Assembly (NCBI GenBank): GCA_020850325.1
Contig: JADZEW010000035.1
Location: 62,001 to 126,000 of the forward strand
Length of the DNA: 64,000 nt
Reading direction: 5' to 3'
Source of the DNA: Methanoregulaceae archaeon
GTDB taxonomy: Bacteria > Armatimonadota > Fimbriimonadia > Fimbriimonadales > Fimbriimonadaceae
How positions within the stretch are numbered: the first letter of the stretch is position 1; each line of letters starts with the position of its first letter. This document shows positions 1-64,000 of this stretch, in pieces. The notes beneath the pieces are model-generated. The model saw nothing but the letters and a program-made list of their open reading frames with translations, ran no database searches and had not been told where the DNA came from. A program made the position numbers and the translations under genes.

Positions 1-1
1 C

Positions 2-247
2 TATGCGATCCTGATCTACATCGCGATGCTGTGGCTGCCCTTGGTGAGCCTGGTGCGCGCGATGATCAGCCACGGCGATCGCGAAGAGCAGATCTGGGGC
101 CTCGTCACGTTCGGCCTCATCGTGCTCTCCCTGACCGGATTCAGCATCTTCCAGAACTACGTGCTGTGGATCGGCCTGGGAATGCTGCGATGCCTGACCC
201 TCCGCAATCGTCAGGAGGTCCGGGCCATGCAGCCCGCTTACGCATGA
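2..247 (+). CDS. C-terminal end of a polytopic membrane protein, possibly O-antigen ligase/polymerase
   Basis: The reading frame is open from the window edge, so the start lies upstream. The roughly 80 visible residues hold two hydrophobic segments separated by a short charged loop (SHGDREEQ) and end in a basic tail (LRNRQEVRAMQPAYA). This is the usual look of the last helices of an O-antigen ligase/Wzy-type protein. The stop overlaps the ATG of the flippase-like gene (ATGA), so the two are translationally coupled, which supports a polysaccharide role. Function is inferred from this context only. Confidence 0.5.
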   Translation, partial: YAILIYIAMLWLPLVSLVRAMISHGDREEQIWGLVTFGLIVLSLTGFSIFQNYVLWIGLGMLRCLTLRNRQEVRAMQPAYA

Positions 248-1626
248 GAGCCTCCGGCGCCAAGTGGAATCAGGGCCTCCTCCTGCTGACGACGGGCGGT
301 CCCGCTCTCATCAGCCTGCTCAGCAGCTTTGTCGCGATCCGTTATCTCGGGATCGCCGACTTTGGCCAGTGGCTGTCGTGGCGGAGCCTGTTTCTTCTCC
401 TCGCGATCCCCACGCCGGGATTCAACATCGCGCAGCAGGTGTTGGTCGCGGAGGCAAATGCCGCCGGAGACACGTCCCGGGCGTACCGCGTGCAACGCTA
501 CTGCGACACGCGCTCGCTGGCCTGGGTGGGCGTCACGAGCGTGATGATCCTCGCCGTATACGTGGCTCTTGGCGCGAGTTGGGACCGCAGTTTCGCCGTC
601 GTGTTGCTTTACTCCGGACTCTTCTGGGGTGCCTACACCACGTCGCTCATCATCGGCAACAAGGACGCGGTCCGCACCGTCCGCGGCAGCTACGCCGACG
701 TCGGCGGGGGATTGGCCACGATCGCCGCCGCCCTCACCGGCTCGCTCGAACTGTATGTCGCCACGATGGGCCTGCGTTACTGGATCAAGGGTGCCCTGCA
801 ATACGCCCCAATCCCTGAGAAGGGGCTGCGTCTCGACGCCCCAACGACCCAACAAATCAACCACGACACCCGCCGCGTCGGTGTGCCGCTGATGCTGCGC
901 GCCTTCGTACGCGACGCTTCGCAATACGGCGACAAGCCGATCCTGTCCGGGCTGTTCAGCAACGCGATCGCGGGAATCGCCGGCGTCGGTTCGATCCTCG
1001 CCACCGTTGCCGTCATGTTCGCGAACACGGCGACGTCGTATCTGCTGCCCGTGCTCATCGAGGCGGACCCCAAAGAGCACGGCCGACTCAGCCGCTCGGC
1101 GTTCAACAAAGTGCTCCACGCGATGATCCTGTTCGCCGCGTTCATTCCCGCCAGCGTGTACGTGAAGAAGGACGACATCTCCGGCCAGCTGGACGTGGTG
1201 GGGCTGACCTACTTCGTCATCGCCGCCTTGAGTCTGCTTTCGCCGGTGGTGGTCCCTTGGACAGCCCGCGGGCAGATATGGAAGGGCACGATCTTTACCG
1301 GCGTGGTGATCTCGGTGGTCACCCTGATCCTCGTCGGTTGTGGGCTTGCCAAGCTCCCAGTCGAGATCCCTCTTGCCGGAGCGCTGGTGTTTGTAGCGGC
1401 CAGCGTGGGCTGGGTGCTCCAAGACACCGGGGTCATTCCCTACTCGCGCCCGGTAGCGGTTGCGGGAACGGTCGGGTTCAGCGGGCTGGCGATCGCCTAC
1501 TCGTTCGCCGTCGACCGATTCGCCTCGACCGGTATGACGATCTCCATGGCCGTGGTGGGATGCGTGTACGGTTTGTGGGCGGTTCGAGGGCCTTTGGGCC
1601 GTCGACTATCGCGCGGTAAGGGCTAG
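244..1626 (+). CDS. Polysaccharide flippase-like (Wzx/MOP superfamily) membrane protein
   Basis: A 460-residue protein that is hydrophobic along its whole length, with about 12 likely membrane helices. The N-terminal pattern (LLLTTGGPALISLLSSFVAI, then RYLGIADFGQWLS) matches the first two helices of polysaccharide exporters that move lipid-linked repeat units across the inner membrane. The ATG at 244 is chosen because it overlaps the preceding stop as ATGA; upstream in-frame starts would run into the previous gene. Its neighbour is a probable ligase/polymerase, and uppP and wecB lie a few kb away. It converges on the PLP enzyme, overlapping its 3' end by 4 bases. Confidence 0.75.
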   Translation: MRASGAKWNQGLLLLTTGGPALISLLSSFVAIRYLGIADFGQWLSWRSLFLLLAIPTPGFNIAQQVLVAEANAAGDTSRAYRVQRYCDTRSLAWVGVTSVMILAVYVALGASWDRSFAVVLLYSGLFWGAYTTSLIIGNKDAVRTVRGSYADVGGGLATIAAALTGSLELYVATMGLRYWIKGALQYAPIPEKGLRLDAPTTQQINHDTRRVGVPLMLRAFVRDASQYGDKPILSGLFSNAIAGIAGVGSILATVAVMFANTATSYLLPVLIEADPKEHGRLSRSAFNKVLHAMILFAAFIPASVYVKKDDISGQLDVVGLTYFVIAALSLLSPVVVPWTARGQIWKGTIFTGVVISVVTLILVGCGLAKLPVEIPLAGALVFVAASVGWVLQDTGVIPYSRPVAVAGTVGFSGLAIAYSFAVDRFASTGMTISMAVVGCVYGLWAVRGPLGRRLSRGKG

Positions 1627-2579
1627 TCGAGGAATCCCTTCTCGCGCATCCAGGAATCGAGCAGGAACTTCGACATGTAGTTCCGGATCGAGTCCGCCAG
1701 CACCACCATGATGCGGCTGCCCGCCGGGGCGGACTTGGCGACTTCCATCGCCGACCACATCACCGCGCCCGAAGAGCCACCCACCAGCAGCCCTTCCTCG
1801 CGAATCAGTCGACGCGCCGTCAAAAACGACTCCTTGTCCGCGGTCTTCACCACCTGATCCACCAGTTGGGGGTCATAGGTGTCGGGAATGAAGTCGTAGC
1901 CGATCCCTTCCACGAGATACGGAGCTTGGATGTCCCCACCGCCCATGATCGATCCGATCGGGTCCACGGCGACGATCTTGCAGAGCGGCACTGCCTCGCG
2001 CAGGTACCGCGCGATGCCGGTCAGCGCGCCGCCGGTTCCGATGCTGATGACCGCGTAGTCGATCTTGCCGCCCATCTGCTCGACGATCTCCGGCCCGGTG
2101 GTGTCGTAGTGCGCCTGCGGGTTGGCGGGATTGCGGAACTGGTCGAGCATATGCGCATGCGGCATTTCCTGCACGAGCCGCTTCGCGACGCCGAAATTCG
2201 ACTCCGGCGAATCCGAGGGTGCCTCGGTCGGCGTGCGGATGATCTCGGCCCCCAGGGCCTCCATCGTCGCCTGCTTCTCCATGCTCATTTTCATGGGCAT
2301 GCAGATGATCAGCCGGTAGCCCTTCACCGCCGCCGCCATCGCGAGGCCGATCCCCGTGTTACCGCTCGTGGGCTCGACCAAGGTGTCGCCCGGCTTGATG
2401 ATGCCCCGCTTCTCCGCGTCTTCGATCATCGATACCGCGATGCGGTCTTTGATGGAGCCGCCGGGGTTCAGATACTCGCATTTGCCGTGGAACTCGACGG
2501 GGTATTCGCTCCCGACGCGGTTCAGACGAACCATCGGCGTGTTGCCGACGGCATGGAGAATGTTCGGGAGCGAGTTCAT
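1623..2579 (-). CDS. Cystathionine beta-synthase-like PLP enzyme, lacking the heme and CBS domains
   Basis: A 318-residue fold-type II PLP enzyme of the cysteine synthase/cystathionine beta-synthase group. Visible are the PLP-lysine motif GGSIKDR (about residue 44), the substrate loop EPTSGNTGIGLA, the phosphate-binding loop SIGTGGALTGIA and PGSSGAV-like GGSSGAV. The central DSPES segment, the EGIGYDFIP motif and the ending DSIRNYMSKFL...WM..KGFLD resemble the catalytic core of eukaryotic-type cystathionine beta-synthase more than CysK. It would condense serine or O-acetylserine with homocysteine or sulfide. There is no N-terminal heme segment and no C-terminal CBS pair. Substrate choice cannot be settled from sequence alone. 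Confidence 0.85.
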   Translation of the reverse strand: MNSLPNILHAVGNTPMVRLNRVGSEYPVEFHGKCEYLNPGGSIKDRIAVSMIEDAEKRGIIKPGDTLVEPTSGNTGIGLAMAAAVKGYRLIICMPMKMSMEKQATMEALGAEIIRTPTEAPSDSPESNFGVAKRLVQEMPHAHMLDQFRNPANPQAHYDTTGPEIVEQMGGKIDYAVISIGTGGALTGIARYLREAVPLCKIVAVDPIGSIMGGGDIQAPYLVEGIGYDFIPDTYDPQLVDQVVKTADKESFLTARRLIREEGLLVGGSSGAVMWSAMEVAKSAPAGSRIMVVLADSIRNYMSKFLLDSWMREKGFLD

Positions 2580-2671
2580 GGCGCAGGTTTACCCGTTCGC
2601 CTCGCGGCGGCGCGAAAAAGCGCTAACCCCGGGCCAATCCGAGCAAACGCGAACCAACCCGGACAAAACCC

Positions 2672-3844
2672 TCAGACCTTAACCAGAACAGCCGTCGCCT
2701 CGCCGCCGCCGATGCACGGCGTGCAGACCGCATAACCGCCGCCACGACGCCGAAGCTCGTACAGTGCGGTCAGGATCAGGCGAGTGCCCGTCATGCCGAT
2801 CGGGTGGCCGATCGAAACTGCGCCGCCGTTCACATTCAGCTTCTCGTGCGGGATGCCGACGCGCTTGGCGACTGCCATCGCCACCACCGCAAAGGCCTCG
2901 TTCACCTCGAACAGCGCGATGTCATTCACGGACAGGCCGTGTTTGGCGAGCAGCTTCTCGACCGCGAACGCCGGTGCCGTCGTAAACCACTGCGGATCTT
3001 GCGCATGTTGCGAGTAGCCGACAATCGATCCGAGCGGCGTGCCGCCAATCTGCGCCGCCCGTGCCGCCGAAGCGATCACCAAAGCGGCCGCGCCGTCGTT
3101 AAGGCTGCTCGCATTGCCGGCGGTCGTCACGCCTTCCTTATCGAACGCGGGCCGGAGCGCCCCAAGCTTCTCGCGGTTACCGCCCTTGCTCGGGCTTTCG
3201 TCACCTGAAATCACAACCGGATCACCCTTGCGCTGCGGAATCTCGACCGCGACGATCTCCTCCGCGTGCCTTTCTGCCGCAACCTGGGCGCGACGGAAGC
3301 TCTCCGCCGAGAAGTCGTCGAGCTCCTCACGGCTGAAGCCTTCCTCGCGGGCGCACAGGTCCCCGCAGTTGCCCATGTGGACGTTGTTGTAAGGGTCCCA
3401 AAGGCCGTCGTGGACCATCGAGTCGATGATCGTTCCGTTGCCGAGTCGATAGCCGCTTCGCGCCTTGTCGAGCAAGTACGGCGCGTTGCTCATGCTCTCC
3501 ATGCCGCCGGCTACCACAAGCGAAGCATCGCCCGCGCGGATCGCCTGGGCGGCGAGCATCACCGTCTTCATGCCCGAGCCGCACACCTTGTTGACCGTCG
3601 TGCACGGAACCGAGTTGGGCATTCCGGCACCGAGCGCGGCCTGACGGGCGGGAGCTTGGCCGATGCCCGCTCCGAGCACATTGCCCATCAGAACCTCATC
3701 GGGATCGCCCGGCTGAACTCCGGCTCGCTCCAACGCGGCGCGGATAGCCACGGCCCCAAGCTGAGGAGCGGTTTGCGAGGCGAGAGCACCCATGAATGCG
3801 CCCACGGGGGTCCGGGCGCCGGAAAGGACAACGACGTCTTCCAT
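2672..3844 (-). CDS. Acetyl-CoA C-acetyltransferase (thiolase)
   Basis: 390 residues, the normal length for a type II thiolase joining two acyl-CoA units or cleaving 3-ketoacyl-CoA. The nucleophilic cysteine lies in NKVCGSGMKT (Cys88), the catalytic histidine in NGGAVSIGHPIGMTG and the second cysteine in CIGGGEATA. The start is placed at MEDVVVLSGARTP, which matches family N-termini; a much longer open frame continues upstream but crosses the divergent wecB gene and is an artefact of GC-rich sequence. The intergenic space to wecB (36 bases) must hold both start regions. Acetoacetyl-CoA formation versus beta-oxidation cannot be told apart here. Confidence 0.92.
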   Translation of the reverse strand: MEDVVVLSGARTPVGAFMGALASQTAPQLGAVAIRAALERAGVQPGDPDEVLMGNVLGAGIGQAPARQAALGAGMPNSVPCTTVNKVCGSGMKTVMLAAQAIRAGDASLVVAGGMESMSNAPYLLDKARSGYRLGNGTIIDSMVHDGLWDPYNNVHMGNCGDLCAREEGFSREELDDFSAESFRRAQVAAERHAEEIVAVEIPQRKGDPVVISGDESPSKGGNREKLGALRPAFDKEGVTTAGNASSLNDGAAALVIASAARAAQIGGTPLGSIVGYSQHAQDPQWFTTAPAFAVEKLLAKHGLSVNDIALFEVNEAFAVVAMAVAKRVGIPHEKLNVNGGAVSIGHPIGMTGTRLILTALYELRRRGGGYAVCTPCIGGGEATAVLVKV

Positions 3845-3880
3845 GGCTCGTAAGGTACCCGCCCGGTACACTACCGAGTC

Positions 3881-5017
3881 GTGGCGAACCCTCGAATTGT
3901 GTGCGTCGTCGGCACCCGCCCCGACACGATCAAGACCGCTCCCGTCGTTCGTGCGCTTCGCGCCTACTCCGACCGGGCCGAAACTCTCGTCGTCGCAACC
4001 GGCCAACACCGCGAAATGCTCGCCCAAGCCCTGGCCGCGTTCGATCTCACCGCCGATCACGACCTCGCGATCATGCAGCATGGCCAGACCCTTGCCCAGG
4101 TCACCTGCCGCGCAATGGAGGGGCTCGATCGGCTCTTCGAAGAACTCAAGCCGAACTACGTCATCGCGCAAGGCGACACCACGACCACGTTCGTCGCCGC
4201 CCTCACCGCGTTCTACCGCCAGATCCCCTTCGGACACGTCGAAGCCGGTCTCCGCACCGACACCATCCACAACCCGTTCCCCGAAGAGTTCAACCGCCGG
4301 GCGGCTGGACTCGTCGCCGCCCACCACCTGGCCCCGACCACTTGGGCCGCCAAGAACCTGCTCGACGAAGGCAAGGACCCGAGCACCGTTTTCGTGACCG
4401 GCAACACCGGCATCGACGCCGTGCTTTCGATCGCCGAGCAAGAGAAACAGACTTGGTTGCCGGACCACACCGGACGGGTCATCCTGCTCACCACCCACCG
4501 CCGCGAGAACTGGGGTGAGCCTCAGCGCAACATCGCCCGCGCCGCGCGACGGTTGGTCGATCGGTATGAAGACGCGGTCATGGTCGTGGCCATGCACCGC
4601 AACCCGACCGTGCGCGAGGTGCTGACCGCCGAGCTCGGTGGGCACGATCGAATCCAGCTCATCGAGCCTCCCGACTACGCGCCGTTCGTCAAGCTCATGC
4701 AGCGTTCGACGCTGATCCTCACGGATTCGGGCGGCGTTCAAGAGGAGGCTCCCGCCTTCGGCAAGCCGGTACTCGTCCTGCGCGACACCACCGAGCGTCC
4801 GGAAGGCGTCGATGCCGGCGCGGCGACGCTCGTCGGTACTGTCGAAGAGAAGATCTACAGCGAGGCCTGCCGGTTGCTCGACGATTCCGCCGCCTACGAC
4901 CGAATGGCACAGGCAGTCAGCCCGTATGGCGATGGCCTCGCCGCCGAACGCACGCGCTACGTGGTGCTCAAGTCGTTGGGAATCGACACTCCCGAGGTGG
5001 CGATGTGGGGATCCTAG
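3881..5017 (+). CDS. wecB: UDP-N-acetylglucosamine 2-epimerase (non-hydrolysing)
   Basis: 378 residues. It interconverts UDP-GlcNAc and UDP-ManNAc for surface polysaccharide synthesis. Family signatures are GTRPDTIKTAPV near the N-terminus, QGDTTTT, GHVEAGLRT, TTHRREN and DSGGVQEEAP, which together form the UDP-sugar and catalytic site. The start is GTG at 3881; residue 2 onward (ANPRIVCVVGTRP) fits the family. Its last 13 bases overlap the start of uppP, so the two are coupled. The pairing of a cell-surface sugar enzyme with an undecaprenyl carrier enzyme is functionally coherent. Confidence 0.93.
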   Translation: MANPRIVCVVGTRPDTIKTAPVVRALRAYSDRAETLVVATGQHREMLAQALAAFDLTADHDLAIMQHGQTLAQVTCRAMEGLDRLFEELKPNYVIAQGDTTTTFVAALTAFYRQIPFGHVEAGLRTDTIHNPFPEEFNRRAAGLVAAHHLAPTTWAAKNLLDEGKDPSTVFVTGNTGIDAVLSIAEQEKQTWLPDHTGRVILLTTHRRENWGEPQRNIARAARRLVDRYEDAVMVVAMHRNPTVREVLTAELGGHDRIQLIEPPDYAPFVKLMQRSTLILTDSGGVQEEAPAFGKPVLVLRDTTERPEGVDAGAATLVGTVEEKIYSEACRLLDDSAAYDRMAQAVSPYGDGLAAERTRYVVLKSLGIDTPEVAMWGS

Positions 5018-5877
5018 AGGCGATCGTCTACGGGATCGTCCAGGGCGCGACCGAGTTTCTTCCCATCTCCAGCACCGCCCACATCCGCATCGTGCCGAGC
5101 CTGCTGGGTTGGCAAGATCCCGGCGCATCGTTCACGGCGGTCATCCAGCTGGGAACGCTTCTCGCGGTGCTCATCTACTTCGGCAAGGACCTCAGCAAAA
5201 CCTTCATGGGCTGGCTGGGAAGCCTGACCGACAAGAGCAAGCGCAACACTCTGGAAGCGAAGATCGGGTGGGGCATCGTGATCGGCACCCTGCCGATCGT
5301 TATTTTCGGTTTTGCGTTCAAAGATCAGATCAAGTCGGCCGAGGTCCGCTCGCTCTATGTCATCGCGTTCATGCTGATCTTCATGGGTGTGGTGCTCGCG
5401 CTTGCCGAACGCGTCGGCAAGCGGCAGCGGTCGTTTGAAGACCTGACCGTCAAGGACGGCATCTGGGTCGGACTCTGGCAGGCGGTAGCGCTCATCCCTG
5501 GCGCAAGCCGTAGCGGCTCGACGATCACCGGCGCGCTCTTCGGCGGGCTCGACCGCCCGACCGCCGCACGATTCTCGTTCCTGCTGAGCGTGCCCAGCAT
5601 CCTCGCCGCGGGAATGCTCGAAGTCGTCCAAGAACGCGACGGGCTCATGTCGGCGGGCGTCGTCCCTGTGGTGGTCGCGAGCGTCGTCTCGTTCTTCGTC
5701 GGCTACGCGGCGATCGCCTTCCTCATGAAGATGCTGCAGACCAAGTCGACCGCCGGGTTCATCGTGTACCGCATCGCCCTTGGCATCGCGCTGCTCGTGA
5801 TGTTGCAGCAGGGCGTGCTCACGCCGACCACCGGCATCGCCACGGAGGCCCCCGCTGTTTCGACGCAAGCCCCCTGA
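5005..5877 (+). CDS. uppP: Undecaprenyl-diphosphatase
   Basis: A 290-residue BacA-type integral membrane phosphatase that recycles undecaprenyl pyrophosphate to the monophosphate carrier used for peptidoglycan and polysaccharide synthesis. The two catalytic signatures are present: QGATEFLPISSTAH near the N-terminus and PGASRSGSTI in the middle. About eight hydrophobic segments are visible. The start is a GTG at 5005 inside the 3' end of wecB. The C-terminus carries a short Thr/Pro/Ala-rich tail (TPTTGIATEAPAVSTQAP) that is not typical of the core family. Confidence 0.95.
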   Translation: MGILEAIVYGIVQGATEFLPISSTAHIRIVPSLLGWQDPGASFTAVIQLGTLLAVLIYFGKDLSKTFMGWLGSLTDKSKRNTLEAKIGWGIVIGTLPIVIFGFAFKDQIKSAEVRSLYVIAFMLIFMGVVLALAERVGKRQRSFEDLTVKDGIWVGLWQAVALIPGASRSGSTITGALFGGLDRPTAARFSFLLSVPSILAAGMLEVVQERDGLMSAGVVPVVVASVVSFFVGYAAIAFLMKMLQTKSTAGFIVYRIALGIALLVMLQQGVLTPTTGIATEAPAVSTQAP

Positions 5878-6457
5878 GCCGTCGCTCCCCGTCGAGTGGA
5901 TCATCGTCGGGCTGGGTAATCCTGGACCCGAATACCGCGGTACTCGCCACAACGTCGGCTTTGACGTGATCGAGCGACTTGCCGAGAAAAACCGAATCAA
6001 GCTCGATCGCGGCAAGGGCCGCGCCATGGTCGGAAGGGGTCGGATCGCCGAGTGCGAGGTGATGCTCGTCAAGCCGTTGACCTACATGAACCTCTCCGGG
6101 CAAGCGGTCGGGCCGCTCGCTAAGTCGCTTGGCGTACCGCCCGCGCGAATACTCGTGATCGCCGATGACCTCGATCTTCCCACCGGCAAGCTTCGACTCC
6201 GCGAGAAAGGCGGTGCAGGCGGCCATAACGGCCACAAGTCGCTGATTTCGAGTCTGGGAACGCAGGAGTATCCGCGCCTACGGGTGGGGATTTCGAAAGG
6301 TGACGGCGCAACCGTGGACCATGTGCTCTCGACGTTCAACCCCGACGAGCGGGCGCTCATCGACGATGCGGTGAAGCTCTCGTGCGAGATTGTGGACCTC
6401 GTCCTGCGCGGGGATTGGGGCCGCGCGCAAGAGCGTGCCGAGCATCACCTGAAGTAA
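5855..6457 (+). CDS. pth: Peptidyl-tRNA hydrolase (probable CTG start)
   Basis: Releases tRNA from prematurely terminated peptidyl-tRNA in the cytoplasm. About 200 residues if read from 5855. GLGNPGPEYRGTRHNVGFD carries the catalytic His (His32 in this numbering), KPLTYMNLSG the substrate Asn, and IADDLDLPTG the catalytic Asp. The first ATG lies at 5966, inside the domain and downstream of these motifs, so it cannot be the start. No ATG, GTG or TTG precedes the GLGNPG motif in frame. A CTG at 5855 has GGAGG six bases upstream (5844-5848) and gives an N-terminus MFRRKPPEPS, so I take it as the start; it overlaps uppP by 23 bases. The last codons are duplicated at 8730-8777. Confidence 0.9.
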   Translation: MFRRKPPEPSLPVEWIIVGLGNPGPEYRGTRHNVGFDVIERLAEKNRIKLDRGKGRAMVGRGRIAECEVMLVKPLTYMNLSGQAVGPLAKSLGVPPARILVIADDLDLPTGKLRLREKGGAGGHNGHKSLISSLGTQEYPRLRVGISKGDGATVDHVLSTFNPDERALIDDAVKLSCEIVDLVLRGDWGRAQERAEHHLK

Positions 6458-6459
6458 GG
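6440..6459 (+). repeat. Left copy of 20-bp direct repeat (pth 3' end)
   Basis: Twenty bases covering the last codons and stop of pth occur again, identically, at 8760-8779. The two copies bracket a 2.3-kb stretch of orphan genes. Weaker identity extends upstream of both copies through the preceding pth codons. Confidence 0.9.
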
Positions 6460-6521
6460 CCGGCTTGGAGTGCACGGCAAATGCAGCGGTGGCCAGGGAC
6501 AGACTCGATGATCCGCAGATT

Positions 6522-6551
6522 TCTGGCACAATGTACAAATCTGTGCCCAGT
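6522..6551 (+). promoter_or_regulatory. Inverted repeat upstream of the thioredoxin-like gene
   Basis: TGGCACA and TGTGCC arms surround an 11-base AT-rich centre, just downstream of pth and ahead of the first orphan gene. It could be an operator or a weak transcription terminator for pth. No run of T follows directly, which argues somewhat for an operator. Confidence 0.35.
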
Positions 6552-6629
6552 ATATTTACCTGGTTTTTAGCGTCACCTTGCGAAATGTCTAAGTGGGGGG
6601 GGGTAAGGTACCAACGTTTGAGGCAACTT

Positions 6630-7178
6630 GTGACACGATCTTCCCAGACGATTCGGAGTCGACATCGAGCACCCTCACGAACTGCGGTGCTCAGAGCACT
6701 AGCCCTCTGCGGATTCTCCGTTTGGGCCTTTATGCTAGGAGCAACGATCCACCCTAGCCGCATCGTGGTCATACCTGGTTATGAGCCACTACTTGATCCG
6801 CGCGGCGGCGAGCTAGCCTTAACCGTTCCGTCTCAAATAGAGAAACAGTGGCGCACGGTGGGCTTAAGGACTGACCGGATACTGCTGATAGCTATAGGCT
6901 CCTGCGCAAGCTGCTCGATTCCGAGCATTCCTCCAAGAGTTCTTAGCACTGGCAAAGTACGGCCTCTAGTTGGCGTTTTCTCAGATGATCGAGTCAAGTC
7001 CCCCAAGTGGACATTCGGCACCCCATACTCTATTCTCAGCCTGCCCCCAAAGCACTATGCAAGGCTAAACGCTGCATGGCCAGCGAGGCTCTATCTTCTG
7101 AACCAAGAAGCGAGCATCATTGATGTTCAGCAACACAGCGAGAGCGCTGTCCAAACTTGCGAACGGTGGATGCTATGA
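6630..7178 (+). CDS. Membrane-anchored protein with CxxC, possibly thioredoxin-fold
   Basis: 182 residues from a GTG at 6630, which has GAGG seven bases upstream. A basic N-terminus is followed by one hydrophobic segment (about residues 19-40), consistent with a signal anchor. After it comes RILLIAIGSCASCSIPSIP, a beta strand leading into Cys92-x-x-Cys95. Later segments (VRPLVGVFSDD, ...YSILSLPPKHYARL, ARLYLLNQEASII) follow the strand order of AhpC/TlpA-like proteins. An extracytoplasmic redox role is an inference. The open frame also extends upstream to 6465 and includes a run of nine G at 6595-6603. Its stop overlaps the next ATG (ATGA). Codon use looks less GC-biased than the flanking genes. 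Confidence 0.6.
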   Translation: MTRSSQTIRSRHRAPSRTAVLRALALCGFSVWAFMLGATIHPSRIVVIPGYEPLLDPRGGELALTVPSQIEKQWRTVGLRTDRILLIAIGSCASCSIPSIPPRVLSTGKVRPLVGVFSDDRVKSPKWTFGTPYSILSLPPKHYARLNAAWPARLYLLNQEASIIDVQQHSESAVQTCERWML

Positions 7179-7732
7179 GCGCATCGCGAGCATTTACGCT
7201 TACGGAGATTCTCGTTGTGATCGGCATAATTGGCCTCCTGGCGGCACTAGCATTTCCGGTCCTATCAGCCGCTCGCCTGAAGTCCAAAGAGACAGTGACT
7301 CTCAGCAACTTACGACAAATCTATGTTCAGACATCACTGTATCAGTCTGATCACGGTGGCGATGGCGTCTTTGGGAACGTCTACGAAATGGGGTTACCAC
7401 CTGGACCACAATCAAACGGGGTTCCACTGCTAGGAATTCTTCTGCCGCCATTGATGCATCCAGATGCCAAGACAATAGGACGTCAGTATTTCCCCCTTTT
7501 CTCGGAGCCCGAGTATGACGCTATGGAGCCTTCTTGGTCCGCGTACGCTCAATCTGAGGGTCCGAATGCAGTGCTCTACATTGATCCACACTTTACGAGG
7601 AGCGACATTCCCCTCCTTCAAGGAAACTTCTACAAGCGTGTATTCTACATAGTACGCCTTTCAGGCTCAGTGCAAAGAGTTGAGCGCCGAGGGCAGTGGC
7701 TCTCGAGAACATTTTGGTTAACAGAACGGTAG
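7175..7732 (+). CDS. Type IV pilin-like / pseudopilin protein
   Basis: 185 residues. MSASRA is followed by FTLTEILVVIGIIGLLAALA, the prepilin peptidase cleavage and methylation site with Phe+1 and Glu+5, then the hydrophobic assembly helix. Cleavage would fall after Ala rather than the usual Gly. The rest (about 150 residues) is a soluble domain I do not recognise; it contains YQSDHGGDGVFGNV, which resembles the region after the helix in planctomycete-type pseudopilins. It is coupled by ATGA to the CxxC protein upstream and is followed 45 bases later by a small Cys-rich exported protein. Such pilin-like proteins are exported and anchored in the inner membrane before assembly. Confidence 0.8.
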   Translation: MSASRAFTLTEILVVIGIIGLLAALAFPVLSAARLKSKETVTLSNLRQIYVQTSLYQSDHGGDGVFGNVYEMGLPPGPQSNGVPLLGILLPPLMHPDAKTIGRQYFPLFSEPEYDAMEPSWSAYAQSEGPNAVLYIDPHFTRSDIPLLQGNFYKRVFYIVRLSGSVQRVERRGQWLSRTFWLTER

Positions 7733-7777
7733 ACGAAGATCGCCTACACTGTTAGCTTGATTCGGAAACGGTGAAAC

Positions 7778-8080
7778 ATGAAGATGCGACTTTTCGTGAG
7801 TGTTGTATTGCTTATGGGCGTAACCGCTCTGCTTAGTGCTGGATGGTGCGATGACGAGAATGCGCTATGCACACCCAACTGGAGTCAGCGCATTAAGCGC
7901 GACTGTTACATCCAGGGTGGTCAATGTTGCCAACAGGACACATGGCGGTACACGTGCGTTCCCAACGGCCCAATCTTCACGGTTGTCCACAAGACGGTCG
8001 TGAACTCCATCGCGTGCATTTACGCATACCCAATGCCCCCAGGTACGGGCGAGCAGCAAGGAACTTGTGGGACTGAGTAA
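7778..8080 (+). CDS. Small Cys-rich exported protein, unknown family
   Basis: 100 residues: a signal peptide (MKMRLFVSVVLLMGVTALLS, probable cleavage near AGW), then about 78 residues holding eight cysteines including an adjacent pair in GGQCCQQD. The even number of cysteines and the export signal suggest disulfide bonds outside the cytoplasm. It sits two genes downstream of a membrane-anchored CxxC protein, which might form or isomerise these bonds. No known family is recognised. Its end overlaps the GTG of the next gene by 14 bases. Confidence 0.6.
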   Translation: MKMRLFVSVVLLMGVTALLSAGWCDDENALCTPNWSQRIKRDCYIQGGQCCQQDTWRYTCVPNGPIFTVVHKTVVNSIACIYAYPMPPGTGEQQGTCGTE

Positions 8081-8729
8081 CAATAGTCAAAGCGACGGGA
8101 CGAGGCGCTTTATCCTCCTCGGAATCGCTTTGTCATGTGTTAGTGGTCTCGCAGGTTACTGGTTTACCAGAAAACCGAATCTGGTTGAACACGCGAGTGA
8201 GCTTGGAGTCGCATTCTTTGAGGAGGATGCGACTCTAGTTCTCTCGAGATGCCCGGAGTTTACTTTCGACCTCTATGGCACATCTCGAGCCAAGTTCACG
8301 CGATTGTTCGAGGAGTGCCTCGCAAACGGTCGGAGGCACATCAAGAGTTACCATAGGCGGAAAGGTCTCACTGATTCGGCAGGAACGTCTGGTGTGATGG
8401 AGTTTGACGTCACGCTAAAGAACGGTAGAACTGTCTTGATTGCGTTCTATGCGGAAGCTACGGAGGACGCCCCGTATTACAAGCCAACCCGACTCTTGTT
8501 CGCTTGTTGGGCGCTTGAGTTCTTCGGTAGCTTCGCGTCAGAACCGCCATCTCATATCCTGGCCATCGACTTCGGTCTCCAACAATATCAAAGGCAGATG
8601 GAGGAGGCAGGCATCGTGTTCGTGCCGAGTGATTCTGAACCAAAGCAAACTCTTGCCCAGTTCCGTGAGAAGATTCGCCAAGGCGCAGCGCATGACCGCC
8701 AGGTGCGGGAGCGTTCATCGCTGCCCTGA
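8067..8729 (+). CDS. Hypothetical single-span membrane protein
   Basis: 220 residues from a GTG at 8067. A short hydrophilic start is followed by one hydrophobic segment (about residues 15-33, RFILLGIALSCVSGLAGYWF), then a soluble region of about 185 residues without a family I recognise. It overlaps the Cys-rich gene and is the last gene of the orphan cluster. Its stop codon is immediately followed, in the same frame, by codons resembling the end of pth (8730-8777). Confidence 0.55.
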   Translation: MGLSNNSQSDGTRRFILLGIALSCVSGLAGYWFTRKPNLVEHASELGVAFFEEDATLVLSRCPEFTFDLYGTSRAKFTRLFEECLANGRRHIKSYHRRKGLTDSAGTSGVMEFDVTLKNGRTVLIAFYAEATEDAPYYKPTRLLFACWALEFFGSFASEPPSHILAIDFGLQQYQRQMEEAGIVFVPSDSEPKQTLAQFREKIRQGAAHDRQVRERSSLP

Positions 8730-8777
8730 CGGGGCTCGGGCCGAGCGCGGGAGCAGTCGGAGCATCACCTGAAGTAA
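8730..8777 (+). pseudogene. Degenerate copy of the pth 3' end
   Basis: Fifteen codons plus a stop encode RGSGRAREQSEHHLK, against RGDWGRAQERAEHHLK at the true end of pth (6407-6457). The first copy differs by several substitutions and one codon, while the last 20 bases are identical. There is no start codon, so this is a remnant. It lies directly after the last gene of the orphan cluster. Confidence 0.8.
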
Positions 8778-8779
8778 GG
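8760..8779 (+). repeat. Right copy of 20-bp direct repeat (pth 3' end)
   Basis: Identical to 6440-6459. It marks the right border of the orphan four-gene segment. Confidence 0.9.
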
Positions 8780-8858
8780 GTGTCGGATGTTGGATGTGGA
8801 ATATCGCGGGGAAGATCCTGGATTGAGCGACATCCGACACTCAACATCCCACATCCGA
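8780..8858. repeat. Imperfect inverted repeat of the TCGGATGT family
   Basis: Arms built from TGTCGGATGTTGGATGTGG and its approximate complement face each other across about 30 bases. Related words (GGGATGTCG and CGACATCC arms) occur at 22597-22650. It looks like a dispersed intergenic hairpin; transcription termination is possible but no U-tract is seen. Confidence 0.55.
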
Positions 8859-8880
8859 GACCCAGTACCCTCTCGCGAAC

Positions 8881-10122
8881 ATGTCAAGCGTGAATCTGCC
8901 GCGGGTGCTCGGCGTGTGGAGTGGGGCGGATGAAGCGGGGATGTCCCGAGAGAGCGTGGAGCGGTTCGTCGGCAGGCTCGCCGAGGCCGGCGTCAACGCC
9001 ATCTTCATGAACGTCAAGCAAGGTGACGGCTCGCTTTGCTGGCCCTCGAAGCTCCGGTCTGAGGCGGTCAAGCCCGGATACGACACCTTCGACTTCCCCG
9101 CTGAGCTCATCGAAGCCGGCAAGCACCACGGCGTCGCCATCCATGCCTGGATGATCGACTACATGGAGGGTGAGAACGGCCCCGCCTTCCGCCAGCATCC
9201 CGAGTGGGCGGTTCGCAACGCCCAGGGCCATCCGACCAACCAGGAAACCCTACGCGGCCGTCGGTTCAATGCGGTCTGGATGTGCCCGGCCCAACGCCCC
9301 GGCTACACCGACCAGTGGCTCGTGCCGCTCTACGGCGAGCTCGCCGAGAGGTACGAGTTCGCGAGCCTCCACCACGACTACATCCGCTATCCCGGCGACC
9401 TCGCCCCCGATCAATATTGCTTCTGCGATTACTGTCTGGACCAGCTACCGACGTGGGCGGGGCTGCTCAATCGCTCCTACCGCGACGAGCCCTTCCTGCA
9501 CCCGCTCTACGACCGGCCTTACCTAGAGGCTCATTGGGAGCCCAGCCCGCGGATGCTGCCCGCCGGGTGGGACAAGTTCGACCGGAGCACGAAAGCAAAG
9601 ATCCTCCTCGAGGGAAGCTCATTCGCGGGCGGGCGCGCCGACCTGGACTACTTCTTCTACACCTACCGCGCCCACCAGATCACCGAGTTCGCGCGGCTCT
9701 CCGCCGAGGCCGCCCGCGCAGCGAACCCGAACACCAAGCTCAGCGGCGCGTACTTCAAGCATCCGGTGCTCTCCGGGCGCTTCATTGGCCAGGATTGGCG
9801 CACCTTCCGGCCGTGGAACGAGATCTTCGTGCCGATGGACTACCGCGACCACTACCCCGGCACGGTCGCACACTATCACACCCTCCTCGCCGACACGATT
9901 GAGGACCAGAAGCAATGGGTGGGCGATGGGGAGTTGTATGTCGGGTTTGCGCTGTGGCCTCTGTTCGTCGAGAATCCCTCCGGCCCCTATCCGCAGGAGT
10001 TCATCTCGGGGACATTCGAGACGATCGCCCGGGCGGCACCGGATGGGGTGGTGGTCTTCTGCTCGGGCGACCTGGACCGGTACGGGGCATGGGACACGCT
10101 GCGCGCGTGGTATCGGGGGTGA
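8881..10122 (+). CDS. GHL10-like putative glycoside hydrolase (alpha/beta barrel)
   Basis: 413 residues. The sequence follows the hypothetical glycosidase/DUF187-type barrel: an N-terminal strand with GVNAIFMNVKQGDGSL, then GVAIHAWMIDYMEGENG, a strand ending in HHDYIRYPG, and later FVPMDYRDHYPG and ELYVGFALWPL. Aspartates and aromatic residues at strand ends (HHDYIRYP, PMDYRD) are the likely active-site positions of this superfamily. No signal peptide is visible, so it is probably cytoplasmic or exported by other means. The substrate is unknown. It is monocistronic, flanked by repeats. Confidence 0.7.
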   Translation: MSSVNLPRVLGVWSGADEAGMSRESVERFVGRLAEAGVNAIFMNVKQGDGSLCWPSKLRSEAVKPGYDTFDFPAELIEAGKHHGVAIHAWMIDYMEGENGPAFRQHPEWAVRNAQGHPTNQETLRGRRFNAVWMCPAQRPGYTDQWLVPLYGELAERYEFASLHHDYIRYPGDLAPDQYCFCDYCLDQLPTWAGLLNRSYRDEPFLHPLYDRPYLEAHWEPSPRMLPAGWDKFDRSTKAKILLEGSSFAGGRADLDYFFYTYRAHQITEFARLSAEAARAANPNTKLSGAYFKHPVLSGRFIGQDWRTFRPWNEIFVPMDYRDHYPGTVAHYHTLLADTIEDQKQWVGDGELYVGFALWPLFVENPSGPYPQEFISGTFETIARAAPDGVVVFCSGDLDRYGAWDTLRAWYRG

Positions 10123-10222
10123 GGAGGTGATTTCTGATTCAGAGGCTCGGATGTCGGCGCAGGTCTTAAGTCCCGCTCGCGGGACGCGGCCCTGCGCTAA
10201 ACCCATTGCGCCACGCCGATCT

Positions 10223-10256
10223 CCACGGAGGGCCCAGGTTGGCTCGTACCAAGGCC
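10223..10256 (+). repeat. 34-bp direct repeat, left copy
   Basis: Recurs at 11512-11545 with two mismatches (CCACGGAGGGCCCAGGTTGG followed by YTCGTACCARGGCC, written in ambiguity code). The pair brackets the two orphan genes between them. Confidence 0.85.
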
Positions 10257-10284
10257 ACCTATGAGGCTACAGCCGCGATCGAAA

Positions 10285-10866
10285 TCAGCCCGCGGACATC
10301 CATTCTTCAACCTGACCTTCCATCGCCGAAAATCGTATGGCCATCTCCTCGGTCGGTAGGCTAAGGCTCGTGAACTCTCCGTGATGCCCTAGTACGGCAA
10401 CGTGAGCTATCGGGGACCAGCACAAGATGTAGCCGTAGCCAATCGGTTGAGCCGAGATGCCGCCAAGCAGATCAGAAACATTGTAGAACGTGCTCGCTGA
10501 GGTCTTTGTACTGCGACTCCCAGCGGGGATTCGTGTTACCAGCGCTGAATGTCGTTCGTCCAGGGGCTCCCCGAATCCGAACACTTGACTCACGTAGAAC
10601 AAGTCTGTGAATGCTTGGAGCGCACCATGCTCAGGATTCACCTTGCATGAGATTGGGCTTCGAAGCTGGTCAACGGTCGTGGTCAAGAAGTGCCCGACAC
10701 CCGGCAACGTATCTTTGTTTGGAACATGGAGTGGAACGCCGTTCACCACCAGACTGATCCTTACTGCGGGGGTGACCCACTCATAATCAAGTTCCGTCAG
10801 ATGAAGCTTGAGCACTTCATCACCAAGCTGCAACATCGCTCCCGGATCAGGCAACTCACTCATCAA
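10285..10866 (-). CDS. Hypothetical protein, 193 aa
   Basis: A soluble 193-residue protein with no signal peptide and no family that I recognise. It begins MMSELPDPGAML and contains a plausible beta-rich stretch (VRISLVVNGVPLHVP, then GYGYILCWSPIAHVAVLGHH). Codon use is less GC-biased than in neighbouring housekeeping genes. It lies alone on the minus strand inside a segment bordered by repeats at 10223-10256 and 11512-11545, suggesting recent acquisition. Confidence 0.5.
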   Translation of the reverse strand: MMSELPDPGAMLQLGDEVLKLHLTELDYEWVTPAVRISLVVNGVPLHVPNKDTLPGVGHFLTTTVDQLRSPISCKVNPEHGALQAFTDLFYVSQVFGFGEPLDERHSALVTRIPAGSRSTKTSASTFYNVSDLLGGISAQPIGYGYILCWSPIAHVAVLGHHGEFTSLSLPTEEMAIRFSAMEGQVEEWMSAG

Positions 10867-10995
10867 GTTGGAACCTCATTGCGGACCTGGCACCTGCGAT
10901 GCATTCACCTCACAGGCCGCTACCGACTCTAACTCCTTCTCATTCAGCATACACCTCCGCGTTTAGACGTAGGCGCTGGGACGAACCACCCTGCG

Positions 10996-11035
10996 CCCTC
11001 CGTGTCGGAACAAGCCCACAGAGCGTCGGGGTGGG
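10996..11035 (+). repeat. Hairpin-forming repeat, copy 1
   Basis: About 40 bases beginning CCCTCCGTGTCGGAAC and ending GAGCGTCGGGGTGGG, repeated at 11565-11603 with a few changes. CTCCGTG and CACRGAG form the arms of a small hairpin. Confidence 0.7.
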
Positions 11036-11135
11036 CTCATGTGGATGAGCCGCGCGCAGGTTCGAGCCAACATAGGCGCACCCGAAGCACTTGACGATTC
11101 TCGAAGGATCCCCTACAATGAGCGGGAGACCGGAT

Positions 11136-11471
11136 ATGAAAAGAACGCACGTGGGTGTCTTGCTGGCAATGCTGCTCCTTGCAGGTTGCGTGGAACGTAA
11201 GCCCATGACGGTCGTGAATGAGCTTCCCTTCCCTGTCAGGGTCGAGCTCAACGGAATGGTGGCCATTGCCCGAGTGAATCCTGGCGAGACGGTGACCGGA
11301 CAGCAGAAGTTCACGATTCGGCCCGACAACCACCTCGCGGTGATCAAACTCCCAGACGGTCGCCCTCCCATCCTGACCGCCGAGTTCTCAAGAGACGACC
11401 GGAGATCGAGATGGTTCGACAGCGACCGCATTCATGTTCGGCTCACGCTAGCGGACTTGCCGACAAAGTGA
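11136..11471 (+). CDS. Small lipoprotein, unknown function
   Basis: 111 residues. MKRTHVGVLLAMLLLAGC is a lipoprotein signal with lipobox LLAGC and acylated Cys18. The ATG at 11136 is chosen over upstream TTG/ATG codons because it directly precedes the signal peptide and has GGAG at a seven-base spacing. The mature part (VVNELPFPVRVELNGMVAIARVNPGETVTG) looks like a small beta domain. It lies between copies of two intergenic repeats. No family is recognised. Confidence 0.65.
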   Translation: MKRTHVGVLLAMLLLAGCVERKPMTVVNELPFPVRVELNGMVAIARVNPGETVTGQQKFTIRPDNHLAVIKLPDGRPPILTAEFSRDDRRSRWFDSDRIHVRLTLADLPTK

Positions 11472-11511
11472 AGTAACGCGGCGCTCGCCCACTTTGTGGG
11501 AACACGGAACC

Positions 11512-11545
11512 CCACGGAGGGCCCAGGTTGGTTCGTACCAGGGCC
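11512..11545 (+). repeat. 34-bp direct repeat, right copy
   Basis: Near-identical to 10223-10256 (two mismatches). Confidence 0.85.
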
Positions 11546-11564
11546 TCCGGTGATCGCGGCACCA

Positions 11565-11603
11565 CCCTCCGTGTCGGAACTTATCCACGGAGCGTCGGGT
11601 GGG
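11565..11603 (+). repeat. Hairpin-forming repeat, copy 2
   Basis: Matches 10996-11035. Arms CTCCGTG and CACGGAG are perfect here. Confidence 0.7.
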
Positions 11604-11632
11604 GGTTCGTCCCCCGACTGCCCAAACAAGAA

Positions 11633-11668
11633 AAAGGGCACGAGTGCGAACCACCCGTGCCCTTTAAC
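11633..11668 (-). terminator. Rho-independent terminator of gdhA
   Basis: A perfect 10-bp stem (AAAGGGCACG with its complement) with a 13-base loop. On the minus strand it is followed by TTCTTGTTT. It lies just past the gdhA stop. Confidence 0.85.
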
Positions 11669-11686
11669 CCTAGCTTCGGCAAACCC

Positions 11687-12940
11687 CTACGGGAAGATGC
11701 CACGCATGACCGTCGCGTCAGCGACGCGCTTCACACCAATGATGTATGCCGCGGTACGCATGTCCGTCTTGTGCTGCTGCATTGTCGCGTAAACCTGCGC
11801 GAACGAGTGCTTCATGATGCGCTCGAGCTTCTTGTTGACCTCGTCCTCTTCCCAGAAGAAGTTCTGTAGGTCCTGAACCCACTCGAAGTAGCTGACCACG
11901 ACGCCGCCCGCGTTGGCGAGGACATCCGGCACCACCATAATGCCTTTATCGCTGAGGATGTGGTCGGCATCCGGCGTGGTCGGGCCATTTGCACCTTCGA
12001 CCACGAGCTTGGCTTTGACGTTGCCCGCATTCTCAGCCGTGATCTGCGCGGCAATCGCCGACGGGAACAACATGTCGCAGTCCAGCGCCAGCAACTCTTC
12101 GTTGGTGATCTTCTCGCAGTCGGGATACTCGATGATGCCGCCGTCTCGGCCCGCATACTTGCTGTACAGCTCGGCGATCGGCAGTCCCTTCGGGTTGTAG
12201 ATCGCGCCTCGAGCATCGGAGACACCGACGACGATCGCGCCGGCCTCTTCCGCCAATCGTGCGGCGATCGAACCGACGTTGCCAAATCCCTGCACGACGA
12301 CTCTGGCCCCGTTGAAGTCCATCCCGATCATTCGGGCTGCTTCCCCAGCGGCGACAACGACCCCGCGGCCGGTCGCCTCGACGCGGCCCTGCGAACCGCC
12401 CATCTCAATGGGCTTACCGGTGACGACGCCCGGCATCGTGTAGCCAGACTGCATGGAGAACGTGTCCATGATCCAGGCCATGACCTGCGCGTTAGTTCCA
12501 ATATCGGGGGCGGGAATATCGCTGCGCTCGCCCACGATGATGTTGATCTCGGAGGCAAAGCGGCGCGTGAGCTTTTCGAGCTCGCGCTTGGACAGAAGCT
12601 TGGTATCAACCTTGACCGAACCCTTAGCTCCGCCGTAGGGAATGTTGACGACCGCACACTTCCACGTCATCCACATGGCGAGCGCCGTGGTCTCATCGAC
12701 GTCGACGTCCGGGTGGTAGCGAATACCGCCCTTGGTCGGACCTCGGCTTGTGTTGTGCTGGACACGGTAGCCCTCATAGACCTGGACTTCGCCGTTATCC
12801 ATCACGACCGGAAAATTAACGATGATCTGGCGCTTGGGCCGGGAAAGGACTTCGTGCAGTCCTTCGTCCAAGTTCAAGTACCGAGCGGCTACGGCCAGCT
12901 GATCGCGGGCCATTTGAAGAACATCTACATGCTGACTCAT
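11687..12940 (-). CDS. gdhA: Glutamate dehydrogenase
   Basis: 417 residues, the usual hexameric GDH length. It interconverts glutamate and 2-oxoglutarate plus ammonia using NAD(P). N-terminal catalytic domain: QVYEGYRVQHNTSRGPTKGG, MTWKCAVVNIPYGGAKGSV (catalytic lysines) and PAPDIGTNAQVMAW. C-terminal Rossmann domain: VVVQGFGNVGSIAARLAEE, followed by VVEGANGPTTPDAD. The glycine-rich loop GFGNVG does not by itself fix the cofactor. It starts with MSQHVDVLQMARDQL and has a clear terminator downstream. MreD ends two bases upstream of its start, so it may be transcribed from the mre genes. Confidence 0.95.
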   Translation of the reverse strand: MSQHVDVLQMARDQLAVAARYLNLDEGLHEVLSRPKRQIIVNFPVVMDNGEVQVYEGYRVQHNTSRGPTKGGIRYHPDVDVDETTALAMWMTWKCAVVNIPYGGAKGSVKVDTKLLSKRELEKLTRRFASEINIIVGERSDIPAPDIGTNAQVMAWIMDTFSMQSGYTMPGVVTGKPIEMGGSQGRVEATGRGVVVAAGEAARMIGMDFNGARVVVQGFGNVGSIAARLAEEAGAIVVGVSDARGAIYNPKGLPIAELYSKYAGRDGGIIEYPDCEKITNEELLALDCDMLFPSAIAAQITAENAGNVKAKLVVEGANGPTTPDADHILSDKGIMVVPDVLANAGGVVVSYFEWVQDLQNFFWEEDEVNKKLERIMKHSFAQVYATMQQHKTDMRTAAYIIGVKRVADATVMRGIFP

Positions 12941-12942
12941 GA

Positions 12943-13413
12943 TTATCGAACCACCGGGTTGAGCACCCGCCTTAGCAGCGCATACATCGGAATCGCGAGT
13001 ACACCGTTGTAAATCGCTGTCCCCATTGTATCTCCGAGGAACCCGGCGATGCCTTTCGGACCGGCCGTCACCATGAACAGCAAGCGGCCGAATACAGTGA
13101 GTACGGCAGCGGTGACGGCGACGGCCAGCGGACTCATCTCAAAGCGAAGTTGGCGGGACCACGCGGCCACGAATGCGGTCATCGCCCGAGAGAAGACATA
13201 GTGCGTCAGGTTGGCCCCGATGAGCGCCCCTTGGATAACTCCCGCCGCGAATCCGGTGACCGCTGCCCCCGACCGGCTGAGGCCCAGGCTCGTCACGATC
13301 GAAACCAGCATCAGAAAGTCGGGACGGGCGCCAAGCACGGTGATGTTGGGAGCGAGGGATCGCTCCAAGATCGCGCACACCCAAAGGGCCAAAACGACCC
13401 ATAGCCCCTTCAT
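12943..13413 (-). CDS. mreD: Rod-shape determining protein MreD
   Basis: 156 residues with about five hydrophobic helices, the normal size for this inner-membrane member of the elongasome. ARPDFLMLVSIVTSLGLSR is the characteristic 'PDF' segment after the first helix, and GAAVTGFAAGVIQGAL the following one. The start overlaps the mreC stop by four bases, and gene order mreB-mreC-mreD is the classical one. Confidence 0.88.
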   Translation of the reverse strand: MKGLWVVLALWVCAILERSLAPNITVLGARPDFLMLVSIVTSLGLSRSGAAVTGFAAGVIQGALIGANLTHYVFSRAMTAFVAAWSRQLRFEMSPLAVAVTAAVLTVFGRLLFMVTAGPKGIAGFLGDTMGTAIYNGVLAIPMYALLRRVLNPVVR

Positions 13414-14177
13414 CGCAAGACCACCACGTCACGGATGCGCCCAATCTGCACCGCGGGAAAGACCTGGGCTACGCGCGTACCAAACTCCTCATCTCGCCGC
13501 ACCTGCACGATTCGTCCGATGGGGATATTGGCCGGGATTTGCTCTGAAAACCCCGACGTAACCACCCAGTCTCCGTTCTCGATGGGTGTGTTCGCCTCCA
13601 TAAACTCGACCGACAAGCGATCGGCGGCCTCGCCGTGAAGGAGTCCGAACGCAGGCGGATCGCGGAGGACCTTTGCGCCGATCTTGAAAGGCGGCGGAGA
13701 ACTGAGCAATAGGACTTGGGCGGTCTTCGCGTCGACCGTCTGCACAATACCGACGAGTCCTTCACCGGCGATCACCGGCAACCCCTGCCGGACCAGGCGG
13801 TCGCTCCCTGCGTTGATCGTTAGCCTGTTCTCGAGCGGAGCATAATGCACGACCCTAGCGGGAATGCGGATCTTGCCGACCGACTCGGCGAACTTGGCGA
13901 GTTTGCGTACCTCTTCGAGTTCGGTCTCCAGGGCTTGCAGGCGCCCTCCATAGAGTTCGGCGGCTTGGGCCAGCGCGCGCAACCGGCGATTCTCTTCGAT
14001 CAGCGAGCCCGACTTAAACAGCCCTAGGCGGAAGTCATGAAAGCTCTGGGCGACCGTAGCAATCGGCAGTGCCACGGGGTCGACCGTCGTCTTCACCACC
14101 CCGGAAACGAAGTCGGTGCGACCGGCCATTCGCGACGTCGTCTGCATCCGCCCAAGAACAACCCCAAACGCGCACAC
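13410..14177 (-). CDS. mreC: Rod-shape determining protein MreC
   Basis: At least 255 residues. A short N-terminal hydrophobic stretch is followed by a coiled coil (about residues 60-95: IEENRRLRALAQAAELYG, LQALETELEEVRKLAKF) and then the double beta-barrel domain typical of MreC (PARVVHYAPLENRLTINAG..., GLPVIAGEGLVGIV). It scaffolds MreB and cell-wall synthases in the periplasm. The GTG at 14177 cuts the membrane helix short: the frame upstream reads RPNSRDWIVLIAV, which looks like real protein. No ATG, GTG or TTG precedes it, so initiation may use an unusual codon (ATT at 14190-14192 or CTG at 14184-14186). Confidence 0.9.
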   Translation of the reverse strand: MCAFGVVLGRMQTTSRMAGRTDFVSGVVKTTVDPVALPIATVAQSFHDFRLGLFKSGSLIEENRRLRALAQAAELYGGRLQALETELEEVRKLAKFAESVGKIRIPARVVHYAPLENRLTINAGSDRLVRQGLPVIAGEGLVGIVQTVDAKTAQVLLLSSPPPFKIGAKVLRDPPAFGLLHGEAADRLSVEFMEANTPIENGDWVVTSGFSEQIPANIPIGRIVQVRRDEEFGTRVAQVFPAVQIGRIRDVVVLR

Positions 14178-14215
14178 CGCGATCAGTACAATCCAGTCTC
14201 GGGAGTTTGGGCGGC

Positions 14216-15286
14216 CTAGTTCCGTGACGACTTCTCCAACATCCTGCGGATGGCCGGGTTCTCGTGCATCGCCTCCACGACCTTGCCCGTCCCGAGGGCG
14301 ACGCAGCTCAGCGGATCATCCGCGATCCACACCGGCATTCCAGTTTCCATCGAGATCAAGTGGTCGATGCCCCGAAGCAGCGCACCGCCACCCGCGATGA
14401 CGATGCCGTTATTCATGCAGTCTGCCGCGAGCTCGGGAGGCGTCGCCTCCAGCGTCAGCTTGACTGCTTCAACGATCGCATTGAGCGGCTCGGCGATCGC
14501 CATGCGGATCTCGTCGCTGGTGATCACCGCGCTTCGCGGTAGCCCCGAGACGAGGTCGCGCCCCTTGATTTCGATCGAGAGCTCCCGCTCCAGCGGATAC
14601 GCGCTGCCGATCTCGATCTTCGTCTGTTCAGCGGTACGGTCGCCAATGAACAAGTTGTAGGCACGGCGGACATAAGAGGCGATCGCCTCGTCGATCTCAT
14701 CCCCGGCCACGCGGATCGACTTGGAGTGGACAATGCCGGCCAATGAGATCACGGCAACTTCGGTCGTACCTCCGCCAATATCGACGATCATGTTGCCGAT
14801 CGGTTCTTCGATGGGCATGCCCGCGCCGATTGCCGCCGCCATCGGTTCTTCGACGACGTAGGCCTTGCCCGCTCCAGCGCGCTCGGCCGCCTGAAGCACC
14901 GCCCGCCGTTCGACTTCCGTCACGCCGCTCGGGATGCCGACGACCACCGTGTGCCGAGCAAACGACCGACGTGAGATCTTCGAGATGAAGTGCTCCAACA
15001 TCTTGAACGTCTGGTCGTAGTCGGCGATAACGCCATCTCTGAGCGGTCGAATTGCGACAATATTTGCGGGAGTGCGGCCAAGCATCCGCTTCGCCTCCTC
15101 GCCCACCGCGACCACCTCCCCGGTGTCCTTGTTAATCGCAACTACGCTCGGCTCGCGCAGGAGAATGCCCTGCCCAGCGACATGGACCAGCGTATTCGCC
15201 GTTCCGAGATCGATACCGATATCTTTCCCGCGGAATCCTGCTCGAAAGAAGCGGGCTAAGGAGTTGAGTGAGTTACTCTTCATCAC
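14216..15286 (-). CDS. mreB: Cell-shape actin homologue MreB
   Basis: 356 residues, actin-fold ATPase that forms membrane-bound filaments directing wall elongation. Phosphate-1 motif [11 protein letters not shown], connect-1, phosphate-2 [16 protein letters not shown], adenosine motif [13 protein letters not shown]. An N-terminal [18 protein letters not shown] could be an amphipathic membrane-binding helix. It overlaps remA by 14 bases at its start, so the two are co-translated; mreC follows immediately. Confidence 0.97.
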
Positions 15287-15539
15287 CGACCATTTCGCCG
15301 GTGCTCAATCGCTTTGCCAACGTTTCTTGGGAGATCGCCGAGAGGATGATGCTGTCCGAAGACGTGAAGATGACCGCTTTGGTGCGGCGGCCCTGCGTCG
15401 CATCGATGAGGTTGCCCGTCTTGCGAACCTGCTGAATCAAGCGACGCATCGGAGCGGACTCGCTGCTCACGAGAGCAACGATCTTCTCCGTCATCACATA
15501 GTTATAGAATCCGACGTTCAGGACAGGGGGCGTAGGCAT
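15273..15539 (-). CDS. remA: RemA/DUF370 family regulator
   Basis: 88 residues. The sequence [20 protein letters not shown], then [11 protein letters not shown] and [14 protein letters not shown] follows the DUF370/RemA family closely. In Bacillus RemA is a DNA-binding activator of matrix genes. Here it lies directly upstream of mreB and downstream of lpxB, in a genome with an outer membrane, so the target is probably different. Translation starts at 15539; the overlap with mreB implies a shared transcript and perhaps envelope-linked regulation. Confidence 0.88.
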
Positions 15540-15555
15540 GAATCCTCCGGTCCCG

Positions 15556-16659
15556 CTATTGTACCGGGGAGCCACCCAGCCACTCGGCCAACAGGTCTCC
15601 GGTACGCCGAATCGCGTCCGGCGGGCCGAGCATCTCGGTGATCGCGGCAAAGCCTGCGATCTGAGCGGTGCGTTCCGGTCCGGATTCCAACCTCGCAACC
15701 CAATCTCGAATCGCCTCCGGATTCGCATTGTGCTGAATGAGCTCGGGCACGAGGGTGCGGTCGAGAAAGATGTTGGGCAGCGAGATGTACTTGACCCGCC
15801 GCTTGAACCCGAGCAGCGTCGCCTCGACCTCCGCCCACCGCCCGAGGCGGTACATGACCACCATCGGCGTTCCCGCGACCACCGCTTGAAGGGTTGCGGT
15901 GCCGCTGCAGACGACCGCCGTCCGGGCCCGCGAAAGCACTCCGTACACGTCGTCGGTGGTGAATCGATCGTTCGATCGGCCCGAAAGCCGAACCCACTCG
16001 CGGCGAAGCTCATCGGGATCGAGGGTAACTGCAACCGCGAACTCGCACGTGGGCCAATCTTTGGCGGCTTGAGCGATGATCGGCAGGTTGTGCGTGATCT
16101 CGTGGTGTCGGCTACCCGGCAAAATGGCAATGCCCTCGCGGTCTCCCGGCGGTGGCGGTTCGGGGGCAAGCGCCCGCACCGGATGGCCGAACCAGTGGGC
16201 GTTGGCTCCCATGCCGTTCAAGATGTCTGCCGACCACGAGAAGGGGGTCACGACGGCGTCGGTGATCTTGGGCAAATCCGCGCCTTGGCGGTCCTTGCGC
16301 CAGCTGCCCGGAGGGATGAAGTAGAGGACTTTCCAGCCTCGTGCCTTAGCAAATCGAGCAAGCCGGATGTTCATCGCCCCGAAGTCGATCGGCATGAACA
16401 CGCCCGGCGATCCGGTGGAAAGCACCCGCTTCGCCCGAACGAAGCCCAACCCAACCCGCCCACCGACGGCGAGCGACTGCCCGATGCTGATCGCCCCCCA
16501 GCGCGTGGAATCCGCGACCATAGCGACCCCGCTCTGGCGCAAGAGACGCCCACCGACGGCTTCGATCTGCGGCGACAGCCCGCGGCCGCACACCTCCTGG
16601 ACCAGAGCTGCCCCATAGGCGTCGCCCGAGGCTTCGCCCGCGCTGATGAACCAACGCAT
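15556..16659 (-). CDS. lpxB: Lipid-A-disaccharide synthase
   Basis: 367 residues, GT19 family. It joins UDP-2,3-diacylglucosamine to lipid X at the cytoplasmic face of the inner membrane. N-terminal ISAGEASGDAYGAALV is the LpxB signature; VFMPIDFGAMNIRLARFAK, YFIPPGSWR (usual YYVSPQVWAW region, divergent here), ILPGSRHHEI and CSGTATLQAVVAGTPMVVMYR follow in the expected order. Its presence is direct evidence of lipid A and thus an outer membrane. It lies 16 bases upstream of remA. Confidence 0.92.
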   Translation of the reverse strand: MRWFISAGEASGDAYGAALVQEVCGRGLSPQIEAVGGRLLRQSGVAMVADSTRWGAISIGQSLAVGGRVGLGFVRAKRVLSTGSPGVFMPIDFGAMNIRLARFAKARGWKVLYFIPPGSWRKDRQGADLPKITDAVVTPFSWSADILNGMGANAHWFGHPVRALAPEPPPPGDREGIAILPGSRHHEITHNLPIIAQAAKDWPTCEFAVAVTLDPDELRREWVRLSGRSNDRFTTDDVYGVLSRARTAVVCSGTATLQAVVAGTPMVVMYRLGRWAEVEATLLGFKRRVKYISLPNIFLDRTLVPELIQHNANPEAIRDWVARLESGPERTAQIAGFAAITEMLGPPDAIRRTGDLLAEWLGGSPVQ

Positions 16660-16661
16660 TC

Positions 16662-17480
16662 TTAGGATCCAGGGGAGGGCGCTGCTCCGTCAGCGCCAAC
16701 CGTTTGCGTCGCCCAGCGCGCACGAAGGCGGTTCGTCATCCAGAGGCTGACGTCCCAGATGTCAGCGAGGGGCTTGCCGTCCATATCGGTCCACTGGTAG
16801 TGGGGGGGCCCGAACTCAGGATCGACCGTGAGGAACGAGGCTTTTCTGCTGACATGCGCCGCCAGGATCTGATCCCACCAGCCTTCGAACACCTTGACCT
16901 TATCCTCCCACGCGGGGAGCCGCGGATCGGGAACCTGGGGACCCTCCTCGAATCCGATGCGGGCATGGATGTGCCGCGTGCGGCTTAGGGCGAGCTTCAT
17001 CGCATCGCCAAAGCCGCTCAGCATCGATTCGGTCACCACGCACCAGTGGCTAAGATCGGCGCACAGCCATAGGTCGGGCAACGCCTTCAGGTAACGCTCG
17101 GTGCTCAGCGGCTCGTTCAGCAGTCGCCCGCGGTGGGTCTCGAAGTTGACCGGAAACGGAACGCCCTTCGTCAGTTCGACGAGCTTGCCCAGGAGATCCA
17201 GCCCCTGTTCGTAGCTCATCGAGGCGGCGCCCACGTGGATCGTCGCGCCGTCAGCTCCGCAGTCGACCGCTTCCCCCAAGTCGCGTTTGAACTGCTCGGG
17301 GTTCGCGCCACCGACCATCGCCATGTAGCGCACTCCCGCTTTCTCGATCGCTGGCTTGAGTTCAAAGTGCGGACGGATCCAGTCCTCGAATCCGTCGTAG
17401 CCTGCGACCTTGATCTTGGCGAGCTTCTCGTCGAGCGTGCCGCCCATGCCCCAAAGCGTTTTGTAGTAGCGCACCACCAT
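16662..17480 (-). CDS. Sugar phosphate isomerase/epimerase-like TIM barrel
   Basis: 272 residues of the xylose isomerase-like AP-endonuclease-2 superfamily: KIKVAGYDGFEDWI, GADGATIHVGAAS, PFPVNFETHRGRLLNEP, LWLCADLSHWCV and RHIHARIGFEEGPQV give the repeated strand ends with acidic and His metal ligands (Glu, Asp, His). The reaction is unknown. The C-terminal residues (VGADGAAPSPGS) are encoded by a dispersed hairpin repeat (16672-16697), so the end of the protein has been shaped by a repeat insertion. It lies two bases upstream of lpxB. Confidence 0.75.
   Translation of the reverse strand: MVVRYYKTLWGMGGTLDEKLAKIKVAGYDGFEDWIRPHFELKPAIEKAGVRYMAMVGGANPEQFKRDLGEAVDCGADGATIHVGAASMSYEQGLDLLGKLVELTKGVPFPVNFETHRGRLLNEPLSTERYLKALPDLWLCADLSHWCVVTESMLSGFGDAMKLALSRTRHIHARIGFEEGPQVPDPRLPAWEDKVKVFEGWWDQILAAHVSRKASFLTVDPEFGPPHYQWTDMDGKPLADIWDVSLWMTNRLRARWATQTVGADGAAPSPGS
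16672..16697. repeat. Dispersed GGGCGCTGCTCCGTCAGCGCC repeat, copy 1
   Basis: The word GGAGGGCGCTGCTCCGTCAG plus CGCC is found again at 44565-44590, and a variant at 18307-18330. GCGCTG and CAGCGC form a six-base stem with loop CTCCGT. This copy lies in the coding sequence of the epimerase C-terminus. Confidence 0.75.
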
Positions 17481-17604
17481 GATGCGTTGAATCTAGCAGA
17501 AATCGCCGACAATGCATGTGGCTTGAGCGATCTGCGTGTTTGTGCGATTCTGTGGAAAACCCCGCGACAAAACGGGAGCGCAAACCCGTCCAGAAGACGT
17601 ATCA

Positions 17605-17770
17605 TGAAATCGGAGGATCGTTTGTTCGGTCTTTCTAAGAACCAATGCCGAACGTCGCCACCGGGCGACGGCGGGGGACCCGAAAATGGGGTGAATCGCG
17701 CCATGGCGGCGCGTAGGGTGGTTTCTGGCCCGAACCCGGCAGCTAACCTCGTAGGCACATGCAGGAACCA
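17605..17770 (+). ncRNA. Cyclic-di-AMP (ydaO/yuaA) riboswitch
   Basis: The aptamer's conserved blocks appear in order: GCGGGGGACCC at about 17681-17691, GGGGTGAATCG at about 17689-17699 after a short spacer, GTAGGG at 17713-17718, CCCGAACCCGGCAGCTAACC and CGTAGGC up to about 17756. The upstream half (GCCGAACGTCGCC with ACCGGGCGACGGC) forms the expected P-stems. Members of this class bind c-di-AMP and usually switch genes off. It lies 25-190 bases ahead of a 97-codon gene on the same strand, with a ribosome site between. Confidence 0.9.
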
Positions 17771-17793
17771 GAGAAATCTGGAGGAGGTTGTGA

Positions 17794-18087
17794 ATGCTGA
17801 CGGAGAATGAGGTTCGGCGACGAGTCGCGATTCTGTTTGAGTTGGATCTCGCGCCGATGCGGAAAGTGCGTGCCCTCTTGAGGGTCGCGCGATCTGTGAA
17901 GCTTCAAGCTCGCGCTCTACATCACGCCCGTGCCCTATCTGCCCAAGCGCAGGACCGCAACACGGCCGCGCATCTCGACCGCATCGTCCGGGCCCTCCGC
18001 GCGCTGTACGAGGAAGTACGGTTGGTGGCGCACCGGGTGTTGATGGGACGGGTGCCGGCGCCAGTGGGCGTCCCGAGTTTGGCCTAG
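17794..18087 (+). CDS. 97-aa protein of unknown function under the c-di-AMP riboswitch
   Basis: 97 residues from an ATG preceded by a strong GGAGGAGG at about 17777-17785. It is rich in Arg, Leu, Ala and Val and should be almost wholly helical (residues 3-80, VRRRVAILFELDLAPMRKVR...), with a Pro-containing tail. No membrane helix, signal peptide or known domain is seen. A terminator follows (18145). The gene stands alone behind a riboswitch whose usual targets handle potassium, osmolytes or cell-wall remodelling, so a role in turgor or wall control is a reasonable guess and no more. Confidence 0.7.
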   Translation: MLTENEVRRRVAILFELDLAPMRKVRALLRVARSVKLQARALHHARALSAQAQDRNTAAHLDRIVRALRALYEEVRLVAHRVLMGRVPAPVGVPSLA

Positions 18088-18144
18088 AGTCGGTAATGGG
18101 GCCGCCCGCTCGATGAAGAACGGGATCGGTCAAGTGACATCAAG

Positions 18145-18175
18145 AGCCGCCGTCTTCGGCGGCTTTTCTTTGTTT
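18145..18175 (+). terminator. Rho-independent terminator after the 97-aa gene
   Basis: AGCCGCCG and CGGCGGCT form a perfect eight-base stem around TCTT, followed by TTTCTTTGTTT. Confidence 0.9.
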
Positions 18176-18238
18176 GGACTGTTGGTGTGTTGGCGTGTTT
18201 GATTGCCCCGAGGTCGTTGGTGCGTTCTTCCCCAGACC

Positions 18239-18272
18239 TACACGAGGTACGAACCACCCTTGTGCCTCGTGA
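18239..18272. repeat. CACGAGG...CCTCGTG hairpin repeat
   Basis: CACGAGG and CCTCGTG arms enclose TACGAACCACCCTTGTG. Related units with the same arms and a TTTGTGCCTCG end occur at 23411-23440 and 23466-23494. Confidence 0.6.
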
Positions 18273-18306
18273 GTTCGACAGGATGGGGCAATCTCCTGAA
18301 CGTCCT

Positions 18307-18330
18307 GGAAGGGCGTTGCTCCGTCAGCGC
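18307..18330. repeat. Dispersed GGGCGCTGCTCCGTCAGCGCC repeat, variant copy
   Basis: GGAAGGGCGTTGCTCCGTCAG followed by CGC differs from the copies at 16672 and 44565 by two bases. It lies in the gap between the riboswitch gene's terminator and the ArsR-type gene. The rest of 18176-18410 holds no gene that I can see. Confidence 0.7.
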
Positions 18331-18377
18331 ATTGAAAGAGCTCCGACAGAGCGGAGCCTTCACACCCACATCAAGAA

Positions 18378-18406
18378 CATACATTCTTACATTCGAATAT
18401 ACTAAC
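18378..18406 (+). promoter_or_regulatory. Probable ArsR-family operator/promoter
   Basis: An AT-rich island immediately before the ArsR-type start contains the palindrome ATTCGAAT and a repeated TACATTC word. ArsR-family repressors bind such imperfect AT-rich dyads near their own promoters, so autoregulation of the arsR-sulP operon is likely. Confidence 0.55.
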
Positions 18407-18410
18407 GCTT

Positions 18411-18743
18411 GTGAACGACGACGCCCTCCGCCGATTCAAAGCCGGCGTCTTCCAAGTCCTCGCCCACCCGACGAGGATTCACATCGTCGAACAGCTCGCC
18501 GAGGGCGAGCACTCCGTCAGCAGCCTCCTTAAGGCCATCCCGGTCGAGCAGGCGAACCTGTCGCAGCATCTCAGCCTCCTCCGTAGCCGCGGGCTCGTCC
18601 TCACGCGCAAGGAAGGCAACCAAGTCTTCTATCGTCTGCGAGATGAAATGCTTGCCGAAGTGCTTCAAGCCATGAGAAAACACTTCGCGAGCCATCTTGA
18701 AGAGTCGCTCGCGCTGCTGAAGACGCTGGAGGCATCGAAGTGA
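18411..18743 (+). CDS. ArsR-family transcriptional regulator
   Basis: 110 residues from GTG at 18411. Winged-helix DNA-binding protein: VLAHPTRIHIVEQLAEGEHSV, then the recognition segment VEQANLSQHLSLLRSRGLV and the wing TRKEGNQVFYRL. There are no cysteines at all, so the classic ELCVCDL metal site and BigR-type thiol switch are absent; the C-terminal helix has two His (KHFASHLEE) that might bind metal. It is coupled to the SulP transporter (stop and start overlap, GTGA), so it very probably controls that gene. Confidence 0.9.
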   Translation: MNDDALRRFKAGVFQVLAHPTRIHIVEQLAEGEHSVSSLLKAIPVEQANLSQHLSLLRSRGLVLTRKEGNQVFYRLRDEMLAEVLQAMRKHFASHLEESLALLKTLEASK

Positions 18744-20425
18744 TCGGCGGCCGCAATCTCGACGCCGTCCTTCCGAAGTCCATCATCGCCCTTCGCAACT
18801 ACAGCGTCAAGAAGTTCACCGCCGATCTCGTTGCCGGGCTCACCGTCGGGCTCGTTGCGCTTCCTCTAGCTATGGCATTCGCCATCTCTTCGGGCGTGCC
18901 CCCGCAAGACGGGATCTACGGCGCCATCGTCGCCGGGTTCATCATCTCCGCCCTAGGCGGCTCGATGACCCAAATCGGCGGCCCGACCGGTGCGTTCGTC
19001 GTCGTGGTGTCGGGCATCGTCCAGCAGTACGGCATCCAGGGACTCTTCACCTGCACCCTGATGGCGGGCGTCATGCTGGTGGCCATGGGCGTGACCGGGC
19101 TCGGCACCGCGGTCAAGTTCATCCCCCGCCCCGTCGTCGTCGGGTTCACCAATGGCATCGCGGTGCTCATCGCCAGCACCCAGCTCAAGGACTTCTTTGG
19201 CTTGGAAATCGAGACCGTCTCGGGTGAGTTTGTCGGGCGGATCGAGCAAGTCATCCAGCATTTCGGCAGCCTTTCGCCGACCACCACCGCTCTCGCAGGC
19301 GGCGCCCTAGCCGTGCTGATCGTCTTCGCCCGGTGGATCAAACGAGTTCCCGGTGCGATCGTCGTTCTCTTCCTGGGCACCGCGCTCGCTTGGCTCGCCC
19401 ACCTGCCGGTCGAAACCATCGAGAGTCGCTTCGGCGGCATCCCCCAGGGTCTCCCGCCTTTCCAAATCCCGCCGATCCGCGCCGACCTGATGATGACCTT
19501 GCTGCCCGCCGCGATCACCATCGCGATGCTGGGCGCGATCGAATCGCTGCTGTCGGCGGTGGTCGCCGACCGGATGACCGGCGACAAGCACCAGCCCAAC
19601 ACCGAGCTCTTCGCGCAGGGCGTGGCGAACATCGTCTCACCGCTGTTCAGCGGACTCCCGGCAACCGGTGCAATCGCGCGCACCGCGACCAACATCCGCT
19701 CTGGTGGCAAGACCCCGGTCGCCGGAATGATCCACGCGGTCGTGCTGCTGATCATCCTGATGGTGGCGGCGCCCATGGCGAAGCACATCCCTCTCGCGGT
19801 ACTCGCGAGCATCCTCTTCATGGTCGCCTACAACATGGGTGAGTGGAGCGAGATCCCCGAGATCCTCAAGCTGAGCAAAGCCGATATTGCGGTATGGCTC
19901 ATCACCTTCCTGCTGACCGTCTTTGCCGACCTCACGGTCGCCGTCCAAGCCGGCATGATTTTGGCGGCGCTGCTCTACATCCGCCGCGTCACCAGCACGA
20001 GCACCGTCGCAGAGGTCACCCCGGAGTACATCGAGGAAGGATTTGCCCACAGCCTGCAAACGAACCCCATCCCCGAGGGCGTAAAGGTCTTCCGCATTCA
20101 CGGGCCGTTCCTCTTTGGCGCGACCGAGAAGCTGTCGGTGATCGACGAGCAGATGGACACGCTGCCCAAAGTCATCATGCTGCGCTTGCGGAATATGACC
20201 GCAATCGACGCCACGGGACTGCATGCCCTTGAGGGCTTGGCCGATCGGTTGCGCGCATCGGGGCGACATCTCGTGCTTTGCGCCCCTCGAAGCCAACCGG
20301 CAAAATTGATGGAAAAGTCGGAGTTTCACCAGCACATTGGTGAAGAGAACATGCAACCTTCACTTGCAGCTGGGCTCAAACGAGCCCGCGAACTGCTTGA
20401 GCAGTCTGGCCCGGACAACCCCTAA
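18740..20425 (+). CDS. SulP-family anion transporter with STAS domain
   Basis: 561 residues. About 12-14 membrane helices make up the transport domain; the SulP signature appears near [20 protein letters not shown], with [11 protein letters not shown] and the [25 protein letters not shown] segment further on. The last 110 residues are a cytoplasmic STAS domain ([37 protein letters not shown]). It exchanges or imports sulfate, bicarbonate or related anions; the substrate cannot be read from the sequence. Its GTG start overlaps the arsR stop. Confidence 0.92.
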
Positions 20426-20450
20426 ACGGGTACCCTCTGCCCTCGGCAAC

Positions 20451-21584
20451 ATGAGCAACATGCGTATTTTCACGTCCGAGAGCGTCAGCGAGGGCCATCC
20501 GGACAAACTTGCTGATCAGATTTCCGACGCACTCCTTGACGAGTGCTTGCGGCAAGACCCGAAGGCCCGAGTGGCGATCGAGACGCTGCTCACCCGCGGT
20601 TTGGCCGTGGTTGCTGGCGAAGTCACCGTCGATGGCTACATCGAAGTCGCCGACATCGTCCGCCGTACGATCAACGAGGTCGGTTACACCGACACTGAAC
20701 TCGGGTTCGACGGCAGCACCTGCGGCGTGATGGTTGCCATCCAGGAGCAGTCGCCGGACATCGCGGTTGGCGTTGACACGGGAGGCGCCGGTGACCAAGG
20801 CATGATGTTCGGCATGGCCGCGAACGAGACCGCCGAGCTGATGCCGCTGCCGATTTCGATTGCCCATGCGCTGGTCCGCCGCGCTGCCGATGTCCGCAAG
20901 AAGCACCCGTCGCTTGGTCTGAGGCCCGACGTGAAGAGCCAGGTCTCGGTGGTGTATGAGAACGGCCGTCCGAAGGGGATCGACACGATCGTCGTCTCGG
21001 CCCAGCACTCGCCATCGCTCACCCACGAGGCGGTCACCGAAGTCGTCAAGCAGCACATCGTGCAGCCCGTGCTCAAAGAGTACGAAGAGTTCGCTACCGA
21101 CGAGATCAAGTATTTCATCAACCCGACCGGTATCTTTGTGATCGGCGGTCCTCAGGCCGACACTGGCGTAACGGGTCGCAAGATCATCGTCGACACGTAT
21201 GGCGGCATGTGCCCCCACGGCGGCGGCGCATTTTCAGGCAAGGACCCGACGAAGGTCGACCGATCGGCCGCTTACATGGCGCGCCACATCGCGAAGTGCA
21301 TCGTCGCCGCTGGCCTGGCGGAGCGGGCTCAAATCGCACTCGCCTATGCGATCGGTGTCGCCCAGCCGGTCTCGCTGAACATCGAGACCTTCGGCACCGA
21401 GACCATCGACGCGGCAACGATCGAAAAGCGCGTTCGCGCGACGTTCGATATGTCGCCAAAGGGCATCATGGAGCACCTCGATCTTCGACGCCCGATCTAC
21501 CTGCCGACCGCGAAGAACGGACACTTTGGCAACCCCGCTTTCCCTTGGGAAAGCACGACCGCCGCGGAAGCGTTGCGACAATAG
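20451..21584 (+). CDS. metK: S-adenosylmethionine synthetase
   Basis: 377 residues. It makes SAM from methionine and ATP. N-terminal [20 protein letters not shown], the ATP motif [13 protein letters not shown] (GAGDQG), FFINPTG-like [20 protein letters not shown] and the P-loop-like [19 protein letters not shown] are all present. I take ATG 20451 ([10 protein letters not shown]); ATG 20460 is equally possible. An in-frame extension to 20337 overlaps sulP and is not real. No SAM riboswitch fits in the 25-base gap upstream. Confidence 0.97.
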
Positions 21585-21630
21585 GAGGGCTGGCCCAAAC
21601 CTTGCGGCAACTTCATCGAAGAGGAGAACG

Positions 21631-22251
21631 ATGGTTGTAGCCGTCTTTGGTGCGACCGGCCATCTCGGCCGGCAGGTCTTGGAGTTGCTCATCAAGCGTG
21701 GGCACCGGCCTCGGGTGCTCGTGCGCAGCACGCTTCGCCTCGCCTCAGATGTTCCGGACCAAGACATCGTCGAAGGCGACATCCGCGATCCGCTCGTGGT
21801 CGGCCAGACCCTAGAGGGTGCCCAAGCTGTGATCTCGACCTTGGCTATGGCCGATATCAGCAAGCCCGCCACGGATCTTTCTGACAACCTCCGCACGATT
21901 CTGCGCGAGATGCGGGATGCCTCCCTCAAGAGGATCATCGCGGTGGGCGGGGCCAGCGTCTTCCGAGAACTGGACGATCTCCCTCCCTACCTCCTGAATG
22001 TCGCCGCCGAACACCGTCGCCAGTGGGAGTATCTGAAGACAAGCCACAAGGACTGGACCCTCGTTTGTCCGGTGTTCTTTAGCGACGACCTCTCTGACTC
22101 TAGGTATCGCGTGGCGCGAGAGGCCCTACCTGAGGGCTCGGAGAGCGTCATGATGCACGATATCGCCGAGTTCATCGTGGACGAACTTGAGCGGGGCGAA
22201 TACACCAACGCCCGCGTTGGGATTGTCTCGGACGTTGTGGCTGAGTCCTAA
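21631..22251 (+). CDS. NAD(P)-binding NmrA/SDR-like protein
   Basis: 206 residues from ATG 21631 with GAGGAG just upstream. Rossmann fold: VVAVFGATGHLGRQVLELLI dinucleotide motif, VEGDIRDPL, AVISTLAMADISKP and RIIAVGGASVFRE follow the atypical SDR/NmrA pattern; the DWTLVCPVFFSDD strand and MMHDIAEFIVDEL complete it. There is no catalytic YxxxK in the classical place, so it is either an atypical reductase/epimerase or a redox sensor. It is downstream of metK and ends overlapping the convergent gene by four bases. Confidence 0.82.
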   Translation: MVVAVFGATGHLGRQVLELLIKRGHRPRVLVRSTLRLASDVPDQDIVEGDIRDPLVVGQTLEGAQAVISTLAMADISKPATDLSDNLRTILREMRDASLKRIIAVGGASVFRELDDLPPYLLNVAAEHRRQWEYLKTSHKDWTLVCPVFFSDDLSDSRYRVAREALPEGSESVMMHDIAEFIVDELERGEYTNARVGIVSDVVAES

Positions 22252-22565
22252 GGCGTGCGGGCCCGCTGAGCGCGCCACATGACTTCCCAAACCTTGATGT
22301 AGTCATCGCGTCGAGCGGGATCGGACACGCTGTTCTTGAAGTTGTCGTAGTCGATCTCTCTCGTGAGGCGCGCCATCGCGTCAGCAACTTTCTCTCGCGG
22401 CAGCGATGTCCGGTACCGATAGTCTGCGGAGGGGGTTTCGATGACATCCGCGCCCGGAAACACCTCTTCGATGTCGCCCGCGAACCTGGCTCGCACATGA
22501 AGTAGGCCAGGATCATGATCGTGCTCGACGACGCTCAGGAACGAGTTCGAGGTGAAAATCCACAT
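22248..22565 (-). CDS. Conserved hypothetical protein, 105 aa
   Basis: A small soluble protein, MWIFTSNSFLSVVEHDHDPG at the start, then LLHVRARFAGDIEEVFPGA, TPSADYRYRTSLPREKVADA and EIDYDNFKNSVSD.. RRDDYIKVWEVMW. This pattern resembles a widespread family of unknown function found in many bacteria. No catalytic site is evident. It is convergent with the NmrA-like gene. Confidence 0.75.
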   Translation of the reverse strand: MWIFTSNSFLSVVEHDHDPGLLHVRARFAGDIEEVFPGADVIETPSADYRYRTSLPREKVADAMARLTREIDYDNFKNSVSDPARRDDYIKVWEVMWRAQRARTP

Positions 22566-22596
22566 GGCTGGAGATTACCGAGGAGTCGAGTGTAGC

Positions 22597-22650
22597 GTGT
22601 GGGATGTCGCGAAACCAGCAGGGCGACATTCATCATTCGACATCCTACGT
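22597..22650. repeat. Inverted repeat with GGGATGTCG/CGACATCC arms
   Basis: The word GGGATGTCGCG faces CGACATCCTACG, with a second CGACATT word between. Same family of words as 8780-8858. It lies between the divergent hypothetical gene and the Doc-like gene. Confidence 0.5.
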
Positions 22651-22676
22651 TCGCCAACCTCCGGTACCATACAACC

Positions 22677-23135
22677 ATGGACACGGCCGTCTCCGAAGCC
22701 CCCCGCACGCTTGAGTATCTCACCGTTCAGGACATGCTTTGGGTGAACCTTCAGCTCACGAAGAAGTCGAATCCTTTCGACTACGCCCTGCTTGAAGAGG
22801 CGACCTACTACCAATACGGCTACGGTGGGAGCCTCGACCTGATCGGACAGGCCGCCCAATTCCTCACCGGCTTCGCCAAGAAGCAGCCGTTCTACGGACA
22901 AGCCGACGCCGCGACGGCCCTCATCGGTTGCGTTGCGTTTCTGGCGCTAAACGGCCAGACGCTCGACCTCCCTGCGGGTGAAGTCAAGAGTTGGCTCGAG
23001 CGAATCACCGGCGGCCAGATCGACGCAAGCCAAGCGATCGGACAGCTTGTGAAGCCCAGCCACGACCATCATCCCGCTCCTGCCGCATGCTTGAAGGCGG
23101 CGATTGCCAAGTACGGCGCGGCCCTCATGGGCTGA
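22677..23135 (+). CDS. Doc/Fic-fold protein with degenerate active site
   Basis: 152 residues from ATG 22677. The layout follows Doc (death-on-curing) proteins: EYLTVQDMLWVN, LLEEATYYQYGYGGS, LIGQAAQFLTGFAKKQPF and a final FLALNGQTLDLP. The Fic motif that reads NHPFxDGNKRTA in Doc is KQPFYGQADAAT here (residues 69-80): the catalytic His is Gln and the Gly-Asn-Lys-Arg anion loop is gone. It is therefore unlikely to transfer AMP or phosphate. No antitoxin gene is adjacent. It could be a scaffold or a remnant held under selection. Confidence 0.6.
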   Translation: MDTAVSEAPRTLEYLTVQDMLWVNLQLTKKSNPFDYALLEEATYYQYGYGGSLDLIGQAAQFLTGFAKKQPFYGQADAATALIGCVAFLALNGQTLDLPAGEVKSWLERITGGQIDASQAIGQLVKPSHDHHPAPAACLKAAIAKYGAALMG

Positions 23136-23182
23136 GAGGTGGCGAAGTTCGACCTCAATCGGGCACAATAGTGAGCGATTAC

Positions 23183-23259
23183 GGCGGTTGTAGCTCAGGG
23201 GTTAGAGCGCCTGACTGTGGCTCAGGAGGTCACGGGTTCAAGACCCGTCAGCCGCCCCA
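23183..23259 (+). tRNA. tRNA-His (GTG)
   Basis: Cloverleaf with acceptor pairing that includes the extra G at position -1 opposite C73 (G at 23183), a sign of tRNA-His. The anticodon loop is TGTGGCT (anticodon GTG) between CTGAC and CAGG arms. T-arm GGTTCAAGACC and encoded CCA at 23257-23259. Confidence 0.95.
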
Positions 23260-23370
23260 CTTTTATCAGCATCATCCCCTTCGACCCTTTGGGGCGAGGG
23301 GGATTTTGATTTCAGCGAAGCCCCCTCCTGCATTTGCGGGTGAGGGATGTGTCGTGCCCTCACTCAACCG

Positions 23371-23494
23371 ACCAGGGCACGACATCAGACCAGGGCACGA
23401 CATCAGAATGCCACGAGGCGCGGGGATGGTTTGTGCCTCGTCTCTTTCTGCGAGTCCAGACAAACCACGAGGCGCGAGGATGGCTTGTGCCTCG
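23371..23494. repeat. Short tandem and inverted repeats before the glycosyltransferase gene
   Basis: GACCAGGGCACGACATCA occurs twice in tandem (23370-23406). CCACGAGGCGCGRGGATGG followed by YTTGTGCCTCG occurs twice (about 23411-23440 and 23465-23494), and each forms a CGAGGC...GCCTCG hairpin. No gene is seen in 23260-23508. Confidence 0.65.
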
Positions 23495-23508
23495 CATCCC
23501 ACCCATGG

Positions 23509-24480
23509 GTGGCGAGAGTGAAGCGCGTTCTCCTGATCGCCCGCGATATGGTCGGTGACCTCGTCAACACCACCGGCGCGGTCTCTTGCCTGCTCGAAGC
23601 GTTTCCGAACGCCGACTTCGACCTCGAGTGCGGCCGTGCGGGAGCCATCCTCTTCGAGGGAATGTCTCCCCGTCTGCGCGTCATTCCCCGCGACCGCCAC
23701 GGCGGCTTCGCCGGCCGGCTTCGCCGGGTGATGGCCTACCGCGAAGGGCGCTACGACTGCGCACTGATCCTCGATCCCTCGCGGACCCGCATCCGTTTGG
23801 CGGCATGGGCGGGCATTCCGCGCGTCGTCGGCCCCGTGCGCAGGCCCGGCCCTATCCGCCACGCCGAACTCATCGATGTCTCGGCTGGCAAGCACGATCT
23901 CTTCCCTTCGCTCGAAGGCGTGCTTCGGGCGGTGGGTGTCGAACCCTCGATTGCGCCTCGCATCCCGATTCAAGAAGATCATCGCAAGTGGGCCGAAGAC
24001 GCGGCTGGATCAGCGAGAGTGGGGCTCTTCATCGGCGCCTCCGATCTCGCCAAGCGCTGGCCCCGATGGCACGAACTCACCCCCGGCAACGCCTGGATCG
24101 CGATGTGCGGCCCCGGGGAAGAGTCCCTTCTCGAAGGGCTCCAGATGCCCAAGCTGCCGCGACCGCCGAACCTGCTCGCCCTGGCCGCGGTGCTGGAGCG
24201 CCTCGATGTCCTCGTCACCGCCGACACCGGCCCCGCCCACCTGGCCGCCGCCGTCGGAACGCCGTGCGTCGTCCTCTACGGCCCCACAAACCCCGAGCGC
24301 TATCACCCCTGGCCCACGAACCCGCCGCACGAACTCCTGCGCCACCCGAGCCCGTGCGAGCACTACGGCACCGGATGCGCGTTCAAGGAAGCCGGCGTCT
24401 GCAGCCAGCGATGCATCAGCGCGAACACGCCGGACGAAGTCCTGGCTGCCATCGAGCGCATCCTCAGTCGCCGAAGGTGA
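23509..24480 (+). CDS. Glycosyltransferase family 9 (heptosyltransferase-like)
   Basis: 323 residues if read from GTG 23509 (MARVKRVLLIARD); GTG 23518 is an alternative. Upstream in-frame sequence is repeat, so longer versions are unlikely. GT-B fold: VKRVLLIARDMVGDLVNTTG at the N-terminus, and the donor-binding part LDVLVTADTGPAHLAAAVGTPCV followed by LYGPTNPERYHPW, which is the family hallmark. It resembles ADP-heptose:LPS heptosyltransferases and would extend the LPS core or another glycan at the inner membrane. The C-terminal CEHYGTGCAFKEAGVCSQRCI has five cysteines, possibly metal-binding. Confidence 0.88.
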   Translation: MARVKRVLLIARDMVGDLVNTTGAVSCLLEAFPNADFDLECGRAGAILFEGMSPRLRVIPRDRHGGFAGRLRRVMAYREGRYDCALILDPSRTRIRLAAWAGIPRVVGPVRRPGPIRHAELIDVSAGKHDLFPSLEGVLRAVGVEPSIAPRIPIQEDHRKWAEDAAGSARVGLFIGASDLAKRWPRWHELTPGNAWIAMCGPGEESLLEGLQMPKLPRPPNLLALAAVLERLDVLVTADTGPAHLAAAVGTPCVVLYGPTNPERYHPWPTNPPHELLRHPSPCEHYGTGCAFKEAGVCSQRCISANTPDEVLAAIERILSRRR

Positions 24481-25207
24481 CGTAGCCCCACTGCTCGGGC
24501 TGGTGCATGTCGATCACCCCTTGCGGCGACCACACCCAGTTGAACTCCGGGTTGTTCGGCTTTTTGCGATACGGTCCTGCGCCGGTCAACACTTCCAAGT
24601 CGTTCACCACGCGCCCCTCCGCGTCTTCGAGCAACCACTGCACCCGCGAAAAGTTCACGCGCCACACATCTCCCACGTTCGGCGGGCACGGCATCCCCGC
24701 GTTCTCGGCAAAGCATGCCCACGGAAACGCGATCTCCAGCGTCCAGCCTTCGTCGAGGTCGCTCGGATCGTTGAGGGTGCCTTGCAGGTGGACCGCCGTC
24801 TTGGCGTAGGTCTCCCAGCCGTTGTCGGCGTCTCCACCGTCGCGATAGGGCTTGGCGAGATACAGGTCCCACGTCGTGTTCAGCGCATTCATTTCGAACT
24901 CGAAGTAGCGGAGCGCGTCGCCATCGGGGTCGATGAACACCTCGAAGTCGTTGTCATGGAAGATCACGCTGTCGTGCTCGGTGAGCGTGGCCCACAGATG
25001 GGGTTCTTCCAGTTCGGCGCCAATGTAGAAGAACTCGTCGTCCCAGAGCATCTTGGCCCGGGTGAGGAAATGCGGCCGCGGCTTGGCATCGCCCTCGATG
25101 TCGACAAACGCCTCGGTCCAGGGTGCCAGCTTCCAGTTCGGGTGCTGGAGCGTGCCGTCGATGGGCAGCGGGGTCGGACACTTCGGGCAGAGATAGCGGC
25201 GGGGCAT
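24464..25207 (-). CDS. CBM9-like/DOMON-fold protein
   Basis: 247 residues. A short Cys pair (YLCPKCPTPLPIDG) leads into a beta-sandwich of the carbohydrate-binding family 9-like type: APWTEAFVDIEGDAKPRP, AKMLWDDEFFYIGAELEEP, HDSVIFHDNDFEVFIDPDGD, YFEFEMNALNTTWDLYL and LDEGWTLEIAFPW. Ligand sugar or redox role is unknown. No signal peptide is visible, so it is likely cytoplasmic. Its end overlaps the GT9 gene by 17 bases, convergent. Confidence 0.75.
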   Translation of the reverse strand: MPRRYLCPKCPTPLPIDGTLQHPNWKLAPWTEAFVDIEGDAKPRPHFLTRAKMLWDDEFFYIGAELEEPHLWATLTEHDSVIFHDNDFEVFIDPDGDALRYFEFEMNALNTTWDLYLAKPYRDGGDADNGWETYAKTAVHLQGTLNDPSDLDEGWTLEIAFPWACFAENAGMPCPPNVGDVWRVNFSRVQWLLEDAEGRVVNDLEVLTGAGPYRKKPNNPEFNWVWSPQGVIDMHQPEQWGYVTFGD

Positions 25208-25527
25208 GGGTCTGAATGTTGGCAGGTTGGCTTGTTGGCGTGTTGGGGGATTCCGGAACTCCCCTCGCCCCACTGTGGGGAGAGGGGTCGGGGGTGAGGG
25301 GTAGATGAACAGGCACCCCAGGGCTGTCGGCGTGATGGCAGCTTGAGCGGGCTGGGGACTCCGGATGGACTGAGCCCAATTGTGGGGAGAGGGGTTGGGG
25401 GTGAGGGGTAGATGACACGCATCTGAAGGGCGCAGCCACGGGTTTCGAAGTCACGAGCCCTGTGAGTGACGAGGCCCCGTGGGAGCCTTAGGACCCGCCC
25501 GGAGGCTGTGAGTCGCCTTGACCCTGC
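25208..25527. other. Intergenic region with GA/GT-rich hairpin repeats
   Basis: No gene is seen. TGTGGGGAGAGGGGTYGGGG followed by GTGAGGGGTAGATGA occurs twice (about 25273-25306 and 25381-25414), each preceded by a CCCTCGCCCC- or CCCAAT-type partial arm. Similar CCCCTCTCC/GGGGAGGGGG hairpins lie at 31485-31525 and 43708-43760. These appear to be a dispersed intergenic repeat class. Confidence 0.6.
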
Positions 25528-25597
25528 AGATCCTTGCACAAGCTCGTCGCAAATCGGACCAGATCGTTGTATGATGAGATCATGGAGCGACCGCGTC
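25528..25597 (+). promoter_or_regulatory. Promoter-like repeat, degenerate copy A
   Basis: Shares AGATCCTTG, TCGCAAA, the -10-like TATGAT and the leader CATGGAGCGACCGCG with copies at 26357 and 27617. Just after TATGAT comes ATGAT-GAG-ATCAT, a dyad. It precedes the first AT-richer orphan gene. Confidence 0.6.
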
Positions 25598-25609
25598 GCC
25601 CAGCAAACA

Positions 25610-26245
25610 ATGAGATATCCCATGCTGCACGCCCTCTCACTCCTATTAGTTGGCCAACACATGGTGTTCAAACGCGACGTCTCAATCGCGATGTTGGAAT
25701 CTGAGGCTGGGTACGAGGAGGTAGTGTGTGTCGATTTCGGTACAGATTTTCAGCGGGTTATTCGCGACCATGCTTCACTTCTTCCTTTCGTGGATCTGCG
25801 AACAGCTGAAGCAGCTTTGGAGTTCGTGAGGACTGGCACCACTGCTTACACCGGTGGGCTGTTCATGATCGATCAGTCATTGCTATTGGAACTCATTAGT
25901 GAGGATGAACTGCCTAGCACCTTCTTGGGAATGAGTCAGTCCTTGGGTCATTACGTGGTTCCAAATCACAAGATGGCAATCGTTGGGCGGAGCAGGTGGC
26001 AAACTGATGGGCATCCAGCTGCATTGGTACAGACAACATCTCAAGGCTTTATCGTTGAACGAGTCGTTATGTGTTGGCGCCTGTCGGACCTGCGTCTTCA
26101 TCACCGCTTCGCAAAAGAAAAGAAGATGATTCGCGAAACTATTGACATTAAGAACTCGACATTTACTCGGCAGGTTCTTTGGACAAAGCCTGTAACCAAC
26201 CTTTGGGCGTTCGAGTCTATGAGGGACCTGCGGTGGCGACGCTAG
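25610..26245 (+). CDS. Orphan gene A of the repeat array, unknown
   Basis: 211 residues from ATG 25610 (MRYPMLHALSLLLVG); earlier ATGs fall in the shared leader repeat. No signal peptide, transmembrane helix or family that I recognise. Contains EEVVCVDFGTDFQRVIRDH, AALEFVRTGTTAYTGGLFMI and FIVERVVMCWRLSDLRLHH. Codon use is clearly more AT-rich than the surrounding chromosome. Its end is followed by a hairpin CCCCCATAGTCGCACGTGGTGGG that has a relative behind gene C. Confidence 0.5.
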   Translation: MRYPMLHALSLLLVGQHMVFKRDVSIAMLESEAGYEEVVCVDFGTDFQRVIRDHASLLPFVDLRTAEAALEFVRTGTTAYTGGLFMIDQSLLLELISEDELPSTFLGMSQSLGHYVVPNHKMAIVGRSRWQTDGHPAALVQTTSQGFIVERVVMCWRLSDLRLHHRFAKEKKMIRETIDIKNSTFTRQVLWTKPVTNLWAFESMRDLRWRR

Positions 26246-26356
26246 GGGAATGGGGGCTTCAAGAAGACTGCGTCTCCCTTCCCCCATAGTCGCACGTGGT
26301 GGGCCCAAATCAGCGTCTCGCACTCGCTCCGGCAAGCGACCGTCTGCCACCCTCAC

Positions 26357-26551
26357 CCGGACTGCGGCTCCGGGCTCGCTCCATCGACGGCGAGGGGCCG
26401 AAGCCTCGGCAGCTTGGTCCCGCCTAGAGGTTCGATTCGAAGATCCTTGTCGCAAACCGCGGCGGGGTGCTGTATGATGAGACTCATGGAGCGACCGCGG
26501 ACGGATCTCGAACCGGAGGCCCGCCACAGTGCAACGGTGGCGGGAAGGGCG
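26357..26551 (+). repeat. 195-bp promoter-bearing repeat, copy B
   Basis: About 93% identical (by eye) to 27617-27811. In order: TGCGGCTCCGGGCTCGCTCC, a GC-rich block, AGGTTCGATTCGAAGAT, CTTGTCGCAAACCGCGGCGG, the -10-like TATGAT at 26473-26478, ATGAG-A-CTCAT dyad, the leader GGAGCGACCGCG, and the hairpin CCGCCAC...GTGGCGG. It leads into orphan gene B. Confidence 0.9.
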
Positions 26552-26626
26552 ACCGCGTCGGCCAGCAGCTACGGACTGCCGGGAACGCCGACTGATCATA
26601 CCCCACCGCGGATTCAATAAAGCCTT

Positions 26627-27490
26627 ATGGACAAGTCCAAACTCTTGCTGACTCTCACTGCTGGCATACTGGCCGGTTGGTGCGGTAGCTACTTAGTCTC
26701 ATTGCGGTCTCCTGCATTAGACCAAGTGGAGGTCAGAGCGCTGGATTTGTTGCGGGCGCACTATGACGATAAGATCGAATCGTCGAACAAGACTGTTCTT
26801 CTCCCAGGAAACCTAAGCGCGGAAGAGTCGGCGCGACTCTATACTATTGTATGTGCCTGGAACTATGCTCCAGCTCTTGATGAGCTTTATAATACAGTTC
26901 CGCTTTCTACCTTGTGGCAGTATGTGCTAGATGACTTGCGACGCACCGTAGATCGCTCAAAGGTAGAATCGCACGAAATGGCTCGACTAGCGTCGGCCGT
27001 TTACCTGTTTACCAAGATAGCTCAGATTAGGGCATTTGTTGAACCGTCGACGGCAGACGTTAAGTCCATAGTTGCTCCGCCACCGCAAATGTTTGAGGAA
27101 ATGCGGAATGCATGCATTGCGTTAATCGTATCGAAGTCATTAGGTTGGCAGGTCTGGCACTGGTCTAGTCTGGACGATAATTTAGCGATGGCAGGAGCCT
27201 ATCTAGATGGCAGTGCCGCAAGGGAGATAGTTAAGCACCTAAACGTTGGAAGGAATTCGTTGCTTTCATTGCGAGTTTTATTGATGCTTCGCTACATGTA
27301 TGCCTACGGACAACTTGAAGCATCTACGACTGCAGTGTTACTTGCCAAGTCGCTTGAGTCGCATGGCGACCCGCAAGTGAGCGAGATGGCGCGTCGCTTA
27401 ACGGACGGTATTACTCGATACGGGGATGGGTCTCTTCGGTTTACGTATTCAGACTTCTGGGGCATGAGGTCTTTCGAGTTTGGAAAATGA
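26627..27490 (+). CDS. Orphan gene B of the repeat array, unknown
   Basis: 287 residues. MDKSKLLLTLTAGILAGWCG is a signal peptide or signal anchor; the rest is a mostly helical soluble region (ALDLLRAHYDDKIESS, WQYVLDDLRRTVDRSKVESH, ...SLLSLRVLLMLRYMYAYG) with no recognised family. Likely faces the periplasm. AT-richer codon use than the flanking genome. It is bracketed by the 195-bp repeat copies B and C, so the unit repeat+gene looks like a module. Confidence 0.55.
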   Translation: MDKSKLLLTLTAGILAGWCGSYLVSLRSPALDQVEVRALDLLRAHYDDKIESSNKTVLLPGNLSAEESARLYTIVCAWNYAPALDELYNTVPLSTLWQYVLDDLRRTVDRSKVESHEMARLASAVYLFTKIAQIRAFVEPSTADVKSIVAPPPQMFEEMRNACIALIVSKSLGWQVWHWSSLDDNLAMAGAYLDGSAAREIVKHLNVGRNSLLSLRVLLMLRYMYAYGQLEASTTAVLLAKSLESHGDPQVSEMARRLTDGITRYGDGSLRFTYSDFWGMRSFEFGK

Positions 27491-27616
27491 AGCTTAGCTC
27501 GTATGCTTCTGCGTACTGCGAATCTGCCCAGGACGCGAGCGGACACTTCGTCACGAACGTCTATGAAGCTATTGACCGGCGTCTCGCATTCACTCCGGGA
27601 ATCGACAGCCTCAAAC

Positions 27617-27811
27617 CCCGGAGTGCGGCTCCGGGCTCGCTCCATCGACGGTGCGGGGCCGAGGCCTCGGCAGCTTGGTCCCGCCGAGAGGTTCGATTCG
27701 AAGATTCTTGTCGCAAACCGCGGCGGGGTGCTGTATGATGAGACTCATGGAGCGACCGCGAATGGACCTCGAGCCGGAGGCCCGCCACAGTACAACTATG
27801 GCGGGAAAGGC
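27617..27811 (+). repeat. 195-bp promoter-bearing repeat, copy C
   Basis: Second full copy; roughly 13 differences from copy B, mostly in the leader after the -10. TATGAT lies at 27734-27739 and the ATGAG-A-CTCAT dyad follows. Confidence 0.9.
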
Positions 27812-27870
27812 GGCCGTTTCACCCGGGCGTAGTTCGGATCATTTGCTGGAATCCCAAGGAGTGTCACAGA

Positions 27871-28203
27871 TTGAAAGACGCAAGGCTATCGAAGTGCATT
27901 GTCTTGACTAAGGATGTTTGGCTAGAGCAGCAGTTCGACGGGTGTTTGTGTTGCTCTGTCGATGAGTACTTCGATTGGAGAGCTAGCCATGGTGTTGATG
28001 CTTCTCAGATTGTGATTATTGACGGGTTTCCAGACGTTTTTTGCGATGCATTTGATGACGTTAAGGCCATTTTGCTTAGCAACCCGGTCTACCCGTGGCC
28101 TGAATGTCACGCTGTTGGCATTCGTGTCCAGGTGAACCGCAATGACCCTAACGCAGTACAGTTGTTGAAGGACCTCATGTCCTTATCCGATAGTGTTCAG
28201 TAG
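27871..28203 (+). CDS. Orphan gene C of the repeat array, unknown
   Basis: 110 residues from TTG 27871 with AAGGAG about nine bases upstream. Starts MKDARLSKCIVLTKDVWLEQ; later DASQIVIIDGFPDVFCDAFD and LLSNPVYPWPECHAVG. No signal peptide and no family recognised; the alternating hydrophobic strands suggest a small alpha/beta domain. AT-richer codon use. It is the last gene of the array and is followed by a perfect hairpin. Confidence 0.5.
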   Translation: MKDARLSKCIVLTKDVWLEQQFDGCLCCSVDEYFDWRASHGVDASQIVIIDGFPDVFCDAFDDVKAILLSNPVYPWPECHAVGIRVQVNRNDPNAVQLLKDLMSLSDSVQ

Positions 28204-28211
28204 TTGAGGTG

Positions 28212-28256
28212 ACTGCGTCTCCCTTCCCGCCACAGTCGCACTGTGGCGGGCCACCG
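28212..28256 (+). terminator. Hairpin behind gene C (possible terminator)
   Basis: GACTGCGTCTCCCTTCCC precedes CCCGCCACAG-TCGCA-CTGTGGCGGG, a perfect ten-base stem. The same lead-in and a weaker hairpin occur behind gene A (26262-26306). No U-tract follows, so it may be a processing or recombination structure instead. The remaining bases to 28533 show an additional CCAGCGG...CCGCTGG hairpin and no gene. Confidence 0.5.
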
Positions 28257-28533
28257 AACCGCGTGATACCGACGGGCACGGATCATCCCGTCGCTACGTG
28301 GGCGCAGAACTGGTTCGTAGCCAGCGGATGATACGTGCCGCTGGTTCGGTCATGTTTTCACGAGCCATCCGTGCCAATCCGAGCCAATCCGAACTTCCCG
28401 CTACTTTTGCCAGGACCGCACCGTCCTTACCCATGGCCAACGGATTGGCGGGCGCAAAGGCCAGGATGGCCACTTAACCTTTGCCCGGTTGCCCACGGCA
28501 ACCCTCCCTGCCCAAACCCAGTAATCTAGTTCG

Positions 28534-29682
28534 ATGCTGCCCGCGTGTTTGATCCTCGCCGTGTCTGCCCTCGATGCGAACACGCTGCGCGACTTCGTCC
28601 GCAAACCCGACCCCGCGTTCGCATGGCGACGCCAAGGCGCCGAACTCCGCCTCACCAGCCAGACCTGGCAGGGCGCGCCTTGGAAGCACAGCATCACCCT
28701 CGCCCAGCCCGACGAACTCCGCAAAGCCGACACGGCGATCCTCGTCGTCACCGGCGACCGAGTCGACCGAGCGGACGGCCCGTTCGCCCAGCGGCTCGCC
28801 GACGCTAGCGGGCTCCAAGTCGCGACCCTCTTCGACATCCCGAACCAGCCCATCGGCGGCATGCGCGAAGACGATCTCATCGCCCACACGTTCGGCAAGT
28901 TCCTCGAAACCGGCGACCCGAAGTGGCCGCTGCTGATGCCGATGACAAAGTCCGTCCGAGCCGCCATGGACGCGCTCCAGGCGGACAATCCGAAGCTGAA
29001 GAAGTTCATCATCACCGGCGGCAGCAAACGCGGCTGGACCACCTGGCTGGCGGGGGGAATGCAGGACTCGCGCGTCGCCGGCATCGCCCCGATGGTGTTC
29101 GACTTCCTCGATTTCAAGGCTCAGATGAAGCACCAGGTGGACACCTGGGGCAAGCCCAGCGAGATGCTCGGCGACTACACCGAACGCGGGCTCGACAAGC
29201 TCATCGAGCAGCCGATCGCGCGGCAGCTCATCGCGCTCGTCGACCCGATCTCGTATCGCAACCAGATCCGCGTGCCCGTGCTCACCGTGTTCGGATCGAA
29301 CGACCGCTATTGGACCCTCGACGCCCACCGGCTCTATTGGGACCGGATTCCCGGCCCGAAGTACCTGCGCATCGTGCCCAACGTGGGGCACAACCTCGGC
29401 GATGGCAGGCTCGCCGCCGAGAGCATCGGGTTCTTCGCGCGTGGAGTTTCGGGAACCCTGCCCGCAACCATGCAGCGCGCCTTCCGAAACGGCACGCTGA
29501 AATCGCAAACCGGCAACTACTGGAGCGCCCAGCGCATGGATGACCTCGATTTCCGGGACGCCGAGTGGCGCAAGATCAAGCGGCGTGGCGGCAACATCGC
29601 CGAGTTCATGGAGTACACCTTTAAGCTCGATGGCCACTCCGCAAGCTTCACCTCACCGGTAACGATCAAGCGCAAGCGGTAA
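28534..29682 (+). CDS. PhoPQ-activated pathogenicity-related (PqaA) family protein
   Basis: 382 residues with a short N-terminal signal (MLPACLILAVSALDA). Alpha/beta-hydrolase-like: FIITGGSKRGWTTWLAGG holds the nucleophile-type Ser in GGSKRG; the acid and His may be in VFGSNDRYWTLD and PNVGHNLGDG. The middle TLFDIPNQPIGGMREDDLIAHTF is characteristic of PF10142. Likely an exported esterase-like protein of unknown substrate. Monocistronic; fabD starts 11 bases after its stop, so read-through is possible. Confidence 0.85.
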   Translation: MLPACLILAVSALDANTLRDFVRKPDPAFAWRRQGAELRLTSQTWQGAPWKHSITLAQPDELRKADTAILVVTGDRVDRADGPFAQRLADASGLQVATLFDIPNQPIGGMREDDLIAHTFGKFLETGDPKWPLLMPMTKSVRAAMDALQADNPKLKKFIITGGSKRGWTTWLAGGMQDSRVAGIAPMVFDFLDFKAQMKHQVDTWGKPSEMLGDYTERGLDKLIEQPIARQLIALVDPISYRNQIRVPVLTVFGSNDRYWTLDAHRLYWDRIPGPKYLRIVPNVGHNLGDGRLAAESIGFFARGVSGTLPATMQRAFRNGTLKSQTGNYWSAQRMDDLDFRDAEWRKIKRRGGNIAEFMEYTFKLDGHSASFTSPVTIKRKR

Positions 29683-29693
29683 GCTCTCACGCC

Positions 29694-30614
29694 ATGATTG
29701 CGGTGGTTTTTCCGGGCCAAGGCTCGCAACACCCGGGTATGGGCGCGTCACTTCGCGAACACTCGGCAGCGGCCGAGGTTTTCGCCCGAATCGACGCGGC
29801 AACGGGCATCAGCACTCGGCGGATATGTGAAGAGCTCTCCGAGGACGAGCTTCGCCAAACGCAGAACGCTCAGCTCGCCCTGTACGCCTGCGGCGTCGCC
29901 GCCCATGCGGCTTTGCTCGCCGAAGGAGTCGAAGCGCAGGTGGCCGCGGGCCATTCGGTCGGCGAGTATGCCGCGTTGGCCGCTGCGGAGGTGTTGAGCA
30001 TCGAAGACGGCGCTCGGCTGGTGCAACGACGTGGCGACCTCATGGCCCGCAGCGGTGGGCTTCGTGCCGGCACGATGGCGGCGGTCCTCGGTCTGGATCG
30101 AGACGCCCTCGAGCAAGTCTGCCGGGCGGCATCGACCCCAGAATCGGTCGCGGTGATCGCGAACGACAACTGCCCCGGCCAGCTTGTGATCAGTGGCGAC
30201 GTCAGCGCCGTCGAGCGAGCATCGGCTTTGGCCCCCGAAGCGGGAGCGAAGCGGGTGATGCCGATCAATGTGTCCGGCGCGTTTCACAGCCCCCTGATGC
30301 AGGAGAGCTCTGAAGCCATGGGGCTGGCATTGCGCGACGTGCGGTTCGCCAAGGGCGTGATGCCGGTGGTGGCCAACGTCACTGCCCAAGTCGCCGAGGA
30401 GGGCTGGGCGGACTTGCTCGAGGCTCAACTCCGCTCGCCGGTGCGTTGGACGGAATCGGTCGGCGCGATGCTGGCGATGGGCGTGACCACCTTCGTCGAG
30501 TGTGGATCGGGCACCATCCTCAGCGGCTTATTGAAACGAATCGATCGCGAGGCCCGAAGCCTAGCGGTCGAGGACGCGGATTCGCTTCGAGCGGCGGTGG
30601 AGGCTTTAGCATGA
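29694..30614 (+). CDS. fabD: Malonyl-CoA:ACP transacylase
   Basis: 306 residues. It loads malonyl groups onto acyl carrier protein for fatty acid synthesis. VVFPGQGSQHPGMG at the N-terminus, the nucleophile in AAGHSVGEYAAL (Ser88), the conserved Arg in LVQRRGDLM, and SGAFHSPLM with the catalytic His. Start at ATG 29694. The stop overlaps the fabG start (ATGA), giving a two-gene fab operon; no acpP or fabF lies next to it. Confidence 0.95.
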   Translation: MIAVVFPGQGSQHPGMGASLREHSAAAEVFARIDAATGISTRRICEELSEDELRQTQNAQLALYACGVAAHAALLAEGVEAQVAAGHSVGEYAALAAAEVLSIEDGARLVQRRGDLMARSGGLRAGTMAAVLGLDRDALEQVCRAASTPESVAVIANDNCPGQLVISGDVSAVERASALAPEAGAKRVMPINVSGAFHSPLMQESSEAMGLALRDVRFAKGVMPVVANVTAQVAEEGWADLLEAQLRSPVRWTESVGAMLAMGVTTFVECGSGTILSGLLKRIDREARSLAVEDADSLRAAVEALA

Positions 30615-31339
30615 TGGACTTTTCGGATCAAGTGGTGATTGTGACCGGCGCAAGCCGAGGGATCGGACGCGGCATCGCCGAGGCGTTCGCCAAGGCGGGG
30701 GCCAAGGTCGCTTGTGTGGCAACCACCCAAGCCGGAGCCGACCAAACCGCCGCCGCTATCGGCGGAAGGGGTTATGCCTGCGACGTCAGCGACGCGGCCG
30801 CTGTCGAGGCGCTTATCGAGGCGGTGATCGCCGATCTCGGTGTGCCGAGCGTGCTCGTCAACAACGCGGGAATCACCCGGGACACGCTGATCCTCCGCAT
30901 GAAGGACGAGGACTGGGACCGGGTGATCGACGTGAATCTCAAGGGCGCTTTCCTCATGTGTCGAGCGGTGGCCAAGCCGATGATGAAGGCCCGCTATGGC
31001 CGCATCATCAATCTGTCAAGCGTGATCGGCCTCGGCGGCGGCGCGGGCCAAGCCAACTACGCGGCGGCCAAGGCGGGTGTGCTCGGCCTGACGATGTCGA
31101 TCGCCAAGGAACTCGGCTCGCGCAATATCACCTGCAACGCGATCGCCCCCGGCTTCATCGAAACCGACATGACCCACGACCTACCCGAGGATTTCCGCGC
31201 CCAGGTCGAGAAGACCGCCCCGGCGGGGCGACTCGGGACGGCCGAGGATATCGCGCCCGCGGTGTTGTTCCTTGCCAGTAAGGAAGCCGCTTACATCACT
31301 GGGCAGACTCTGGTGGTCGATGGTGGACTGACGCTCTAG
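30611..31339 (+). CDS. fabG: 3-oxoacyl-ACP reductase
   Basis: 242 residues, classical SDR that reduces 3-ketoacyl-ACP with NADPH. VIVTGASRGIGRGIAEAF dinucleotide motif, NNAGITRD, catalytic Ser in IINLSSVIG, Tyr and Lys in ANYAAAKAG, and IAPGFIETDMT. The ATG at 30611 is coupled to fabD; an upstream in-frame extension lies within fabD and is discarded. A terminator follows at 31438. Confidence 0.95.
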   Translation: MMDFSDQVVIVTGASRGIGRGIAEAFAKAGAKVACVATTQAGADQTAAAIGGRGYACDVSDAAAVEALIEAVIADLGVPSVLVNNAGITRDTLILRMKDEDWDRVIDVNLKGAFLMCRAVAKPMMKARYGRIINLSSVIGLGGGAGQANYAAAKAGVLGLTMSIAKELGSRNITCNAIAPGFIETDMTHDLPEDFRAQVEKTAPAGRLGTAEDIAPAVLFLASKEAAYITGQTLVVDGGLTL

Positions 31340-31435
31340 GCCAGAAGTCCCCTTCTCCATTTCGGGGAACCCACAGGCGGATTCACTCGTTGAATAGGGT
31401 GACGCATATCCTCCTTCCCTCTCCGGGAAACCCCG

Positions 31436-31472
31436 ATAAGCCCCCGACCGAAAGGCGGGGGCTTTCCAATTG
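31436..31472 (+). terminator. Terminator between fabG and the TPR gene
   Basis: AAGCCCCCG and CGGGGGCTT form a nine-base stem with loop ACCGAAAGG, followed by TTCCAATT. The hairpin could serve both converging transcripts. Confidence 0.75.
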
Positions 31473-31484
31473 GGCGAAGAAGAA

Positions 31485-31525
31485 ACTCCCCCTCTCCGCT
31501 TGGCGGGGAGGGGGTAGGGGGGGGG
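31485..31525. repeat. CCCCTCTCC/GGGGAGGGGG hairpin repeat
   Basis: CTCCCCCTCTCCGC pairs with GCGGGGAGGGGG across a TTG loop, followed by a G-rich run. Same class as words near 25273 and 43708. Confidence 0.6.
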
Positions 31526-31546
31526 TGGGGTAAGTTCCCTTGAGGA

Positions 31547-32239
31547 TTACCGATCGCCGATGCTGCTGAGCATACGGTTGATCTGCGCGGCGAGCGGGCT
31601 ATCGTTAGGCACCAGCGCTCGGGCGCGTTGCAGTTCGCGGATCGCTTCGTTGTTCAAGCCGGAGCGCTGCAGCTCGGTTGCCACCGAAAATCGGGAGGAC
31701 GCCGCATTGACCTCGAACTCACGCTTCCGGTTCGGATTGATCTCGCGAGTACGCGCGGTCTCGAAGTAGTTGCTGGCATTTCGGAACAAGGTCAGGCGCT
31801 GGCGCCGCTCCGACTGCCGAACCGCCGCCGAGGCGTAAAGGCCAGCCAGGTTGCCCAAAGTCACGGTGTTGTCCGGATCTACCGCAAGACTCCGCTGGAA
31901 GGACTCTTCTGCCCGCGCGAACTGTCCGAGGTCAAAACTCTTGCGGCCAAGCTCGTTATAGAGCGGGGCGAGCCTCTTGCGCTCGGAGGCCGCCGCGATT
32001 GGATCCCGCAGTTTCCCGATCAGTTGCTCACGTTCCTGAATCCGCGTTTCGACCGGCGTGAAGATGTCGTTGCCATTGGCAAGCTGCTGTCGAATGGTCA
32101 AGTCATCGGCTACGACTTCCTGTCGATTCATGACTTCAACGACAGAGGTGACCGAGACCGAGGCCAACACAAGAGCCGAGCCCAGCACCGCAATGCTCAC
32201 TCCTAATCGGCTCAAGAACTCTAGCCCATGCTCACTCAT
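31547..32239 (-). CDS. TPR protein with N-terminal membrane anchor
   Basis: 230 residues. One hydrophobic segment (about residues 13-34, VSIAVLGSALVLASVSVTSV) is followed by a linker and tetratricopeptide-like helices: LAPLYNELGRKSFDLGQFAR, then AEESFQRSLAVDPDNTVTLG and a final NNEAIRELQRARALVPNDS. Probable protein-interaction module outside the cytoplasm. It starts 20 bases after the kinase stop and is likely cotranscribed with it, so it may serve in the same signalling pathway. Confidence 0.8.
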   Translation of the reverse strand: MSEHGLEFLSRLGVSIAVLGSALVLASVSVTSVVEVMNRQEVVADDLTIRQQLANGNDIFTPVETRIQEREQLIGKLRDPIAAASERKRLAPLYNELGRKSFDLGQFARAEESFQRSLAVDPDNTVTLGNLAGLYASAAVRQSERRQRLTLFRNASNYFETARTREINPNRKREFEVNAASSRFSVATELQRSGLNNEAIRELQRARALVPNDSPLAAQINRMLSSIGDR

Positions 32240-32259
32240 CGCTCACGTACCCCAAACTC

Positions 32260-33816
32260 TTAATGCACTTCGGCCCGCCGGGCCTGCGCCCACGCAGCGA
32301 CCGCTGTCCCCGCGGGTGCAACTTCGGCAGCCCGAAAAATCAATCGACGTACGTTCGTCCCAGCTTCGCCACGCGCTACAAGCAACTCGTACGCGAGCTG
32401 GAAGCAAATCGCCGCCTCTTCTCTATCAGACCGTGCTAGACGCCCGTCTGGTTCGCAGTTCGATGCAGTTTGTAGAAGTTCTCCCGCTTCGATCCATAGG
32501 GCTTCTGATGACTCACGGTCTGCACGGTCAATCAGTCCATGTCCTTCAGCCCGGAGACTTGCGGCGCGAGATGGGTCGAGCGCCACAACCGATGGAGCCG
32601 TAGCGGTCGGAGTCGACCGAGGCGACACTGCGGGCATGCCCCGCATGTCGGCACGTCGGGGCGTCAACGAATTGGTGAAGTAGAGAATCGACACCATGAC
32701 GACCCCGAAGAAGGTCGCCAACACTAGGGTGATGAGGGCGATGCGCTTAAGCAGTGCTTCCTGATCGGGCGAAAGCAACGGCTTCCTTGGGGGCGGTGGG
32801 TAGTAGGTGGGCAGAGGAAACGGGAATCCAGGCGGTGGCACGGGCCCCGTTTGGTGCGGGCCTGGTTGATAGGGATTGTAGTTGTAGGTCGGCGGAGCGG
32901 CGGGCTGGACCGTCCCGTACGGCGTGCCCATCTGGGGGATCGCCGAACCGGACACGGGGGTCAAGTACGGATTCGGCGAGAGGTCAAATGTGCCGGTCTT
33001 CGCATCGGCAAGCGCTTTCGCGAGAGCATCTGCCATCTGCTGCGCGGATGCGTAGCGAAGCGCCGACGACTTCTCGAGGGCTTGCTCCACCACCCGTTGC
33101 AAGCCGTAGCTGACCTGCGTGAGCATCGGAGCCTGGTGGTTGAGAATCGCATAGGTGATCGTGATTACCGAGTCACCCGAGAAAGGCTTCTGCCCGGCGA
33201 GCATCTCGTACAACACGACGCCAACACTGAAAACGTCGCTGCGCGCATCGATCTCGCCGCCGCGCACCTGCTCGGGCGACATATAGCTCGGGGTGCCAAA
33301 CACCTGGCCATCCATCGTGAGGTTCGGCTGAAACGTGAGCCGGGCGATACCGAAGTCGGTGATCTTGACGCCGCTGCTGGTCAACTGGATGTTGTCGGGC
33401 TTGATATCGCGATGCACGACCCCGTTGCTGTGCGCGTGCTCCAATCCTCGAAGCACCGCGATCGCGATCTCGACAGCGCGGTCAGGATCGAGCGCTCCGC
33501 GAGTGTCGATCTCTTGGCGCAGCGTCTGGCCGTCCAGATACTCCATCGCCATGAAGTAACGACCGTTGTCCTCCCCGAACTCATAGACAGTCATGATGTT
33601 CGGGTGAGCGAGCCGGCCGCCTGCGCGGCACTCCCGCTCGAACCGCTCGATGCGGTCTTTGCGTTGCTGGTCGGTTGCCCCCGACGGCATGTTGAGTTCC
33701 TTTAGGGCCACCCTACGATCCATCGCGGGATCGTAGGCTTCGTACACGATGTCGTTCGACCGCGCAATTTCGCGGATGATCTGGTACTTGCCGAGGGTGG
33801 TGGGAAGGCTGCTCAT
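32260..33816 (-). CDS. Membrane-bound Ser/Thr protein kinase (PknB-type) with unusual glycine loop
   Basis: 518 residues from ATG 33816. Kinase domain 1-270: VALKE with Lys39, catalytic loop VHRDIKPDNIQL (135-144), DFG at 154-156, activation segment ending GTPSYMSPEQV. The nucleotide loop, normally GxGxxG, reads IARSNDIVYEA and has no glycine. Then a Pro/Tyr-rich linker, a transmembrane helix (RIALITLVLATFFGVVMVSI) and an extracytoplasmic C-terminal helical domain of about 120 residues. Likely senses an envelope signal and phosphorylates cytoplasmic targets. It leads an operon with the TPR protein. Confidence 0.9.
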   Translation of the reverse strand: MSSLPTTLGKYQIIREIARSNDIVYEAYDPAMDRRVALKELNMPSGATDQQRKDRIERFERECRAGGRLAHPNIMTVYEFGEDNGRYFMAMEYLDGQTLRQEIDTRGALDPDRAVEIAIAVLRGLEHAHSNGVVHRDIKPDNIQLTSSGVKITDFGIARLTFQPNLTMDGQVFGTPSYMSPEQVRGGEIDARSDVFSVGVVLYEMLAGQKPFSGDSVITITYAILNHQAPMLTQVSYGLQRVVEQALEKSSALRYASAQQMADALAKALADAKTGTFDLSPNPYLTPVSGSAIPQMGTPYGTVQPAAPPTYNYNPYQPGPHQTGPVPPPGFPFPLPTYYPPPPRKPLLSPDQEALLKRIALITLVLATFFGVVMVSILYFTNSLTPRRADMRGMPAVSPRSTPTATAPSVVALDPSRAASLRAEGHGLIDRADRESSEALWIEAGELLQTASNCEPDGRLARSDREEAAICFQLAYELLVARGEAGTNVRRLIFRAAEVAPAGTAVAAWAQARRAEVH

Positions 33817-33933
33817 TAGCGCAGGACGCCTACATAGAATAACGGGTGTTGCCGTCAGTTCGTTCAGGTCACGCACCGAACCTTCCCGGGAGGATCATCC
33901 CAGGAAGGTTCTCATTCGATCGCAACAACTCGG

Positions 33934-34620
33934 CTAGCCGCTTCTTCGACGTCGAATCAGAGCTGCCGCTCCAATACCAATCACAAGCAGGCTTGCCGGC
34001 TCAGGGACCGCCGTAAGGCTCACATCATCAAGCCCTGGGTAGGTGCCCCAGGAACCCGAGGCGATCGGCGCAAACGAAAACCGCGTGTACTCGGCGGCAT
34101 TCGTCGGGGCGACGAACTCGTCGAAGAACGATGTCCAGCCTGCGGTTGGCGAGGTCGTGTCGCCGAGATGCCCCACATAGAGTCGATCGGCAAAGTTACC
34201 CTTGTCGAGCCACAAGTCATACCCGCCAGGGTTGTTGAGATCCGTCCGGAGCGCCTGATGCAACCAGCCGTCAACACGATAGGTAACACCTGCCACAAGG
34301 CTTGCACTCAACACTTGGCCAAAAATCTCGCCACCTGACGGCTGATCGACGTTTGCGCCTGCGACCCAACGTAATCCGCCATGAGCGGTCACCCCCGGGA
34401 AGTTGCCGAACTCCCACGGGAAAAGGCCAAACGACCCGTCGTTGCTGTACGTATCGGCACTCTGGTTTATCGAGATCCAATCACTTGGCAGTAGCCCTTG
34501 ACCACTCCCAGGCCCCGGAACATCTTCAAACCCACCATTCAGGAACAGATTTGCCGATACTGGCCCCGCCAAGGAACCTAGAAACACACTGGCTAGAGTC
34601 AAAAATCCAAATCGCCTCAT
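33934..34620 (-). CDS. PEP-CTERM anchored exported protein
   Basis: 228 residues. Signal peptide MRRFGFLTLASVFLGSLAGP cleaved near VSA; a beta-sandwich body starting NLFLNGGFEDVPGPG, as in choice-of-anchor PEP-CTERM proteins; and a C-terminal sorting tail VPEPASLLVIGIGAAALIRR followed by RR. An exosortase elsewhere in the genome should process it and release or attach it at the cell surface. Monocistronic. Confidence 0.9.
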   Translation of the reverse strand: MRRFGFLTLASVFLGSLAGPVSANLFLNGGFEDVPGPGSGQGLLPSDWISINQSADTYSNDGSFGLFPWEFGNFPGVTAHGGLRWVAGANVDQPSGGEIFGQVLSASLVAGVTYRVDGWLHQALRTDLNNPGGYDLWLDKGNFADRLYVGHLGDTTSPTAGWTSFFDEFVAPTNAAEYTRFSFAPIASGSWGTYPGLDDVSLTAVPEPASLLVIGIGAAALIRRRRSG

Positions 34621-34711
34621 ACGATGCCTCCTACCGCTAGGATGCAACAGAACCAGAGGGCAATGATGTCCCAATTTGCGATGACAATCTGGTGGCGTTA
34701 GCGGGCAAACG

Positions 34712-35347
34712 CTAGGATGTACCTGTTGCCGCACGGTACGCCGCGACCCACTTGTCCGTAATCTCGGGGCGGGCAAGGTGGTACGCCCCCTCGCCCTTCT
34801 CGTAAGCACGGCAGATGAGCTCGGCACTCGACCAGTTAGGCAGTTGCGGGATCAAGTAGTCCACGAGCAGGGTGCGCATCTCTTCCCCCGCCACACGCGC
34901 CTCCTCTTCCGAGTGAACGTTCCATTGCAGCCAGACCCTGCAGTCCCGGAGCCTGGAGACGTGCATGCTGATGGCAGCTGGATGCCAGGGCTCTCGATGC
35001 TCGTAACCCTGCGCAAGCCGAGCGAACTCAGCGGAGTACACCTCCACGGTCAGCGCGAGAAGATAGGCACCATCTTCGATCGGGCGACATCCCCCGGCGG
35101 TTACCTTGATCTCGATGTCGTCACCAACGCGCTTGATGAACGAGTTGCCCTTCGTCGTAAATCCCTCGGCTTTAAGGACAGGCCGAATGATGTCGCGGAT
35201 GATCGGCCAGAACCGTTCTTTGGGGGTCTTACCTGGTTCTTCTGGCGGGGCTGGTACCGGAACCGACGCGGGAGCTGGAGGCTTCAGCCATGCCTCCAGC
35301 CGAGACCGCAAACCGCGCATTCCACCCGATTGCCCCGACCCGCTCAC
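34712..35347 (-). CDS. DUF4304-like protein
   Basis: 211 residues. A Pro/Val/Ala-rich linker (about residues 20-45) precedes a domain with IIRPVLKAEGFTTKGNSFIK and DDIEIKVTAGG, which fits the DUF4304 pattern (GFKxxGNxF). The family has unknown function and is common as single small proteins. Later LRDCRVWLQWNVHSEEEARV and MRTLLVDYLIPQL. Cytoplasmic, monocistronic. Confidence 0.65.
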   Translation of the reverse strand: MSGSGQSGGMRGLRSRLEAWLKPPAPASVPVPAPPEEPGKTPKERFWPIIRDIIRPVLKAEGFTTKGNSFIKRVGDDIEIKVTAGGCRPIEDGAYLLALTVEVYSAEFARLAQGYEHREPWHPAAISMHVSRLRDCRVWLQWNVHSEEEARVAGEEMRTLLVDYLIPQLPNWSSAELICRAYEKGEGAYHLARPEITDKWVAAYRAATGTS

Positions 35348-35504
35348 CCAACCATGTTAGCAGATGGGTACGAAACTCCCGCGGCCGATCGCAAAGGTCT
35401 GAGTCGGCTCCATTGAGCCTAAATTCCTCCTTGATTCTTGAACGGATGAGGCCCGCCAATCCGTCCATACCCTAAGGTCGGTCACCCCGCCCGGGAGTTC
35501 CCCA

Positions 35505-37508
35505 ATGCGTATTTCACGAATCTTTGCGTTCGGGTGCTTGGCGCTCGCCCAAATGGCGATTGCTCAATATCCCAGCACCACTCCGGTCGTCACCAACAAG
35601 CCGGCAGATCGGGTCATCAAGACCTCGGCCTCCGCCCCGCTGAATACCTTCAAGTTCTCGCCGCAGATCGTCGATGTTAACGGCCAGATCAAGCCGAAGC
35701 GCGAAATCAAAAACGTCTTCGACTACCTGATCTTCGACACACCCGAGCAGAACACGATCAACTTGGGCCAGATGAGCAGCACCCCCTCGCCGCTGACCCC
35801 CGGTAAGCTCTGGCCGGCGATCGGCTTTACGGGTTGGAATCCGCCCGACCCGGACATCGCAGTCGGACCAGACCACATCGTCACCGTGGTAAATGTCTCG
35901 ATCGGCTTCTACCGCAAGGATGGAACCCGGCTGTTCCAGCAGGAACTCGGGGCCAACGGCTTCTTCAGCGGGATGGATGTCAAGCCCTTCGTGTTCGACC
36001 CGAAGTGCTTCTACGATCCGATCTCGCGACGCTTCTTCGTGGTCGCACTCGAGCAGGACGGGGCTTCCGAGACCAGCAAGTGTCTTGTCGCTGTCTCCGA
36101 TGATGCCGACCCGACCGGCACCTGGCATCGCTACCGGGTCGAGGCCAAACAGACTTCCGGAACGACCTCGTTCTGGCTCGACTACCCGGGCTTTGGCCAC
36201 AACAAGGATGCCGTCCTCATCACCGGCAACATGTTCGGCTTCGCTGGCGGATACAACGGCATCCAGTACATCGTGATCCCCAAGGCTCCGATGCTGACCG
36301 GCGCGGCGCCCAACATCAGCTACTTCTCGCTGGGCGGCGGCTCGGTGCAGGTCATGCGCACCGGCGACCCCAACGTCGAGTACGTGTACGGCCTGAACTG
36401 GACCGGCCTAAGCACGGCGATGATCCACGTGATCAACAATCTCGACACGACGCCGACGCTCGCGACGGCTCCGGTGGCGATCCCAACATTCCGACGTCCG
36501 GCCCAGGGTGCACAGAGCACCAACGGCCACACGCTCGACTCGCTCGACGGGCGCATCATGAATGTTCACTACCGGAATGGCCGACTCTACGGGTCGCACA
36601 CGGTGGCCATGAGCAACTCCGACGCCACCAACGCCTCGCGCTGGTACGAATTCAACCTGAACGGTTGGCCCGCCGCTATGCAGCCACCGACCCTCCGTCA
36701 GGCTGGTACGGTCGGCATCGGAAACGGTATCCACCTTTGGATGCCGGTCATCGGCGTCAACAAGAATGGTGAAATGGCGCTCGTATATTCCCGATCCAGC
36801 AGCAACATCGTCGCCGACGTGATGGCGAGCACGCGGCGATCGAGTGACCCGCTCGGCACCATGGGCGCGCCCATCCAACTCGCGACGAGCATCGGCTCGC
36901 AGTACGGCGGGACGTCGAACCGCTGGGGCGACTACTTTGGCATCCAAACCGATCCGAACGACGACACCACGTTTTGGGCGGTTGCGATGATCGCCAACCA
37001 GAGCGGAAACTGGCAGACGGTTGTGAACAGCTTCCGCGTGACCACCACGGTGACCTCGGCTCCGGCCAGCGTCACCAAGTACGAGGGCGGAGCCGTTACC
37101 GGTGCCTTGCCCCACATAACGGCCTCTGACAACGCCTATTATCGGGTCGCATCAGTGAACGTATCGCGAACGGGAACGGTGGCGTCGCACATTACCCAGT
37201 TCAACCTGACAACGACGAACCCGGCGTCGCTGAAGTTCAAGGTGGAGGCTGCCGCGGCAAGCCGCGTCACCGCCAATTACTTCCTGTGGAACTGGTCGAC
37301 CAACAAGTGGGAGTATGTGGGTGCGACACCGTTGACCGCGCTCGACAAGGTTTGGGAGTTCCAAGCTCCGAACCCGGCGTCGAAGTTCGTCAACTCGCAG
37401 CGTCAAGTCCGGTTGTTGCTGCGCGCAATCATGCCGAGCAGCAGCGTTTCAACGGCGATACCGTTCAACTTCCGAACGGATCAAGTTCAGCTGATCTCGC
37501 AGCAGTAA
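35505..37508 (+). CDS. Large secreted protein, beta-propeller-like, unknown
   Basis: 667 residues. Signal peptide MRISRIFAFGCLALAQMAIA with cleavage before QYPS. The mature body has repeated short strands and DP/NG turns: GWNPPDPDIAVGPDHIVTVV, SRRFFVVALEQDGA, FWLDYPGFGHNKDAVLITGN, DGRIMNVHYRNGRLYGSHTV, RWGDYFGIQTDPND. This pattern suits a beta-propeller followed by a C-terminal sandwich (from about residue 520). No anchor, LPXTG or PEP-CTERM is seen, so it is probably secreted or periplasmic. Strong terminator follows. Confidence 0.7.
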   Translation: MRISRIFAFGCLALAQMAIAQYPSTTPVVTNKPADRVIKTSASAPLNTFKFSPQIVDVNGQIKPKREIKNVFDYLIFDTPEQNTINLGQMSSTPSPLTPGKLWPAIGFTGWNPPDPDIAVGPDHIVTVVNVSIGFYRKDGTRLFQQELGANGFFSGMDVKPFVFDPKCFYDPISRRFFVVALEQDGASETSKCLVAVSDDADPTGTWHRYRVEAKQTSGTTSFWLDYPGFGHNKDAVLITGNMFGFAGGYNGIQYIVIPKAPMLTGAAPNISYFSLGGGSVQVMRTGDPNVEYVYGLNWTGLSTAMIHVINNLDTTPTLATAPVAIPTFRRPAQGAQSTNGHTLDSLDGRIMNVHYRNGRLYGSHTVAMSNSDATNASRWYEFNLNGWPAAMQPPTLRQAGTVGIGNGIHLWMPVIGVNKNGEMALVYSRSSSNIVADVMASTRRSSDPLGTMGAPIQLATSIGSQYGGTSNRWGDYFGIQTDPNDDTTFWAVAMIANQSGNWQTVVNSFRVTTTVTSAPASVTKYEGGAVTGALPHITASDNAYYRVASVNVSRTGTVASHITQFNLTTTNPASLKFKVEAAAASRVTANYFLWNWSTNKWEYVGATPLTALDKVWEFQAPNPASKFVNSQRQVRLLLRAIMPSSSVSTAIPFNFRTDQVQLISQQ

Positions 37509-37528
37509 GGTCCGCGACGGGGAACTTT

Positions 37529-37563
37529 GGGGGTGAGCCACACCGGCTCACCCCCTTTCTTGT
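37529..37563. terminator. Bidirectional terminator between convergent genes
   Basis: GGGGGTGAGCC and GGCTCACCCCC form a perfect eleven-base stem, tail TTTCTTGTT on the plus strand and AAAG..TTCCCC side on the minus. The stop of the aldolase gene (37548-37550) lies in the stem. Confidence 0.9.
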
Positions 37564-38360
37564 TGAAGCGGCAGCCGCACGTCGTCCCGAGCGATGATGC
37601 CGCGCTCCGCCAAGAACCGCTTGTGCGCCATGGGCTGAGACATCGCCCGCATGCGTTCGATCTCGGGAAGCAACAGCGCAAACTTCGTTTCAGCAGACTC
37701 TCTCTCGCTGGGCCAGTCACGAAGGACCGCGACCAGTTCCCGCGATAGGCAGTTGGCCACGCCGCTGATCGTTCCCGTCCAACCCGCGAGAAGCGCTTTG
37801 AGCAGCTGGCGCTCGTCGCCGACGAACAGCCGGTGACTGGGCAGGACAGCCCGATACGCGGCGTGAGTCTCCTCGCCGCTGCCGTCCTTCAGCCCAAGCA
37901 GATTCGGATGATCCGCAAGCTGGGCCATCATCTCGGGCAGTAGAGGCACCCCGGTCCGCTTCGGAAAGTGGTAGGCAATGATCGGCACCGGCGAGGCATC
38001 GAGCAGCATACGGAACCACGCCACGATCCCGTCCTGGGAAGCTTCTCGGAAGTAGCTTGGGGGCATAACGAGCATGGCCATCGCCCCGAATCGCGCAGCT
38101 TGCTTGCTCAGCCAGATGTTCTCGTCGATGCTGCTCGAGTTCGTCCCGAGAATGAGTTTTAGTGTCCCGGAGACTCCACTCGCGATCTCCAGCAGGTCGC
38201 GCTTCTCGACGGCACTCAGCGAGGGTCCCTCACCATTCGTTCCCCCAAGGACGACACCATCGCACCCTGTCGACTCGAAGTGGGCCAAGAGCTTCGCTAC
38301 GCTCAATTCATCGATGCGGCCGCGTTCGTTGAAGGGCGTGATCGAGGCGGGAAGCACCAT
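37548..38360 (-). CDS. Dihydrodipicolinate synthase/N-acetylneuraminate lyase family aldolase
   Basis: 270 residues, (beta/alpha)8 class I aldolase. GGTNGEGPSLSAVEKRDLLE is the carboxylate-binding TNGE loop, IIAYHFPKRTGVPL carries the catalytic Tyr, and LLGLKDGSGEE the Schiff-base Lys. It is some 20 residues shorter than DapA, and the YHFP (rather than YNxP) motif suggests a non-DapA substrate such as a 2-keto-3-deoxy sugar acid. The neighbours give no pathway. The start overlaps nothing; selB is divergent 42 bases away. Confidence 0.85.
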   Translation of the reverse strand: MVLPASITPFNERGRIDELSVAKLLAHFESTGCDGVVLGGTNGEGPSLSAVEKRDLLEIASGVSGTLKLILGTNSSSIDENIWLSKQAARFGAMAMLVMPPSYFREASQDGIVAWFRMLLDASPVPIIAYHFPKRTGVPLLPEMMAQLADHPNLLGLKDGSGEETHAAYRAVLPSHRLFVGDERQLLKALLAGWTGTISGVANCLSRELVAVLRDWPSERESAETKFALLLPEIERMRAMSQPMAHKRFLAERGIIARDDVRLPLQQERG

Positions 38361-38402
38361 GCCGCGAGTTTACATAACCACCGATGCGCCATCATCATTC
38401 CG

Positions 38403-40244
38403 ATGGCGCGAATGATCGGCACGGCCGGGCATGTGGATCACGGGAAGACAACGCTGATCCAGGCGCTTACTGGCATCGATGCCGACCGGCTCCCCGAAGA
38501 GAAGGCGCGAGGCATGACGATCGATGTCGGATTTGCCTACCTCGACTTCCCCGACCATGGCCGAGTATCCATCGTCGATGTTCCCGGCCACGAGAAGTTC
38601 ATCCACAACATGCTCGTGGGCGCCCTCGGGGTCGATGTCGCGCTCCTGTGCGTGTCCGCCGATGAGGGCGTGATGCCTCAGACCCGCGAGCACGTCGAGA
38701 TTCTCAGTCTGCTACCCGTTAACCACCTTGTGGTGGCGCTGACTCGCGCCGATCTCGCCGATCAGGACATGCGCGCCCTCGCTGGCGAAGACGTCCGCGA
38801 CCTGCTCAAGGAGACCCGCTTTGCCGACGCACCGATCATCGAGGTCTCCGCTCTCACCCGCGAGGGACTGGACGCGCTCGTGGCCGAACTCAGCCGGGCT
38901 CTCTCCAGCGCCACCGGCAGCGAACGGGCCGGCCCGTGGTACCTACCGATCGACCGCGCATTTGCCGTCAAAGGGCACGGCGTGGTGGTCACCGGAACCC
39001 TCGCGCAGGGAAAGGTGAGCGTGGGCGAATCGGCGGTCCTGGAGCATGGGGGAGAGGCGGTGCGGGTGCGCAGCCTCCACAGCCACGCCCAAGGGTACGA
39101 GTCCCTTGAGTCGGGTCGCCGCGTCGCGATGAACCTCGGCGGCGTCCGCATCGAGGACATCCACCGCGGGCAGGCGGTTGGGGCAGCCGGGGCGCTGTTC
39201 GCAACCGATCGCATCGACGCCGAGGTCACGTGGATCCGCCCCGCGAAGCACGGAATGCGCGTGCGGGTTTCGATCGGCGCCGCCGAGGCGATGGGCAAAC
39301 TGTTCCTCAATGACCACGACCCCAACTGGGTGCAGATGGTGCTGGACGAGCCGGTGGCAGCGGCCCTGCATCAGCCGCTCGTGGTGCGCCGCGCCTCCCC
39401 AATGGAAGTCCTATGCGGAGGGCGGGTGCGGGTGCCGGTGGCAACGCGCCGCAAGCGATCGCAAGCCCCACCCAAGGTCACGGCTTCGGACCGTCCATCG
39501 GCCATACGAGAGTTGGTAGGGGACGATCCGAACGGCCTGACCACCGAAGAGATCGCCCGCTCGCTAGGCGCGAGTCTGGTCGACCTCGGAGATGATTTCG
39601 AGGCCCTTCGCAAGGCAGGCAACCTTCGAGGCTTTGCGGGTCGGTGGATTTCCGAAGCCGGCTATCGAACGCTCATCGATCTCCTGCGTGCCGCCCTCCG
39701 CGAGGTCCACGATAAGCACCCGACACAGTCCATGCATCCCCGCGAGCGGGTGTTCGACCTCGCGAAGCTTCGCTGGGGGAGCAAGCCATTGGATCGCCTC
39801 ATCGCGACGCTGGCCGCCGACGGGATCGTGGTCGCGGAAGGCACAAACATCCGCGACGCCGACTTCCGCTTAGAACTGTCCGCCAAGCAACGGCAGTTTC
39901 TCGATCGCGTCAAGGAGGCGCTTGACGCCGCCAGCGCCAATGTCCCGGCACCTCACGAAATCACGCGAACCTTGTCGGTGCCGCCCCAAGCGGTGGATGA
40001 GATTCTCCGGCTCGGTGTCGAGTCCCGGGAACTGGTGCGCGTCGGTGACGGCATCTTCTACACCACCGAGGGACTGACCACGTTGATGGATCGGCTCCGG
40101 AGCGAGTTCGCGGGAAGGGCCTTTGAGGCTTCGGAAGTTCGCGATCTGTTCGGCAGCTCGCGCAAGTACGTAATCCCGCTTCTCGAATACCTCGATGCCC
40201 GGGGATTCACTCAGCGAATCGGCGACCGCCGCATGATCCGCTAA
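38403..40244 (+). CDS. selB: Selenocysteine-specific elongation factor
   Basis: 613 residues. EF-Tu-like GTPase: P-loop GTAGHVDHGKTTLIQAL, switch RGMTIDVGFAYLD, DVPGHEKFIHNML and the guanine motif TRADL (usual TKAD, here Arg). Domains 2-3 follow (to about residue 350), then four winged-helix modules ending DARGFTQRIGDRRMIR, which recognise the SECIS hairpin. It delivers Sec-tRNA to UGA codons. ATG 38403 (MARMIGTAGH) or 38412 both fit. No selA, selD or selC is in the window, and I could not identify a Sec protein here. Confidence 0.93.
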   Translation: MARMIGTAGHVDHGKTTLIQALTGIDADRLPEEKARGMTIDVGFAYLDFPDHGRVSIVDVPGHEKFIHNMLVGALGVDVALLCVSADEGVMPQTREHVEILSLLPVNHLVVALTRADLADQDMRALAGEDVRDLLKETRFADAPIIEVSALTREGLDALVAELSRALSSATGSERAGPWYLPIDRAFAVKGHGVVVTGTLAQGKVSVGESAVLEHGGEAVRVRSLHSHAQGYESLESGRRVAMNLGGVRIEDIHRGQAVGAAGALFATDRIDAEVTWIRPAKHGMRVRVSIGAAEAMGKLFLNDHDPNWVQMVLDEPVAAALHQPLVVRRASPMEVLCGGRVRVPVATRRKRSQAPPKVTASDRPSAIRELVGDDPNGLTTEEIARSLGASLVDLGDDFEALRKAGNLRGFAGRWISEAGYRTLIDLLRAALREVHDKHPTQSMHPRERVFDLAKLRWGSKPLDRLIATLAADGIVVAEGTNIRDADFRLELSAKQRQFLDRVKEALDAASANVPAPHEITRTLSVPPQAVDEILRLGVESRELVRVGDGIFYTTEGLTTLMDRLRSEFAGRAFEASEVRDLFGSSRKYVIPLLEYLDARGFTQRIGDRRMIR

Positions 40245-41344
40245 CTCGTCCAAGCTCGGTAAAAGCGCTCGCGGGCTTCGGTGGCGCGGCGCACCGCGTC
40301 CGGGCCAACCGCGTTGAGGTGTCCCATCTTCCGGCCCGGCTTCGCCTCGGCCTTGCCGTACCAATGCACGTGGATCCCCGGCTCGGAAATGGCCGCGGCG
40401 GTAGCAACTCGCACATCGCCCGCCCCAGGTTGGCCGAGAAGATTGGCCATGCACACTTCCCCGCCCAGGGGAACGTCCGGCTTCCACCCCATCGCCAGGC
40501 GCACATGCTGCTCGAACTGACTGACTCCGCCCCAGTCGAGCGTGTAGTGACCCGTGTTGTGGGGGCGCGGCGCGATCTCGTTCACGAGAATCTCGCCGTC
40601 CTTCCCTTCGAAGAGCTCGACCCCGAACAAGCCAAGTCCACGGACGGCCTCGACCGCCGCAATCGCCACTTCCCTTGCACGCTCCCCGGGGGGCGAACTC
40701 GGCGCCGGGAACACCAAGTCGCACACGTGGTGGGTTTGCACGGTCTCCATCACCGGAAACGCCCCGGTCGCTAGCGGAGAGCGGTACACCATCACCGCCA
40801 GTTCGCGAACGAACGGAACGAAGCTCTCAACCAACCAGCCGTGCGCGGGCAGATACGCGGTGTTGGCCTCCCACTCCTCGGCGGTTCGGGCGTAGCGTGT
40901 TCCCTTGCCGTCATAGCCCCCAAAGCGCGCCTTCAGCACGACCGGCTCGCCGGGCCAAGACCGCCCCGGATCGAGCGAGCTTGCCAGCGGCGAAGGCACG
41001 CCCGCCTTCGCGAGCGCTTCGCGCTGCAGCAACTTGTCCTGGATGGTCGCAAGGGTCTCGAGCCCCGGTATCAAGTCCGACGGGTCGCGCTTGGCCAAGG
41101 TGAAGGCATCGCGAAGCGAATCGGCGGGGATGAACTCATTCTCGAGCGTTAACCGGCGGCATTGGCGGATGAGGCTCGCCACCGCTTCGGGATCGGCAAG
41201 CTGGCCCTCGATGGCGGGTGCAACCTGGCTCGACGGCGAGTCCGCGGCCGGATCGAGCGATAGGCATCGCAACCCCATGCGATGGGCGGCAAGGATGCTC
41301 ATCCGCGCCAGCTGCCCGCCCCCCAAGAACCCCAGATCCATCAT
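40241..41344 (-). CDS. purK: 5-(carboxyamino)imidazole ribonucleotide synthase
   Basis: 367 residues, ATP-grasp enzyme of purine synthesis. LGFLGGGQLARMSILAAHRM at the N-terminus, VVLKARFGGYDGKGT, FVPFVRELAVMVYRS and VELFEGKDGEILVNEIAPRP are the family motifs, ending in the RPHNTGHYTLD substrate loop. Start at MMDLGF (41344); longer frames lack family support. The GTG-ATGATG cluster overlaps the end of the next gene upstream, so translation is coupled. purE is not adjacent. Confidence 0.93.
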   Translation of the reverse strand: MMDLGFLGGGQLARMSILAAHRMGLRCLSLDPAADSPSSQVAPAIEGQLADPEAVASLIRQCRRLTLENEFIPADSLRDAFTLAKRDPSDLIPGLETLATIQDKLLQREALAKAGVPSPLASSLDPGRSWPGEPVVLKARFGGYDGKGTRYARTAEEWEANTAYLPAHGWLVESFVPFVRELAVMVYRSPLATGAFPVMETVQTHHVCDLVFPAPSSPPGERAREVAIAAVEAVRGLGLFGVELFEGKDGEILVNEIAPRPHNTGHYTLDWGGVSQFEQHVRLAMGWKPDVPLGGEVCMANLLGQPGAGDVRVATAAAISEPGIHVHWYGKAEAKPGRKMGHLNAVGPDAVRRATEARERFYRAWTS

Positions 41345-42168
41345 GTCCACAACACCTGCTTCGAGCGTACCGGAGCCAATCGGGTCGCGATCAGGTCCTG
41401 CGGGCGAACCGCGCCGACCATCTCCGCCCCAAGCACGGCCCGCCGCAAGAGTTCGCTCCGAACATGCACCCACTTCAACACTGGATCGGGCGGGGCGAGG
41501 TCTGGCTCGTGGAATTCAAGGTGCAGCACCGTGTCGCCAAACGCGGCGCGCACATACGCCATCGCCCGCACCCCCTGGAACCGTTCGTTCTCAAGCTCGA
41601 CGTACTGCCTAACCTCCTCGGCCAGCCGGGCCGCCACGTTAAGCGAGGTCTCGGCAATCCTGACCTGACAGGTCAGATAGAATCGCCACCGGCCCATCGG
41701 CAGAACGCCGAAGTGGGGATGAACGTGGTCAGGTCCGAAGTCCGGAGCGGGCATCTCGGCCATCAGCCCCCCAAACCCACGCTCACGCATGGCGGCAAGG
41801 TCCTCCTCGGTCAGACGACTTCGCGACAGTCCGGTCAAGAAAACGGGCACCGCATACCGCTCCGCAATCTCCGCCGCCAGATTCGGCACGTCCACATCCG
41901 CGATGATCCGCAGATCGTCGATCGCCCCGATGCGCGGAAAACTGCCCGCGTGGCGAGTCAGATCGATCCGGTCGATGACCAAGTCGAGAACCGCGAGCAG
42001 TCGTTCTCCCAGGTCGTCATCCGCAACCGAGAACGCCAGCCAAGAGCGGTTGGCGTCGAGGTCGGAGCGCAGGTCGAGGAGTTTGGCGCGCTCGGACAGG
42101 GTCTCCTCGATCCGCCACCGCAAGTCGCGATCGCGCCCCGAGGAGTAGGCGACTTGGACGAGCCCCAT
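41341..42168 (-). CDS. Glutamate formimidoyltransferase-like protein (FTCD N-terminal family)
   Basis: 275 residues. The order of motifs follows formiminotransferases: LLDLRSDLDANRSWLAFSV (in place of D.D.NRS), LTRHAGSFPRIGAIDDLRI (H.G.HPRIGA.D), AAEIAERYAVPVFLTGL, the LAAMRERGFGGL helix and FGPDHVHPHFGVLPMGRWRF, then LNVAARLAEEVRQYVE. Some positions deviate, for example MGRWRF for the usual GAR and FPR for HPR. It may act on another folate or have lost activity. It overlaps purK by four bases and follows fabI. Confidence 0.65.
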   Translation of the reverse strand: MGLVQVAYSSGRDRDLRWRIEETLSERAKLLDLRSDLDANRSWLAFSVADDDLGERLLAVLDLVIDRIDLTRHAGSFPRIGAIDDLRIIADVDVPNLAAEIAERYAVPVFLTGLSRSRLTEEDLAAMRERGFGGLMAEMPAPDFGPDHVHPHFGVLPMGRWRFYLTCQVRIAETSLNVAARLAEEVRQYVELENERFQGVRAMAYVRAAFGDTVLHLEFHEPDLAPPDPVLKWVHVRSELLRRAVLGAEMVGAVRPQDLIATRLAPVRSKQVLWT

Positions 42169-42175
42169 CGCGGCC

Positions 42176-42940
42176 CTACACGCCGGCGATGTTGTAGCCG
42201 TTGTCGATGAAGATGATCTGCCCGGTCACCCCACGGCTGAGGTCGCTCAGCAGATACACCGCCGAGCCGCCGACTTCTTCGGCGCCAAACGGTCGCTTCA
42301 GCGGCGCGCGCTCATGAACGTGGTCGATCATCTCGATCAGCCCCTTCACGCCTCTCGCGGCCACCGTGTTGATGGGTCCGGGCGAGAGCGTGTTCACGCG
42401 GATGCCGCGCACGCCCAGATCGGACGCCAAGTAGCGCACTTCCGACTCCAAAGCGGCCTTGGCGACCCCCATGACGTTGTAGTTCGAGGCCGCACGCACT
42501 GAACCCAGGTAGCTCAGCGCGACGATGCTTCCGTCGTCGTTCATGATCGGCGCGAGCGCCCGCGCGAGTTTGACCAGCGAGTAAGCCGAAATCGTCAGGG
42601 CGGTCTTGAACCCCTCCTCGCTCGTATCGATGAACTGCCCCATCAGGTCTTCCTTGTTCGCGTAGGCCGCGGAGTGAACAAAGAAGTCGATCGTGCCGAA
42701 CTCCGCCCTGACCGCCTCCACTAGGGCTTCGACTTGGTCATCAAACATGAAGTCGCACTGGAACATGCGATAGTCGCTTCGTCCCTCGACTAAGGGTTCC
42801 ACCCGCTCGCGCGTCTTGTCGTTCTGGACGCCGATTCCGACCACCGCGCCGTGCTTGGTCGCCGCCTCGGCGATCGCCCACCCGATGCTACGGTCGTTGG
42901 TGACGCTGAGGACGAGCCCCTTTTTCCCTTGAAGCAACAT
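42176..42940 (-). CDS. fabI: Enoyl-ACP reductase
   Basis: 254 residues, NADH-dependent SDR completing each fatty-acid elongation cycle. KGLVLSVTNDRSIGWAIAEA (SxxSIG variant of the FabI loop), FDFLVHS-type DFFVHSAAYANKEDL, and the FabI-type YxxMGxAK in SNYNVMGVAKAAL, then VNTLSPGPINTVAARGV. The start at MLLQGKKGLV fits the family. tRNA-Pro lies 42 bases upstream on the other strand, so in-frame sequence across it is excluded. Confidence 0.94.
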   Translation of the reverse strand: MLLQGKKGLVLSVTNDRSIGWAIAEAATKHGAVVGIGVQNDKTRERVEPLVEGRSDYRMFQCDFMFDDQVEALVEAVRAEFGTIDFFVHSAAYANKEDLMGQFIDTSEEGFKTALTISAYSLVKLARALAPIMNDDGSIVALSYLGSVRAASNYNVMGVAKAALESEVRYLASDLGVRGIRVNTLSPGPINTVAARGVKGLIEMIDHVHERAPLKRPFGAEEVGGSAVYLLSDLSRGVTGQIIFIDNGYNIAGV

Positions 42941-42982
42941 GGCTTGATTATAGATGCCCTTGGGGTATCCTTTGTCGGCAAT

Positions 42983-43059
42983 CGGGATGTGGCTCAGCTT
43001 GGTAGAGCGCCTCGTTCGGGACGAGGAGGTCGCTGGTTCGAATCCAGTCATCCCGACCA
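42983..43059 (+). tRNA. tRNA-Pro (CGG)
   Basis: Acceptor CGGGATG/CATCCCG, D-arm GGCTCAGCTTGGTAGAGC, anticodon stem CCTCG/CGAGG around TTCGGGA (anticodon CGG), T-arm CTGGTTCGAATCCAG, encoded CCA at 43057-43059. Confidence 0.95.
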
Positions 43060-43078
43060 TCCCCCTCTTTCGCGCCGT

Positions 43079-43645
43079 TTAGACGTTCTGAGCGAGGATG
43101 ATCGCTTCAGCCACTTCGCGCATCGATTTGCGCATGTTCATCGACTGAACCTGAATTCTTCGGTACGCCTCGGTCTCATTCACCCCGTGGAGTTCCATGA
43201 GGATTCCCTTCGCGCGGTCCACGAGCTTCCGCGTTTCGAGTCGATCCTGGAGGTTCCCCACTTCCTTGGCGAGCACCTGATTCTGTTCGTAGCGGCTGCG
43301 CGCAATCTCCATTGCGGGCGGCAGATCGCTCGGCTTGAACGGCTTGACCAAGTAGGCAAACACCCCGGCTTGGGTAGCACGCCCGACGAGTTCGGCATCG
43401 CTGTAGGCGGTGAGCAACATGGCCGGCGCAATGCCTTCTTCGCTGAGGATCGTCGCGGCCTCGATGCCATCCATCACCGGCATCTTCACATCGACGATGC
43501 AGATGTCGGGCTTGTGCTCTCGGGCGAGGTCGACGGCGGTCTGCCCGTCACCCGCCTCAGCAACAACCTCATAACCGAGGTTCTCGAGCATCTGCTTGAG
43601 GTCGAGTCGAATGATCGGATCGTCGTCGGCAATGAGCACTTTCAT
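43079..43645 (-). CDS. Response regulator with ANTAR RNA-binding domain
   Basis: 188 residues. Receiver domain 1-115: VLIADDDPIIRLDLKQML, phospho-acceptor in DICIVDVKMPVMDG, Thr in LLTAYSD and KPF switch Lys. A short coiled coil follows, then the ANTAR domain (130-185): LVDRAKGILMELHGVNETEA and RRIQVQSMNMRKSMREVAEA. Such proteins act as antiterminators by binding paired hairpins in nascent RNA, often for nitrogen or small-amine use. No kinase is adjacent. ATG 43645 gives the typical MKVLIADDD start. Confidence 0.9.
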   Translation of the reverse strand: MKVLIADDDPIIRLDLKQMLENLGYEVVAEAGDGQTAVDLAREHKPDICIVDVKMPVMDGIEAATILSEEGIAPAMLLTAYSDAELVGRATQAGVFAYLVKPFKPSDLPPAMEIARSRYEQNQVLAKEVGNLQDRLETRKLVDRAKGILMELHGVNETEAYRRIQVQSMNMRKSMREVAEAIILAQNV

Positions 43646-43762
43646 GGGTTCGCCTTGGTGAGCGCACGCCGTTGTGAGCAGATGAGTAGGATACCTGTCC
43701 GACAACTCCCCCTCACCGCAAGTGATCGTCTCTCTGGGAGGGGGCTGGGGGGTGGGGTCGTT

Positions 43763-44527
43763 CTAGCCCAACCTCCGGACGCGCCAGATCTCCTCGCTCG
43801 GCCATTGCTTCGCCCACTCCGCCGACATGTAGTCAAACCGGCCATCCACCGCATCGGCCGGCGCTTGCAGTTCCAGCAGTGCCTCGATCTCAAACCCGTG
43901 TTGCCGCAGCAGCCGAATCATCTCGCCGTGCATGAGGTTGAACTCGACCGACGGTGGCTCATCGGCCCACTCCATACGATGCAGCCCAAACCCCGGCCGA
44001 AGCAGCGTGTTCGTGACGGTACCCGTGTCGGGGGCGCATAGCATCGCCAGCGGCGAGTTGCGCAGAAAGATCAGCGTCCCGCCAGGGCGCAGCACTCGTG
44101 CCGCCTCGGGAATCCACTGGTAAGGATCGCACCAGATGCTCGCGCCGTACTCACTCAGCGCGAGATCAAACGATCCGTCGGGAAACGGCAGGTGCTCGGC
44201 GTTCCCCTCGATGAGCGGAAACCGGAGGTCGTGGCGCTCCTGCATCTCGCGCGCGGTGACGAGTTGGGCGGGGGTGAGGTCGAGCCCGACTGGCTTCACA
44301 CCCGCCTTGGCCAACCAGGCCGAGAAGTAGGCCGTGCCGCACCCAAGCTCCAGCGCCGGCAACCCCGCCCAAGCCTCGACCGGGGCACCAAAGGCGTTCA
44401 ACTCGGCCTCGGGCAGATCCCAGATGCCCCACGTGATGACGTCGGTTGCCCAGCACTTCTCGGCCGCCGCCCGGAAGTCAGGTGCGTAGCTGGTCCAGGC
44501 GGCGCGGTTGATCTCGGCGTGGCTCAT
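43763..44527 (-). CDS. SAM-dependent methyltransferase (class I)
   Basis: 254 residues. LPALELGCGTAYFSAWLAK is motif I, followed by VGLDLTPAQLVTAREM, LIEGNAEHLPFPDGSFDLAL (motif II-III region) and EAARVLRPGGTLIFL. The substrate is unknown. MSHAEINRAAW is the chosen start. It is monocistronic between the ANTAR regulator and a divergent NTF2-like gene. The N-terminal region NRAAWTSYAPDFRAAAEKCW matches many ubiE-like generic methyltransferases. Confidence 0.85.
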   Translation of the reverse strand: MSHAEINRAAWTSYAPDFRAAAEKCWATDVITWGIWDLPEAELNAFGAPVEAWAGLPALELGCGTAYFSAWLAKAGVKPVGLDLTPAQLVTAREMQERHDLRFPLIEGNAEHLPFPDGSFDLALSEYGASIWCDPYQWIPEAARVLRPGGTLIFLRNSPLAMLCAPDTGTVTNTLLRPGFGLHRMEWADEPPSVEFNLMHGEMIRLLRQHGFEIEALLELQAPADAVDGRFDYMSAEWAKQWPSEEIWRVRRLG

Positions 44528-44564
44528 AAGGTCCAAGCTACCCGCTCTGTGGGCGCAGGTAGGC

Positions 44565-44590
44565 CGGGAGGGCGCTGCTCCGTCAGCGCC
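44565..44590. repeat. Dispersed GGGCGCTGCTCCGTCAGCGCC repeat, copy 3
   Basis: Same as 16672-16697. It lies in the short gap between divergent genes. Confidence 0.75.
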
Positions 44591-44624
44591 TCATCCGTAT
44601 AGATCCCGTTGTAGACTCTTCCCT

Positions 44625-44945
44625 ATGCACCCCGTAGAAGCTCAGCTCATCGCCTACAACGCCCGCGAAGACGAGCCGTTCATGCGGTGCTTCACCCGGG
44701 ATGTCCGCATCCTCAACGGCCGCGGCGAGGTCGTCCTCGAAGGCTGGGACGCCATGCGCGTCCGCTATGCCGAGGCATTCGCTAAGGAACCCGACGTCCG
44801 CTGCGCCCTCCTCCACCGCATCCACCACGGGGACTTCGTGGTCGACCACGAGCACTTGACCGGCTACCGAGACGGCACCGAGAAGCACGCGGTTGCGATC
44901 TATTGCGTCCGCGATGGGCTCATCGCCCAAGTGCAGTTCCTCTAG
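44625..44945 (+). CDS. NTF2-like (SnoaL/SgcJ-type) protein
   Basis: 106 residues with the steroid-isomerase-like fold: VEAQLIAYNAREDEPFMRCF, DVRILNGRGEVVLEGWDAMR, GDFVVDHEHLTGYRDG and VAIYCVRDGLIAQVQFL. The family includes small hydrolases, isomerases and binding proteins; no specific activity can be assigned. Its end overlaps the convergent PhyH gene by four bases. Confidence 0.75.
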   Translation: MHPVEAQLIAYNAREDEPFMRCFTRDVRILNGRGEVVLEGWDAMRVRYAEAFAKEPDVRCALLHRIHHGDFVVDHEHLTGYRDGTEKHAVAIYCVRDGLIAQVQFL

Positions 44946-45703
44946 TGGTTCGCCATCGAGCGGGTCATGCGGTGATTCCACCCGCGGAGCGCCAGCCGCT
45001 CGTTCGGGTGCTGGTTGCCCGGCTCCACATCGTCATCTCCCGCGTGTAACTGGACGAGCACCGTCTTGCGTGCCCGATCGGACCGGTTGGGCATCGATCC
45101 GTGGATCGTCAAGTAGTGGAAGAACACGACATCGCCTGGCTCGGCTTCGAGCGGCGTCGCATCTTGAATCGGATAATCCAAGAGCATCGACTCCTCAAGT
45201 TGGCCGTCGCTGTCGGTGAGGCGACCTAGCCGGTGCGATCCGGGATAAACCCTTAGGCAGCCCATCTCTTCGTTGGCCGCACTGACATGGATCACCGCCG
45301 CCATCATCGTGTCCTTCATCGTCGGAAAGTACGACCAGTCTTGGTGCATGGGGAACGGCGCGCCGACTTCCGACGGCTTCTGGAACAGCTTGGTGTGGTG
45401 CAGAACGATGTCGGGACCGAGGATCGCCTCGGCGGCATCGAGCAGACGATCGTTCAGCAACGCCCGCATCCACACCGCGCTGTACTGCTGCACATTGTGG
45501 GTGTGTAGGACCACGGTCTCAGCGTACTCCGCCATCTCCGTGCCGGTCCAGCGGGCGTTGATCTCCTCTCCCGACGCCACCAATTGGGCGACGATGCGAT
45601 CGAAGTCGCGCTGAAGGTCCTCGAGTTCCTCCTCCATGAACACTCCGGGGACGACCGCGTATCCATTCTCGGCAAAGAAGTCGGTGAGCTCGGGACCATG
45701 CAT
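44942..45703 (-). CDS. Phytanoyl-CoA dioxygenase (PhyH) family protein 1
   Basis: 253 residues, Fe(II)/2-oxoglutarate oxygenase. The HxD part of the iron triad is MHQDWSYFPT, and the distal His FFHYLTIHGSMPNRS; an Arg further on binds 2-oxoglutarate (RARKTVLVQ). AENEEMGCLRVYPGSHRL is the typical loop. Substrate unknown; such enzymes hydroxylate small lipids, amino acids or natural products. A second PhyH protein lies 2 kb downstream (47708). Confidence 0.88.
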   Translation of the reverse strand: MHGPELTDFFAENGYAVVPGVFMEEELEDLQRDFDRIVAQLVASGEEINARWTGTEMAEYAETVVLHTHNVQQYSAVWMRALLNDRLLDAAEAILGPDIVLHHTKLFQKPSEVGAPFPMHQDWSYFPTMKDTMMAAVIHVSAANEEMGCLRVYPGSHRLGRLTDSDGQLEESMLLDYPIQDATPLEAEPGDVVFFHYLTIHGSMPNRSDRARKTVLVQLHAGDDDVEPGNQHPNERLALRGWNHRMTRSMANH

Positions 45704-45793
45704 GCCGGGATTATGACCGCTCGCTCCGGTTCGCAGCCCTAAGGAACGGCCTTGCGCGAACCGACCTGAAGAGGTAGAATATCCGTCCGGTAC

Positions 45794-45869
45794 TGCCGCA
45801 TAGCTCAGTCGGTAGAGCAGCTGACTGTTAATCAGCGGGTCCTAGGTTCGAGTCCTAGTGCGGCAGCCA
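45794..45869 (+). tRNA. tRNA-Asn (GTT)
   Basis: Acceptor TGCCGCA/TGCGGCA, anticodon arm CTGAC-TGTTAAT-CAGC (GTT), T-arm CTAGGTTCGAGTCCTAG, encoded CCA at 45867-45869. Confidence 0.96.
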
Positions 45870-45885
45870 CGATTTAGGTTCACAA

Positions 45886-45912
45886 TGGCCCCTCCGAGGG
45901 GCTTTTTTGTTG
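45886..45912 (+). terminator. Terminator after tRNA-Asn
   Basis: GCCCCT and AGGGGC stem with loop CCG followed by TTTTTT. Confidence 0.88.
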
Positions 45913-45964
45913 CCGGGATGGTGGTTTGACAGCAGACGGCCCCCAAGCGCCCATAATGCTCTTC

Positions 45965-47335
45965 ATGAGACTTGCCGCATCACTCGTCGCCCTATCCCTG
46001 TGCGCATTGCCGTGGGCAGACCCGGTCGATGATCTGGTGAACCGGGCAGTCGCCGCCGGGACCCCGGGCATCGCCATTGCCGTGATCAAGGACAGCAAGA
46101 TCGAGAGGTTGAAGGGCTACGGTTTTGCCGACGTAGAGAATCGGGTGAAAGCCACGCCGGACTCGATGTTCCAAATCGGGTCGGTGACCAAGCAGTTCAC
46201 GGCGACCCTCATCATGATGCTGGTTGAGGAAGGCAAGGTGGTTCTCGATGCCCCGATCTCGACCTATCTGCCTGACCTTCCGGAAACTTGGCAAGCGGCC
46301 ACCGTTCGGCAGATGCTGAATCACACCAGTGGCATTCCAAGCTATACCGGTCTCCCGGCCTTCTGGGACAAGATGGCGACCCCCGGCACTGATAAGGCGC
46401 TGATCGAGATCGCGGCAGCCGTCCCTAACCCCTATAAGCACGGCGAGAAATGGAGCTACAACAACACCGCCTACTACCTGCTGGGCATGCTTGTCGAAAA
46501 GGTTGCCGGGAAGCCCTTTGAAACCATGCTTCGCGAGCGGATCTGCAGTCCGGTGGGCATGGCTTCCACCCGGGTGAACACCTGGCGGGCCATCATCCCC
46601 CATCGGGCCCGAGGGTACGAAGGGACGGGAGCTAATCTGCGCAACGCTGCCTACCTCGACATGGCGTGGCCCGGCGCCGGCGGCCACATGGTCAGCAATG
46701 TACGCGACCTCGCCTCGTGGCTTCTTGCCCAAGGTTCGGCGAAGCTACTCAAGCCCACGAGTTGGACGACGATGACCAGCAACGGAATCCCGACGGGTGA
46801 CGGAGACACCTACGGCTTTGGGTGGAATCTCAACAAGATCAATGTGCTTGAAGTTATCGAGCATGGCGGCGGCATCCCGGGGTTCGGGTCGTACGTGTTG
46901 CGCGTCCCCGACAAGAAGTTCGCGGTCGCCGTTTTGACGAACTCCGACGACGCGAACCCCAAGGCGCTCGCCTATCGGATCGCCGAGCACTTTCACGGCG
47001 ACCTCAAGCCGAAGATTCAGGCAATCCCTGATCCAAGCCCAGACCTGACGAAGAGGCTCAAGGCGATTCTTGAAGAGGCGCTCAAGGGCAACATGAACGA
47101 AGCCGATTTTGGAGATCCGCTCAAGTCCAGAATCTTCCCGAACAACGCGGACATGCTACGGCAGATGCTTGGGGCCAACGCAAAGCTGAGCAGTCTAGCG
47201 CTCGTCGTCGCTCAGAAGACAGGTCAAACCGAGATGCGGCAGTATGTTGCGATGATCGGCGATTACCGCCTCAAACTCACGTTCCAAGTCGATGAAGGCG
47301 GCAAGATCGTAGGGATGCTCGTCCAGAACGACTAG
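45965..47335 (+). CDS. Exported serine hydrolase (class C beta-lactamase-related)
   Basis: 456 residues with a signal peptide (MRLAASLVALSLCALPWADP). The penicillin-recognition triad is present: Ser73-Val-Thr-Lys76 in QIGSVTKQF, Tyr-Asn-Asn in KWSYNNTAYYLLG, and HGGG in VIEHGGGIPGFGS. The N-terminal domain is followed by a C-terminal domain (about residues 355-456) with mostly beta strands. It may be a D-alanyl peptidase, esterase or lactamase; substrate cannot be fixed. ATG 45965 is preferred to 45956 because it starts the signal peptide cleanly. Confidence 0.88.
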   Translation: MRLAASLVALSLCALPWADPVDDLVNRAVAAGTPGIAIAVIKDSKIERLKGYGFADVENRVKATPDSMFQIGSVTKQFTATLIMMLVEEGKVVLDAPISTYLPDLPETWQAATVRQMLNHTSGIPSYTGLPAFWDKMATPGTDKALIEIAAAVPNPYKHGEKWSYNNTAYYLLGMLVEKVAGKPFETMLRERICSPVGMASTRVNTWRAIIPHRARGYEGTGANLRNAAYLDMAWPGAGGHMVSNVRDLASWLLAQGSAKLLKPTSWTTMTSNGIPTGDGDTYGFGWNLNKINVLEVIEHGGGIPGFGSYVLRVPDKKFAVAVLTNSDDANPKALAYRIAEHFHGDLKPKIQAIPDPSPDLTKRLKAILEEALKGNMNEADFGDPLKSRIFPNNADMLRQMLGANAKLSSLALVVAQKTGQTEMRQYVAMIGDYRLKLTFQVDEGGKIVGMLVQND

Positions 47336-47344
47336 CGGAGAATC

Positions 47345-47698
47345 ATGCCCCACCTCAAGCTCGATGCGACCAGCAACGTCCTCGAACTCGGAGAGATGCC
47401 TGAGATTCTCCGTGAGCTAGTCGCCGAACTCTGCCGCCACGAGACCATCGACCCGGCGAGCGTGAAGGCGTACTTCCACGAGCAGCGTGTGTGGACGATG
47501 GGCGAAGGGGCGCGCCCTGGATTCGTGCATCTCGAGGTTGCGGTGCTCGATGGGCGGCCGTTGGAGCTAAAGCAAGCGATCGCCCAAGGCATGCGCGGCG
47601 TGTTGGAACGGTGTTTTGCGAGGTCGATCGCCGAAGGGCTCGTTGGCTTCACCATCGAAGTCCGCGATATGGACCGGGCGACGTACGTGAAAGCGTAG
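47345..47698 (+). CDS. Tautomerase-superfamily (CHMI-like) protein
   Basis: 117 residues starting MPHLKLDATSN, so Pro would be the N-terminal catalytic base after Met removal, as in 4-oxalocrotonate tautomerases and 5-carboxymethyl-2-hydroxymuconate isomerase. The segment FVHLEVAVLDGRPLELKQAI is typical of CHMI's GRxxExK-like helix. ERCFARSIAEGLVGFTIEVR gives the second half. It could isomerise aromatic degradation intermediates; no other catabolic genes are near. It begins nine bases after the hydrolase stop. Confidence 0.75.
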   Translation: MPHLKLDATSNVLELGEMPEILRELVAELCRHETIDPASVKAYFHEQRVWTMGEGARPGFVHLEVAVLDGRPLELKQAIAQGMRGVLERCFARSIAEGLVGFTIEVRDMDRATYVKA

Positions 47699-47707
47699 AA
47701 TGTGCCC

Positions 47708-48511
47708 ATGGCGCTCGACACCCCTTACGCCCTCTCATCTGCCGATATCGATGCCTATCAGGCGAACGGCCACACGCTCCTGCGCGGGCTGGCTTTGATT
47801 GATGAACTCGCGCCCTATCGTGATTTGATTCGGGTCGAGACCAACGAAGCTGCCAAGAACTATGCGCCCCTCGCCGAGCGCGGCACGTACGGCAAGGCAT
47901 TCATTCAGCACTGCAACCTGTGGGTTCGCGATCCGCATATCGCGGAGTTTGTGTTGGCGAAGCGGTTCGCGAAGGTTGCGGCGGACCTGATGGGCGTCGA
48001 TGGCGTTCGGCTCTACCACGACCAGGCGCTCTTCAAAGAGCCCGGCGGCGGGCCGACGCCGTGGCACCAGGACCAGCAGTATTGGCCGCTGGACGGGGTG
48101 AAGTGCGTGACCATGTGGATGCCACTCGTCGATGTGTCGGCGGATATGGGCACCATGCGGTTCGCTTCGGGCTCGCAGGCACTGGGGTATCTGGGGCCGC
48201 TCGATATCTCGGATGACTCCGAGGCGCAACTTGCCCAGCTTGTCGAGGAGAGGGGATATCCCGTGACTCCGTCGCCGGATATGAAGGCCGGGGATGCAAC
48301 GTTCCACGACGGCTGGTGCATCCACGGTGCGCCCGGCAACTCGAGCCCAGACCGCATGCGAGAAGTGATGACGATCATCTACTTCGAGGACGGCGCGGTG
48401 ATCACCGAACCGGACAGCGACTCGCGGCGGAACGACTTGGCGTCGTGGTTGCCGGGGTTGAAGTCAGGGGACTTGGCCGCCTCGGAGTTGAACCCCAGCG
48501 TCTGGCCCTAG
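47708..48511 (+). CDS. Phytanoyl-CoA dioxygenase (PhyH) family protein 2
   Basis: 267 residues from ATG 47708 (GTG 47702 is possible). Iron triad HxD in TPWHQDQQYWPLD and distal His in GWCIHGAPGNSS; 2-oxoglutarate-binding Arg in RMREVMTIIY. DMGTMRFASGSQALGYLG is the loop seen in this family. It is clearly related in plan to 44942-45703, but the two share little sequence, so they are not recent copies. Unknown substrate. Confidence 0.87.
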   Translation: MALDTPYALSSADIDAYQANGHTLLRGLALIDELAPYRDLIRVETNEAAKNYAPLAERGTYGKAFIQHCNLWVRDPHIAEFVLAKRFAKVAADLMGVDGVRLYHDQALFKEPGGGPTPWHQDQQYWPLDGVKCVTMWMPLVDVSADMGTMRFASGSQALGYLGPLDISDDSEAQLAQLVEERGYPVTPSPDMKAGDATFHDGWCIHGAPGNSSPDRMREVMTIIYFEDGAVITEPDSDSRRNDLASWLPGLKSGDLAASELNPSVWP

Positions 48512-48527
48512 ATCGAGCCGATCTGGC

Positions 48528-48690
48528 CTCAATGAGCCCTCTCAAGCGAAGCACAATCGAGGCTGTTGCACTCTGTGGCATGTGCGTCTCGCGCATGCGT
48601 ACCACGACCGTCTCGGTCGTGGCTCTGAACCTAACTCAGGGGCGGGACGCCCCTGATACGCATGGCCGAGACGGCCATGCCACAAGTCCA
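48528..48690. repeat. Cluster of short palindromic hairpins
   Basis: Three hairpins in a gene-free gap: CCACGACC-GTCT-GGTCGTGG, AGGGGC-GGGA-GCCCCT and CATGGCCG-AGA-CGGCCATG. GTGGCATGTGCG words frame them. This looks like a REP-type dispersed element; no coding sequence is seen. Confidence 0.6.
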
Positions 48691-48711
48691 GAACCTTGCT
48701 AGACGTCAACC

Positions 48712-49440
48712 TCAGAACCGAATCGACACACCCGCGGTGATGTAGTTCACCCAAGCGAAGTTTTTCACTCGAGGGACGTCCGCGCCGCCTTCCAAGACTC
48801 GAAAGCCGACAAATGCCGTCGCGCCCGAGCCGATGTCCCGTTTCACCCTCAGGCTGAGGTCAATGGCCCGTCCTGGACCGCCGGCGAGCCCATCCAACTC
48901 GACCTCGTACATGAATCCGTTCGAAATCTCACCTTCGCCGTAGATGTTCAGGAGCGGCACGAATCCGGTATTGCGTTCCGTCGCCACCGTCGAGACCTGC
49001 CGCAACCGGATTTCGGCGTCGCGGATCTTCAGCGTCCCGCCGATGGCCCAGCCGCCCTTCCAGCCCTTACGGTAGGTCAGGCGGTAGCTGTCGAACTGGT
49101 AGTTCGCCGCTACGGGACCAGCTCCGGAAGTCTGCCCGGCGAAACTGGTGGCACCACCAAAACTGCCGCTCCCGCTCTGGCGAAACGGAGCATAAAGCAG
49201 CTTCCACGTACCGCCGGCGCGGTCATCGTAGGACAGGGATACACGCCCGAACGACTTCCAACTCTTCCCGATCAGCCCCGCCAAGTCGACGTTGGTGCCC
49301 GTGGACTTCGGCACGCGGGCGTTGTTGTATCGGGTCGATGTCAGTCCGGTTTCCAGCTCCACCTTCCAGGGCTTGGTCGCCTCTTGAGCGACGGAAACAG
49401 CGGCGAGAGTGAGAATCGGGAGCGTCGAGAACAGCTTCAT
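48712..49440 (-). CDS. Exported beta-barrel-like outer-membrane protein, unknown
   Basis: 242 residues. Signal peptide MKLFSTLPILTLAAVSVAQE, then alternating amphipathic strands separated by turns (WKVELETGLTSTRYNN, FGRVSLSYDDRAGGTWKLLY, YRLTYRKGWKGGWAIGGTLK) and a C-terminal strand FAWVNYITAGVSIRF ending in Phe, the sorting signature of outer-membrane barrels. About ten strands are visible. No known family. Confidence 0.7.
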   Translation of the reverse strand: MKLFSTLPILTLAAVSVAQEATKPWKVELETGLTSTRYNNARVPKSTGTNVDLAGLIGKSWKSFGRVSLSYDDRAGGTWKLLYAPFRQSGSGSFGGATSFAGQTSGAGPVAANYQFDSYRLTYRKGWKGGWAIGGTLKIRDAEIRLRQVSTVATERNTGFVPLLNIYGEGEISNGFMYEVELDGLAGGPGRAIDLSLRVKRDIGSGATAFVGFRVLEGGADVPRVKNFAWVNYITAGVSIRF

Positions 49441-49529
49441 GGTGGCTGGAGTGATCTACGCAAGCTCACGTGCGAACGTCATCCGACAACTGTAACGCCT
49501 CTGTAATGCCCTCCTAGTAACTTCATGGC

Positions 49530-51719
49530 ATGGCTTTGCGACCTCAGTTGCTCTACATTGGGCTGGGTGCCCTCGTTGCCGCGGCATGCGGCGGTTCGGG
49601 GGGCGTTGCGGCCAACTCGGGCGGGGGAGGCGGAGGAGGCTCCGCGACCACGGCCAACGTCAGGGTCGTCCTTCCGGCGGGAGTTGCGACCACGTCGGCT
49701 ACGTTGGTGACCGGCGTGGCCGATGTCGCGGTCGGCAGCGCCGCCCAGTCCGTTCAAGTCAACAGCGGCGGTCCCACGCTCGCTACCGCCATCGATACAT
49801 CGACGGGCAAGATGTTGACTCTGGGGGTCATCAGTCCCGACGGGACCACCCAAACGCTTGACGCCGAGAATGCGGCCGCCGCGCTCTTGATGATCGCTAC
49901 GGGTGTGGCAAGCGAACACGGTGCCCGACGAACCGACCTGGTTGCCCAAATCAAGGCCTCGGCCGCAACCAACGCCCTTGCCACAAAACTGACCGAAGCG
50001 TGGAACACCAACAAGTTTGCCCTCGAAGAGCCTTCCGCTGAACTGAAGACGGCAATCGAAACCGCGGCGGCCAGTGTGTCGGCGGTCGTGAAGCGTCCGT
50101 CACGCCCCGGAGACGATGTTCAGACCGACGAGTTTACGACGAAGCTGAACCTCACGGTCCGTAATGTAGACGGCGACCAAAGCCAGTTTCGAATGTTCGT
50201 CGCGAACAACAACCCGGCCCCCAACGGTGCCTACGGTCTCACGAGCTTCACTACGAAACCCGCGATCGCCTTCCAGTACAAAACGAACGTTAATGGCGAG
50301 GTCTTGCCGACACCTGAACCCATCGGGGAGGCGATCGACGTGCCCTATCTCACCCAGTACACGGTGGGAGGGAGCGTGCGCGCCCGGGACTTCACCCACG
50401 ATGTGCCCCAAGATGTCGAGAGCATCAAGTACTGGACGGTCTTGCTCAGCCCGACCTTCGATGTTCCGGATCATCCGGACATGGCCAAGCCCTATTGGGC
50501 AGACGAAGTGGGCAAATGGCGCACCGCCTTGGCCGACCTCCGGCAACTGGCCCTGCTTCGAGTGTTCGGTGAAATGGTCCTCGATATGACTGGCGCGGGC
50601 GGACAGCCTTTCACCCTGGAACAACTTAAGCAATCGATCCCCGGGCTGACAGCTGCCTCGGCAGACATGGCGACTGCTGTGGGCTATGGCAAGCTAGAGA
50701 CGGGCGCGCTCTCTACCCTCGATCTGCTCCTTAGCGGCACCGCCAACGCCGATTCCACCGCCGCCAAAGTTCTCGATGCCCTGCGGCCAATCGCCGGATT
50801 CAACGCGCAGTACTTGACGCTCCAGAATCTGAGCCCCAACCGGGTGAAGGCGTTGCGGGCTGCGCTACGCGTGTATGCGACGCTGGGCCTGAGCAAGCCT
50901 CTCGGCCAGTACGGAGTCACCGTGCGGGAACTTGTGACTGGGGCGCGAATGACCAACTTCGAAGCAACCTATTCACGAGGAAGACTGACCCTGACGCCCA
51001 ATGCCGGCCAGTTCATTCGAGGCGGCACGATCGGCATCGCGGCGCTGCTTCGCGATATCACCCCGACGGACGAGCCCTCCTTTGTATGGCGCGTCAAAGG
51101 TTCCAATGGGCCTGTTACGCTGAGGTCAAGCGACGGCCAGTCGGGCACGGAGATCACGACCACGCTCGATCGCATCAACGTGCTCACCACCGGCAACACC
51201 CAGGAGTACATCGACATCGAGTGCGAACTCTGGGCAAAGAACGCTCAGGGCCAGCGGGAGAAGATCGCAACCGATACGGCCAACTTCGTCGAGACAGGGA
51301 CGCTAACGCATCAGAAGCTGTTCTATGCCGTGCGTGCGAATCATCACACCTACTACTGGGTTGCCATCCTCCCCAAGGAGCAGATCGGCAAGAACCGGTG
51401 GAAGGGCGGGCAGTACCGGGCGCGCATCTTTAAGAACGGCGACCCAAGGTATCTGTTCCACTTCACGGTGCCCGAGTATGTCGGTCGGCCGAACAATCTG
51501 TCAACCGACCCAAGATCGACCATCGCATGGCTGCAGCCCGACAACATTTCGAACACGGTTCATGCGGCGCACGATCTCGGCGACCGACTGCTGTTCATCG
51601 CAGCGTACTTCTATGTCGATCCGACGGTCCACACTCAGGAACAAATCGACTGGGCCCATCAGCAGGCGCAGACCGAGGCGATGGGGACAACTATCGTAGC
51701 GTGGAGACAAGGGGACTAG
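49530..51719 (+). CDS. Large lipoprotein, unknown
   Basis: 729 residues. MALRPQLLYIGLGALVAAAC carries a lipobox-like AAAC (Cys20) followed by GGSGGV and a Gly-rich linker. The N-terminal part is low complexity; the middle (residues 60-420) is Thr/Ala-rich, and the C-terminal third holds beta-type repeats (TLTPNAGQFIRGGTIGIAAL, RVKGSNGPVTLRSSDGQSGT). Probably on the outer membrane or cell surface. No domain is recognised. It is encoded divergently to the neighbouring outer-membrane protein (89 bases apart). Confidence 0.65.
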   Translation: MALRPQLLYIGLGALVAAACGGSGGVAANSGGGGGGGSATTANVRVVLPAGVATTSATLVTGVADVAVGSAAQSVQVNSGGPTLATAIDTSTGKMLTLGVISPDGTTQTLDAENAAAALLMIATGVASEHGARRTDLVAQIKASAATNALATKLTEAWNTNKFALEEPSAELKTAIETAAASVSAVVKRPSRPGDDVQTDEFTTKLNLTVRNVDGDQSQFRMFVANNNPAPNGAYGLTSFTTKPAIAFQYKTNVNGEVLPTPEPIGEAIDVPYLTQYTVGGSVRARDFTHDVPQDVESIKYWTVLLSPTFDVPDHPDMAKPYWADEVGKWRTALADLRQLALLRVFGEMVLDMTGAGGQPFTLEQLKQSIPGLTAASADMATAVGYGKLETGALSTLDLLLSGTANADSTAAKVLDALRPIAGFNAQYLTLQNLSPNRVKALRAALRVYATLGLSKPLGQYGVTVRELVTGARMTNFEATYSRGRLTLTPNAGQFIRGGTIGIAALLRDITPTDEPSFVWRVKGSNGPVTLRSSDGQSGTEITTTLDRINVLTTGNTQEYIDIECELWAKNAQGQREKIATDTANFVETGTLTHQKLFYAVRANHHTYYWVAILPKEQIGKNRWKGGQYRARIFKNGDPRYLFHFTVPEYVGRPNNLSTDPRSTIAWLQPDNISNTVHAAHDLGDRLLFIAAYFYVDPTVHTQEQIDWAHQQAQTEAMGTTIVAWRQGD

Positions 51720-51726
51720 CGCTTGA

Positions 51727-52461
51727 TTAGGTGATCACCAACTTGGCCGCCGCAACCAGCACCGTGGCGGCCAGGACCCGCCGCAACACGGGATTCGGAG
51801 TGTGTTGCGCACCGAGCCACGAACCCACCAACGCACCCCCAAGGCCCACCGCGAGCATCGGCCAGTGTTCAACGGCAAGCCGCACGCTGTCCGGAGGACG
51901 GGCCAGCAGACCCGCGGCAGAGTTCACGAGGATGAACACCGCCGATACCGCCGCCGTCGTCTTCGCATCCGCCCAGCGACTCAGGATCATGACCGGCCCT
52001 AAGAACACCCCGCCGCCAATGCCCACCACCCCGCTAAGCAAGCCAATCAACGCCCCGACCAAAAGTGCAGCCGAACACTTGGGGGGCTGAGTCTCACCGC
52101 CCGTGACCTTGGTGCCCACGAATAAGGCAATCGCAGCGGCTCCCAGAACAACTGCCAGGACGAGCTTATGCGTGCCCGCTCCCAGCTTCATCGAGCCGCC
52201 CAGAAAAGCCAACGGCGCGGCGCTCACGATGAACGGCCAAGCCAGATTCAGATCAAAGTGACGCGATCGCCGATAAATGGCAAATGAGGTGCCGGCGACC
52301 AGCAAGTTCATCACCAGGGCGATCGGCGCGGTGTCCGTAATCGGAATCTCCGACAGCGTCATCAGCGCGAGGTAGCCCGACGCCCCGCCATGGCCGACCA
52401 TGCTGTACAACACGGCGACCATCGCAATCGCTATCAGAAAGACGAGGCTATCGGGGCTCAT
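51727..52461 (-). CDS. TauE/SafE-type sulfite/organosulfur exporter
   Basis: 244 residues with about eight membrane segments; typical motifs VGHGGASGYLALM near the start and the repeat GIGGGVFLGPVMILSRW with VSAVFILVNSAAGLL. The substrate is an anion such as sulfite or an organosulfur compound. It overlaps the moaE fusion gene by 14 bases and is the last gene of the moa operon, which suggests a link with sulfur or molybdenum chemistry, for example a sulfite oxidase-type enzyme elsewhere. Confidence 0.85.
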   Translation of the reverse strand: MSPDSLVFLIAIAMVAVLYSMVGHGGASGYLALMTLSEIPITDTAPIALVMNLLVAGTSFAIYRRSRHFDLNLAWPFIVSAAPLAFLGGSMKLGAGTHKLVLAVVLGAAAIALFVGTKVTGGETQPPKCSAALLVGALIGLLSGVVGIGGGVFLGPVMILSRWADAKTTAAVSAVFILVNSAAGLLARPPDSVRLAVEHWPMLAVGLGGALVGSWLGAQHTPNPVLRRVLAATVLVAAAKLVIT

Positions 52462-53890
52462 CTGGCGCGAGGCTCGCGACCCCTCCCCGCAACGACACGA
52501 CGTTGGATCGACCCGCGGCAAGGTAGCGCGCCGCCACCCGCAAACTGCGTGTCCCCGTCTCGCAAACCACAACCAGGTTGCCCTCAGGCAGTTCACCGAG
52601 TCCAGAGAACGGCAGCCGGACATGAGCGCAGTCCAGATGCGGCTCTTCGTCGGGCTCGCGTACATCGACGATGATGTACTCGCCGAAGCGAGCCTGCGCT
52701 GCAGAAATCGACTCAACCTCGCACGGGTCGCAAATGTCCATGCCGCTGCCACACACCGGACAGTCAGGGTTCATTTGGCGGGAAAGCCGCATCGTATCGC
52801 CCGTGCGTAGATCTATGAGCTGCGTTTGGTGGCTCAAAAACTCTCCATAACCCAGAATGCCCTTCAGGACTTCATTCGCTTGAAGGATGCCGAGGGTTCC
52901 GGGCACGACGCCGAGAATCCCATTCTCTGCGCAGGTTCCCACACATCGACCCGCGGGGACGGTGGGAAAGAGACACCGTAGACAGGGCCCGTCGGGGAGA
53001 ACGGTGAGCAGCTGTCCCTCGAAGCCGTGAACGCTGGCGGTCACGAGCGGCTTACTATGGCGGCGGCAAGCCTGGTTCAGCAAGAACTTCGTTGGTAGGT
53101 TGTCCGAGCCATCGACGATCCAGTCGTACGACGCCACGAAGCGATCCACGTTCGCCTCGGTCAGTCGCTCGGCATGACGATGAACCTCGACCGTTGGGTT
53201 GAGGAGATTGACGAACTGAGCCGCGCGCTCGACTTTGAGCCGTCCCACATCCTCCACCGAGAACAGAATCTGCCGATGAAGGTTGGACACATCGACGACG
53301 TCGTCATCGATCAGGCCGAGGGTGCCCACCCCGGCGGCCGCCAAGTAGGGCAAGCATCCCGCGGCTAACCCGCCCGCGCCGACCAGCAAGACGCTCGCCG
53401 CCTTCAGCCGCGCTTGGCCTGCGTCGCCGATTTCCGCGAGTCGGCGTTGGCGTTGGGTGAGTTGGGCATCCAGTTCGGGGTTAGGCCCCGGAGCGTCCGC
53501 GCCAACCCAGCCGGAATCGCCGTCTGCGTAGTACTCCTTCTTCCAAATCGGCACCCGATGCTTCAGCTGATCGAGGATCCACTCGCAACCTGCAAACGCC
53601 TCGCGCCGATGAGCCGCGGCCGTCTGGATGATGACCGCCGTTTCGCCGACTTCCAACAGCCCCACCCGGTGGACGACCGTGGCCGATTCGAGCCGGTACC
53701 GTGCGACAGCCTCGGCCACCAGCTTCTCGCCTTCGCTCACAGCGAGGTCCTCGTAGGCTTCGTACTCCAGACGCAACACCTCTCTCAAGTTGGCGTGATT
53801 GCGCACCTTGCCCTCGAAAGTGACGAAGCCCCCCGCCGAGTCGCAAGCATGGACGATCGGGATCAAGGGTTGATGCGACAGCCGAAACAC
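52448..53890 (-). CDS. MoaE-MoeB-rhodanese three-domain fusion
   Basis: 480 residues from GTG 53890, preceded by GGAGGT seven bases upstream. Residues 1-130: MoaE, molybdopterin synthase catalytic subunit (FEGKVRNHANLREVLRLEYE, VPIWKKEYY with the key lysines, DSGWVG). About 140-375: MoeB/ThiF adenylyltransferase (VLLVGAGGLAAGCLPYLAAA, ILFSVEDVGRLKV, Zn cysteines CLRCLFP and CPVCG). 390-480: rhodanese with Cys443 in VVVCETGTRSLRVA. This places activation, sulfur transfer and MPT synthesis on one chain, next to the separate moaD. Confidence 0.93.
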   Translation of the reverse strand: MFRLSHQPLIPIVHACDSAGGFVTFEGKVRNHANLREVLRLEYEAYEDLAVSEGEKLVAEAVARYRLESATVVHRVGLLEVGETAVIIQTAAAHRREAFAGCEWILDQLKHRVPIWKKEYYADGDSGWVGADAPGPNPELDAQLTQRQRRLAEIGDAGQARLKAASVLLVGAGGLAAGCLPYLAAAGVGTLGLIDDDVVDVSNLHRQILFSVEDVGRLKVERAAQFVNLLNPTVEVHRHAERLTEANVDRFVASYDWIVDGSDNLPTKFLLNQACRRHSKPLVTASVHGFEGQLLTVLPDGPCLRCLFPTVPAGRCVGTCAENGILGVVPGTLGILQANEVLKGILGYGEFLSHQTQLIDLRTGDTMRLSRQMNPDCPVCGSGMDICDPCEVESISAAQARFGEYIIVDVREPDEEPHLDCAHVRLPFSGLGELPEGNLVVVCETGTRSLRVAARYLAAGRSNVVSLRGGVASLAPDEPR

Positions 53891-53894
53891 GGGG

Positions 53895-54128
53895 TCAACC
53901 TCCCGATACCGGGGGAACGAGCACGATCTGAGCCCCATCCCGGATGGGAGTCGAGTCGTCCACGAACGAGCCGTCTTGCGCAGCGCGAATCAACGCAGGC
54001 GCGAGGTCGAGTTGATGCTTCACCACCAGTTCGCAGATGAAGTCCCCGATGCTCTCGCAGTCGGTGGATAAGGTCTCTTCCCCCACCCCCCGCCGGTCGC
54101 GCAACACGGCGAAGTAACGCACGGTCAC
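53895..54128 (-). CDS. moaD: Molybdopterin synthase sulfur carrier subunit
   Basis: 77 residues from GTG 54128 (upstream TTG 54143 and 54155 also possible, but would overlap the moaC-moaB gene more). Ubiquitin-like fold: VRYFAVLRDRRGVGEE, and the C-terminal VLVPPVSGG ends in the Gly-Gly that is adenylated by MoeB and thiocarboxylated. It sits between the moaC-moaB and moaE-moeB-rhodanese genes, overlapping neither by more than a few bases. Confidence 0.9.
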   Translation of the reverse strand: MTVRYFAVLRDRRGVGEETLSTDCESIGDFICELVVKHQLDLAPALIRAAQDGSFVDDSTPIRDGAQIVLVPPVSGG

Positions 54129-54132
54129 GTGC

Positions 54133-54990
54133 TTAGCCGCCAACGACGCCCCCAACCAACAACGACCTTGCGTGAAGCAAACCCGGAAAAAGCGCGTGAA
54201 GCGTATCGCCGGCCATGTGCGAGGAACCCGGCAGCGCGATCACGACGCTCGAACCGACCAATCCCGCAGCGGGTTCGGCCAGCATCGACGTCGGAACCCG
54301 TTCCTGTTGGTAGCGGCGGATTGCCTCAACGACGCCCGGCAACGGATGCTCGATGAGGGGACTCACTAACGCTCCGTCGACCGCCACAACGATGACCGGA
54401 ACCAACTTGTCGGCCAGATCTTGAATCGAGGCCACGACCGCGTCTTCGTCCGCGACTTCCAATCGGGAGACCGTACTCGCTCCGCGGCCCTTCAAACCCT
54501 CGGTGATCGCTTCGGAGAGATCCGCGTCTTGCCCCTCGAGCGTGACGACCGCCGCACTCCAGGGTTCAGAGACAAGATGGTCGCTCTTGCCGCCTATCTT
54601 CGACAAGAGACGCACTCCCACGATCTCCATGTCGTCATCAATCATCTTCAGCATGTCGTAGAGCGTGAGGGCCGCCGCCGCGGCCGCGGTCATCGCCTCC
54701 ATCTCGACCCCGGTCTTGGCAATGCTGACCACCTCGACCTCGACGATAATCCGATCTTCCAAGAGCTCGAAGTCAACGCCGACGTACTCGATAGGGATCG
54801 GATGGCAATAGGGGATCCACTCTGTCGTCCGCTTTGCGCCGGTTACCGCCGCCACCTTGGCGATGGGCAACGGGTCTCCCTTTGGGACCTTGCCTTCCCG
54901 TATCGCGACGATCGTCTGGCGGTTCGCGGTCAGTTCGGCACGGGCAACGGCGGCTCGCCGTGTAGTGATCTTAAACGAAACATCTCTCAT
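54133..54990 (-). CDS. MoaC-MoaB fusion, MoaB part degenerate
   Basis: 285 residues. Residues 1-150 are MoaC, which forms cyclic pyranopterin monophosphate with MoaA: RQTIVAIREGKVPKGDPLPI, IPYCHPIPIEYVGVDFEL, GVEMEAMTAAAAAALTLYDM and KIGGKSDHL. Residues 155-285 follow MoaB/MogA (LEGQDADLSEAITEGLKGRG, VIALPGSSHMAGDTLHALFP) but the TGGTG loop reads VAVDGALVS and the usual PRD is missing, so adenylylation is doubtful. Its start overlaps moaA (ATGA). Confidence 0.9.
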   Translation of the reverse strand: MRDVSFKITTRRAAVARAELTANRQTIVAIREGKVPKGDPLPIAKVAAVTGAKRTTEWIPYCHPIPIEYVGVDFELLEDRIIVEVEVVSIAKTGVEMEAMTAAAAAALTLYDMLKMIDDDMEIVGVRLLSKIGGKSDHLVSEPWSAAVVTLEGQDADLSEAITEGLKGRGASTVSRLEVADEDAVVASIQDLADKLVPVIVVAVDGALVSPLIEHPLPGVVEAIRRYQQERVPTSMLAEPAAGLVGSSVVIALPGSSHMAGDTLHALFPGLLHARSLLVGGVVGG

Positions 54991-55979
54991 CCGCCAATCT
55001 CCATCATCGTCAAGTTGTCCAGTTGCCGCCATTGGTCCATCGGGGGGTGCCCCTCCCACTTCGTGAGAAGGGTGGCCCGAATCGCCTGCTCAAGCTCGGC
55101 GTCGTCCGCCCCTGATCTCATCAAGTCCCGCAGACTCAACTGCCCCGGCAAGAACAGGCATGTCTTGAGAAGACCGTCTGCGGTGATTCTCATCCGATTG
55201 CAGCCGCCGCAAAAGCTGTCGGTCATGCTCGTAATGAACCCGATACTGCCCGCTCCGCCAACCAAATCGAAATCCTTGGCCACATCGCTGGGATGCCCCC
55301 CGCGGGGACTCAGTTCGTACCTAGGCTCGATTTGCGAGAGCATTTCCTGGTAGCCGATCACACGGTCGACCTTCCAGCCGTTGCCAAGGAACGGCATGAA
55401 CTCAATGAAGCGAACCTGTAAAGGGCGATCGAAAGCATAGGCCACAAAGTCCAAGACCTCATCTTCGTTCACGCCCGCCATCACGACCACGTTGAGTTTG
55501 ACCCTGGGGATGCTCGCCTCGAGCGCGGCGTCGATACCGCGAAGGACTTCGTCGAGTCGATCTTGCCTCGTGATTTCGGTGAAGCGGTCGCGTTGCAGGC
55601 TGTCGAGGCTGATGTTGATTCCGGTCAGACCCGCGGCCCGCAGTTCGGCGGCATGCTCATGCAGTCCCGTACCATTCGTGGTCATGAGCCGATCCGCGAT
55701 TCCGGGCACCGCGGCCGCCTCGCGAAGCAAGTGCTGCCATCCCTTACGCACGGTCGGCTCTCCTCCCGTGATCCTCAGCTTGTTCGTGCCGAGTCGGGCA
55801 AACAACTCGACAAGGCGCAGGATCTCTTCGAGCGTCAGGAGTTCGGCACGGGGACGCCAAACGATCTTGGTCTCGGGCATGCAGTATTGACACCGAAAGT
55901 TGCAACGGTCGGTGATCGACACTCGCAAATAGGTGTGAACTCGCCCGAATCGATCGACCAAGGGGTCCAGCTCAGACAT
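54987..55979 (-). CDS. moaA: GTP 3',8-cyclase
   Basis: 330 residues, radical-SAM enzyme opening molybdenum-cofactor synthesis. N-terminal SITDRCNFRCQYCMPETKIV (CxxxCxxC cluster), LRITGGEPTVRKG, NISLDSLQRDRF, and the C-terminal cluster SFCGGCNRMRITADGLLKTC; the chain ends in Gly-Gly (TMMEIGG), as required for activity. Start MSELDPLVDRFGRVHTYLRV fits. It leads the moa operon. Confidence 0.96.
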   Translation of the reverse strand: MSELDPLVDRFGRVHTYLRVSITDRCNFRCQYCMPETKIVWRPRAELLTLEEILRLVELFARLGTNKLRITGGEPTVRKGWQHLLREAAAVPGIADRLMTTNGTGLHEHAAELRAAGLTGINISLDSLQRDRFTEITRQDRLDEVLRGIDAALEASIPRVKLNVVVMAGVNEDEVLDFVAYAFDRPLQVRFIEFMPFLGNGWKVDRVIGYQEMLSQIEPRYELSPRGGHPSDVAKDFDLVGGAGSIGFITSMTDSFCGGCNRMRITADGLLKTCLFLPGQLSLRDLMRSGADDAELEQAIRATLLTKWEGHPPMDQWRQLDNLTMMEIGG

Positions 55980-56118
55980 ACCGATTCATTGTAGAACCAT
56001 CCCGCACCGCCGAAGCATGACCGACATCATGGCCATGCCCAGTTTTCGAGTGAGAGTCCCCCAGAGGGAGTTTGACTTCGAAGCCGAGCATTTTGAAACC
56101 ACTCAGTAAAATGGAGAC

Positions 56119-57369
56119 ATGGACGGAACGAGGAAACCGCGTCGCCAACGGGCCGTTCAACTTACGAACCATGGCCTTGAGTTGCTCCAGGCAAGACTTC
56201 AGGAGGAGCGTCGTGCGCTCCCCCAAGGCTCAAGGCTAACTCGCGAGGCGCGGGCTGACCTCATGGGAGTGAGCACCGCGACCGCAGAACGCATCCTGAG
56301 TCGGCAGGGCAACGATCGCAACGTCCTCATCGAAGTCTTCAGCAACTTAGAGCTCGACTGGCGAGACGACTACTGCCAATATGTAACTCCGCAACCCCGA
56401 ACCGAACCGTTGCCCCCTGTCGAGCGCAATAGGGCTGAGGATCCATCACGGTCTGGTAATCGCAGGTTTGCCGTACTTCCTGTGATCGCGGCGGTGCCTT
56501 TGCTCCTCCTGGTCGGAGCGCACTTTCGGAATGTGGCCAGTGAGGCAAACATCCTCGCGATACGTAACGAGGCGGTGCATGCGCTCTCAAAGGGACGCGA
56601 GGCCTACACCCGTTCAGACTACGCCCGTGCCAACGCGAGCGTTAAGAAGGCAATGTCCCAGGCCAAGGACATTTCTGCGGCTGACATCGCAGCGGAGGCT
56701 TTGACGCTCCAAGGCGACGTTCTTGCCGCTCAAGGTCATTTAGAGAGAGCCCTGGCGAAGTACCGAGAAGCTCTGCCGCTCTGGTCGACTTTTGACAAGA
56801 CTCATGGCAAGGGCACCCTTCTGGAAATCATGGCCGTCACCGAGGCGCGTCTTGGCATGCTGGATCAGGCGCGGGCTCACTTTCTTGAAGGATATGAGAT
56901 CGTGCAGAGTCTCGGCCCAACTCACATCCACATTGGGAGTCTTCGCGGATTAGGCTCACTAGCTGCCGTACAAGGGGATCGGGAAACGGCACACAAGTGG
57001 TACGCCAAAGCAGACAGCGCGCTCGATGAGCGTTCCGATGAGGCCATGCGGACCGATCTGAGGGCCCTGCGCGCTTTGCTGTTGCGCGATGACGGCCGAT
57101 TTGAGGACTCTGTCATCGAACTCGAGGCTTGCCTTAAGTTTTGGCAACAACAGAAGCACCCTCGATGGCAAGCTACAACGTGGCGCCAGAAGGCGTCTGT
57201 GCTGATGCTGGCTGGCGACGAAGACCGGGCGAAGCATTGCGTCTCAAAGGCCATCGACCTCTATGAACGGGTCGGCGATACCTTGGGCGCCGCCGAGTGC
57301 CGGCGGATTCTCGACGAGGGTGCGGACTACATACGATCCCAGGCGGGCAAGATCGAAGACTACTTCTAG
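56119..57369 (+). CDS. HTH-like, single-span TPR protein
   Basis: 416 residues. An N-terminal 90 residues with a possible helix-turn-helix (ARADLMGVSTATAERILSRQ), then one hydrophobic helix (FAVLPVIAAVPLLLLVGAHF, about 116-135) and a TPR array: KGREAYTRSDYARANASVKK, LERALAKYREALPLW and others to the end. It could be a membrane-bound regulator with an extracytoplasmic sensor of the kind seen for CadC-like proteins, but the HTH call is weak. Monocistronic; the ABC-2 gene follows 35 bases later. Confidence 0.65.
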   Translation: MDGTRKPRRQRAVQLTNHGLELLQARLQEERRALPQGSRLTREARADLMGVSTATAERILSRQGNDRNVLIEVFSNLELDWRDDYCQYVTPQPRTEPLPPVERNRAEDPSRSGNRRFAVLPVIAAVPLLLLVGAHFRNVASEANILAIRNEAVHALSKGREAYTRSDYARANASVKKAMSQAKDISAADIAAEALTLQGDVLAAQGHLERALAKYREALPLWSTFDKTHGKGTLLEIMAVTEARLGMLDQARAHFLEGYEIVQSLGPTHIHIGSLRGLGSLAAVQGDRETAHKWYAKADSALDERSDEAMRTDLRALRALLLRDDGRFEDSVIELEACLKFWQQQKHPRWQATTWRQKASVLMLAGDEDRAKHCVSKAIDLYERVGDTLGAAECRRILDEGADYIRSQAGKIEDYF

Positions 57370-57403
57370 TCCTGGAGCAGCTCAGCTCAACGAGGGTCCG
57401 GGT

Positions 57404-58201
57404 ATGGTTCGAGAAATGGCCCGATACTGGCGAATCTACCGGACATTCCTCGCCAGCTCCTTTGCCCGTGAGCTGGAGTTCCGCGCCAACTTCTTCGCCA
57501 AGATCGCCCAGAACGTGGTCTGGTGCGCGTTCTTTGTGATGATCCTGCTCGTCATCTACGGCCGAACCGACGACGTTGCCGGCTGGAATCGCGCCGACGG
57601 AATGGTCCTCGCCGCAACGTGCTTCTTGATGAACGCGGTTACCATGGCGATGACGATGTCCCTCATGGAGATTCCCCAAATGGTGCGCATGGGGACCTTG
57701 GACTTCATCCTGACCAAGCCCGTGGATTCCCAGTTCTGGGTCTCCAGCCGCAAGTTCAACTTCGACCAGATCGGCACCATTCTCGCCGGAATCGCGATGC
57801 TAATCATTGGCATCGCGCCGGGCGACGGGCTTCCTCCCCTCCTGGACTGGGTCGGGTACCTCATTCTGTTCATCTGCTCGGTACTGATCTTCTACTCATT
57901 CAACCTCGTCCTGATGACCCTAGGCATCTGGTGGGTTCGAGTGGACAACCTCTGGGTCCTCGGCGAGTCGGTCATGCAAATCGCCCGCTATCCGATCGAC
58001 ATCTACGGAGCCACCCTGCAGCGAGTGTTCATTTACATCGTGCCTCTGGCGTTTGTGGCGACGATTCCTTCCCGGCAGTTGGTCGTCGGGTTCGATGCGC
58101 CTAGCATCGGGCTCGGGGTGGCGTGGACGCTCTTAGCCGTCGTCCTTGCCCGGCTTTTCTGGAGGAGAGCCCTGCGCAGCTATGCCAGCGCGAGCAGTTG
58201 A
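57404..58201 (+). CDS. ABC-2 type transporter permease (DUF990-like)
   Basis: 265 residues with six likely membrane helices. FLASSFARELEFRANFFAKI at the start and EIPQMVRMGTLDFILTKPVD, SQFWVSSRKFNFDQIG are characteristic of the ABC-2 permease DUF990 family, which pairs with an ATPase and usually a second permease. Neither is adjacent. ATG 57404 is chosen; longer in-frame extension overlaps the TPR gene. Substrate unknown. Confidence 0.82.
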   Translation: MVREMARYWRIYRTFLASSFARELEFRANFFAKIAQNVVWCAFFVMILLVIYGRTDDVAGWNRADGMVLAATCFLMNAVTMAMTMSLMEIPQMVRMGTLDFILTKPVDSQFWVSSRKFNFDQIGTILAGIAMLIIGIAPGDGLPPLLDWVGYLILFICSVLIFYSFNLVLMTLGIWWVRVDNLWVLGESVMQIARYPIDIYGATLQRVFIYIVPLAFVATIPSRQLVVGFDAPSIGLGVAWTLLAVVLARLFWRRALRSYASASS

Positions 58202-58204
58202 GCG

Positions 58205-58618
58205 ATGGCGAAGCGTAAGCAGCCCCGACGCCGATCCCACCGGGCCTTTGTCGGTGACCGCGTTCTCTGCCTCTACCTCGTGCTGAGCTGTTGCTGTGTG
58301 CCGCTCTGGGAGCAGAAACCCGCCGGACAGGAACCCGAATGGCCGTTCAATGAGTCGCTCCGCAAGTTCCTTCGCGAGATTCTGGAACAATCCAACGCGG
58401 AGTTGATGTTTGCCGTCCCGGCAATCGGGCTCATCATCGGTTGGTTCGCGGTGCTGATCGGACTCTGGCGAAGCCGTACTTGGGCACTCTGGGTCATGCT
58501 CACCCTAAACCTGCCGGGCACCATCTACGCAACATGGGTCCACGATTGGATTTCGGCCGTTCTCGCTGGCGTCATCGTGGTCTACTGCGCACTTCGCGTC
58601 AGTCGACTCGTTGGCTAG
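58205..58618 (+). CDS. Small membrane protein, unknown
   Basis: 137 residues with three hydrophobic stretches (LCLYLVLSCCCVPLW, LMFAVPAIGLIIGWFAVLIG, ISAVLAGVIVVYCALRV) and a basic N-terminus (MAKRKQPRRRSHR). It follows the permease by three bases and might be an accessory subunit. It overlaps the end of lptD by four bases, convergent. No family is recognised. Confidence 0.6.
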   Translation: MAKRKQPRRRSHRAFVGDRVLCLYLVLSCCCVPLWEQKPAGQEPEWPFNESLRKFLREILEQSNAELMFAVPAIGLIIGWFAVLIGLWRSRTWALWVMLTLNLPGTIYATWVHDWISAVLAGVIVVYCALRVSRLVG

Positions 58619-60945
58619 AATCCGTCGCGGCCGGTGCCGGTACCGATCGATTGGCCTCGCCGCCCAAGTCCAAACGGGGTATCGAACGGGAACGCCTTAA
58701 GCCGAATAAAGAACGCGAACTGCGTTCCGGGCCGAAAACCGGTCTGGTTGTCGATCACTTGGAAGATCGCCTCGGCGCAGTGCAGGTCGTACGTTAAGGA
58801 CAAGTGCCGCGATTCGAACTTGCGCAGATAGCCGTTGTACGTCATCAGCGCACTGGTGCGGATCTTACGCCCGATCTTGAACCCGTCGAGATACACGTTC
58901 ACGTTGCCCCAAGTGTGCCGAAACCCATCATAGCGTGCCCCGATGGCCAGAAACGTATCACCCGCTTGGTAGGCCAAGTCGAGTCGGACATTCGACCACG
59001 ACTTGCGGAACGGGTCGTAGGTGCTCAGTCCGCGCAGCTGCATCCAGTCGTAGGGCCGCCACTCCAACCTCGCGCCAAGACTCTGCCACGCCGTCTGCTG
59101 ACGTTCCTCCTGGAGGAAGTCGTAGCCGGTCTGGGCGCCCATCGAAAGACGACGAAGCGGCGAGAACGTGACATCCGTGGTCAGCAGATTTGATTGGCCC
59201 GAGCGGTCGAACGAGAGCGGGGTATAGCCGTGGCCCCTCAAGTAGCTGTAGCGGACATTCCACCCCATCCCACGGGAGAAGTCGTAGCGCACGGAGGTGT
59301 TCGAACTGATCGTGTACTGAGCCGTGTCGTCGGAGTAGATGCTCTGACGCAAGCGGGCATCGCCCCCCATCCCCCAACGTCCGCGGTTACGATCTGAGCG
59401 CGACATCGATACATCCAGATTGCCTCTGGAAATCCGACTCGGTCCCACGTTTTGGCCCGTGCTGTACTCGCCCACCGACAGTTCGATGTTGGTCGGCAAG
59501 GCCTCACGCCAACGGTTGCCAAAGAGCTTGCCCGAGTCCGATTTGAGCGTGAGCACCGGAGTGCGATCTTGCGAACCGAAGAAGTTCGTAGTGTCCCCGA
59601 TCGGAATGCTGCGCTGGTACTCCAGCTCAGCCTGAGCCTTCGAAAACTCGTGAGAACCGCGGAAACGAACATCGAGTTGTGCCCGCTCAGAGGAGCCGCT
59701 GGCGAACGTCGTCTCGCTCGAGTTCCACGTGAGGTCGAGCGACGTCCGGGTGCGCGGACCCAGCGTGCGATAGTCGGTCAACGTCATCGTTTGGAACAAC
59801 GACTTAAAGCTCGCCGACTCGTTGCTTGAGCGGTAGAAACTCAATCCCGAGGTCGTTCCCTGTGACTGCATCAAGGACATCTGAATCCGGGTGTTGAGTA
59901 ACGTGCTCTCAGGAGCAAAGAGATAGTTCTGGCGCTGATAGTTGTTCGAAACGTTAAGCGACAACCGACCCAGTTGTGCATTGTGGGATTGATCGATGCT
60001 GAGGGTGCGCGACTCCCCAACCAGTCCATAGGCCTTCAGATAGCCGCGGGTTCGCTCCCAGTCGTAGTTATAATCGGCACCGACTCCGCCGCCGAGTTTG
60101 CTGAAGTAGTCGAGCCGGGCATCGACGAACTGACTATTCCCCTTGACCGGTACCGGGATCTTGAACTTCGCGTAGTACCCTTCTTGTTGCGTATGGCCAA
60201 CTTCGGGCAAGTAGCGATCGGAGCGATCTTCCAGCGGTATAGACAAGTATGGGAGCCGAAGGATATCTTTATCCAGAATCCTCAGCACCACGTGCCGCAA
60301 GATCATCCGTTTACCGGGCCGTACTTCGGTTGACTTCGAGAGAATTTCAAAGTGCGGGTGATCGAGGTTGCAGCTCGTTAAGCCACAGTCCTCGCAACGG
60401 ACATTGTTCTCCGATCCGTAGGCCGTGCCTCCGCGGGTGTAGATTTGGTCTCTCACCCGACCCTTCAGAAACTCCGGTCGCAGCTGCGCGTCGCTGTCTT
60501 GAGCGCGGAACCGCCTTTCCTTCACATAGAGCGTCACCAGCGCGCCTTCGATGACCGCAGTTTCTCCGATGACCCGGACGTCCCCCGTTAGCGTGAATAT
60601 TTCTTCGGCGGTATCACCGTCGAGCTCCCGCCCGAAGAGGTCGTAACCCTTATACCGAACGTGGAATCCGCCGGTGATCTTGATCCGCTGGCCGACGTTC
60701 GAAAACTTGCCACTCTCGATGACTTGAATCTGGCGCTCTTCGGGCCCGAACTCGCGCGCGGGAGGCATCTCGCCGCTGCGCGCCGAAGGCGAGGGAAAGC
60801 CCGTTGCCTCCATCGGGTTGCCGACGGGCTTGCGCACGACCTGCTTCATTGCGGCCCTAAGCCCCTCCATGCCGCCGACGAGCGGGGTCTGGGCCACCGC
60901 CAACCCCGTTATGGCGAGCGCGGCAAGACTAGCATAGACCCTCAC
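58615..60945 (-). CDS. LptD/OstA-like outer-membrane LPS assembly protein
   Basis: 776 residues from GTG 60945, which overlaps the lptF-like stop (GTGA) and has GGAGG six bases upstream. Signal peptide MRVYASLAALAITGLAVAQT. An OstA/beta-jellyroll region (about 90-230; RIKITGGFHVRYKGYDLFGR, EIFTLTGDVRVIGETAVIEG) with cysteines CEDCGLTSC, then a long barrel of alternating strands to the C-terminus. It would place LPS in the outer leaflet. Divergent from proteobacterial LptD; the plug and barrel are recognised by layout. Confidence 0.8.
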   Translation of the reverse strand: MRVYASLAALAITGLAVAQTPLVGGMEGLRAAMKQVVRKPVGNPMEATGFPSPSARSGEMPPAREFGPEERQIQVIESGKFSNVGQRIKITGGFHVRYKGYDLFGRELDGDTAEEIFTLTGDVRVIGETAVIEGALVTLYVKERRFRAQDSDAQLRPEFLKGRVRDQIYTRGGTAYGSENNVRCEDCGLTSCNLDHPHFEILSKSTEVRPGKRMILRHVVLRILDKDILRLPYLSIPLEDRSDRYLPEVGHTQQEGYYAKFKIPVPVKGNSQFVDARLDYFSKLGGGVGADYNYDWERTRGYLKAYGLVGESRTLSIDQSHNAQLGRLSLNVSNNYQRQNYLFAPESTLLNTRIQMSLMQSQGTTSGLSFYRSSNESASFKSLFQTMTLTDYRTLGPRTRTSLDLTWNSSETTFASGSSERAQLDVRFRGSHEFSKAQAELEYQRSIPIGDTTNFFGSQDRTPVLTLKSDSGKLFGNRWREALPTNIELSVGEYSTGQNVGPSRISRGNLDVSMSRSDRNRGRWGMGGDARLRQSIYSDDTAQYTISSNTSVRYDFSRGMGWNVRYSYLRGHGYTPLSFDRSGQSNLLTTDVTFSPLRRLSMGAQTGYDFLQEERQQTAWQSLGARLEWRPYDWMQLRGLSTYDPFRKSWSNVRLDLAYQAGDTFLAIGARYDGFRHTWGNVNVYLDGFKIGRKIRTSALMTYNGYLRKFESRHLSLTYDLHCAEAIFQVIDNQTGFRPGTQFAFFIRLKAFPFDTPFGLGRRGQSIGTGTGRDGF

Positions 60946-62042
60946 TCGAGCCTCCGCAACCCGATAAGACCAAAGACCAAGAGGATGGCATTCGGGAGCC
61001 ACGCAGCCACGACGGGAGATACCCAGCCGTTACGGCCGAGGATTTGAGTGCTCACCACAAACATGTTGTAGTACACCATTACGAGAAGAATGGACAGCAA
61101 AACTCCAACAAATCCACCGCTACGGCCGAACCATACGGCGAATACGGGTCCAGCCAACGCAAAGATCAGGCACGACGCGGGGATCGCGAATCTCGAGTGG
61201 TAGTCCACCTCTAGAAAAGTAGTATCGAGCCCCGTACGCTTACCGTCTTCGATCGTCTTACTAAGTTCGAAAACCGTCTTATCCGCGGATTGCGGGGTGA
61301 TGAAGGTATCGGCGAGTGAAATCTTCTCGTCGATGGTCATCCGCTTCGCGGGATAATAATCAACTCGCTCGGCCGAGAAGATGTACATTTCGGCATCTTC
61401 AAACGTCAGGACGCCCTTGTCATAGATGCCCGTCGGCGCAACATAGAAGATCACCTCGCCGGTTCGCCGCTGCTCGTGGATGAGGCCGTCTTGAATGAGC
61501 AATCGGTCGTCCTGAAGGCGCCTGACCGACGCAAAGTACGCGACGCTGTTACGAAGCTTGATGAGGACGTTTGCCTTGTACTCTGGGCTCGTGCCCAGAA
61601 TCAGCGCTTGTTGGCTAACTTCGGTGAATCGCTTCTCGGCAACGGGGTAGAGCCGCTCGCTCAAGTAGAAGTTGCCGATCGCCACCAAGAGGCCGAAGGC
61701 TGCGATGGGCCTCAATATTCGGCGGATAGATGCCCCGCCACTCCGCATCGCGGTCAACTCCGACTCCCGGGCCAGGCGCGAGACCGCCAAGCTTGAGGCA
61801 AGGGCCATGCCGACGGGCAGCGTCTGCCGAAGGAAGTCGGGCGTCTTGAACCAGATCATCTGCGCCAGCGCCAGCGCCGGAATGTTCGCGATCGAATACG
61901 TCTTCATCAAGAAGATCAGCAGGTTGGCCTGAAACATCAGCACCACCGCGACCGTGCCGATCAAGAACGGCACCATCAACTCCTTGAACACGTACCGGTC
62001 TATGACTTTGATGCCAGCCTCCGGTTCGTACGAAACGCCCAC
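60942..62042 (-). CDS. LptF/LptG-like LPS export permease
   Basis: About 366 residues. IDRYVFKELMVPFLIGTVAV at the N-terminus is the LptF/G signature; six membrane helices frame a periplasmic jellyroll domain (RNSVAYFASVRRLQDDRLLI, KGVLTFEDAEMYIFSAERVD). It moves LPS from the inner membrane to the bridge. No ATG lies near the conserved start. I give GTG 62042; an ATC at 62010-62012, just after GGAGG, would give a start nearer the family norm. Only one permease gene is present here, whereas LptF and LptG usually form a pair. Confidence 0.85.
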   Translation of the reverse strand: MGVSYEPEAGIKVIDRYVFKELMVPFLIGTVAVVLMFQANLLIFLMKTYSIANIPALALAQMIWFKTPDFLRQTLPVGMALASSLAVSRLARESELTAMRSGGASIRRILRPIAAFGLLVAIGNFYLSERLYPVAEKRFTEVSQQALILGTSPEYKANVLIKLRNSVAYFASVRRLQDDRLLIQDGLIHEQRRTGEVIFYVAPTGIYDKGVLTFEDAEMYIFSAERVDYYPAKRMTIDEKISLADTFITPQSADKTVFELSKTIEDGKRTGLDTTFLEVDYHSRFAIPASCLIFALAGPVFAVWFGRSGGFVGVLLSILLVMVYYNMFVVSTQILGRNGWVSPVVAAWLPNAILLVFGLIGLRRLE

Positions 62043-62797
62043 CACAGCACGCCGGCCGAAAGAGCCAAGAAGAGTACGACGAACACTGCGGCGATTGGAC
62101 CCGGCAACAGACTCGCGGCGAGCGGAATGCCAACCAATGACGCGACCCCGGCGAGCCAGGCCGCGACGAGACGTCGGGCCGAAGATGTCCCTAACCACGC
62201 CCCCCGGGCGTGATCCAGCAGGATCGGCGCTCGGCAGCCCTTGCACCAGAGTTGCCCCGGCGGATTGGAGGATGAACACTCGAGGCACGTCATCGGGTGA
62301 TGATGATGGGGCTCAAGCTGGTTCTTCCAGGCACGCATCTCGCGGAGGTCGTCGGCAACGACGACTTGAGGGTACTGCGAAAGCGTCGGCTCAGCGATCG
62401 CCACGGCGTGCGCAACCCAGCCGCGCTGATACGCAATGCGTGCAATGCGCATGGTCGCCCCCAGATTCCCGGGCCGAAGGCTAAGCTGTTCGTACGCATT
62501 CTCCATCGCTTGGATATCCAGCCGCGCAAACTCGCGCTTCGTATGATAACTCCGCAAAGCCGGAAACGTGGCCACCATCGAAAACACCGCAAGCAAAAGG
62601 AGCGGTGTGAGCTGCTCATTGGGTTGTAGCATGATCGCTACCCCCACCACGATGCCCAGCGCCGCGCCCAGCAATCCAATCCCGGCATCGATTTCGCCCA
62701 TGATGCTCCAGCTGATGAGGGAGAACACCCACACCGAGATCGGGAGCCACACCGCGCATCCCATCAGGCTCATGATCGATCCCGGGGAGTCAATCAT
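62000..62797 (-). CDS. Polytopic membrane protein with zinc-ribbon-like CxxC pairs
   Basis: 265 residues from ATG 62797. Three N-terminal hydrophobic helices, a soluble middle with a TPR-like region (EQLSLRPGNLGATMRIARIA), a Cys motif CLECSSSNPPGQLWCKGC that looks like a zinc ribbon, and two more helices near the C-terminus. Function is unknown. It overlaps the lptF-like gene and lies between it and plsY, so it may be part of the envelope operon. Confidence 0.65.
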   Translation of the reverse strand: MIDSPGSIMSLMGCAVWLPISVWVFSLISWSIMGEIDAGIGLLGAALGIVVGVAIMLQPNEQLTPLLLLAVFSMVATFPALRSYHTKREFARLDIQAMENAYEQLSLRPGNLGATMRIARIAYQRGWVAHAVAIAEPTLSQYPQVVVADDLREMRAWKNQLEPHHHHPMTCLECSSSNPPGQLWCKGCRAPILLDHARGAWLGTSSARRLVAAWLAGVASLVGIPLAASLLPGPIAAVFVVLFLALSAGVLWWAFRTNRRLASKS

Positions 62798-62801
62798 TGT
62801 C

Positions 62802-63485
62802 TCATTGTAGGACGAATGAGGCCACGACCGTTGCGGCCAATACGACACCTAAGATCAAAGCGATCACGCGAGCCTTGAGCGAAGGTGCCGCATCTTCGCG
62901 CGACTTCTGTCCAAGCAGGGGCTCGGTTCCCTGTCGAATCCGCTCGAAGTTGCTTCGGTGACGATACGCCAGATACAGCCCGAAGAAAAGATAGGCCGGA
63001 TAGAGCGTTGATGGATCCTTGACGAGGATCCCGAGCGGCAAGATGCTCACCGCACCCACCACCGAACTGATACTTACGATCATCGTCGCCGAAATCATCA
63101 GCAGGAAGATCGCGGCCGCGCCACCCGCGACGAGCGGTGTCGAGCCGATGAGGGCGCCAAAACCTGTAGCAATTCCCTTCCCGCCTTTAAACCCTAAAAA
63201 TGGGGAAAAGCTGTGGCCGATCACCGCCGCCGCGCCCGCTGCGAACGCATACTCGGTCTGGTTCAGCAGCAGATGGCCGATGTACGCTGGCACGAGGCCC
63301 TTGAGCACGTCGAGCAAAAAGACGACAAACGCGGGGCCCTTGCCGAGGGCTCGCAAGACATTGGTCGCTCCGACATTACCGCTGCCCACCGTGCGGATAT
63401 CGACCCCCTTCGCCCTCGCGATGAGGAAGCCGAACGGGATCGCGCCAAGGAGATATGCCCCGAGGAGCAGCATCGCAAGGGTCAT
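62802..63485 (-). CDS. plsY: Acyl-phosphate glycerol-3-phosphate acyltransferase
   Basis: 227 residues with five to six membrane helices. LLGAYLLGAIPFGFLIARAK, GSGNVGATNVLRALGKGPA and HSFSPFLGFKGGKGIATGFG are the three PlsY motifs (acyl-phosphate and glycerol-3-phosphate binding). The first committed step of phospholipid synthesis. The C-terminal part (about 170-227) is less conserved and more charged. It overlaps the glnE stop by four bases. Confidence 0.93.
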   Translation of the reverse strand: MTLAMLLLGAYLLGAIPFGFLIARAKGVDIRTVGSGNVGATNVLRALGKGPAFVVFLLDVLKGLVPAYIGHLLLNQTEYAFAAGAAAVIGHSFSPFLGFKGGKGIATGFGALIGSTPLVAGGAAAIFLLMISATMIVSISSVVGAVSILPLGILVKDPSTLYPAYLFFGLYLAYRHRSNFERIRQGTEPLLGQKSREDAAPSLKARVIALILGVVLAATVVASFVLQ

Positions 63486-64000
63486 GCCCGCAGCCGCTCC
63501 CGCGACTCTTCAACGAGCGCTCGAACAAACTCGACGACCCGCTGATGGTAAGCAAGGAAGGCGTTGGCGTCGTCATATCCAAATGCGAGGGCAAGACGAG
63601 CCAACTTCGCCGGATTCTCCGGCAAGACTTCAGGCGTCAAGCCCAGCCAGACGAGGTGAAGCCGAACCGAGTGGAGGTGGTGCCAGGCTTCAAGCAGCCC
63701 GTCGCGCTCGACCGCATTGACCAGCTGTGCACGAGCCAGGGTCTTGATTCGCTCCGCTCCATCGACCGTCGAGCCGGCTTGAGTCGCCGTCGGGAACCGG
63801 AGTTCATGAATCTGGACGATCCACAGCAAGTCCGCCAAGCTGCCGTAGCCCAATGATACGTGGCGCCATCGGTGCGATGGACGCATCTCTTCCGTCTCCT
63901 GACGATGTCGAACAACGACCAATTCTCGCAACCGCTCTGGCGTGATTGGCAGCGCAAAACCTACTCGGCGTACGCGCTGCGCGGCCTCCACCTCGCCGGC
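63482..64000 (-). CDS. glnE: Glutamine synthetase adenylyltransferase, C-terminal part
   Basis: The last roughly 172 residues before the stop; the gene runs off the right edge. SLGYGSLADLLWIVQIHELR is the GSLADxxFxVQ segment of GlnE nucleotidyltransferases, with AWHHLHSVRLHLVWLGLTPE and VLPENPAKLARLALAFGYDD in the helical C-terminal region. It adenylylates or deadenylylates glutamine synthetase in nitrogen control. Identity rests on this segment only. Confidence 0.75.
   Translation of the reverse strand, partial: AGEVEAAQRVRRVGFALPITPERLRELVVVRHRQETEEMRPSHRWRHVSLGYGSLADLLWIVQIHELRFPTATQAGSTVDGAERIKTLARAQLVNAVERDGLLEAWHHLHSVRLHLVWLGLTPEVLPENPAKLARLALAFGYDDANAFLAYHQRVVEFVRALVEESRERLRA

Follow-up and report, generated by a model that had tools for sequence, protein, structure and literature searches.

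We find that a bona fide c-di-AMP riboswitch probably controls production of a small basic three-helix protein encoded by a dedicated monocistronic gene, with translation initiation as the likely point of control. Judged from sequence, the protein belongs to a new lineage-specific family under a known riboswitch class. The locus lies within the window, the whole 64,000-nt stretch of DNA that was analyzed, and comprises the following features.

17636..17772, + strand: c-di-AMP (ydaO/yuaA) riboswitch aptamer (RF00379, 87.9 bits against a cut-off of 38, full model 1-134)
17768..17781, + strand: predicted expression-platform hairpin CCAGA-GAAA-UCUGG, overlapping the aptamer tail; its 3′ GG forms the first two bases of GGAGGAGG
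17780..17787, + strand: Shine-Dalgarno sequence GGAGGAGG, ending 6 nt upstream of the ATG
17794..18087, + strand: gene for the 97-aa basic three-helix protein (family A), with an ATG start and conserved R8, K24, R26, L71, V75, and A79
18142..18167, + strand: intrinsic terminator with an 11-bp stem and T tract, probably ending a monocistronic unit

A c-di-AMP aptamer ahead of a conserved small gene

The Rfam covariance model RF00379, whose gathering cut-off is 38 bits, matches the plus strand of the window at 17636-17772 with an E of 3.7e-19 over model positions 1-134 of 134. The aligned match includes the conserved 3′ core CAGCUAACCUCG, and the AG[CU][UC]AA core is present in 134 of the 136 aptamers of the class. 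Between the window and a congener (G001), 136 of 137 aptamer positions are identical. By these measures the window riboswitch is an ordinary member of the RF00379 class, and its aptamer would be expected to bind c-di-AMP. The earlier note had read a c-di-AMP riboswitch and the gene behind it into positions 17605-18087; the covariance-model score bears it out as significant and full length, starting about 30 nt inside that interval. A gene for a diadenylate cyclase (PF02457, E 5e-39) is also present in this genome.

The 97-codon gene starts at 17794, 21 nt after the end of the aptamer, and 45 of 53 relatives carry a Shine-Dalgarno core of 5-6 nt ahead of the start. Because dN/dS relative to the congener is ~0.1 (dN 0.039, dS 0.372), we take this ORF to be a real coding gene under purifying selection. 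Of the 28 codons that differ between the two genes, 20 changed synonymously and 8 non-synonymously, with 22 of the 32 substitutions at third positions and 92% identity between the proteins; the same protein was also found in a Fimbriimonadaceae MAG contig. The 21-nt leader is identical in the two genomes, compared with 82% identity over the 150 nt upstream and 68% over the 200 nt downstream. Upstream, a 272-codon ORF (16662-17480) runs in the opposite direction, and an ArsR-type regulator and a SulP transporter follow on the same strand ~320 nt beyond the small gene. The terminator-like site at 18142-18167 fits the earlier description of this gene as the only one before a strong terminator. 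Operons headed by the small gene, with a Tad1-like gene or tandem copies behind it, do occur in other genomes.

A covarying hairpin at the Shine-Dalgarno sequence

There is no terminator between the aptamer and the start codon at the window locus, and translational control is therefore the simplest reading. In eight of the shortest related leaders, a hairpin of the form CCNNN-loop-N′N′N′GG directly abuts AGGAGG or AGGAGA. Its pairing is retained in 40 of 40 cells across these eight leaders, and in three of the five pairs both bases change; in a control with the partner shifted by 1-3 columns, pairing fell to 0-50%. Control at translation rather than termination is thus most likely in our reading of the leader.

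Partition-function folding gave a Shine-Dalgarno accessibility of 0.39 for the full leader, 0.47 with the aptamer removed, and 0.37 with a shuffled aptamer. Since this energy model yields no aptamer-specific sequestration of the Shine-Dalgarno sequence relative to shuffled aptamers and picks out no competing structure, we make no claim from folding on ON versus OFF control. An OFF mechanism acting via termination is described for the kdp riboswitch of Bacillus thuringiensis (PMC6488665), and by analogy alone an OFF switch would be the default assumption for the riboswitch of the window.

The aptamer-gene pair recurs across the Fimbriimonadia

Strict family A members were first found by a sequence search from the window protein alone, and a profile (A1) was built from 16 relatives. 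This profile identifies 33 copies in 29 of 113 Fimbriimonadia genomes, and RF00379 scores above cut-off at 136 aptamers in 84 of the 113. We observed that 27 of the 33 copies lie 20-110 nt after a same-strand aptamer and that one more comes second in a tandem pair. The remaining five are unlinked (G007:C6, G013:C25, G026:C4, G075:C124, and G077:C102), with no aptamer within 1.5 kb even under permissive filters; riboswitch control is therefore not obligatory. Homologues down to ~30% identity keep the same start and length. A family A search of 291 genomes of the phylum gave no match outside genomes already seen in the class. The pairing, whose recurrence the earlier note had set as a check, thus does recur in related genomes, and by sequence the 97-aa protein is part of a class-wide family, a larger case than that note stated.

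A wider set was obtained by extracting the ORFs behind all 136 aptamers and iterating profiles seeded with either family A or a further family, B, encountered behind other aptamers. The two iterations converge on an overlapping set of 58 ORFs, which belong to 54 aptamers and 42 genomes. Of these ORFs, 53 come first after the aptamer, at a distance of 21-108 nt; iterative merging of the families could drift, and shuffled and reversed decoys gave 0 matches to the combined profile. Against whole genomes, the superfamily profile (47 members) gave 61 matches in 46 genomes and 25 genera. For 53 of these an aptamer lies no more than 130 nt upstream; the others are one tandem copy and seven unlinked genes. 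The 53 linked matches span 25 genera and two taxonomic families, and the seven unlinked copies mean that the profile does not find aptamer-linked genes only. The wider profile was itself derived from aptamer-linked ORFs, so the strict family A linkage figure is still the cleaner one. About half of the genomes with aptamers have no superfamily member. Some single aptamers are followed by two family members in tandem (L021, L078, L182).

A small helical protein and its probable family B relatives

The window protein is rich in Arg (16%), Leu (15%), and Ala (18%), with a pI of 11.8 and a net charge of +10. An AlphaFold2 model from 16 sequences (mean pLDDT 87) predicts a short helix (4-16) followed by a long helical hairpin (21-51 and 55-83). 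The almost all-helical, Arg/Leu/Ala-rich character assigned to the protein by the earlier note agrees with this prediction, as does its lack of a known domain with the search results: no Pfam or NCBIfam family scores above cut-off, and no relatives were found in Pfam, NCBIfam, PHROG, PADLOC, or PDB. Weak Pfam matches such as DUF5600 and COX5A were rejected (E above 0.02, far below cut-off), and the Foldseek and VIA-align 2 matches were set aside as generic helical proteins only (HscB, UvsY, RRF, and designed bundles; best Foldseek E 1.2). Within family A, R8 and A79 are invariant and K24, R26, L71, and V75 nearly so; K24 is the most conserved residue of the superfamily. Most strict members are strongly basic, with some distant ones neutral (pI 6.6).

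Two family B genes are present in the genome of the window:

G000:C26:115375-115653: family B paralogue L002, with its own aptamer
G000:C26:111881-112159: family B paralogue L005, with its own aptamer, 3.5 kb apart from L002

The predicted topology of family B is similar to that of A (helices 2-24, 30-57, and 61-98; pLDDT 83), with conserved E8, K33, and R74 and a C-terminal PFMEYSS motif in most members. Profile-profile alignment with hhalign gave a probability of 65% and a P of 6e-5, or 0.011 with fewer sequences. The two families are probably homologous, which would make the two family B genes probable riboswitch-controlled paralogues of the window protein. Encapsulated ferritins in the Foldseek list for family B (E 0.4-3) were rejected as not significant, and the conserved E8, K33, and R74 suggest no iron site.

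Other genes behind the aptamers

The five aptamers of this genome precede the family A gene of the window, the two family B genes, a Tad1-like gene, and a 246-aa ORF that has no Pfam match. Tad1 is a phage cyclic-nucleotide sponge.

G000:C8:182728-183021, minus strand: Tad1-like gene (L003), with an RF00379 aptamer 48 nt upstream

For the Tad1-like family, matches were obtained to Thoeris anti-defense 1 chains in PDB (E 4.8e-8) and to PHROG 2428 (2e-18); the family is present in 78 copies in 67 of the 113 class genomes. Sixteen of these copies are aptamer-linked and 62 are not. In 11 of the 16 linked cases a superfamily gene lies between the aptamer and the Tad1-like gene, and three more operons have other small ORFs in this position.

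Additional genes were observed at greater or lesser distance behind class aptamers. In ~22 genomes, an RF00379 aptamer is followed after 200-400 nt by hisB, the gene for imidazoleglycerol-phosphate dehydratase (loci include L024, L043, L060, L072, L126, and L131), an unexpected link from c-di-AMP to histidine biosynthesis. MFS transporter genes occur ~280-450 nt behind the aptamer in about eight genomes (L032, L080, L083, L085, L167, L175), asparagine synthase genes directly behind it in two genomes from other families of the order (L046, L095), and SurA-like and octopine-dehydrogenase-like genes behind some others.

Alternative explanations and proposed mechanism

The ArsR-type regulator and SulP transporter, same-strand and ~320 nt on, would be candidate targets if the riboswitch were real and the small ORF incidental, with an RNA or a gene further downstream as the regulated product. 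We regard this as extremely improbable: the low dN/dS (0.1), the start and length shared by homologues down to ~30% identity, the conserved Shine-Dalgarno sequence, the terminator after the ORF, and the recurrence of the linkage with different downstream genes all speak for the ORF itself. The linkage could also reflect common descent of a single locus, with the two elements neighbors by chance and not through selected regulation. All cases do fall within one class and some pairs are near-identical relatives; however, divergent superfamily members are aptamer-linked at several loci per genome (three in the genome of the window, three in G046) and the leader hairpin covaries, making this very unlikely.

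A different question is what the proteins do, and here they could themselves bind c-di-AMP or another cyclic nucleotide as a sponge, buffer, or receptor, forming with the Tad1-like protein a feedback module in which the same signal sets expression. The 11 operons of aptamer, superfamily gene, and Tad1-like gene, the three with other small ORFs, and the match of the Tad1-like family to Thoeris anti-defense 1 chains are consistent with this. Tad1 binds cyclic nucleotides, cAA weakly, and the Acb2 protomer consists of one short N-terminal helix and two long antiparallel helices (review, PMC12043709), as the family A model is also predicted to do. Together, these operons and the reviewed properties of Tad1 and Acb2 make a nucleotide-binding role conceivable. 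Against it, neither family A nor B has a sequence match or a significant Foldseek match to Acb2 or Tad1, Acb2 is not among the Foldseek and VIA-align 2 matches listed for family A, and arrangements of three helices are very common. Most strict family A genes also lie outside Tad1-like operons, and 62 of the 78 Tad1-like genes lack an aptamer link. We consider this role unlikely. Somewhat less likely again is a host c-di-AMP control module in which riboswitch-regulated three-helix and Tad1-like proteins would bind or buffer the nucleotide that sets their expression, as chromosomal relatives of phage sponges turned into signalling parts.

We therefore return to riboswitch control of a dedicated small protein as the probable explanation. 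In this mechanism c-di-AMP would bind the aptamer at 17636-17772, and the aptamer state would act on translation start through the hairpin that touches the Shine-Dalgarno sequence. As an OFF switch, it would allow the protein to be produced once c-di-AMP levels drop, for instance under K+ limitation. More tentatively, the 97-aa protein may be a cytosolic small regulator acting through the conserved basic residues R8, K24, and R26, whose partner could be a protein, a nucleic acid, or a nucleotide. For its molecular activity, a protein adaptor or inhibitor would be the leading, if tentative, candidate; nucleic-acid or ribosome binding is possible, cyclic-nucleotide binding doubtful, and any other activity quite improbable. 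The neutral distant members (pI 6.6) argue against nucleic-acid binding as a family-wide role. The protein may thus be a new c-di-AMP effector, as the earlier note proposed, and its family may be the principal direct branch of riboswitch control by c-di-AMP in the Fimbriimonadia.

Relation to known systems

Known targets of c-di-AMP riboswitches are K+ and osmolyte transport and wall hydrolases, and no domain of these classes was found in the 97-aa protein with Pfam or NCBIfam. The riboswitch of the window resembles other RF00379 riboswitches in its full-length aptamer, which clears the gathering score by a wide margin, and in the gene that closely follows it, and differs in that the apparent target is an orphan small protein and in the covarying hairpin at the Shine-Dalgarno sequence. 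In the kdp example a terminator precedes kdpFABC (PMC6488665), whereas the window locus has the Shine-Dalgarno hairpin instead. A literature search found no work joining Armatimonadetes and riboswitch, nor any on c-di-AMP riboswitches in the phylum, and as far as the searched libraries show, both the protein family and its regular association with a riboswitch are new.

DarA and DarB, as PII-like and CBS-domain proteins, differ from a helical hairpin, and the 97-aa protein has no domain match. The likeness is one of kind: DarA and DarB of Bacillus subtilis are small stand-alone members of the c-di-AMP network that had no known function at the time of their discovery (PMC7900238), and the 97-aa protein would be another such small stand-alone protein.

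With respect to the phage sponges, family A has no sequence match to Acb2 or Tad1 (phmmer and profile search of PDB sequences) and no significant fold match; the predicted layout of one short and two long helices is shared with Acb2, and Tad1-like host genes share riboswitch operons with the small-protein superfamily. As these shared operons suggest, host signalling proteins and the nucleotide sponges of phages may be linked in evolution. Riboswitches mark genes that belong to the biology of their ligand, and one for c-di-AMP that points repeatedly to an uncharacterised protein family may offer a direct entry to new c-di-AMP effectors.
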